DNA from: a virus
Virus record (IMG/VR): IMGVR_UViG_3300028829_001390
Span: 1 to 28,925 of that record
Direction: 5' to 3' (one strand)
Length of the DNA stretch: 28,925 bases
Part shown: in pieces, positions 1 through 28,925 of the stretch
How the letters are laid out: the number at the start of each line of letters is the position of its first letter
Numbering within the stretch: position 1 is the stretch's first letter
The notes under the pieces: generated by a model
Seen by the model: only the letters and a program-made list of their open reading frames with translations
Database searches by the model: none
What the model was told of the DNA's origin: nothing
Translations under genes and position numbers: made by a program

Positions 1-1553
1 ACAGTATAGGGGATGGGGCTATTCGCTCATACTGGGAGAACTTCTCTCTCAGCTCATCTTCAATCGACCTAACAGCTACAGACGGAGAGGCAGTGACATC
101 ATTCAAAGCTGGCGCTACTCACGACTTCGGTATCGTCTACTACGACGATAGAAACAGACCATGTGGAGTTCAACCAATTAGCGAGAATTACGTAAAGCAT
201 TTTGGAGAGAACCGACAAGGTAACAATGGCCGGACGGAGATTGATTTTCGTGTCCTGCATGAACCGCCTACTTGGGCTAAGAAGTGGGCTACTGTTTACT
301 CGAAGAATACGAGCTACGAAAAGATTATTCAAGTCGTAGTCAACGAAGCAGCAACTGGCAAGCAGACTGAGTTTGTCGATATTCGCTCTAACGATGGACA
401 AGGAACTAGGCCGATTATTCAAGGCTTGGACGATGGAATTAGCGGTCAGATTTTCATATCAATGAGGGGTCTAGAAGGCAAGGCCAATTCCTATCGTGAC
501 TTCAAGGGTGCGAAGATATCGTATGAGTTTAATGAAGGAGACATCCTTCGTGTGCTTCAGTATGAGGACCAAAACCAAACCGTGCAAAGACCTCTTCACG
601 AGTTTGTGATTACATCGTACAAACACTACAGTGACGACGACCAGAACCCCATACTATTAGGTGATAATAGTCAGGACTCTGATGAAACAAACTACAGAAG
701 GACTGGTTGGTTCTTGACGGTAAGAGATAACAATGTGTCAGGGTTTTCCAGAAGTGACGTTCTATTGTCAAAAGACTTTTTCAGTCAGAACTGTTTGGTT
801 GAGATATGCAGACCAAAGAAATATGACACAGAAGAGTCAAGAATTTATTATGAAGTAAAGAAGCAGTATGACATTATTGAAGTCGGAGGTGTTAGGACTC
901 ATGCTGGCGATAGGTCTAACAGCACCTCTCCGTTATTCTCAATCAATGTAACTGGCCCTACCACATTCACATCAAATCAAAGGCTGTACCTAGGCGATAA
1001 GATAATCACGGCAGCCTCTTCAGTATTCGTTGCTGGAATAAGGCCATTAAGTAGCGGGAGCTATGCATACAGCGTGTTTAGTGGCGTGCCATTTAACCAG
1101 TCTGACATATCTCAAGCCAACTCTATTTCATGCTCTATCGACACTACCGTTGGAGGCAGTAACAGCATTCACAAAGGAGTCGTGACCCTAACTCAAGGCG
1201 ACGTGTATTTAAGGATAAGAGAGCAGCTAAGCAACCCTGAGTCAGACTATAATCCTAATAACAACTCAAACATTACATATCCTTACAATCCAACCATTCC
1301 TGATAACCAACTGTATAGAAAGTGGCTGGTAGAAGATGAATCTGTGAGCGACTTCTTCGATTCTAAGGCCATCAGCATCGGAAGACCTTTCATCGAAACG
1401 CCAGACCAGAAGGAGATTAGGAGGCATACAGCTATTACGTACAGCGCACCATTCGTCTCTGATTCTTCTGTGCTAAACCTGTCTTCATTCAACCCTCTGC
1501 TATATCCATACAAGGATTACAACTCTAAGCCACACGAATCAGCAGACAGCTAA
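1..1553 (+). CDS. Tail stabilisation/ring-type protein, N-terminal part (5' truncated by window)
   Basis: The frame is open from the first bases (codons begin at position 3), so the gene starts outside the window; the GTG at 93 is only an internal codon. The visible part begins SIGDGAIRSYWENF and soon carries GATHDFGIVYYDDRNR, a pattern I associate with tail stabilisation/ring proteins of podoviruses, including those of Bacteroidota and crAss-like phages. Such proteins sit between portal and tail tube. Near the end, YSAPFVSDSSVLNLSSFNP matches the middle of such proteins rather than a natural C-terminus. Translation stops at TAA 1551-1553, and the family-like sequence resumes in the -1 frame at about 1541, now read as the next gene. 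The assignment rests on remembered sequence patterns, not on a search. A receptor-binding tail-tip protein is the main alternative. Confidence 0.6.
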   Translation, partial: SIGDGAIRSYWENFSLSSSSIDLTATDGEAVTSFKAGATHDFGIVYYDDRNRPCGVQPISENYVKHFGENRQGNNGRTEIDFRVLHEPPTWAKKWATVYSKNTSYEKIIQVVVNEAATGKQTEFVDIRSNDGQGTRPIIQGLDDGISGQIFISMRGLEGKANSYRDFKGAKISYEFNEGDILRVLQYEDQNQTVQRPLHEFVITSYKHYSDDDQNPILLGDNSQDSDETNYRRTGWFLTVRDNNVSGFSRSDVLLSKDFFSQNCLVEICRPKKYDTEESRIYYEVKKQYDIIEVGGVRTHAGDRSNSTSPLFSINVTGPTTFTSNQRLYLGDKIITAASSVFVAGIRPLSSGSYAYSVFSGVPFNQSDISQANSISCSIDTTVGGSNSIHKGVVTLTQGDVYLRIREQLSNPESDYNPNNNSNITYPYNPTIPDNQLYRKWLVEDESVSDFFDSKAISIGRPFIETPDQKEIRRHTAITYSAPFVSDSSVLNLSSFNPLLYPYKDYNSKPHESADS

Positions 1554-1573
1554 TTGAGTCTTCTGGAGATGGC

Positions 1574-3085
1574 ATGCTCGTCACTAGTACGAACGTGCTA
1601 GGAACAGAAACCTATTTTGCTGGTTCATTTGGACCGGGACTAAACCCAGAATCTATTGTTGAACGATTCGGAGTTACATACTTCTGCGACATGGATGCCG
1701 GAAAGGTGTTTGCTTTGTCGAGCAACGGCATTGAGCCTATTAGCGACAAGAATATGAGCTCGTTCTTTGAGGGGTTGTTTGCAGACCTGTTGCTTAGAGA
1801 CTCGGTCCCTAGGATTCCTTGTGGTATTGACCCGGAGAACGATGAGTTTGTTGTGACTACTGAGTCGCAAGACGTTAATGATATCGTCATCGACAGCAAT
1901 AATGTTGGGGATGTTCAGAAGCCACCTACAAACGCAAGGGTTGCTGACCCATCCGGAAAGGTTAAGGCGGTGTACGGAAGTAGTAACATGATGACTTGGG
2001 ATAAAGACTCAATCATCTGGAGCGACACTAACGTAACGCCTGAATCGTATCGGCTTGAGTGGGATAGTTGGGGTGAGTCAATTATGTTTGTTGACAAGCT
2101 TACAGAAAGAGGCTCCGTCTTCATTGACCCAAGCAAGAGATTGGTTACAACGGATATCAAAATCGACATCCTAACGTCAGATGGCAAGTACAGGGGTGTG
2201 GGACTCATCAATCCCGCTGATGGCTCTATTTCTTTCCCGTCTACCCTAATTGAAATTGGAGAGTCCTCGGATTCATCAGTGACTATATCTGTTACTGATG
2301 GTCAGGATGATGATGGAAATACGCTTGCATACAGCACCACTAAGGGTTTCTGGCTAAGCTTCTATTCGTTTAATCCGGAGCTGTACACCAACCTTCACAA
2401 TAGGTTCTTCTCATTTGAGAATGGGCAGATGTACAGGCACAACGTTAACGACACAAACAACAACTTCTACGGAACACAATACGACTCTATGGTTGAGTTG
2501 GTTTCTAGGCAAAACCCATCCACGGTAAAGGTTTATAACGCTATTGGGCTGGAGGGTGATAGCAATTGGGATGGTACTATATCTAATTCCTCTCAGACAA
2601 CTAGCATCACAGCAGAGATGTTTGAGAACAGAGAGGGCATGAGGTACACTGTCATCCCAAAGGATATTAGCGACGCAACATCTGATTCCTCTGGTTCAAA
2701 TATTGTTGTTCTTGGGGAGGTAGACCAACTGTCCGGGGGAGCACTGAATCAGGTTAGGTTTAAGAACAGGATTAGCAACTTGCCATTCGGTATTGGGGAT
2801 GAGATTAGGATACTTAGCTCAAACTCCTCGTCTGCTACTGGCAGGGTGATATCTAAAATTCTGGATAGAAAAACCATTCAGTTAGATGGCTCCGCAGCCG
2901 GAACATTTGGGACAACACTTATCGCCGTATCCAACGACGAGGTTAATGGAGACCACATGAGAGACTATCACGCCAAGGTGAAGTTGACAAACGACAGTAC
3001 TAGTGACGTAGAGCTCTATGCAGTGAATATGAACTACACCCCATCGCCTCTACATGACGACGGGCAACCAGCAAAACAACAGTAA
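1574..3085 (+). CDS. Tail stabilisation/ring-type protein, C-terminal part (possible frameshifted continuation)
   Basis: This 503-residue product begins 20 bases after the preceding stop and lies in the -1 frame relative to it. Its frame is open upstream to 1529 and encodes SRQLIESSGDG directly before the ATG, so the ATG may not be the real start. The first 70 residues carry STNVLGTETYFAGSFGPG, NPESIVERFGVTYF and GIEPISDKNMSSFF, which I recognise as the second half of the podoviral stabilisation/ring-type protein. In that family the block follows LNLSSFNP...YKDYNS in one chain. The rest is beta-rich and ends in a Pro/Gln-rich tail. It is followed after 2 bases by the next virion gene, so it is probably cotranscribed. 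It may be half of a broken gene, the product of a programmed frameshift, or an assembly artefact. Confidence 0.6.
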   Translation: MLVTSTNVLGTETYFAGSFGPGLNPESIVERFGVTYFCDMDAGKVFALSSNGIEPISDKNMSSFFEGLFADLLLRDSVPRIPCGIDPENDEFVVTTESQDVNDIVIDSNNVGDVQKPPTNARVADPSGKVKAVYGSSNMMTWDKDSIIWSDTNVTPESYRLEWDSWGESIMFVDKLTERGSVFIDPSKRLVTTDIKIDILTSDGKYRGVGLINPADGSISFPSTLIEIGESSDSSVTISVTDGQDDDGNTLAYSTTKGFWLSFYSFNPELYTNLHNRFFSFENGQMYRHNVNDTNNNFYGTQYDSMVELVSRQNPSTVKVYNAIGLEGDSNWDGTISNSSQTTSITAEMFENREGMRYTVIPKDISDATSDSSGSNIVVLGEVDQLSGGALNQVRFKNRISNLPFGIGDEIRILSSNSSSATGRVISKILDRKTIQLDGSAAGTFGTTLIAVSNDEVNGDHMRDYHAKVKLTNDSTSDVELYAVNMNYTPSPLHDDGQPAKQQ

Positions 3086-3087
3086 TT

Positions 3088-3963
3088 ATGACAACCGAAA
3101 CTCAAAATACTGGGCTTACTCAGGCTCAAGCTGACCTGATTGGGTTGGGCACACAAACTTTGGGCGGTCTAGCTGGTGGTATCGTAGATATCGCTCAAGG
3201 TATTCAGGCTAAGAAAGGCGCAGGTGAAGCACAAAGAAAAGCTAATACTGAGCTCGAAAACCTCAAGGCTTCCCAGCCGTCATTATCTACACCGTCTGAG
3301 TACTATGATGCTGTAAAAAATGCGTATGACCAAAGGTTGCTTCAGATGCGAAATCAAGACATCAACAGGTCTCTCGCTACTACAGCTCAGGCTGCCCAGC
3401 AGTACGGCTCAAGGGGTCTAGGGGCGATTATGCAGGCCCAACAACAGACTCAGTCCCAGCTCGGGGAGGAAGCCATGAAGCAACAACAGCTACAAACCGC
3501 AGCACTGACGAATCTGGCATCTGCAAGACAGCAAGAAACTCAACTTAGAGAGGCTAGGTCAACTAGAGATTTGGAGTATGGGTATGACGCTAAGGCTTTG
3601 GCTGATGCGCAAATGGCTCAGGCAAAACAACAGATTGGACAAGGCGTTGCTGGAACTTTGGGTGGAATAGCAACGATAGCTACCGGCGGTCTTGCTGCAG
3701 CTGGACAGGCTGACGGCCTAAAGAAGATACTAGGGTTTGAGCGTGGTGGTGAGGTTTACAAGACACCCGGTGAATTCAATCACGACACAAACGAGATGTA
3801 CGTAGTTGATGAAGATGGAAGGGACGTTGGTATTGCTCTGACTGGTGGTGAGTATGTAATTAACCCAGAGGACGCTAGAAGAATGAGAGAGCTTTCCAGT
3901 AAGGGTAAGACACCTCTTCATAAATTCGTAGGCAAGATGGTTAGAAGGTTCGAAAAAGCATAA
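3088..3963 (+). CDS. Putative internal virion / DNA-ejection-type protein
   Basis: The product has 291 residues and no catalytic motif that I recognise. It has a Gly-rich hydrophobic segment near residues 17-39 and a second at about 186-208. Between them lies a long Gln/Ala-rich helical region of coiled-coil character (residues ~45-180). Near the C-terminus, EMYVVDEDGRDVGIALTGGEYVINPEDA (about residues 238-263) resembles the closing segment of many phage tail-tip, tape-measure and internal core proteins (GGE-Y-V-I/V-NPEQ/EDA). The composition resembles small internal virion proteins such as T7 gp14, which insert in the host envelope during DNA ejection. Position between the tail protein and the giant virion protein agrees with that. 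Function is inferred. Confidence 0.5.
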   Translation: MTTETQNTGLTQAQADLIGLGTQTLGGLAGGIVDIAQGIQAKKGAGEAQRKANTELENLKASQPSLSTPSEYYDAVKNAYDQRLLQMRNQDINRSLATTAQAAQQYGSRGLGAIMQAQQQTQSQLGEEAMKQQQLQTAALTNLASARQQETQLREARSTRDLEYGYDAKALADAQMAQAKQQIGQGVAGTLGGIATIATGGLAAAGQADGLKKILGFERGGEVYKTPGEFNHDTNEMYVVDEDGRDVGIALTGGEYVINPEDARRMRELSSKGKTPLHKFVGKMVRRFEKA

Positions 3964-3967
3964 AACA

Positions 3968-5680
3968 ATGGCTGAAGAAGGAACAAGATTTAAGACAGGG
4001 TATCTAGCGCCAAGCGTTAGCTATGCGCAGATGGGTAAGGAAATGGGAGAATCCATTCGCCTTAGCCTTCAGGATATTTATGACCGTCAAGAACAAAGAA
4101 GGGCTAGGTTGAACGCTACGTATGGTTTAACCTCAGCAATGGACGAGTCTGTACCTGCTGGTGTGGCTGCCAAGTATAGAGGCGGCGGACAAATGCTACT
4201 TAATCAGATGCAGGAGGCATCAGCCAGAGCGTATCAAACGCAGAATCAGTCTGACGTTAACGCATATCTCGCATTAAAAAATGAGTTCACTCAGTTTAAA
4301 AACATAACTTCAGCTAAAAGCGCACTTGACAATCAAACCAGAAACTCAATTGCTAATGGCTCATACGCTAACCTTTCTGGGGGCGTTGAGGAAAACCTAC
4401 AGCTTTATAATGAATACAACAAAGCTGATTTTGTGTGGGATGAAGTGGACCAAAGACTTACAGTTAAGGTGGGTGATGGATATGTGCCTTGGCAAGAGTC
4501 AAACATAGCCAGCCTAGATGATGTTTTTATCCCGCAGACAAAGTGGGCGGGGACCAGCTACATGCCAGAGAAAGTAGGCTCCTCTATTTATGAGGGCAAG
4601 CTTAGCGCAAAATCAGATTCGTATCAGGTATTAGACCCCACGTACAAACTTGCAACGGGTGAGTTAGATGAAGCTTCGATTTACGCAGATGTTAATGACG
4701 AGATTGATGCGCTTCTCTCCCTTCGAGGACCCGAATTGCTGGAGGCCGTGCAAGCTGTTGGGTGGAAGACTCTCCATGTACCGGGGAAGACTGAGCTTTC
4801 TATTAAAGACATCCAAAATGCGGCAAATTACTATAATCAAGAAGACCTATTCTTAGAGGGGATTCCGTACAACGGTAATACCTACACGCTCTCAAGCGGC
4901 TCTCTCAATGAGAAGGGAGAGTGGGTGTTTGATGTTCCTGACGATGCGTTTACAACTATGGTCGGTGGGAAAGAGATGCTAAAAAAAAGAAAGGCTGTAA
5001 AAGTGTGGGCTGAGCAAACCGCTAGAGTCGCAAGAAACCGAGTGGAGGTGGTAAATCAGCAGTCTCAGATTGCTTCATCCGTTAAAGCAGACGAGTTACG
5101 GGAGGAGGCCACACGAGCGGCTCAAGAAGAGGCGGAAGCGGCAAGCGAAGAATCATTTGATACTCAGCTTGTGCCTATTGCAAAATCGATGACCATCCCT
5201 GCGCATCAAATACAAGACGAACAGGGTCGGGTTGTCGATGTTCCCGAACAACCAAATGTCCGACACAATATTGTACCCGCAAGCGTTAAGGGTAGGGAAT
5301 TTAAGTTCCCTATTAGTGTTGACTCCCCCGCTGTAAAAAACGCAGAGGCAGACCCTACCGTAAACGACCAGTCAGGAAGGATGATTATGGTTAAGAATAC
5401 CATTCATGATTCCAATGGTCAGTTGGTTGGATTTGATATTGCTTACGGACCGGGTATGATTGAGGGTCTACCAATGCAACTTGAAGGAACAGACCTGAAG
5501 ATTGAGCGGGTGTGGAAGTTCCAAGCTGGATATAATGATATTCTTAGTGGATTCTTAGCAGTTGGACAGCCAAAGGGAAGGAGGACTGGACGAGATTTGC
5601 TGTATGAAGCCGGCACTAGAATCAACCCAGTTGAGTTTGAGACGCAACTCTTATTGGACCAGTATCGCCAAGGTAATTAA
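3968..5680 (+). CDS. Putative structural/internal virion protein
   Basis: The protein has 570 residues and I do not recognise its family. It starts four bases after the preceding stop, in the same + strand run. The N-terminus (GYLAPSVSYAQMGKEM, then a basic helical stretch to about residue 60) is typical of internal virion proteins that pack against portal and tail. A charged Glu/Ala-rich helix lies at about residues 345-395, with EELREEATRAAQEEAEAAS-like composition. The C-terminal 170 residues look globular and beta-rich. There are no signal peptide, membrane segments or Cys pairs. An A8 run at 4981-4988 lies within the coding frame. Location suggests a T7 gp15-like core role, but this is inference from order only. 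Confidence 0.45.
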   Translation: MAEEGTRFKTGYLAPSVSYAQMGKEMGESIRLSLQDIYDRQEQRRARLNATYGLTSAMDESVPAGVAAKYRGGGQMLLNQMQEASARAYQTQNQSDVNAYLALKNEFTQFKNITSAKSALDNQTRNSIANGSYANLSGGVEENLQLYNEYNKADFVWDEVDQRLTVKVGDGYVPWQESNIASLDDVFIPQTKWAGTSYMPEKVGSSIYEGKLSAKSDSYQVLDPTYKLATGELDEASIYADVNDEIDALLSLRGPELLEAVQAVGWKTLHVPGKTELSIKDIQNAANYYNQEDLFLEGIPYNGNTYTLSSGSLNEKGEWVFDVPDDAFTTMVGGKEMLKKRKAVKVWAEQTARVARNRVEVVNQQSQIASSVKADELREEATRAAQEEAEAASEESFDTQLVPIAKSMTIPAHQIQDEQGRVVDVPEQPNVRHNIVPASVKGREFKFPISVDSPAVKNAEADPTVNDQSGRMIMVKNTIHDSNGQLVGFDIAYGPGMIEGLPMQLEGTDLKIERVWKFQAGYNDILSGFLAVGQPKGRRTGRDLLYEAGTRINPVEFETQLLLDQYRQGN

Positions 5681-5696
5681 TCCTTATTTTTGATGC

Positions 5697-8600
5697 ATGG
5701 ATGAGAAGCTGAAAGCGTTACTCTCTCAGGCAGAAGCCAATGGTGCTGATGAGACTGAGATGAAGAAGATTATCAGAGACTACTTGCTCGGTAATCAAAA
5801 AAAAAAAGAAGAAGCCTCACCGTATCCCTCTGTTTTGGGGGTGGGTTCATTGGGCTCAAGCTCGCCTACAGATTTGGGTGGAGAACAAAGCGATGCACTT
5901 TCGGATTGGCTTACCGCACCGAGAATAGGTGACAAGGTAGTCCCTGAATATCAGGCAGACATAATCAGCACCTACGCTGAGGACTTTGATAACGCATATC
6001 TTCAGGGTATTAGCGAAAGATTTGACGTAGATAGATATCGGAAAGTAGCGCAATCAAAACAAGAGTTCCTAGCCCCGTTCGACCAAGGTGATAACGCAGT
6101 AAGGAACACCCTGATTCGTGACTCTCTAGTTAAATACGATGCTTCTGCAACTGAGGACCAAAAGGATGCCGCTAAGAAAGAGATAATTGACCTTTTGTAC
6201 CAGTCTGGCGACCCCGACTTCGAGGTCAATAGATTTCTACTTGCTGGCACTGACGAGAACTTAGCCAACAACATGCTAGGAAGGGACGAAGTGGAGGGTG
6301 ATTATGCAATGACGCAAAAGTACACCCAAAGCGAGAGGGCTAACGAAGCGATGAAGAAGATAGGGGGGTTGGCGGCTATGACGAGCGGCCCCAAGTTTCG
6401 GGAGATGGTGCCGGAAGAGATTAGAAACAACCCAGAGCAGCTGTCCAATTTAGAGCGAGAGCTGATGGATGAGTTTGGTGTAGTCGTTGACCTAAATAGC
6501 GACACATATGTGGGGGGTTACGAGTTTTTAAAGGACAATTCAGCTGGATTAGGCACTACGATTGGCAAGGCTTGGAGGGAAAACTTAGCGGGTGCCAAGT
6601 ACATGCTGGGCGATATGTGGGCATCGATGGCCGGAGACGACAACATGCTTTCGAACTACCTTATTGAGTCAGCTGACGAAAGTAAAAGGCTTGCAGAGGA
6701 GGCCGCAAAAAGACTTCCATTCTCACTTCAAAGCTACTGGGATAGAACGGGCGACCTTATGGAAAAGATTGGCACGGAGCTGTCTGAAGGGGAGGTGGGT
6801 TTAGCTGACCAAGCTATCAGTCAGTGGGTTGATGAGTCACTAAGGTTGGGCGGGGAGTCTATGCCAATGATGGGCGGTGCTTTGGCAGCCGGCTGGTTAA
6901 CTAGAGGTAGGTCAATGCGCGGTATGGGGTATGCAAAAGCTGTAAAGGGCTTGAGGGGTGCAGAAAGGGTTGCAGCTCAAAGAAAGTTCATTGAAGCCAA
7001 CAGAAATTTACGCGCTTTAAGTAAGGGTAAAACGACTGTGTCCGCTCAAATGGCTAGACGGGCCCAATCCTCTGCCCATGTTGGAGCGTTGGGTGCCACA
7101 ACCTTCATGGGTATGGCTTCTACATACAATCAGGTAAGAGATGAGGAGTGGTTTCAAGAGATGGACGGGCTTGAAAAAGCTGGGTACACCAGTGTTATGG
7201 GTTTCTTGGAAGGGGCTCCGGCATTTGTTGGTGCTGCTATCGCTACAAATGTATTGAGGTCAGCCGGGAAAAAGGGTATAGAAAGTTTTGTCAAGGGCCT
7301 TATGAAAAACGTAGGTCTTGCAATGGTGGAGGAGGGGTTTACTGAAGGGGTTACAGCTGCTGGTCAGTATTACATCAACAGCAAAGTTAACCCTAATGTT
7401 GAGTTCAGCATGGAGGGATTATGGGATGCTACAAAAGAGGGTTGGTTGGCAGGTGTTGTACTTGGTGGTGGTATTGCCGGAACAACAGGAGCTTTATCGG
7501 TAGGTGTAAAGGCAACCTCTCTAGCTGCAACGGCTGTTAACTCGGTCCGAGATAGAGTTGTAATCACACAGCTCGCTGAGGACTATGATAACGCCCCCAC
7601 AAAGGAGCTCAGAAAGGAGATAGGCAAGAAGCTTAACGATGCTATTGCCAGAGCTTGGGATAGAAAGCTGGGCAGAGCAAAGTTTTATGAAGGTCTTGCA
7701 GAAACAAATCCAGAGGCATTCCAAAAGATTGAGGAGATACAAAAGAGAATCGCAAAGCTTGGTGTCGAACACAGCAGAGCTCAAGACGAAGACACACGAG
7801 CCAAGTTGAAGGCCGAGATGACAGCCCTTCTTGATGAAAGAGGCAGACTTGACTCTGAGTTTGGACTTGAGTATGATATCGATATCGAAAGTGAAACCAA
7901 TAGGGTTCTTAGGGGTATCGCTAGGATTGATAAGAGATACAGCGGATATGGCGAGCTATTCCAAGGTGATGCAGACTCTGTAACTGTAACAGCTGAAAAT
8001 TCTGACGCGGTTCTCGACGCTATCAACGGCACCACGTTTGAAAGTATCGACCAGTTTGATGACGGCTCATTCAAGAGTGGTTCTCAGATGCAAAAGGCTT
8101 TGAGAAATGTGGTGACAGCTGTTAAGGCACTGACCAAGACTGGTAAGGTGACAAAAGTCACAATACATAAAACGCTCGATTCTTTCCGAGCAGCCACAGG
8201 ACGTGACGCTCGCGGTGCTTACTTAGGAAAAGGTGAGATTCACGTCTACGCTCCAGCCATACTTCAAAACACTGGATTCCATGAGGCTTTCCATGACGTT
8301 GTTCTTGAAGCTCTTGGTCAGGAGGCAGTTACCGGAATGGCTGAGCAGTTCTTTGCATCTCTTACTGGTCCACTCAGGTCCAAGTACACGAACTTTTTAA
8401 GGCAGTATGGCAATGCTGGCGATATCCGCAAGGCTATCCGAGAAAATCCAGAGGTAGCAGAGGAGTTTTTAATTGAGCTGCTGGCCGACATGTCTGCGGG
8501 CAATGTAGATGTTGCTGTCAAGAAGGGGTTGCTTAATTCATTTAAGTCATTCCTTATTAAGGCGTACAACACAATCCCCGGTACACGTGATATTGACCTT

Positions 8601-11600
8601 TCTAATGCTGACCCCAAGGTTCAAGACTTAGTTGATGCAATGAAAAAGCTTACGGGGCAGATGGCTGAAGGTGAAGAGCTCACATCTGTAGAAGAAGTCC
8701 GTGTTGCTGCTGTTAAGGCGGGATACAACGCTATGATGGTGGAGCTTGAGGATTTGACAGCCCCCAAACTTCAGGGTATGGAGGCGAGGATGCGTGACGT
8801 TGAAGAGGTTGCGGATGCTTCTAGGTATGCCACCGCAATGGCGGAGGCTACTGATAGGATGAGCGAGCTTAAGATGAAAATGTTCCTTCAGGTGGACCCC
8901 ATTACTGTCGAGGATGCTCAACAGATTCTTGATGATGGCGGTAGGCTGTTTATGACTAAGGATGGATTGGCTGGTGCTTACGTAAAGGCCAATGGATATA
9001 TGGGCGGGCTCTTCAAAAACCCAGATTCTCAACTCAAAGCAGTTAGCAAGCCCCTGCAGACAGCTAGACAAAAGGCTGGTGGTAGGTTTTATGATGCTTT
9101 TGCGACTAAGCTTGAAAACATTTACGTGGGTAACGGATGGAAGCCGGTAGCTAGGCTTGATTTCAATGAGGAGTTTGCACCAGATGGCTGGAACGACCCC
9201 GACTCACCACTTATAGACAAGCCGGACGTTGTGTTTTTTGTCAAGGGTGAGGGAGAAGTTGGTGCGGGTATCCGTCTCAATGAATACATGGAGGCATTTG
9301 ATTACGCTGAGCGTATGGCTAACGGAAAGGCTCAAGCCATGCTTAAATCCTTAGAGGATAAGCCGGGCAGAGATTCATATCTAGATGCCGAAGGCGTAAC
9401 TGAAGGAGAGCTAGAACAGAGAAGAGAGGAGTTGAAGCTCGATGAAAGCCAAAGGCGGAAGCGTAGCCCCAAGGTGGTTACTGCCCTCAAGGATTACGTA
9501 GCTCAAGATATTACTCAAGACCAGTACATCGAGGTGGTCAGGGAAGAGACTCCTATCACACCATTTGTATCTGTTCCGGGAGTTCCAACCACACTTGATA
9601 TTGGTGCGGCACTAACAAGCAACAAGCTTGAGTCCGGTATCATTGGATTAAATAAAAAGATTCCAGACAACTACTACGTAGGCTTGAGGCTTGATATTCC
9701 GGCTTACGATAATTACGATGTGTGGGTAGTGTCCATTCACCAAGGTGCAAGAGGCGAGGAACGTACTCCAAACCTTGGTGGTAAGTCTATTGGGTATGGG
9801 CAAACAGCTCTAGCTACCAACGTAGAGTTTCATTCAGTGCCTAAAGGTGCATTAAACATAGCCCTCGAAAAGGGAAAGACCACCATCGCTAGGATGTTTG
9901 GGGACTGGAGTAATCATGACCCCCAACAACTTAGAGATAGGGCTGAGGAAATCATGAACAGTGACGAGTACAACATGTCCGACCTTTCGATTGGAAAGCT
10001 TGAGGGATGGGTGCAGGTTGGTATGAATCCATTTAGACACAGTTGGTTCTACGACAAAAGGGACGGTAACCCTATTGCGTCTGCCTCTGAGGTAATTCAA
10101 ATCGGAGCACTGGTGTTGGCGAAAGATGTAGAGAAGGTGTCGCCAGCCGATGAGCGATACAATGTGGTGAACAAAGACGGAACGACAGTTAAGTTCCAAC
10201 AGATTCTCCCGGGTCAAACTGTAAAGAGCACGGAGGCTATGACCACCAACAAAGCTCAAAATTTTGGCAGGTTTTCTAATAAGTACGCTAAGGATGACTC
10301 TGAGTTTAAGAAGTTAATGCGTCGAGCTGTCGTTCATAATCAGGATGCGTTCGAATTGTTGGAGGGTAGGACTATTATGACATCATCTCCTGACAACCTC
10401 ATGGTAGGTGCGGTGTATTTTGACGGGGAGAAAATCTTTGAGGGCGGAGGTGGAGTGTTCTACCCAGTCAACTCCGGAAACGTGTGGGCATTCGCTGACA
10501 CTAAGGAGGCGAAGGTTGTGGATGAGAAGATTAACGCCATGAGGAAAGCATCTCCAGACGGCAAGGTGTTCTTCACTCTGGTCAGCGGAACTCAAGAAAA
10601 GTTGTTCAGTAATACGGGTGCACTAAGAGCTTCTGAGCAAATCCTTAGGCTCCTTATGGAGCAGGGCGTGTTGCCAGAGTCCGTATTCAATAAGCTGATT
10701 ATTGACACATTCAAGAAGACGTTCCCTAAAGAAAGACCAATCAGGATAGACGGCTCAAGGGCAGAGGTAGTATCAAGGATACTGGAGTATATGGGTAGCG
10801 TCAAGGGGTCTAACTTTGGTAAGCGTAAGTACTTTACGGACAGGATGTTTGTCAACATGGGCGTTGCCCTCAAGGAGAATCAAGAGGCTAGGGATGCTAT
10901 CCAAGAAATGCTTGACACGGACAAAGTGGGCAAGTCTCAGGGTGGTAGCGTGGTCAAGGCTATTGTAGCCCGTATGCTTACGGAAGAGTTCCTTCAGGCA
11001 GTGCCTCCCGGCATGATTTATGGTGCTATTGAGATTGACTCCGATGTAACATTCGTAGAGGATGCGGAGGCTTCAGCCATATTCCCAGCGGCTGTAATTC
11101 AAGTGGACGAGAACGGCAATAAAAAGCAACCGAAGCTGCACCTATTTAAGGACAAGGTTCCAGCAAAGGACGTTCTCGTGACTGAGAGAGGGTTCAGGAG
11201 AGAGGCGTTTGTAGAGACATTCTCTAGGAAATACGAGGGGAGAAAGAGAAAAGACGGAACATTTAAAGACCCGGCCAAGGCAGCTGACACCGCATGGCAC
11301 GCATTACTTGGACTGAGGAATCAGCCATACGGGATGGCCCGGTACAAGGGCAAGGCACAGAACATGGTGCAAGAGGAAGGTAAGGCGCAGGGCAACCTGA
11401 TTCGCTTGGTATCACAGATGCTGGACTCCAAGTACCCATCACCAATTGTAAAGAGAGACAAGAGAAGAAAGAATCCCGTTACAGGTATTGACGAAAGCAT
11501 GCAGATGGATGCGTTTGTCAGGGTGAAGAAGGAGGTGATTGACACCTTGATTGATTACGGTATGACCAAGGAGGCAGCCGAGCGTATGTACAAGGAAGCT

Positions 11601-14600
11601 GTTGCATACAGGCAGGGGCGCACTAAAGGAAGGAGAGAGGGTATGCGCGTAGCCATGAGGCACGCAGCAGAAACCCGCAAGATGTCCACCAAGGCAAAGA
11701 ACCTGAAGAAGTCTCTTGAGGAATTGCGAGACAAGTCTGAGACGTTTAACGAGTTCCTTGCTAAGGCCATTGAGCTTATCGATGCACGCATGAAAGAGAA
11801 CGCTAAGACTCCATTCACAAGAGGGCAGGTCAAGGCGTTGGTTAAATACATCAGACAAGCTCACAAGACTAGTGGTAAGAGAGTAAAGGAAGAAGGCTTG
11901 GATGCTATGCAGTCGTTCATTAATAAGATTTCCATCATCTTTGACCAGCGTGACACGAAAGCTGAGATGCAGAGATACTTAGATGGTATCAAGTACGCAA
12001 AAACTTTACAGGCTCGGCTCAAGAGAATGGCAAATGTTCGAGGACGAGGAGCAGCACCCAAGAGCGTCGCGACATACGCAAAGATTGCCAAGGCATTGGC
12101 AGCTATCAATCCTTCTTTGCTGCCTCAGGCAGAACTTGAGAACTTCGTCAAGACGCTGATGCAGACCATCAGCTCCATGTCCAAGACCAAAGCTGAATTC
12201 GATAAAGAGATTGAGGCTTACGTGGGGGTGTCATCCCCCAAGACAAATGCCGAAACACTAAGAGCTGTGCTGAGTACCTACTCTGCAATGGAGGAGCTTG
12301 GGCGTCAATCCCTGTTTATGGCTAGAGCTCAGGTGAGAGCGGCCAAGAACAATACAAGCGTTCAGGAAGAGTACGACAAACTGGTAAAGAACTATGAGCG
12401 TAGCCGTCTATCCTATAGCCGTCGTGCTATCCTCAACTTTATCGATGAGAACCCCACCGTTACACATCCTGATACAGGGGAGCTGATTGCGCTTGACGAG
12501 AACAACCCTGCACACATTGATATCGTCACTCAGATTCTTGCGGAGCAGGCGTCAACCAAGGAGGAGCTACAGAAGGACGCTATCATCTATGATGTTCTTG
12601 TGCCTCGCATAGTTGCCAACATCGAAAAGCTTCTTGAGGACAGTCAGATTGCTGACATCCTAGGTATCTACAGTGTGGAGGACTTAGATGTTGACCAGCT
12701 AGTGAAGCGACTTCAGATGCTCAAGCGTCACCACATCATTAACCTTGACTACAGGCTGGACGATTATATTATCAACGATGCTGTGTATGGTATTGGGTAT
12801 ATGCACTCCCTTGTGAAGGGTGTCATTGATATGCCCAATTATATATCAAGGCTTAGAAAATCAAAGGGACTCAAGGGGCGTTCAGGTATTTTGTTTAGTC
12901 CGCTAGACACTGTTAACTCGTACCTCAGTCATCTCGTAATAACAGACAGGCTTACAATGGCTAAACTCAGAGTAGCAATTGGGTTGGCTCAGATTACTAA
13001 CAGCTTTGCTAGGGCCGACTTCATGCACGCTCAAATTGTAGAGCTTGTCGAGGCTGAGATAAATAGGATTGCTGAAGAAGGGGGTAGCGTAACCACCAAG
13101 CTGGATAATGCCATTGCGCAGATATACTCTATGGCAAGACAGCTTCCAGATTTTGAGGGGGAAAGAGCTGGCGCTGAGGCTGCTTGGTACATCGAGATTC
13201 GTAACGCTATGCGGAGAACGATTGATTATTACGAGCAGCAGAAAACATTTAGCAAAGAAGAGATTAATGAGTTTGAAGATGCGTACAACTACCTGTTCGG
13301 TGATGCGACTACACTGCCTGAGCTTATAAGCAAGGTTGAGTCAGACAGGAAGGACATTGCTGGGTACGTTCAGTTCGTGAGCGATATTCACTCAACCCTC
13401 ATGCCTCAGTTCAGAAACTACGTAGAAAGATATCTCGGTAAGGAACTTGAAACTGAAGATAATTACACGGCGTTTGAAGTGATTCCAGAAACAGGAGTTA
13501 GAGATGTGGACGACATACTCAGGATGAGAAAATCGCTTCAAGAACAGCTGGCTGGAACATCCTTATCCGGCTCCAAGAAGGTTGCTGGAAGTAGCTTTGA
13601 AAGAAACCCACGCTCCCTCAAGGGAAAGAACAGGATTGGACTTGACTTCTTTGCCATCAATGAGAGAACGCTGAGAGACAACATCATATTATCTCAGACC
13701 GTTGGTGATGTAGTTGCTGCTAACCATGCAATGAATAGCGACGCAATGAAGGAATTAATCACCGACACAGCCGCTAGAAAAGAGTTGGAGAGGAAGATAA
13801 TGCTTTACGTTCAGCAGGATACAGGTAAAGTACCAGTAGTATTCCAGCCTACGGGAAGAATAAGGGGGGTTCGGTTCGTGAATCCTATCTATGTTTTAAG
13901 GCAGGCCGCAATCATCAAGGCATTTGGTGGGGTGTTCTTCCAAACGCTCAAGCAAAGCACGGTGCTCACCTCCGTAATGTTCCAGACAAGTAATCCGCTA
14001 CAGGCGATTCCCTACCTGATTGGAATCGTGTATGAGATGGCGGCCTACACCCTAGGTACAGCCGCAAGAGAAGACAGTAAGCTTGCGCTTGATGACGGCA
14101 GATATAAGCTGTTGCAGAACTCCCCCGTGTTCCAGAGAGATTACGAGGCTGGTAACATTGACCCCTACACCGGTTCAATCTCGTTTGATGAGCCCACCAT
14201 CCTTAAAATCAGCAAGAAGTTTAGCGACTTCTCACTAAAGAACTTGAAGGGTACAGATAAGGTGGCTGCCGTTGCCTCTTGGTTTGTGTTCTATGGCGAC
14301 GCTCTAATATCTGAAGGTGTCGTAGATAGCTTCGATGAGATTGATTGGGATGCTGAAGCGGCAAGCCCCAACGAGACAGCCCTGAGCTATGCTGACATGA
14401 TGGTTAGCAAAGACCAAGCTGCATCTACACCGAGAGAAGCGGCTGACCTGTACCAGCAGGAGAAGGGATTCAAATCAACGATTGCTTACCTCGCTCAAAA
14501 CATCTTGCTGCCGTTCTCTAGGTTTGCGGTCAACAAGAAGCGAAGTATCTCTGTTGACTCAGCAAGGATGACACTGGGTGATGCCTTAACAAGGAAAGAA

Positions 14601-15644
14601 AGTTCGATTGCTATGGTCGGACATGCGACTGAGCTGGCTCTATTCCAATATGTCAACAAGATTGTTCTTGGAGGTATAACATACGCTCTGTATTCAGCTC
14701 TGTTTGGTGATGAGGAAGAGGAAAAGATGCCAGAAGAAAACACATGGAGAGACATATCTACTCAGGTTGTAGTAGATGCACAGCCACTACCTCCATATGG
14801 ACCTCTTGATAATAAAATCAAGGCCATGATGAACAGATACCTATGGTATCCAATGGATGTCATGCGAGAGGGTGACTATGACCTAGGCGACGACGATGGG
14901 TATGAACGGTGGAAGCGTATAGGGAAGGGGGCTACCATGTATTACAAGGGCCGTACAAGGGACGAAACGCAAGCACTGTTCCGTGGACTGGGGCCTTACG
15001 GTGACTTTCTTGATGATGCTAGAACCACTATTGAGAACATCAACCTTCCAAACAACAAGGTGGTATCGTCTACTGGCATGGAGTATTACGTCAGACCGGA
15101 AGACAAGGATGCGCTTACCCTGCACTACTTCTTTAAGCTTGGCTTGATGGGTGGACAGCTCGTTGGATTATCAAGTAAAGAGCTTGACTACTTGGTTAAG
15201 AAGATGGATGACTTAGGCAGAGACAGAAGACTTTCATCTGAGGAAGCTTTGGCTGCGTATGAATCTATTGCAGAGCAGTACGGAGAATCGTTGATGGAAG
15301 GAGAGGGGGAAGACAGAATCATGAGAATAATTGATGAAGGTCAGAATCCATTTGACAAGAGACGTTCCGCTGAGGATTATAGGAGAAGTATTAAGCCGCT
15401 TGTAGCTGAAGGCCATGTAAAAACTGAGTACCCAGAGCAGGCAAAGCTTTACATGAGGGAGGCAAGGACGCTGCCTAAGAGTTTGAAAAATGCCAGAGAC
15501 TATTACGCATACCTTCGCTCCAAGAGAGAGTCAATGGAGCCAAAAGAGTTCAAAGAGTTCAAGGACTTCATTGATACTTACCTCGGCATGGTGAGACCAT
15601 CATTCTATATAGAGGAGCAATACATTGAATCAGCGGAAGAATGA
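5697..15644 (+). CDS. Giant multidomain virion (polyvalent-type) protein with HEAFH zincin motif
   Basis: This 3315-residue protein takes up a third of the window. The N-terminus is acidic and helical (DEKLKALLSQAEANGADE). Hydrophobic Gly/Ala-rich segments lie at about residues 388-402, 462-477, 496-521 and 582-617, so it could insert into membranes. HEAFH at 862-866 is a zincin metallopeptidase signature. Residues ~1081-1167 (GAYVKANGYMGGLF through YVGNGWKPVARLDFNEEFAP) resemble a GNAT-like domain of phage polyvalent proteins. Residues ~1281-1480, with WVQVGMNPFRHSWFYD, match another block I associate with these giants. Residues ~2000-2700 are mostly helical. The C-terminal region ~2700-3005 has a long apolar part (2728-2788) and a membrane-like helix (2987-3004). 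It is probably packaged and ejected with the DNA. The next gene overlaps its stop as ATGA. An A11 tract lies at codons 34-37. I saw no RNA polymerase or transglycosylase motif. Confidence 0.7.
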   Translation: MDEKLKALLSQAEANGADETEMKKIIRDYLLGNQKKKEEASPYPSVLGVGSLGSSSPTDLGGEQSDALSDWLTAPRIGDKVVPEYQADIISTYAEDFDNAYLQGISERFDVDRYRKVAQSKQEFLAPFDQGDNAVRNTLIRDSLVKYDASATEDQKDAAKKEIIDLLYQSGDPDFEVNRFLLAGTDENLANNMLGRDEVEGDYAMTQKYTQSERANEAMKKIGGLAAMTSGPKFREMVPEEIRNNPEQLSNLERELMDEFGVVVDLNSDTYVGGYEFLKDNSAGLGTTIGKAWRENLAGAKYMLGDMWASMAGDDNMLSNYLIESADESKRLAEEAAKRLPFSLQSYWDRTGDLMEKIGTELSEGEVGLADQAISQWVDESLRLGGESMPMMGGALAAGWLTRGRSMRGMGYAKAVKGLRGAERVAAQRKFIEANRNLRALSKGKTTVSAQMARRAQSSAHVGALGATTFMGMASTYNQVRDEEWFQEMDGLEKAGYTSVMGFLEGAPAFVGAAIATNVLRSAGKKGIESFVKGLMKNVGLAMVEEGFTEGVTAAGQYYINSKVNPNVEFSMEGLWDATKEGWLAGVVLGGGIAGTTGALSVGVKATSLAATAVNSVRDRVVITQLAEDYDNAPTKELRKEIGKKLNDAIARAWDRKLGRAKFYEGLAETNPEAFQKIEEIQKRIAKLGVEHSRAQDEDTRAKLKAEMTALLDERGRLDSEFGLEYDIDIESETNRVLRGIARIDKRYSGYGELFQGDADSVTVTAENSDAVLDAINGTTFESIDQFDDGSFKSGSQMQKALRNVVTAVKALTKTGKVTKVTIHKTLDSFRAATGRDARGAYLGKGEIHVYAPAILQNTGFHEAFHDVVLEALGQEAVTGMAEQFFASLTGPLRSKYTNFLRQYGNAGDIRKAIRENPEVAEEFLIELLADMSAGNVDVAVKKGLLNSFKSFLIKAYNTIPGTRDIDLSNADPKVQDLVDAMKKLTGQMAEGEELTSVEEVRVAAVKAGYNAMMVELEDLTAPKLQGMEARMRDVEEVADASRYATAMAEATDRMSELKMKMFLQVDPITVEDAQQILDDGGRLFMTKDGLAGAYVKANGYMGGLFKNPDSQLKAVSKPLQTARQKAGGRFYDAFATKLENIYVGNGWKPVARLDFNEEFAPDGWNDPDSPLIDKPDVVFFVKGEGEVGAGIRLNEYMEAFDYAERMANGKAQAMLKSLEDKPGRDSYLDAEGVTEGELEQRREELKLDESQRRKRSPKVVTALKDYVAQDITQDQYIEVVREETPITPFVSVPGVPTTLDIGAALTSNKLESGIIGLNKKIPDNYYVGLRLDIPAYDNYDVWVVSIHQGARGEERTPNLGGKSIGYGQTALATNVEFHSVPKGALNIALEKGKTTIARMFGDWSNHDPQQLRDRAEEIMNSDEYNMSDLSIGKLEGWVQVGMNPFRHSWFYDKRDGNPIASASEVIQIGALVLAKDVEKVSPADERYNVVNKDGTTVKFQQILPGQTVKSTEAMTTNKAQNFGRFSNKYAKDDSEFKKLMRRAVVHNQDAFELLEGRTIMTSSPDNLMVGAVYFDGEKIFEGGGGVFYPVNSGNVWAFADTKEAKVVDEKINAMRKASPDGKVFFTLVSGTQEKLFSNTGALRASEQILRLLMEQGVLPESVFNKLIIDTFKKTFPKERPIRIDGSRAEVVSRILEYMGSVKGSNFGKRKYFTDRMFVNMGVALKENQEARDAIQEMLDTDKVGKSQGGSVVKAIVARMLTEEFLQAVPPGMIYGAIEIDSDVTFVEDAEASAIFPAAVIQVDENGNKKQPKLHLFKDKVPAKDVLVTERGFRREAFVETFSRKYEGRKRKDGTFKDPAKAADTAWHALLGLRNQPYGMARYKGKAQNMVQEEGKAQGNLIRLVSQMLDSKYPSPIVKRDKRRKNPVTGIDESMQMDAFVRVKKEVIDTLIDYGMTKEAAERMYKEAVAYRQGRTKGRREGMRVAMRHAAETRKMSTKAKNLKKSLEELRDKSETFNEFLAKAIELIDARMKENAKTPFTRGQVKALVKYIRQAHKTSGKRVKEEGLDAMQSFINKISIIFDQRDTKAEMQRYLDGIKYAKTLQARLKRMANVRGRGAAPKSVATYAKIAKALAAINPSLLPQAELENFVKTLMQTISSMSKTKAEFDKEIEAYVGVSSPKTNAETLRAVLSTYSAMEELGRQSLFMARAQVRAAKNNTSVQEEYDKLVKNYERSRLSYSRRAILNFIDENPTVTHPDTGELIALDENNPAHIDIVTQILAEQASTKEELQKDAIIYDVLVPRIVANIEKLLEDSQIADILGIYSVEDLDVDQLVKRLQMLKRHHIINLDYRLDDYIINDAVYGIGYMHSLVKGVIDMPNYISRLRKSKGLKGRSGILFSPLDTVNSYLSHLVITDRLTMAKLRVAIGLAQITNSFARADFMHAQIVELVEAEINRIAEEGGSVTTKLDNAIAQIYSMARQLPDFEGERAGAEAAWYIEIRNAMRRTIDYYEQQKTFSKEEINEFEDAYNYLFGDATTLPELISKVESDRKDIAGYVQFVSDIHSTLMPQFRNYVERYLGKELETEDNYTAFEVIPETGVRDVDDILRMRKSLQEQLAGTSLSGSKKVAGSSFERNPRSLKGKNRIGLDFFAINERTLRDNIILSQTVGDVVAANHAMNSDAMKELITDTAARKELERKIMLYVQQDTGKVPVVFQPTGRIRGVRFVNPIYVLRQAAIIKAFGGVFFQTLKQSTVLTSVMFQTSNPLQAIPYLIGIVYEMAAYTLGTAAREDSKLALDDGRYKLLQNSPVFQRDYEAGNIDPYTGSISFDEPTILKISKKFSDFSLKNLKGTDKVAAVASWFVFYGDALISEGVVDSFDEIDWDAEAASPNETALSYADMMVSKDQAASTPREAADLYQQEKGFKSTIAYLAQNILLPFSRFAVNKKRSISVDSARMTLGDALTRKESSIAMVGHATELALFQYVNKIVLGGITYALYSALFGDEEEEKMPEENTWRDISTQVVVDAQPLPPYGPLDNKIKAMMNRYLWYPMDVMREGDYDLGDDDGYERWKRIGKGATMYYKGRTRDETQALFRGLGPYGDFLDDARTTIENINLPNNKVVSSTGMEYYVRPEDKDALTLHYFFKLGLMGGQLVGLSSKELDYLVKKMDDLGRDRRLSSEEALAAYESIAEQYGESLMEGEGEDRIMRIIDEGQNPFDKRRSAEDYRRSIKPLVAEGHVKTEYPEQAKLYMREARTLPKSLKNARDYYAYLRSKRESMEPKEFKEFKDFIDTYLGMVRPSFYIEEQYIESAEE

Positions 15645-16105
15645 AGCTAGAGGTACTAAGATTCAGTAGCCAGAGAGACAGCACGATTGGCTTGTTATTT
15701 GATGTCACAGATGGTGACCGCAACTTTATGTCATACACCCTTGAGGATGAGCATCGTGATGTAAAGGTGATGCACGAAACCAGAATCCCTGCCGGCACAT
15801 ACGACATTACTTTGCGTACAGTCGGAGGATTCCATGCAAGGTACTCTCAACGTTTCGGTGATATGCACAAGGGTATGCTGTGGGTTAGGAACGTACCAAA
15901 CTTTGAGTACATCTTGATTCATGCAGGCAACGATGACGATGACACCAGCGGATGTCTGCTCGTGGGGGACACACAGACACAAAACGTCACGTCAGACGGG
16001 TTTGTTGGCAGCTCAGTGAACGCATATAAAAGAATCTACAAACCAATTGCTGAGGCGATTGAGTGTGGCGATGAGGTAACAGTAACATATATTGATTTCG
16101 ATTAA
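15641..16105 (+). CDS. DUF5675 family protein, possible cell-wall or lysis enzyme
   Basis: The 154-residue product matches the DUF5675 pattern as I know it: TLED at 33-36, IPAGTYDI at 49-56, HKGMLWVRNVPNFEYILIH at 76-94 and GN-DDDDTSGCLLVGD at 96-110. The invariant His94 (ILIHAGN) and Cys105 (SGCLLVG) recall the His/Cys arrangement of L,D-transpeptidase-like folds. A peptidoglycan role is attractive for a gene directly before a holin, but DUF5675 has no established activity that I can cite. Its ATG overlaps the stop of the giant gene (ATGA), which implies translational coupling. The holin gene begins 2 bases after its stop. Family call is firm; the lysis role is inference. Confidence 0.75.
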   Translation: MKLEVLRFSSQRDSTIGLLFDVTDGDRNFMSYTLEDEHRDVKVMHETRIPAGTYDITLRTVGGFHARYSQRFGDMHKGMLWVRNVPNFEYILIHAGNDDDDTSGCLLVGDTQTQNVTSDGFVGSSVNAYKRIYKPIAEAIECGDEVTVTYIDFD

Positions 16106-16107
16106 TC

Positions 16108-16545
16108 ATGGAGGAAGACAAAAAAATTAAGGACACCAGTCTTGGTAAGTGGCTCGCAGAAAAAGCACCCAACGTGCTTAGCACTGTGGGGGACATGCTT
16201 CCTGACCGGGGTGCGCTTGGAATTGTAAAAAACCTACTAGACAAAGAGCCCGGCATTTCCCCGGAAGAAGCAAAGGCTAGGGTAGATGCAGAGATTGCTT
16301 ATCAGAACAACGTGACTGAGCGGTGGAAGGCGGACATGAATAGTGATGTCAAGCTTGCCAAGCTCATCAGACCTGTGACCCTCGTCACACTCATGGTTAT
16401 GTTCTGTCTGACCATGGTGCTTGATAGTATAGAACAATGGCCGTTCAATGTAAAGGATAGCTACATTGACCTGCTTCAAATCCTTATGCTGACATCATTT
16501 GGCGCGTACTTTGCAGGCCGAACTATCGAGAAAACTAAACGATGA
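16108..16545 (+). CDS. Holin, GTA_holin_3TM-like
   Basis: The 145-residue product has a soluble helical N-terminal half and two clear membrane helices at about 88-105 (IRPVTLVTLMVMFCLTMVLD) and 119-137 (LLQILMLTSFGAYFAGRTI). The RWKADMNSD-x6-IRP motif just before the first helix (residues 72-89) and the AYFAGRTIEK ending are typical of the phage/GTA holin family of Pfam GTA_holin_3TM (PF11351). It would form inner-membrane lesions at the end of infection and let the lytic enzyme reach the wall. It lies between the DUF5675 gene and a secreted protease, overlapping the latter by 4 bases (ATGA). A third membrane segment is not obvious; residues 36-45 are only weakly apolar. Confidence 0.75.
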   Translation: MEEDKKIKDTSLGKWLAEKAPNVLSTVGDMLPDRGALGIVKNLLDKEPGISPEEAKARVDAEIAYQNNVTERWKADMNSDVKLAKLIRPVTLVTLMVMFCLTMVLDSIEQWPFNVKDSYIDLLQILMLTSFGAYFAGRTIEKTKR

Positions 16546-17690
16546 AACATCTAACTCTTGTGCTCTACCTGCTCTCGTGCCAAGCGATTGTAGGACAGGA
16601 TTCATGTGCTGTATTTGGTGACGAAGGAAATTTTCAAGCAAAATTTATGGGCATGCCTTATGTTACCCCTCAATGGGAGGAGATAAACTATGTAGTGCAC
16701 GTGCATTATACAGACAGCTTCCCAAACAGCTATGTTTCAGAGTCGGTCATCATGTCTGCTCATGAACACCTCAATGAAGAATTTGACGAGGCAATGTTAA
16801 CCTTTGACCTTGTGTCAATTCTATACCATGACTTTGATGAGTTCTGGGGAGCTCCTGTCATACTGGAGCAAAACAACATATGCGTACCGTATAGCCAGAG
16901 CGGGTTCCAATGGATGGATGCCTACGTGGAGGACCTAGTATGGGATAGAGAGATATACATGAACGTACATATATTCCCTAAGTTCTGTAATGGAATACTT
17001 GGATTTGCATGGACGGCTTACACCCCCATTACCGAGATGGATGGGGTGTGGGTTAGGTCTGATGTGTTCGGGAACGAAGGCCCTCAACTAGAGTCTGATG
17101 TTTATAACGAGAACAAAACGTTGATACACGAAGTAGGGCACTTTGTTAGCTTGCATCATGTGTTCAGGAACGTAGATAACTGCGGACAAAATCTTGGGGA
17201 TTGTTTAGAAACAGGGGACTTTGTTTGTGATACCCCACCAACTAAACTTAACTGGAGTTGTGAAAACCCTATTTGCCCACCGGGGGCGTACAACTACACC
17301 CCCAATAACCACATGGATTACTACGTGGATTCATGCAGGACTAATTTTACCCCCGGCCAAATAGAACGGATACACGCCGCACTCCCGGTGCTACGCCCCG
17401 GCCTTACGGACCAGCCAACCTTCTGCTTAGGAGATGTAAGCGGGGATTTAGTAGTGGGGATGAATGACATGCTGCTTATGCTTGCAAACTGGGAGAACCC
17501 TGATTGGTTGGAAGGAGACCTGAATGGAAACGGATACTTCAATGTAATAGACTTCTCAATACTTCTAGGTCAGTGGGGCACAATATGTTTTGGCGCTGAG
17601 CTTGACCCGTTCTATCGGGAAGAAAAAATTCCCGCCGTAATAAGTGAGGGCTTTCCCAAGGGGTTACTTCCACTTAAACAGCAGAGATAA
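16542..17690 (+). CDS. Secreted M43 (pappalysin/cytophagalysin-like) metalloprotease with dockerin-like domain
   Basis: The protein has 382 residues and an N-terminal export signal (KHLTLVLYLLSCQAIVGQ). Cleavage near residue 19 or lipidation at Cys13 are both possible. The catalytic site HEVGHFVSLHH (196-206) fits the M43 zinc consensus HExGHxxxLxH: ligands His196, His200 and His206, catalytic Glu197. The Met-turn NHMDYY (256-261) is followed by the Cys-FTPGQ-R segment usual in M43. Residues 297-347 contain two dockerin/EF-hand-like repeats (GDVSGDLVVGMNDMLLMLANW and GDLNGNGYFNVIDFSILLGQW, each shortened here to key residues GD-x-(S/N)-G-(D/N) and D-x6-W), which usually bind calcium. Its start overlaps the holin stop as ATGA, so it belongs to the lysis transcript. 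Many Cys residues suggest folding outside the cytoplasm. The phage role is unknown: envelope breakdown, release or host-surface processing. Confidence 0.8.
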   Translation: MKHLTLVLYLLSCQAIVGQDSCAVFGDEGNFQAKFMGMPYVTPQWEEINYVVHVHYTDSFPNSYVSESVIMSAHEHLNEEFDEAMLTFDLVSILYHDFDEFWGAPVILEQNNICVPYSQSGFQWMDAYVEDLVWDREIYMNVHIFPKFCNGILGFAWTAYTPITEMDGVWVRSDVFGNEGPQLESDVYNENKTLIHEVGHFVSLHHVFRNVDNCGQNLGDCLETGDFVCDTPPTKLNWSCENPICPPGAYNYTPNNHMDYYVDSCRTNFTPGQIERIHAALPVLRPGLTDQPTFCLGDVSGDLVVGMNDMLLMLANWENPDWLEGDLNGNGYFNVIDFSILLGQWGTICFGAELDPFYREEKIPAVISEGFPKGLLPLKQQR

Positions 17691-17973
17691 ACATGGGTGT
17701 CTTCTCTCCCACGTAGCTTCCAACCACGTTGAACTCCATAAACTCCACGGCATCCTCGCAGGTCATGTCATCTCTCTCCATCAGTATGTGAACACAAAGG
17801 TCGTAATCGTATACGGCCACCACGTTGGAACCTTGCGTGTGTCCAATCAAAGCCGACTCGAACCCATCGGCAAGTAGTGCTTCGTGGTCCGTTAAAGTCT
17901 CCATGATTTGGTCTATTCTAAATTGGAGTACGCCCTTGTCGAACTCATCGCTTGTCATAAAATCACTCATCAC
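17674..17973 (-). CDS. Hypothetical phage protein ending in a FNVVGSYVGEKTP motif
   Basis: The 99-residue product has an acidic helical N-terminus and a conserved-looking core: GFESALIGHTQGSNVVAVYD, then a Cys-His-I-L-M-E-R stretch, EDAVEFMEFN, and VGSYVGEKTP near the end. I recognise this as a frequent small protein of tailed phages of many hosts, but no function is known to me. It is the last gene of the - strand block. Its 3' end overlaps the 3' end of the convergent M43 protease gene by 17 bases, and its start overlaps the stop of the upstream gene (17970-18209) by 4 bases. Confidence 0.65.
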   Translation of the reverse strand: MMSDFMTSDEFDKGVLQFRIDQIMETLTDHEALLADGFESALIGHTQGSNVVAVYDYDLCVHILMERDDMTCEDAVEFMEFNVVGSYVGEKTPMFISAV

Positions 17974-18209
17974 CTGCTGTCCATTGCATTTAAAAACATG
18001 TCTCCATTTTGCGGGTCAAAGGTCTTTATGGCCTTGTAGATTTTGCGAGATTGCTTTCTTACGTTATCTCTTTCAGCCTTGGTTGATTCCTTTCCAAGGG
18101 AGCAATACAATGAGCAGTCAATCTTGAGTAGTGCATCAAGCTTACGCTTAGCTTCCCATGTGGTAAAACCTAAGATTTTGTCAATGTCTTTGGTGGTGTA
18201 CATCTTCAT
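17970..18209 (-). CDS. Small hypothetical protein, possible HTH
   Basis: The 79-residue product is basic. The segment MYTTKDIDKILGFTTWEAKRKLDALLK (residues 3-29) looks like a MerR/excisionase-type winged-helix start, where a short helix-turn-helix reads a site. The rest is Lys-rich and helical. Both ends overlap neighbours by 4 bases (ATGA at 17970-17973 and 18206-18209), which argues that it is a real, translationally coupled gene. The DNA-binding idea is inference. Confidence 0.55.
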   Translation of the reverse strand: MKMYTTKDIDKILGFTTWEAKRKLDALLKIDCSLYCSLGKESTKAERDNVRKQSRKIYKAIKTFDPQNGDMFLNAMDSR

Positions 18210-18790
18210 TCAATTAAACTAGGGAGTGAAAGGTATGCAGAGATATCGTAAACAGCCAGCCATCCACTCTCTTTTTTTGCTTCGTTAACATCGCTCCACG
18301 GAAGAAGCCATCCCCTTGCGTTCGCGGAAGCCCCCTTTTCTACATCTCTCTTAGTGTCTCGGGTCTTTAGGTTTCTTGACTCGCAGAAGTCTAACAGCAG
18401 GTCCTTGTTGAACAAGTGGGCGTGAGCCTGATACTCCCCTATCCTATCCTCATCGACAAGCAAATCTGGTGAGTGCTTTACAACGTACACCCAGAACTTT
18501 GAGATGGATGCCTTGATGCCGGTGTGCTCATTCTTCTTAGGGTTTATGTACTCGATGAACAGGTTGCCCGTTGGCTTCCTTACTTCACCGTACATCGACC
18601 ATACTGCACATGACTTCGTGTCCCACTTCACCTCGAAGTAAACATCATTCTCTCGGTCTACGATATCCCAACCCGGAACCCTACCGTGAGACTGTTCGTA
18701 CACCTTCTTTGTGCACTCGGACATGTGGTTCATCCAAGCAACCTCTACCCTATTTCCGAACTCAACGTCTTTGTAAAAGCTGCTAGGCAT
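18206..18790 (-). CDS. Putative PD-(D/E)XK-fold nuclease
   Basis: In this 194-residue protein the N-terminal third holds a plausible nuclease core: GWDI with Asp42, then a strand VYFEVKWDT with Glu53 and Lys55. This gives the D-x10-E-x-K spacing of PD-(D/E)XK enzymes. An early helix (FGNRVEVAWMNHM) may supply the extra acidic residue Glu16. Such proteins resemble phage-encoded restriction-endonuclease-like enzymes that cut or process DNA. The C-terminal half, with WLLPWSDV and GWLAVYDIS, is not familiar. It overlaps the gene before it by 8 bases and the gene after it by 4. Specific substrate unknown; a catalytically active enzyme is likely because D, E and K are all present. Confidence 0.6.
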   Translation of the reverse strand: MPSSFYKDVEFGNRVEVAWMNHMSECTKKVYEQSHGRVPGWDIVDRENDVYFEVKWDTKSCAVWSMYGEVRKPTGNLFIEYINPKKNEHTGIKASISKFWVYVVKHSPDLLVDEDRIGEYQAHAHLFNKDLLLDFCESRNLKTRDTKRDVEKGASANARGWLLPWSDVNEAKKESGWLAVYDISAYLSLPSLIE

Positions 18791-19004
18791 CTAAATCATC
18801 TTTGTATTCCTTCAAGGCATGCTTGATAAATTCGAGCTCCATGATGACAGCTTTCTTGTAGTTCCTCACGTTCTCAAGGGTAAGAGGCCAATCCCTTTCC
18901 GGCTCCCCTTCGTTAGTGTGGAGGGCTTCATACAACTGTGCTGTGAGCTTGTGTATCTCCTCGGTGGCGTAGTGATACAGCTCACTCAGTTTTTTCTCGG
19001 TCAT
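18783..19004 (-). CDS. Small helical hypothetical protein
   Basis: The 73-residue product is mostly charged alpha helix (KKLSELYHYATEEIHKLTAQL, then a loop with GEPERDWPLT, then a second long helix to the acidic end). It looks like a two-helix hairpin. I do not recognise the family. It overlaps the resolvase gene upstream by 23 bases and the nuclease gene downstream by 8, so it lies between two DNA-processing enzymes and may be an accessory factor. That link is positional only. Confidence 0.5.
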   Translation of the reverse strand: MTEKKLSELYHYATEEIHKLTAQLYEALHTNEGEPERDWPLTLENVRNYKKAVIMELEFIKHALKEYKDDLDA

Positions 19005-19470
19005 TGATGTGGGATTTTATGAGTTCGATGGTGTGGTCTACCTGCTTTTTATTTTTAGGGATGAAGAGCATGTAGTCATCCATGTCATTGTCATGCATGT
19101 ACTTCAGGAACAGCTTCCATCTTAATGGGAAAGTGTGCTGTGATGGTACATAACCCTTGGTCTCAATGATAAACTTATTTTCATGACTAATAAAGTCAGG
19201 AGTATACTTAATTGCTAACACTACCTTGTTAGTAGCATTGGTCATCACATCCTTACCCCTCGTTGATTTATGGTAAACACCCGGATACCGAAACGAGTCC
19301 ACCAACTGAAACGTCTCGGACTCGTATTCGAATTTTAGCTTTGCCCCTTTGAGCTTGTCATAGCAGTAAGTCTCAAGCATTGACTTAAGCTTCACCTTAC
19401 CCCTGTTGAGGTCTCTTTTTTTCCTGCCCTTTAGCGGTCTCGTTAAATTCTTTCTTCTTCGAGAATCCAT
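18982..19470 (-). CDS. T7 endonuclease I-like Holliday-junction resolvase
   Basis: The 162-residue protein matches the T7 endonuclease I layout (about 149 residues in T7): a basic N-terminus, SMLETYCYDKLKG with Glu33, FEYE (47-50), YTPDF with Pro91-Asp92, and IIETKG with Glu103 and Lys105. In T7 the equivalents are Glu20, Asp55, Glu65 and Lys67, with TPDF and VETKG motifs. It probably cuts four-way junctions and branched replication intermediates before packaging. Residues ~58-88 are an insertion relative to T7. The gene starts 21 bases after the primase-helicase stop, so replication and resolution genes lie on one transcript. All predicted catalytic residues are present. Confidence 0.75.
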   Translation of the reverse strand: MDSRRRKNLTRPLKGRKKRDLNRGKVKLKSMLETYCYDKLKGAKLKFEYESETFQLVDSFRYPGVYHKSTRGKDVMTNATNKVVLAIKYTPDFISHENKFIIETKGYVPSQHTFPLRWKLFLKYMHDNDMDDYMLFIPKNKKQVDHTIELIKSHINDREKTE

Positions 19471-19491
19471 GCCTCACAATCTACGAAAGGT

Positions 19492-21291
19492 TCACTCAAA
19501 TTCCGCTTGTTTACCAACAACTTTTTCACCTATCGTTGAAAACAACCACGGCTCAGGCCCGTGCAACCCGAATCCTGACTGCGTTGAGTTGAACTCGAAG
19601 ATTAATGGCTCATGGAAAGGTGTAGGCTTACCACCCGTGTCTACTTCCCTTACCTTCCGCACGTGCATCTCAACCCATCTCCTTTGGACAGGGTCGTGGT
19701 GCTGAATCTTACGGTGAAGGGTGATAAAGCAGTCGGCACGATTGACCCACTTGCCACCGTGCTCAGTATCTTCTGCGTATGGTGCAACCTGCAAACCATC
19801 GTCACCCTTTCGTCGCTGACTCTCAGTAATACTGTGTGCATTTACCCATAAAGCTACCCCCATGTTGTTGCTAAAGGTTAAGAACTCCGATGCGGCCTCG
19901 TAGTGATACTCGTGCATGCCAATTCCACGCGCACCACTCATCTCCGTCTTCAGGCTGTTGTAAGGGTCAACGAACAAACCGTCAATTGGCTGTTGTCGAT
20001 GAGCTTTCTCTGAAAAGAGAATGATATCCATGTAGCTGTAGGTCTTGCTGTTGTCAATGACAATGAAGTGCTCCTCAACCCACTTGCGAGCGGCCTTACG
20101 TTCAGCATGTGTCGTGCTCGTCATCTTCTTATTCAAAGCAAAGGTCATGAGCTTCATCTTGATTGCGGCTGTTCTATTCTCAGCGCTGTAAATTACCCAC
20201 CTCCAGTCATGGTTCATCGCACTAGCTACCAACATCCACAAAGCGAACGTTGTCTTGCCTATGTTGCTATGACCGTTAATCATTACGAACTCCTTCTTGA
20301 ATACAAAGTACTCATCAACCCGGCGGTTACCTGTGCTTAACCCAAGGGGGATGTTACCATACACGTACTCTTCAATCCAATCGTAATCCACATCGTCACT
20401 CGAAATGAAAGACATATCTCCGTCATTGAGCTTCATCTCACGCTTGAACTTTTCCTCATCGTTCAATGTCTCTCCGATGGGTTGGCTCTTGCCGTTTTTA
20501 ATACCGTCGTTAATAGTCTTGAGAGCACCATCAAAGTCTTCTGGGCTTCGCTTTTCTATCTCCCTTTGAAGAACCCATCGAGCCACATCCTCCTCAACGA
20601 TTCCGCTCGCGATGAAACCACCCATTAAGGTTGAGGCCTTGGCTAAGATGTTATGCTTCTCTCCATCCCTAGCCTTAGCAATCATCCTCGCAGCAGTGTT
20701 AATCTTACTGAAGTCTGTCTTACCGCCAAGTTCGGGTAGCTCTTGGTTCTCCGAACGCTCAGAGAGCATACCGCCGTAGCGTTCGTACTCTTCCTTGATT
20801 ACAATCTGCGGGTCGAAAGACTCAAAGCAAGCACGAGACTCGTTCTCTCCGGTTTTGTCCAGCTCTAATCCGTACTGGTCGTCAAAGTATGCACGCAGTG
20901 AGCGATAGTGGTCTCGGTGGCGCTCGGTGTTTGTTATCTCAACCAACGCCTTTACACCATCACCACTGGGTGATACCCAACACGACAGGATGTACTTGTT
21001 ACCTGCAAGTGCCATCTTTACGCGCTCCGCATCTACGTGGTCGAAGTCTAGTACTATAAGACCGCTGTGATATTGCAGTGTCTCATCGCTCCTGACTCCG
21101 TTCTTGAAGACACCACTAAAACAAACAGCCGGAAGCTCTTGTTTAGTCTTCTTGTCCCCATCCCGAACCTTCTGTACTTTATCGCTTGACTTCCCGTCTT
21201 TAATCCTCGTTAGCACATAGTCTAACGTCGTAATGTGAGCCTCCTGTGTGCGATAAATTGTTGGATATATTGTTACCTTCTTGTTTTTCAT
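19492..21291 (-). CDS. Primase-helicase: BT4734/VirE-type N-terminal domain plus RecA/DnaB-type ATPase
   Basis: The 599-residue protein should prime and unwind DNA at the phage fork. The first ~165 residues fit the BT4734/VirE N-terminal family: IYRTQEAHI near the start, LIVLDFDH with Asp82 and Asp84 as likely metal ligands, SPSGDGVKALVEI (107-119) and LDKTGENESRACFESFD (144-160). The C-terminal part (~315-560) is a RecA-like ATPase: Walker A GHSNIGKTT (340-348), SAEN after it, and Walker B-like GLFVDPYNSL (438-447), with a basic DNA-facing end. This fusion is typical of Bacteroidota mobile elements and phages, the best host clue here. Its N-terminus matches family starts, so the 92-base overlap with the DUF3310 gene appears real. 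Resolvase and nuclease genes follow. Confidence 0.8.
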   Translation of the reverse strand: MKNKKVTIYPTIYRTQEAHITTLDYVLTRIKDGKSSDKVQKVRDGDKKTKQELPAVCFSGVFKNGVRSDETLQYHSGLIVLDFDHVDAERVKMALAGNKYILSCWVSPSGDGVKALVEITNTERHRDHYRSLRAYFDDQYGLELDKTGENESRACFESFDPQIVIKEEYERYGGMLSERSENQELPELGGKTDFSKINTAARMIAKARDGEKHNILAKASTLMGGFIASGIVEEDVARWVLQREIEKRSPEDFDGALKTINDGIKNGKSQPIGETLNDEEKFKREMKLNDGDMSFISSDDVDYDWIEEYVYGNIPLGLSTGNRRVDEYFVFKKEFVMINGHSNIGKTTFALWMLVASAMNHDWRWVIYSAENRTAAIKMKLMTFALNKKMTSTTHAERKAARKWVEEHFIVIDNSKTYSYMDIILFSEKAHRQQPIDGLFVDPYNSLKTEMSGARGIGMHEYHYEAASEFLTFSNNMGVALWVNAHSITESQRRKGDDGLQVAPYAEDTEHGGKWVNRADCFITLHRKIQHHDPVQRRWVEMHVRKVREVDTGGKPTPFHEPLIFEFNSTQSGFGLHGPEPWLFSTIGEKVVGKQAEFE

Positions 21292-21574
21292 TGCGCAGGG
21301 ATTTTACTTGTTGTTCATACCACTGCGCTTTCGCTATGTCCGTCGCGATGGGTTGACCCTGCTTCTTCCCCGCTCTCATTCGATACTTGAAGCTGTTCAT
21401 CTCGCAAAATGCGATGTACTTTTCCGCTCCCCAAATGTCCTTCATCATTTCGTAGACCTCCTTCCCCGCTGTTTTGTAGTGACTTGGTCTCACATCCCGG
21501 GATGCTGACTTGGAATCTTTCGAGGAATCTTTCGAGGATGTTAATGGTTTCTTTGATTGTACTAATTTGCTCAT
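21200..21574 (-). CDS. DUF3310 family protein (T7 gp1.7-like nucleotide metabolism family)
   Basis: The 124-residue product carries the DUF3310 signature: PSHYKTAGKEVYEMM (30-44), FCEMNSFKYRMRAGKK (56-71) and DIAKAQWYEQ (79-88). DUF3310 includes the C-terminal region of T7 gp1.7, a nucleoside monophosphate kinase-type activity, but the family at large is of unknown function. The first ~28 residues are Ser/Lys-rich and low in information. They coincide with the overlap with the upstream HTH gene (21315-21574), so a later start cannot be excluded. The 3' end overlaps the start of the primase-helicase gene by 92 bases in another frame. Confidence 0.75.
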   Translation of the reverse strand: MSKLVQSKKPLTSSKDSSKDSKSASRDVRPSHYKTAGKEVYEMMKDIWGAEKYIAFCEMNSFKYRMRAGKKQGQPIATDIAKAQWYEQQVKSLRNEKQEGNNISNNLSHTGGSHYDVRLCANED

Positions 21575-21899
21575 AGGTATTCTGTTTACGTTTACCTTCT
21601 GGTCTCACCTGTAAAGGTACCTTTTTATCTACTTTCTCGTCAACAATCTTAGAAGCAGTAACAAACCATCGTCGATAGTCGGGGCTCGACATGTAGTACA
21701 TCTCGTGGTTTCGGATGTAATGATACACGCTTGTCCTTTCCATCTTCCAAATGTTTGCTATGTCAGCTTGATGGAAGAACGGATTAACTCCGTTGGCAAA
21801 AGCCGCCCTCATCTCAACGTTATGGCGGTGCCTGTTACGCTTGGGTCTGTGACCAATCTGCAGGCAGTACTCTTCAAATGTCTCTTCAAAAATATTCAT
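21315..21899 (-). CDS. DnaA domain IV-like HTH protein with run-on C-terminus
   Basis: The 194-residue product has a basic opening (GHRPKRNRHRHNVEM) followed by a helix-turn-helix at about 41-67 (FFHQADIANIWKMERTSVYHYIRNHE). This resembles the C-terminal DnaA domain (Bac_DnaA_C type), in which conserved Thr/Ser-V-x-H-x-I residues read origin boxes. It may therefore mark an origin or regulate phage transcription. Residues ~108-130 form another helix. The last ~60 residues are Gly/Ser/Glu-rich and overlap the conserved part of the DUF3310 gene, so they probably have no fold of their own. The upstream 15 bases are AT-rich, without a Shine-Dalgarno site. The upstream non-coding region contains tRNA-Arg. 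Confidence 0.6.
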   Translation of the reverse strand: MNIFEETFEEYCLQIGHRPKRNRHRHNVEMRAAFANGVNPFFHQADIANIWKMERTSVYHYIRNHEMYYMSSPDYRRWFVTASKIVDEKVDKKVPLQVRPEGKRKQNTYEQISTIKETINILERFLERFQVSIPGCETKSLQNSGEGGLRNDEGHLGSGKVHRILRDEQLQVSNESGEEAGSTHRDGHSESAVV

Positions 21900-21929
21900 G
21901 TATGTGTGGTTTAATTTGATTCAATACAT

Positions 21930-21987
21930 CCTAGGGTGGGGGGAGCAAAACAGAGATGGATAGCCTCACACTCCCCCCTGAGCTAGG
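21930..21987 (-). other. Large stem-loop upstream of the HTH gene
   Basis: Two arms pair as CCTAG (21930-21934) with CTAGG (21983-21987), and GGGGGGAG (21938-21945) with CTCCCCCC (21971-21978), around a 3x4 internal loop and a 25-base apical loop. The stem ends 30 bases before the ATG of the HTH gene. There is no U-run after it on the - strand, so it does not look like an intrinsic terminator. It could be an RNA leader structure or a protein site. Pairing is seen directly; function is not known. Confidence 0.5.
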
Positions 21988-22192
21988 AATACAAGCTGTC
22001 TTTCCAGCAGTCAGTCTTTGATAACCATAACGGCTAATGTCCTTCACAATATGCCTCCGACTTAATCATACAGCCCCCTGTGATAAATCTAGTGACCCTA
22101 CCATACAGGCCACAAGGAGCTAGACTGGTTATCCCACCTCACCCGACAAGGTTGAGTTTAATTACGGCATAAGCTATGCATGGAAGGTGGTG
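21988..22192 (-). other. Non-coding stretch between tRNA-Arg and the HTH-gene leader
   Basis: I find no reading frame with coding character here, and no second tRNA. Pairing potential is high: GATAACCA (22020-22027) and TGGTTATC (22126-22133) are perfect complements 98 bases apart and could close a domain. Smaller hairpins exist inside (ACAG-CCCC-CTGT at 22070-22081) and outside (GCTG/CAGC near 21995-22008). Together with the flanking hairpins this suggests a structured RNA, possibly cotranscribed with the tRNA, or an origin region. It does not match an RNA class that I can name. Confidence 0.35.
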
Positions 22193-22266
22193 TACTCCCG
22201 ACAGGAATCGAACCTGTGACCGTCTGCTTAGAAGGCAGATGCTCTATCCAACTGAGCTACGAGAGC
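22193..22266 (-). tRNA. tRNA-Arg (anticodon UCU)
   Basis: The - strand folds as a full 74-base cloverleaf: acceptor GCTCTCG/CGGGAGT (first pair G-U, fifth U-G), D arm GCTC/GAGC with loop AGTTGGATA, anticodon arm TCTGC/GCAGA with loop CTTCTAA, five-base variable loop, T arm ACAGG/CCTGT with loop TTCGATT, discriminator A. The anticodon TCT (22230-22232) reads AGA and probably AGG, codons used heavily by the virion genes here. The bases after the discriminator are CACC, so CCA is not encoded and must be added by the host. All expected invariant positions of the D and T loops are present. Confidence 0.95.
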
Positions 22267-22270
22267 ATAC

Positions 22271-22311
22271 GAGGGGGGCTGGAGAAACACCAATCCCTAA
22301 CAACCCCCCTC
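22271..22311 (-). other. Perfect 8-bp stem-loop 5' of tRNA-Arg
   Basis: GAGGGGGG (22271-22278) pairs with CCCCCCTC (22304-22311) across a 25-base loop. On the - strand it lies 4 bases before the tRNA 5' end. It mirrors the G6-stem at 21930-21987 on the other side of the tRNA, also with a 25-base loop. It may be a processing signal or part of a larger RNA fold. No U-run follows. Confidence 0.5.
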
Positions 22312-22313
22312 TA

Positions 22314-22340
22314 AGGAAAGGAAAACAAGAAACCTTTCCT
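22314..22340 (-). other. 8-bp stem-loop just after the 22352-22618 gene
   Basis: AGGAAAGG (22314-22321) and CCTTTCCT (22333-22340) form an 8-bp stem with an 11-base A-rich loop (read as T-rich on the - strand). It begins 11 bases past the stop of the upstream gene. As a terminator it is atypical because the U-rich part lies in the loop and TTAG follows the stem. A 3'-end protecting or RNA-processing hairpin is as likely. Confidence 0.4.
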
Positions 22341-22351
22341 ACTTGCTATCC

Positions 22352-22618
22352 TTAGAACGGAACCTCTGTAGACACCTGCTTGTCTAGTGAGCGGCTCTGC
22401 TCTTTCGGTGCGTTCGGGTCGTATACAGAGCAGAACACTTTCATTCTGCGGTTGTCCTCTCGGTCAGGACGAGATACGACTTCGATATACACGCGCCCTT
22501 TCGAAGTGGCATACTGTTTCAGGTTGTCAAGCTCCTCCAATGTGAAGCTAATTTTCTGAGTTACTCGTGGGGATTCAGTGTATCCCACATACACGTTGTT
22601 GTTGTTCTTATCAGCCAT
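22352..22618 (-). CDS. Hypothetical protein, 88 residues
   Basis: I chose the ATG at 22616-22618 (MADKNNNN...) rather than more upstream codons, because it lies 4 bases past the stop of the upstream gene and avoids a 70-base overlap. The protein has a beta-rich centre (VTQKISFTLEELDNLKQYA, then GRVYIEVVSRPD) and a Lys/Ser-rich tail ending in a short apolar EVPF. Acidic-aromatic tails of this kind occur in phage ssDNA-binding proteins, but I see no clear OB-fold signature, so no function is assigned. It closes the recombination operon and is followed by hairpins and tRNA-Arg. Confidence 0.6.
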   Translation of the reverse strand: MADKNNNNVYVGYTESPRVTQKISFTLEELDNLKQYATSKGRVYIEVVSRPDREDNRRMKVFCSVYDPNAPKEQSRSLDKQVSTEVPF

Positions 22619-22622
22619 GGCC

Positions 22623-22895
22623 TTATGAATTAAATGATTTACTAAACTCTTTGTACCGGTTACGGGATTGTACAACTCCCATGTTTCCATCTGCAAACAA
22701 CCACATCAAACGCAGTTCAATGTTGTCAGAATTCATAACCTTAGCAAGGTCTTTGTAAGGCATATGCAGTTCTTTGATTGCGTAGTAAGCAGCCATGCAC
22801 CGCTCATCGAAGGTTGCACCGCCAAACTTACACGGCTCGCCTATGTCTAGGCCGAAGTGAGCGTTCGCTTTGATTATGTATTCATATGGTGTCAT
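22623..22895 (-). CDS. Hypothetical helical protein, 90 residues
   Basis: The sequence is alpha-helical, with MTPYEYIIKANAHFG at the start, then FDERCMAAYYAIKELHMPYKDLAKVM, which could form a helix-turn-helix, and LRLMWLFADGNMGVVQSRNRY. The pattern is faintly like a DnaA-C/sigma-type DNA-reading helix pair, but I cannot name a family. Its ATG overlaps the stop of the RecE-like gene (TAATG), which implies coupled translation with the recombination genes. Confidence 0.6.
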   Translation of the reverse strand: MTPYEYIIKANAHFGLDIGEPCKFGGATFDERCMAAYYAIKELHMPYKDLAKVMNSDNIELRLMWLFADGNMGVVQSRNRYKEFSKSFNS

Positions 22896-23659
22896 TAGAT
22901 GGTTGCTTTTATGTAGAACGTATCTGTTTGGATATTATTGTCCAAGTACGTGGTGATTCTGTCAACAGCCTTATCAAACTTTTCTTTACCTCGCTCAAGA
23001 GTTTCCTCGCTTGCCTCGTAGACTCCGATAGCATATGGGTAAGCTTTCTCTTGGGCTACCCAGTAAAACTTGTCGAGACCGAGTACACTGCAGTAGATGT
23101 AAGCTTGAATGTCGTAACCATAATCCTTTACGGCGTACCTAAATGAAGATAGACTGCGAGTAGTCTTGTGGTCACTGATGTACTCCGTGTTTAGGCAGTC
23201 CAAGAATCCTCGGACAGGCACACCATTAATCTCCTGATTGAACTCGTGTTGGTAGTCACCGATGAGGTACTGCTCCATCACACCGCTCACCTTGAGCCGT
23301 TCAATCATCTCCTGTGCTTTCTTGAAATCGTCCTGTCCGATGAGCTTTACTCCCTTCTCGTCGGCCTCCTCTTGAAAGTCCTTGACCCAAGCCTTGTACT
23401 TGTTGGTCATCCGTGGTGCACGACCACCAATCTCCTCACACTTGGTACTATCATTGAGCACCATGAACTGCTTGTCAAAGCCCTCCGGCGTAAAGAGAAG
23501 GCAGTCGTACATACTACCGAAGGTCAGGGCTTCGCTCTCCTTAAAGAGCTGTCCTCTCATGTACATCTCCCATAGCTTCATATCTTGAAGCGCATACTTG
23601 ATTGAGCTGTACGAAAGGTGTCCCTTGCCTACAGATTCAGCGAGCTTGATACTTAGCAT
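22895..23659 (-). CDS. RecE/exonuclease VIII-like PD-(D/E)XK nuclease
   Basis: The 254-residue protein has the arrangement of the RecE/ExoVIII-type phage exonucleases: LSYSSIKYAL near the start, LTFGSMYDCLLF (45-56) as the first helix of the fold, GFLDCL with Asp154, ISDHKTT with Asp163 and Lys165, and QAYIY (185-189). It should resect double-strand ends and load the annealing protein encoded by the gene just upstream. The two genes share TAATG, stop and start overlapping. The usual His of the first motif seems replaced by Asp52 or Tyr51. A Cas4/RecB-type nuclease is the alternative, but no Cys cluster for iron-sulphur binding is present. Confidence 0.75.
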   Translation of the reverse strand: MLSIKLAESVGKGHLSYSSIKYALQDMKLWEMYMRGQLFKESEALTFGSMYDCLLFTPEGFDKQFMVLNDSTKCEEIGGRAPRMTNKYKAWVKDFQEEADEKGVKLIGQDDFKKAQEMIERLKVSGVMEQYLIGDYQHEFNQEINGVPVRGFLDCLNTEYISDHKTTRSLSSFRYAVKDYGYDIQAYIYCSVLGLDKFYWVAQEKAYPYAIGVYEASEETLERGKEKFDKAVDRITTYLDNNIQTDTFYIKATI

Positions 23660-24195
23660 TACTCGTTTACGTATTCGATAAGTTTGTTGTACTGCTCGTC
23701 AGTAAACTTAGTCTTGCATTGCTTCTCAATTTTAGTCCAAGCTTCTGCTCGGTCTTCAGCACTCTTCAGGAAGGTAATAGCCTTGTCGTAATCCTGCTTG
23801 TTGCTCTTAACTGTTGGTTTACTGGGCTTGTCAGAATTTTGCTTGGCAATTGCATCATTGACCTCGTTGGCCGATGCGATGCTAGTGTTGATTCCGATTC
23901 CGAGCATGGCTAGTGCACGTCCCACTGCTGAAGTCTCGCAGTTCTCAATGAAGGATGTTCTGTTGATGTTACTAGATGCCTTCACTTCATGTGCATGACC
24001 TGTGGAGATAACTCGCTGTTCTGTATCGGCGATGATGCATTTACAGATACATTCTTCTCTGTCATCTGTCATGGTTACTTCGGTTGAGATAGTCCAGTTT
24101 TTGTACTGGGTTTCTTGCCGGAAGAATTTGATACGCTCGTTGACTTCAACGTATTGTTTTCCGCGTATGTTGGTGGTTTTGAACTTGTGTTCCAT
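23659..24195 (-). CDS. Putative single-strand annealing protein (Erf/Sak/Rad52-like group)
   Basis: The 178-residue product starts with IRGKQYVEVNERIKFFR (10-26) and contains RVISTGHAHE (61-70) and FIENCETSAVGRALAMLGIG (82-101). The last block is typical of Erf/DUF1071-like annealing proteins (S-A-x-G-R-A-L-x-x-x-G-I-G). A Lys-rich linker (~115-135) leads to a C-terminal helical domain of about 45 residues. It should coat ssDNA and anneal homologous strands during repair or concatemer formation. The RecE-like nuclease follows and shares its stop, so the two form a recombination pair. The exact subfamily cannot be settled by eye. Confidence 0.65.
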   Translation of the reverse strand: MEHKFKTTNIRGKQYVEVNERIKFFRQETQYKNWTISTEVTMTDDREECICKCIIADTEQRVISTGHAHEVKASSNINRTSFIENCETSAVGRALAMLGIGINTSIASANEVNDAIAKQNSDKPSKPTVKSNKQDYDKAITFLKSAEDRAEAWTKIEKQCKTKFTDEQYNKLIEYVNE

Positions 24196-24234
24196 TAAAC
24201 TGATATTTAGGATTCAATAAACTCTTGGATTGAT

Positions 24235-24495
24235 TCAAGCATTTTCCTTTGAAGGAATACTATCGGTTGAACTAGGCTTGCTAGTATCAGAAGGGGCAGT
24301 GCTATCAGCACCTTCGTCGTTCTTCTCATAGGCTTTCAATAGGTCTTCGTACTCGTCAAGCAGTACGCTCTGTTGCCTTACTAGGTTCTTGTAGGCTTCA
24401 CGTTCGGCGTTTGCTTGTTGGGTAAAGTTCGAGATTTTTCGTGAGCTTTTCAACAGATTAGCGCACAAAGTTTTAAACATTTTACTTGCATTCAT
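24235..24495 (-). CDS. Small coiled-coil hypothetical protein
   Basis: The start is set at the ATG 24493-24495, because it overlaps the stop of the upstream gene as ATGA. A TTG three codons earlier is less likely. The 86 residues comprise a basic N-terminus, a long helix (REAYKNLVRQQSVLLDEYEDL region) with coiled-coil heptads, and a Ser/Thr/Pro-rich acidic tail that is likely disordered. I do not recognise the family. The annealing-protein gene begins 39 bases further on. Confidence 0.55.
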   Translation of the reverse strand: MNASKMFKTLCANLLKSSRKISNFTQQANAEREAYKNLVRQQSVLLDEYEDLLKAYEKNDEGADSTAPSDTSKPSSTDSIPSKENA

Positions 24496-24707
24496 GATTC
24501 CCAAGCCTTTAGAGCATCATCTACGAGGCCAAGGTTTTCTGCATCGTCGTTGAGCATCAGGCATTTCTGAACGAACTCACCTTCGGTCATGTTGCCGAGG
24601 TCATAGGTCTTACAGATACCAAGGAACAGCTTGCATACGGTCTCGCTGTCGTGGAGTTGGAATTGACGTGTTGCGGACACGCCACCGATTGTTTCTTGAG
24701 TCTTCAT
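24492..24707 (-). CDS. Small acidic hypothetical protein, 71 residues
   Basis: The ATG at 24705-24707 is preferred: it overlaps the stop of a 29-codon membrane-peptide gene (ATGA). An ATG 45 bases upstream would add an unlikely His/Asn-rich leader (AWSHHHFNHHNPSH) that is simply the other frame of that membrane peptide. The product, with TRQFQLHDSETVCKLFLGIC and EGEFVQKCLMLNDDAENLG, is helical and acidic. Function unknown. Its stop overlaps the next start by 4 bases. Confidence 0.6.
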   Translation of the reverse strand: MKTQETIGGVSATRQFQLHDSETVCKLFLGICKTYDLGNMTEGEFVQKCLMLNDDAENLGLVDDALKAWES

Positions 24708-24793
24708 GTGACTAGGATTATGATGATTAAAATGATGATGACTCCAAGCCATCCTACATACACTAACGTGTGGTCTTTGTCTTTATTGTGCAC
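24704..24793 (-). CDS. Predicted 29-residue single-pass membrane peptide
   Basis: This short frame begins with GTG at 24791-24793, three bases after the stop of the upstream gene, and ends at TGA 24704-24706, overlapping the next ATG as ATGA. The peptide has a charged start (HNKDKDH) and then VYVGWLGVIIILIIIILVT, a clear membrane helix. Gap-free packing between neighbours supports a real gene, and the ATC/ATT/ATA mix for Ile argues against a simple repeat. A weak promoter-like element overlaps its start, so it may instead depend on read-through from upstream. Role unknown; small phage membrane peptides sometimes act on the host envelope. Confidence 0.5.
   Translation of the reverse strand: MHNKDKDHTLVYVGWLGVIIILIIIILVT
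24754..24791 (-). promoter_or_regulatory. Degenerate copy of the early intergenic element (copy 7)
   Basis: On the - strand this reads GCACAATAAA, 14 bases, then GTTAGTGTATGTAG. The left half and spacing match the six better copies; the right half departs from ACTATAG. It overlaps the start of the 29-residue peptide gene. It could be a decayed or weak promoter, or chance. Confidence 0.3.
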
Positions 24794-24796
24794 GGC

Positions 24797-25021
24797 TTAA
24801 AGTTTTTCTAAGTTCCAAATCATATGGATAACCTCACTAAAATCCGTAACAGATTTCCTCTCAGAGATGGTGTCCCCTGAATGGCTGAACACTACGATTT
24901 CGTTCATGCCATCGAGCGTAGTAACGGAGAGCGTGGTGTTGCCGATTTCGATTTTCAGTACACCAGACTTAGTTGCGGGGTTTGAACTTAGGTTAAAGGT
25001 GCGATTGTTTTCTTGACTCAT
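24797..25021 (-). CDS. Hypothetical protein, 74 residues
   Basis: The product is beta-rich: NRTFNLSSNPAT, GVLKIEIGNTTLSVTTLDG, EIVVFSHSGD, ending in a short helix (FSEVIHMIWNLEKL). No family recognised. It is the first gene after element copy 6, with a predicted leader of 22 bases (G at 25044 to ATG at 25021), and leads into the short genes at 24.2-24.8 kb. Confidence 0.6.
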   Translation of the reverse strand: MSQENNRTFNLSSNPATKSGVLKIEIGNTTLSVTTLDGMNEIVVFSHSGDTISERKSVTDFSEVIHMIWNLEKL

Positions 25022-25043
25022 GTCTATTGGGTTTAAATTATAA

Positions 25044-25081
25044 CTATCTGTCTAACGCCGGAGGAGTCTTAGTTATTGTGC
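25044..25081 (-). promoter_or_regulatory. Early promoter-like element, copy 6
   Basis: Reads GCACAATAAC, 15 bases, then GTTAGACAGATAG on the - strand. The left half is perfect; the right half keeps GTTA and ATAG. It overlaps the last codons and stop (HNN-TAA) of the 25069-25359 gene. The final G lies 22 bases before the next ATG. Confidence 0.55.
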
Positions 25082-25359
25082 TCCTCCCTAACAATATCTT
25101 TCACGTGGTCGCAGACTTCCCTCCAATCAATGATGCTTATCGCATCTTCAACGAAGTCTGATACGATTCCGTTTGGAATCTTGTTCAAGGTTTCATCAAT
25201 CATCATGACGAAGCTGTCCTTGCAGTATTCCGGTGAGATTTCCATGACTTTTGCTTCGTGGACTTGTTCGTTTTCCATCCACACATTGGCAATCTCATCG
25301 AGGTATCCCCACACATTGAGGAGCCATGTCTCTTTGTTCTTGAATGATTCGTAACTCAT
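25069..25359 (-). CDS. Small phage protein of the NKETWL-x-NLW type
   Basis: The 96-residue acidic protein opens with FKNKETWLLNVWGYLDE, close to the N-K-E-T-W-L-V-N-L-W motif of a family common in phages and plasmids (I believe DUF7249), whose role is unknown to me. The C-terminus has AISIIDWREVCDHVKDIV, also usual for that family. Its ATG overlaps the stop of the upstream gene (ATGA). The last three codons lie inside promoter-like element copy 6. Confidence 0.65.
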   Translation of the reverse strand: MSYESFKNKETWLLNVWGYLDEIANVWMENEQVHEAKVMEISPEYCKDSFVMMIDETLNKIPNGIVSDFVEDAISIIDWREVCDHVKDIVREEHNN

Positions 25360-25745
25360 GACTTTGAATTTATATGTTCTATGTAACTCACAACCCCACG
25401 ATACACTTTAGATATCATTGGTTCTGCCTTGTCTTCGGGATTGTTCCCGCTGAAAAAGATTCTATCTCCGATGTGTGGGTCTACCCATACAAATCTGTCA
25501 CCGATTGTAAATTCATTGTTATTTCCCCATTCGTCAGTCGTAAGATTTATCTTTTCTACCACGGGCATCAGCCAATCCCACGAGGTGTGGTATTTCATTT
25601 GCTCGGGAGTGTAGAAATGCTGTGCGTTTTCATTATCTGAATCAACGTCTAAGCCCCCCGTGATGTACACATCCCACTCCGTAGGATTATATTTAGGTGT
25701 GCCGACAGCACCCATAAATTCTGCTATTAGTTTGTTCTGATTCAT
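25356..25745 (-). CDS. Hypothetical protein of a type common in Bacteroidota phages
   Basis: The 129-residue protein starts NQNKLIAEFMGAV and contains KYHTSWDWLMPVVEKIN (51-67), a combination that I have repeatedly associated with phages and mobile DNA of Bacteroidota. The middle and C-terminal parts are beta-rich (FTIGDRFVWVDPHIGDRIFF) and rich in aromatic residues. No activity is known. It follows element copy 5 with a leader of 19 bases and is coupled to the next gene by an ATGA overlap. Confidence 0.65.
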   Translation of the reverse strand: MNQNKLIAEFMGAVGTPKYNPTEWDVYITGGLDVDSDNENAQHFYTPEQMKYHTSWDWLMPVVEKINLTTDEWGNNNEFTIGDRFVWVDPHIGDRIFFSGNNPEDKAEPMISKVYRGVVSYIEHINSKS

Positions 25746-25764
25746 AATATTCTAATTAATGGTT

Positions 25765-25802
25765 CTATAGTTAGAACGGAAGAAACTCGTGAGTTATTGT
25801 GC
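25765..25802 (-). promoter_or_regulatory. Early promoter-like element, copy 5
   Basis: Reads GCACAATAAC, 15 bases, then GTTCTAACTATAG on the - strand. It lies almost wholly inside the last codons and stop of the 25771-26013 gene, whose terminal TIT...FLPF is encoded by it. The G at 25765 lies 19 bases before the ATG at 25745. Confidence 0.65.
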
Positions 25803-26013
25803 CGTCCTCTGATAAACTTCCTTGGTCGATGAGGTGTCTAGCAGTGCGACCATAGCTGCCTTGTAGACTCCACACCAATCCGGTTTGGATTAGCACAGAG
25901 AACAGCTCCAGTACGCTATCAGCACTAGCTGAACCTCCCTCGTATTCCGTAATCATTCCAGTCAGCTGAGCTGTGTCTGGGATTAACGCTTTGGAATTGC
26001 AGTTGATATTCAT
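25771..26013 (-). CDS. Small phage hypothetical protein, 80 residues
   Basis: The central block LELFSVLIQTGLVWSLQGSYGRTARHLIDQG (roughly 36-66, given here as key residues L-F-x2-LI-x-TG-x2-W-x-LQG-x-YGR-x-A-x2-LI-x2-G) is a pattern found in many small phage proteins (I believe DUF7417), function unknown. The protein is helical with a short acidic C-terminal extension. The ATG overlaps the upstream stop by 4 bases. The 3' end doubles as promoter-like element copy 5. Confidence 0.65.
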   Translation of the reverse strand: MNINCNSKALIPDTAQLTGMITEYEGGSASADSVLELFSVLIQTGLVWSLQGSYGRTARHLIDQGSLSEDGTITHEFLPF

Positions 26014-26258
26014 GACTCTTCGCCTTCAATGGTTTGAAATTCTACTCCTTCGTACTCTTCTACGCAACCGTCTACTCTATCCTGCAAGTCTTTGAGGAAT
26101 GTCTTGAGGTCGTAGAGCATGTCCTTCACACTCGTGCTTCGCTTGCAATGCTGGATTTCGCGGTGCATCTCAATAGTCTGTGGGAGTAGCTCGGATACCT
26201 CCATGATGGCGGGAGCGCAGTCCCATCCGTCTTCTGTTGTTAAAATGATTTTAATCAT
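26010..26258 (-). CDS. Hypothetical protein, 82 residues
   Basis: I place the start at ATG 26256-26258 (MIKIILTTEDGWDCAP) since a beta strand opening is natural there and the more upstream codons run into promoter-like element copy 4. The rest is helical and acidic (SELLPQTIEMHREIQHCKRS, then DMLYDLKTFLKDLQDRVDG), likely a coiled coil. No family recognised. The leader from copy 4 would be 22 bases. Its stop overlaps the next start (ATGA). Confidence 0.55.
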   Translation of the reverse strand: MIKIILTTEDGWDCAPAIMEVSELLPQTIEMHREIQHCKRSTSVKDMLYDLKTFLKDLQDRVDGCVEEYEGVEFQTIEGEES

Positions 26259-26280
26259 GATGAATTGTTTTGTGGTGTTT

Positions 26281-26340
26281 CTATAGTTAGAACGCACCGA
26301 GTTCTGAAATATTGTCCGTCGTTTGTTAACGGATGTTAAC
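26281..26340 (-). promoter_or_regulatory. Early promoter-like element, copy 4, with upstream GTTAAC pair
   Basis: The core (26281-26317) reads GGACAATATT, 14 bases, then GTTCTAACTATAG, weakest in its left half. Upstream lie GTTAAC at 26335-26340 and again at 26325-26330, 10 bases apart; they encode the VN and the stop of the preceding gene (VNIR-TAA). Final G to ATG is 22 bases. Confidence 0.6.
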
Positions 26341-27495
26341 CTGTTGGTTAGGGTTTAAGACCACATCCCATTCTTCTCCGCGATGAGATATAATCGCCTT
26401 CGCGTGCATCAAATCCTTGAGCTTTTGTTCAGCTTCGTCAAGGGAAGCTACTAACTCAGAAACCCGACTCTGCTGAAAGCTTATAGCCGATGCGTTACGC
26501 CTAGCGTCCCTGAGATGATTGCTCAACGCTTCTGCATCGCTGTATGATAGACCATCACCAGAGGTGACCGTTTCTACCTCTATGTCACTGGCATGAGATT
26601 CAGCCTCGCTAGCCTCAACAACATCGTACACTTTCCAACCTCCCTTGACAACATGAAACTTGGATACATCGGGCTTTGATAAACCCTTGACCTCAAGGAG
26701 AATCTCAAACTCCCCTCTTGAGAAGCCACGGCTGGTGACAGCTGGTCCTTCGCTCTCACCTTTCTTGATAGCATTGAAGGCCTCTTCGATACATCGCTTC
26801 TCATTCATGGCTAACCGCTCTTCCAAGCACATTACAGCATCACGAAGCGTGTCGTACCATGTGAGAACTTTACCATCTATACTTAAAGCCCAGACGTTGT
26901 CATCATCCTTCTTGAGCCTGACAATTACTCCGTTTAGGACCACGCTGTCAAGTGTATCCATGAAGCTCTCCTTCACTTCGTAACTTCCGGCACTGATTCG
27001 ATTCAGGTATTCGCTACGTTTGAAGTTAGCCTTTGCCTCGTCCCTCATGTCTTCCTCTATATCTCGGAGTGAGCGGTCTACGTTGGCGAGATACCTACTG
27101 GTGTGCTTCAACTCATGATTCAATACGTAATCAATACGACTCAGTTCCGCCATGAACTTTGACTTGTACCATAGTTGACTAGGATTTTCCAACCTGTAAT
27201 CCCTTACAGCTAGCTTGAGAGGTCCGTCTTCATCCCAGCCATCTTTATCCAAAACAGGCAGAGAGTCCATTAGCTCTACAATGTTCGGAAACTCTGCAAT
27301 CAACGCTAGTTTTACAGCTACCCTGTACTCTCGGAAATCTACCCATAGCTTCGGGACTCCGAATTGGTCCTTGGTCTTCTCTACCTCTTGCCTTAATACT
27401 GATAGCACGATAGATTCTCGTGACTCGTTATCTCCCAAGAGCTTGCTCTCGATTTGCGCTAACGCTTCCTGTGGTGTGAATTTAGATTTACTCAT
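26326..27495 (-). CDS. Large hypothetical early protein with coiled-coil C-terminus
   Basis: The 389-residue product is the largest gene of the early cluster, and I do not recognise it. The N-terminal ~150 residues are helical and charged (PQEALAQIESKLLG, then LWVDFREYRVAVKLALIAEF). Around 165-235 there is a beta-rich part (VVLNGVIVRLKKDDDNVWALSIDG). A third section (~250-300) has GFSRGEFEILLEVKGLSKPD. The last ~60 residues form a coiled coil (SEAEQ/KLKDL-type heptads) and then a short strand. No membrane segments or catalytic motif. It has its own promoter-like element (copy 3), leader 29 bases. Its last codons contain the GTTAAC pair of copy 4. Confidence 0.65.
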   Translation of the reverse strand: MSKSKFTPQEALAQIESKLLGDNESRESIVLSVLRQEVEKTKDQFGVPKLWVDFREYRVAVKLALIAEFPNIVELMDSLPVLDKDGWDEDGPLKLAVRDYRLENPSQLWYKSKFMAELSRIDYVLNHELKHTSRYLANVDRSLRDIEEDMRDEAKANFKRSEYLNRISAGSYEVKESFMDTLDSVVLNGVIVRLKKDDDNVWALSIDGKVLTWYDTLRDAVMCLEERLAMNEKRCIEEAFNAIKKGESEGPAVTSRGFSRGEFEILLEVKGLSKPDVSKFHVVKGGWKVYDVVEASEAESHASDIEVETVTSGDGLSYSDAEALSNHLRDARRNASAISFQQSRVSELVASLDEAEQKLKDLMHAKAIISHRGEEWDVVLNPNQQVNIR

Positions 27496-27524
27496 GTCAA
27501 TTAAATTAAAAGATTAAACTGCTT

Positions 27525-27584
27525 CTGTAGTAATAACGCGGACAGCTGTCTGTTATTGTGCTCTGTTTGTTAATGGATGTTAAC
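27525..27584 (-). promoter_or_regulatory. Early promoter-like element, copy 3, with upstream GTTAAC pair
   Basis: The core (27525-27561) reads GCACAATAAC, 14 bases, then GTTATTACTACAG. The spacer contains the palindrome GACAGCTGTC. Upstream are GTTAAC (27579-27584) and ATTAAC ten bases on. Final G lies 29 bases before the ATG at 27495, and AT-rich sequence fills the leader. Confidence 0.65.
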
Positions 27585-27587
27585 GTA

Positions 27588-27752
27588 CTACGCTGACTCC
27601 CATTTGAATTCGCTGTGTTCTTTCTTATCTCGGAAGTGGTTGTATCCAGAGTTAAACTCATAGTCAGTTCGGCAAAGAATTAGCTTCGTCCATTCTCCTG
27701 ATTGGATTGACTTACCATAGAGGTAAAGTTCTTTTTTGTGGTATCTATTCAT
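27588..27752 (-). CDS. Short hypothetical protein, 54 residues
   Basis: The frame runs from ATG 27750-27752 to TAG 27588-27590. The product is basic and aromatic: NRYHKKELYLYGKSIQSGEW, then KLILCRTDYEFNSGYNHFR, and a charged end. It looks like a small beta-rich fold. The frame fills the gap between element copies 2 and 3, with an ATG 12 bases after the end of copy 2. That position, the balanced composition and the lack of another frame make it a credible gene. No family recognised. Confidence 0.6.
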   Translation of the reverse strand: MNRYHKKELYLYGKSIQSGEWTKLILCRTDYEFNSGYNHFRDKKEHSEFKWESA

Positions 27753-27764
27753 GTTTCAATGTTT

Positions 27765-27801
27765 ATATAGTAATAACGTAGGACCTTCCCAGTTATTGTG
27801 T
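27765..27801 (-). promoter_or_regulatory. Early promoter-like element, copy 2
   Basis: Reads ACACAATAAC, 14 bases, then GTTATTACTATAT on the - strand. The TAA inside CACAATAAC is the stop codon of the 27793-28164 gene. The spacer folds as GGGA-AGG-TCCT (one G-U pair). There is no upstream GTTAAC pair. The element ends 12 bases before the ATG at 27752. Confidence 0.65.
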
Positions 27802-28164
27802 ACGAGTCCGTAGAATCTCATACGATTTCTTGTAATCTCTGCTCAACAAAGTGCACTCCAGTCCCAGCATATCAAACGGGGGACGCAGACCATACATATC
27901 CATAAGAGTCATGGCTGTTGGCACATCACAGCTAAGAACTAGGTTTGGACCCACGCCTGTCGTGATGGTAAGGTGTATTTTGACCTTGGTTCTGAATCCA
28001 TCTTTCTTGCATTCAAACTCCATACTTGCGCTGACTCCTTCGACGTTGACTCCCGGCATATTCGTGTAGAGTAATCGAACACTATCCCGAATCTTCATCT
28101 GCATAGGGGAGGGAACGAATCCTATAAGGCTAAAGTGTTGCTGTTTTCCTGTTGCTTTCATCAT
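27793..28164 (-). CDS. Hypothetical early protein, 123 residues
   Basis: The product has a basic N-terminus (ATGKQQHFSLIGFVPSPMQMK) and a beta-rich core (SMEFECKKDGFRTKVKIHLTITTG, NLVLSCDVPTAMTLMDMYG) with an amphipathic C-terminal helix. Two ATG codons open the frame (28164 and 28161). Leader from element copy 1 is 24 bases. No family recognised; early-expressed small beta proteins of phages often bind host factors, but nothing here shows that. Confidence 0.6.
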   Translation of the reverse strand: MMKATGKQQHFSLIGFVPSPMQMKIRDSVRLLYTNMPGVNVEGVSASMEFECKKDGFRTKVKIHLTITTGVGPNLVLSCDVPTAMTLMDMYGLRPPFDMLGLECTLLSRDYKKSYEILRTRTQ

Positions 28165-28188
28165 GTCTTAATGTGTTTAATTGAACTT

Positions 28189-28248
28189 CTATAGTAATAA
28201 CGCAGGACTCTCCTTGTTATTGTGCGTAGTATGTGAACGAATGTTAAC
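28189..28248 (-). promoter_or_regulatory. Early promoter-like element, copy 1, with upstream GTTAAC pair
   Basis: The core (28189-28225) reads GCACAATAAC, 14 bases, then GTTATTACTATAG and continues AAG, so its end equals the SP6 promoter end ACTATAGAAG. The spacer folds as AGGA-GAG-TCCT. Upstream lie GTTAAC (28243-28248) and GTTCAC ten bases on. Final G lies 24 bases before the next ATG. Confidence 0.7.
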
Positions 28249-28254
28249 GCTCTC

Positions 28255-28320
28255 CTAGAGGCAATCGACATAGTCAATCCACTCCAATCCGTATAGCTCC
28301 TGTAGCTCCTCTATGCTCAT
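28255..28320 (-). CDS. 21-residue micro-ORF coupled to the ArdC-type gene
   Basis: ATG 28318-28320 overlaps the stop of the ArdC-type gene as ATGA, and the frame ends at TAG 28255-28257, directly before the GTTAAC pair of element copy 1. The peptide (SIEELQELYGLEWID and a short acidic end) looks like one amphipathic acidic helix. The ATGA coupling is the sole support beyond the frame itself; it may be a peptide gene or a translation-control leader. Confidence 0.4.
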   Translation of the reverse strand: MSIEELQELYGLEWIDYVDCL

Positions 28321-28925
28321 GATTCCTCGTTTTCGTCCAGTATGAAGTCTACAGCTTTCATCGCTTTGGTCGCGGCTGACAGGGCCATTTTTGGCTTATC
28401 CTTTAGCTCTTTAACCCATCCATTGATGTATGCTTGACTATTCTGCTCATCATCCTTTGGGCTGATTCCAGTGAGACCTACAAGGAACTGACTCCCAATC
28501 TCAGCAACCAACTCCTCCTTGGAGTACGCATCACTTCCGAATGCCGCAACCTTATCCAGTCGCTTCAGGATTGTTTCGTGACCGGTGCTGTGAACCAGTT
28601 CATGGAACAGGGTCTTGTAGTAATCGTCGTTGGTGACGAACGTCTCTGGATTCGGCATCTGCACATGGTGACGTGACGGCACGTAGAACGCACGCTCTCC
28701 TCCATGAGACAGGCTTGGACGATTGTCCTTCGGGTACTGCTCTTTGTAAACTCTCTCAGCTTTGTCAATCGGTGTGAATTCGCCCACACCTTCTACTGGA
28801 GCAACAGGCTTACGTCTCGGCTCAATGTCATCGCACTGGGCGATGTTGAACACGTTCCAAGAACGAGGAGTGAAAATCTTGTCGTACTTCATGCCGTTCG
28901 GGATATCCTGATACTTGCGGTAGAA
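28317..28925 (-). CDS. ArdC-type zincin metallopeptidase, antirestriction family (5' truncated by window)
   Basis: The frame is open to the window edge, so the N-terminus, usually an ssDNA-binding ArdC_N domain, lies outside. The visible part begins FYRKYQDIPNGMKYDK and follows the ArdC layout: WNVFNIAQCD, a pre-catalytic stretch with RAFYVPSRHHVQMP, then FHELVHSTGH with the HExxH zinc site, and SKEELVAEIGSQFL, whose second Glu block supplies the third ligand (as in MPTase-PolyVal zincins). Numbered from the internal Met at 28892, HELVH is 97-101 and EELVAE 126-131. ArdC-type proteins protect incoming plasmid or phage DNA from restriction, and early phage expression would fit that. The 3' end couples to the 21-codon frame. 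Confidence 0.8.
   Translation of the reverse strand, partial: FYRKYQDIPNGMKYDKIFTPRSWNVFNIAQCDDIEPRRKPVAPVEGVGEFTPIDKAERVYKEQYPKDNRPSLSHGGERAFYVPSRHHVQMPNPETFVTNDDYYKTLFHELVHSTGHETILKRLDKVAAFGSDAYSKEELVAEIGSQFLVGLTGISPKDDEQNSQAYINGWVKELKDKPKMALSAATKAMKAVDFILDENEES

Follow-up and report, generated by a model that had tools for sequence, protein, structure and literature searches.

Among described phage promoters, those of the T7/SP6 class, the middle promoters of T4 and the early promoters of N4 come closest to the element analysed here. Rigid T7-type promoters do not use two spacer lengths equally. T4 middle promoters (MotA/AsiA) have a box for a phage factor about 30-36 bp before the start, together with a downstream box, and are read by the host RNA polymerase. 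N4 injects an RNA polymerase for its early genes, and the host RNA polymerase serves its late genes. The early promoters of N4 contain a GC-rich hairpin heptamer centred at -11 (PMC4496689). Searchable papers contain very little on the promoter systems of Bacteroidota phages, and literature searches found nothing relevant on a promoter of the kind reported below.

The element is repeated in the window (the whole 28,925-nt stretch of IMG/VR record IMGVR_UViG_3300028829_001390 analysed here) and in its relatives, which are a group of uncultured marine viruses of Bacteroidota. Across about 30 related IMG/VR contigs, 67 distinct instances give the consensus G-CACAATA(A/T)(C/A), N13 or N14, CGTT(A)nnACTATAG-AAAC, followed by an A-rich leader and ATG. 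The boxes are near-invariant and the spacer sequence is variable, with N13 and N14 at 34:33 and a box start-to-start distance of 23 or 24 nt. Identity along ACTATAG is A 94, C 88, T 98, A 86, T 79, A 100 and G 92%, where the +1 position is assumed. Upstream of CGTT only the separate box is conserved and nothing else is continuous, so that a rigid region from -17 to +6 is not seen. A reading of the window made earlier from its letters (the sequence-only reading) had equated the ACTATAG end with -6 to +1 of T7/SP6 promoters and called the box near -36 foreign to them; the 67-instance frequencies show both the ACTATAG core and a separate upstream box. The best copies also have inverted AATAAC/GTTATT arms, a dyad lost in the GTTCTA, GTTACT and GTTAAC copies.

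In the window, CACAATAAC-N(10-20)-GTTATTAC has three matches, all on the minus strand, where dinucleotide shuffles expect 0. A weight matrix trained on other genomes only (64 instances) gives 37-45 bits to five window copies, against a best plus-strand score of -7.4 and a top score of 12.1 in 120 shuffled strands. The repeated element is real. Six good copies and a weak seventh had been claimed; five are strong (Table 1), and the sixth, at 25044, is degenerate, with an exact left box and a fitting placement but a score within the shuffle range. The seventh, at 24754, retains CGTTA and the left box, but the right one is broken and its ATG at 24752 comes without a leader; in the relative G011, the orthologous gene is preceded by a similar sequence. 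A score of 9.9 bits puts another weak candidate, at 22943, within noise. The claimed length of 37-38 bp, minus strand and near-fixed spacing were all measured in the window copies; the spacer is 13-14 rather than 14-15 when CGTT opens the right box. The box sequences described as shared are not uniform: copy 26281 has GACAATATT in place of CACAATAAC, and it and copy 25765 have GTTCTAACTATAG. The final base, claimed to be a G 12-29 bases before a start codon, does lie in that range in the strong copies and in 25044, and is T rather than G in copy 27765..27801. The TAA stop of the upstream gene falls inside the left box of this copy, and copy 25765..25802 shares bases with the 3′ end of gene 25771-26013; the boxes are retained even where they run into the last part of an upstream coding region. 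The GTG start at 26297 listed for the 82-aa gene would fall within copy 26281.

Table 1. Element copies, a contrasting host-type promoter element and genes of the block in the window.
Feature	Position	Strand	Sequence	Bits	Remarks
Strong copy	28189..28225	minus	GCACAATAAC-AAGGAGAGTCCTG-CGTTATTACTATAG	40.6	Hairpin type; ATG of 27793-28164 24 nt downstream
Strong copy	27765..27801	minus	ACACAATAAC-TGGGAAGGTCCTA-CGTTATTACTATAT	37.4	Hairpin type; ATG at 27752, 12 nt downstream
Strong copy	27525..27561	minus	GCACAATAAC-AGACAGCTGTCCG-CGTTATTACTACAG	45.0	Hairpin type; ATG at 27495, 29 nt downstream
Strong copy	26281..26317	minus	GGACAATATT-TCAGAACTCGGTG-CGTTCTAACTATAG	38.2	No hairpin; ATG at 26258, 22 nt downstream
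Strong copy	25765..25802	minus	GCACAATAAC-TCACGAGTTTCTTC-CGTTCTAACTATAG	43.3	No hairpin; ATG at 25745, 19 nt downstream
Degenerate copy	25044..25081	minus	GCACAATAAC-N14-CGTTAGACAGATAG	8.9	Within shuffle range; ATG at 25021, 22 nt downstream
Doubtful relic	24754..24791	minus	GCACAATAAA-N13-CGTTA		Right box broken; not recovered by weight matrix
Host-type -7 element	5685..5699	plus	TATTTTTG		Contrast case; ATG of giant late gene 4 nt downstream
ArdC-type anti-restriction protein, C-terminal part (MPTase-PolyVal)	28317..28892	minus
123-aa gene	27793..28164	minus			Downstream of copy 28189; no family match
54-aa ORF (MNRYHKKELY...)	27588..27752	minus			Downstream of copy 27765
389-aa gene	26326..27495	minus			Downstream of copy 27525; no confident family
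82-aa gene (MIKIILTTEDG...)	26010..26258	minus			Downstream of copy 26281
129-aa gene	25356..25745	minus			Downstream of copy 25765
74-aa gene	24797..25021	minus			Downstream of degenerate copy 25044

The search over the genome and its relatives proposed in the sequence-only reading shows that the motif is not random. In each of seven genomes, the strong copies share a single strand, and almost every one lies in a block ahead of the recombination/primase genes, with about 6-10 per relative genome, 7-44 nt upstream of an ATG. The relatives' copies score 20-49, and shuffled strands (3.9 Mb) reach at most 10.3. A copy also accompanies an isolated early-strand gene that sits between late-strand ones (G006 28345, G014 39611, G015 28562). 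The ArdC-type gene carries a copy at its start in relatives; in the window that start is beyond the contig end. Almost all small genes of the block are without a Pfam or PHROGs match. The element is absent from distant relatives, where Gibbs sampling gave no clear equivalent, and blastn found no match in named phages, a low-power search with a 42-base query of variable spacer. The host-type promoters are distributed differently. TAHHTTTG, the host -7 element, occurs within 80 nt upstream of 0 of 107 early-block ORFs, while TAHHTTTG exactly 4 nt before ATG is found in 23 late-strand cases vs 1 on the early strand. Among more distant relatives, TAHHTTTG with a 20-32 nt leader is present at the gene in front of the exonuclease. 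Neither TTGACA nor TATAAT, the sigma-70 hexamers set 16-18 bp apart, is seen in the position frequencies of the element; the earlier statement that it fits neither these hexamers nor the Bacteroidota consensus thus agrees with both the element and the block.

The explanation that we favour, with a little more than even confidence, is that the copies form a phage-specific promoter class of an early or middle block, with host RNA polymerase and a phage specificity factor as the likely reader. That the element is a promoter is probable; if so, host core with a phage factor is the likely reader. The copies would drive a block of small genes, among them the anti-restriction ArdC and others mostly without assigned family; "early" is a presumed timing taken from gene content alone. 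Each copy would give rise to a separate transcript that begins near the G of TATAG, the presumed start, and has an A-rich leader of 12-44 nt. GCACAATA would be the upstream box at about -36, CGTTA a -10-like box, and ACTATAG-AAAC the melting and start region, and the host core polymerase would obtain its specificity from a phage-encoded factor. The two spacer lengths and the box distance of 23/24 nt suit two flexibly linked DNA-binding modules. The lack of TAHHTTTG in the block, while late genes carry it, also counts for a phage-specific promoter. Against this explanation stands the strong ACTATAGAAAC conservation at the presumed start, which is unusual for sigma promoters and nearer to those of single-subunit polymerases. 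The copies with hairpins, which hint at a further role in RNA or ssDNA, also count against it.

Indeed, a single-subunit phage polymerase was one of the two readers first proposed, the other being host polymerase with a phage factor. The promoter-like family stands, and the latter is the better option, yet unproven since no sigma domain was found: regions 2 and 4 were detected in bacterial controls and not in close relatives, where a diverged factor could escape detection. The former is disfavoured. A T7-like RNA polymerase (PF00940) has no match in six complete or near-complete relatives (G006, G009, G011, G013, G014, G015), with E=1e-109 for the T7 control. A virion-borne or phage-encoded polymerase, for example a highly diverged one in the 3,315-aa virion protein, would follow the logic of N4. 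It would agree with the identity of ACTATAG to -6 to +1 of T7/SP6 promoters, with host-type elements that are seen at late genes and not in the block, and with the giant protein's position, which is that of the giant structural protein in Elemovirus (with Flavobacterium sp. BAL314, the nearest cultured system). However, across seven giant homologues the T7-type motif B, HD and D.D.D motifs are either missing or unconserved (for D.D.D, DLDVD in the window, DLNFD and KLNFA in relatives), and the giant protein has no PDB profile match to any RNA polymerase. A polymerase inside this protein was rejected, although a very remote relation may remain. The N4-type GC-rich hairpin heptamer at -11 is not seen in the element, and a polymerase with a rigid footprint fits poorly with the variable spacer; this reading is quite improbable. 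The machinery could instead be of an undescribed kind, such as a MarR-fold protein replacing sigma or a polymerase unrecognisable by sequence, which we regard as a minor possibility. By conservation and fold alone, the MarR-fold protein is also a candidate for the phage factor that would guide the host polymerase: it occurs in all relatives checked except one incomplete contig, but also in distant relatives without the motif, and the confidence of its AlphaFold model is modest (pLDDT 62). DnaA-domain-IV-like proteins of the phages are further candidates. If true, an undescribed reader would let Bacteroidota phages run an early block closed to the host primary sigma factor.

It is unlikely, though worth weighing, that the element acts in RNA, as a site of processing or protein binding between cistrons that fixes each mRNA 5′ end. 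An inner stem of at least 3 bp is found in 14 of 15 distinct spacers of the GTTATTA type (5.4 expected), with several different stem sequences, and hammerhead-like ribozymes, a tRNA and long inverted repeats lie at gene boundaries of distant relatives, where the ribozymes and tRNA may set 5′ ends likewise. The 37 other distinct spacers, however, show stems below expectation (7 vs 9.8). The hairpins covary in a subset of copies; because most copies, many non-coding ones included, are without one, structure is not a shared feature of the element, and the hairpin as shared signal was rejected, as most copies fold no better than spacer shuffles. Rfam gave only a tRNA at the gathering threshold in the genus of the window (another listing added one chance-level overlap), and an RNA role would leave the block without a visible promoter. 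If the element were an operator, a phage repressor or activator would bind its dyad AATAAC-N14/15-GTTATT, and the promoters beneath would be ordinary host ones with weak conservation. The inverted arms and the conserved MarR-fold protein might suggest this, but it is very improbable given the copies without the dyad and the lack of TAHHTTTG in the block. Least probable is that the phage borrows an alternative (ECF-like) sigma factor of its host, with the element as the promoter for it. The CACAATA-to-CGTT spacing and the CGT(T) -10-like box resemble those of ECF promoters, and no phage sigma factor was found; against it, the full element has no exact match in 84,980 bacterial and archaeal species genomes (GTDB), although this pattern is too strict for looser host promoters.

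A phage-specific promoter class would put a non-host signal of exact sequence into genomes whose late promoters are leaderless and of host type. No known polymerase or sigma gene accompanies it, and it offers a direct handle on the factor that would redirect Bacteroidota RNA polymerase, and the element could give an orthogonal promoter for Bacteroidota bacteria.

Promoters of the Bacteroidota primary sigma, sigma-ABfr (TTTG / TAnnTTTG), are present in the same genomes at late genes, and their -7 element is missing from the motif-bearing block. The T7/SP6 class shares with the element ACTATAG before a short leader and many one-strand copies per genome, but the element adds the box at about -36, the 13/14 spacer and CGTT at -13 to -10, and no single-subunit polymerase gene was found in genomes that bear it. 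The D.D.D catalytic motif of the crAss-like virion polymerase is not conserved in the giant protein here. N4 early (vRNAP) promoters are alike in being a non-host class in one early block, with a giant virion protein and host-type late elements, and partly alike in the hairpins of some copies; they are unlike in that the hairpin of the element is absent from most copies and not centred near -11, and the giant protein has no polymerase signature. T4 middle promoters, likened to the element by layout alone, differ in sequence, and the element's downstream box is not the host -7 element; the two-box layout is the same in both.

The repeated two-box element that precedes small genes of the window, an entire IMG/VR virus record that is itself a genome fragment of 28,925 bp, was fairly tested by window scores under a weight matrix made from other genomes only. 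Five strong copies (minus-strand starts 28225, 27801, 27561, 26317 and 25802) score 37-45 bits; the maximum in 120 shuffled strands is 12.1 bits, and the plus strand has no copies by this matrix (top score -7.4). The pattern CACAATAAC-N(10-20)-GTTATTAC matches three times, on the minus strand only, with none expected from dinucleotide shuffles. The sequence-only reading had listed six good copies and a weak seventh. Five of these stand, but the sixth (25081) is degenerate at 8.9 bits, and the seventh keeps GCACAATAAA-N13-CGTTA while its right box is broken and its leader absent. The reported 12-29 nt from the last base to ATG was reproduced.

A 22-base pattern search found matches in ten other IMG/VR contigs (about 0.01 by chance, a rough estimate), and wider scans reached 67 distinct instances in about 30 close relatives; two mismatches were permitted in the 14-base right box. 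Across these instances the left box reads G (91%), CACAATA, A (85%) or T (14%), and C (67%), A (14%) or G (11%). A variable spacer of 13 (34 cases) or 14 bases (33 cases) leads to CGTT, present in all instances, then A or C, T, any base, ACTATAG, AAAC, an A-rich leader and ATG. In the window and six close relatives (G006, G009, G011, G013, G014 and G015), copies above 20 bits are confined to one strand, and almost all of them fall within a single block of small genes ahead of the Erf-like, exonuclease and primase-helicase genes. The top score in 3.9 Mb of shuffled strands is 10.3; because relatives of these genomes supplied the matrix's training instances, the seven-genome scores indicate consistency and not independent discovery. 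Placement of the element across these genomes is not random, in line with the earlier reading. An extra variant copy stands ahead of a lone early-strand gene among late-strand genes (G006 28345, G014 39611, G015 28562), with a weaker counterpart at G013 58340.

A subset of the spacers contains a hairpin. An inner stem of at least 3 bp occurs in 14 of the 15 distinct spacers between CACAATAAC and CGTTATTA, where shuffling predicts 5.4 and none of 2,000 shuffles reaches the observed count, a test that overstates independence as the spacers are related to one another. The remaining 37 distinct spacers have 7 stems (9.8 expected). Several unrelated stem sequences occur nonetheless (AGAA/TTCT, AGGA/TCCT, GAC/GTC, GCA/TGC, GGG/CCC, TGGGA/TCCTA, and CCAGA/TCTGG in a related GTTATAG copy). 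No hairpin-bearing copy lies inside an upstream coding region; the hairpin is an optional extra of the element, because many non-coding copies are without one. If transcription starts at the G, the hairpin would precede the start site and, in transcripts reading through from earlier copies, fall at the 3' end; it could stabilise that end, act as a weak terminator or reflect neutral template-switch correction of a quasi-palindrome. At the copy before the ArdC gene (G011 20721, G015 23904, G009 18452, G006 34314), a second hairpin, e.g., GGGGAGGCAATCCAGTCTCCCC, is found in the presumed 5' leader, 40-44 nt before ATG.

Other RNA features were observed. More distant relatives, which are without the element (L-numbers), contain five complete hammerhead-ribozyme-like sequences with a 6-bp stem I, none reported at the Rfam gathering score and none found in the window genus; at least four of the five have an ATG shortly downstream. 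Long near-perfect inverted repeats (arms about 14-20 bp) lie directly upstream of genes in L170 (3380-3420), L173 (2805-2925) and L154 (2020-2080); in L170 and L173 a shared leader, TCAAACTTCAA, comes next. tRNAs occur in G009, G011, G013 and G014 at a position comparable to that in the window.

Coordinates of features in the window and in more distant relatives (L-numbers)
Feature	Genome	Position	Strand	Remark
Host-type TAHHTTTG element of the giant-protein gene	window	5685-5699	+	4 nt before ATG
DnaA-domain-IV-like small protein	window	21318-21899	-	by eye, HTTVxHY-like signature
DnaA-domain-IV-like small protein	L150	15397-15909		by eye, HTTVxHY-like signature
tRNA-Arg (anticodon TCT)	window	22192-22266	-	within early-strand gene run
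Hammerhead-like sequence	L077	13547-13596		
Hammerhead-like sequence	L161	4539-4588		
Hammerhead-like sequence	L170	3685-3738		
Hammerhead-like sequence	L173	2052-2105		
Hammerhead-like sequence	L173	3182-3231		

The earlier reading offered a single-subunit phage polymerase or host polymerase with a phage factor. For the former, the T7-like RNA polymerase profile (PF00940) matched nothing in six relatives, Elemovirus or ctfjg026 (phage T7 control, 1e-109). The relatives' gene order is consistent with circular permutation, so that together they cover the entire genome (about 58-61 kb), and no further gene of RNA or DNA polymerase size was found across it. The 3,315-aa giant virion protein has no Pfam or PHROG match, neither T7-type motif B nor a D.D.D motif is conserved across seven homologues, and RNA polymerase is absent among PDB profile matches for three conserved stretches. 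A very remote polymerase may be present. Because 13- and 14-base spacers are equally common, recognition by two modules with a flexible link (for example sigma-like regions 4 and 2, or an activator and a polymerase) is more plausible than one rigid polymerase footprint. Sigma-70 region 2 was not detected in the phages searched (bacterial controls positive), nor region 4 in close relatives. We favor host core RNA polymerase with a phage factor, which would recognize the element as a promoter and start at the G of TATAG. One candidate factor is a 141-145-aa protein (MSRHHP...KLNKRY...) whose gene, in six relatives, is the only early-strand one within a run of late genes, and which has homologues in eight of nine distant relatives (36-40% identity); its predicted structure (pLDDT 62) resembles MarR-family regulators (Foldseek E 1e-3 to 1e-2). 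Free-standing DnaA-domain-IV-like proteins, assigned by eye only and conserved across the whole phage group, are also candidates.

Among named viruses, the closest relatives are uncultured podovirus ctfjg026, with 47% TerL identity (MW202828), and Flavobacterium phages in the genus Elemovirus, with 42%. Giant structural proteins of 3.3-3.9 kaa are common to these and the window genus, which also has a crAss-like muzzle protein (PF25731/PF25729); because of the named relatives and shared structural proteins, the hosts are probably Flavobacteriia. In the seven genomes, the combination of TAHHTTTG and an ATG exactly 4 nt downstream occurs 23 times on the late strand versus once on the early strand. 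Within 80 nt upstream, TAHHTTTG is found at none of the 107 ORFs of the motif-bearing block, where chance also predicts almost none (about 0.2). In distant relatives without the element, a host-type element with a leader of 20-32 nt is frequent at the gene directly preceding the exonuclease gene. The window genus thus appears to divide its genes between two programmes, late genes having host-type elements and the block, presumably of early genes, having the new one; this is the main argument for the element as the block's promoter. In Flavobacterium johnsoniae, sigma-ABfr recognizes TAHHTTTG, transcription starts 4-5 nt downstream and mRNAs are mostly leadered (PMC6847099). With this motif exactly 4 nt before ATG, late phage mRNAs are predicted to be leaderless, and would differ in this from most F. 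johnsoniae mRNAs.
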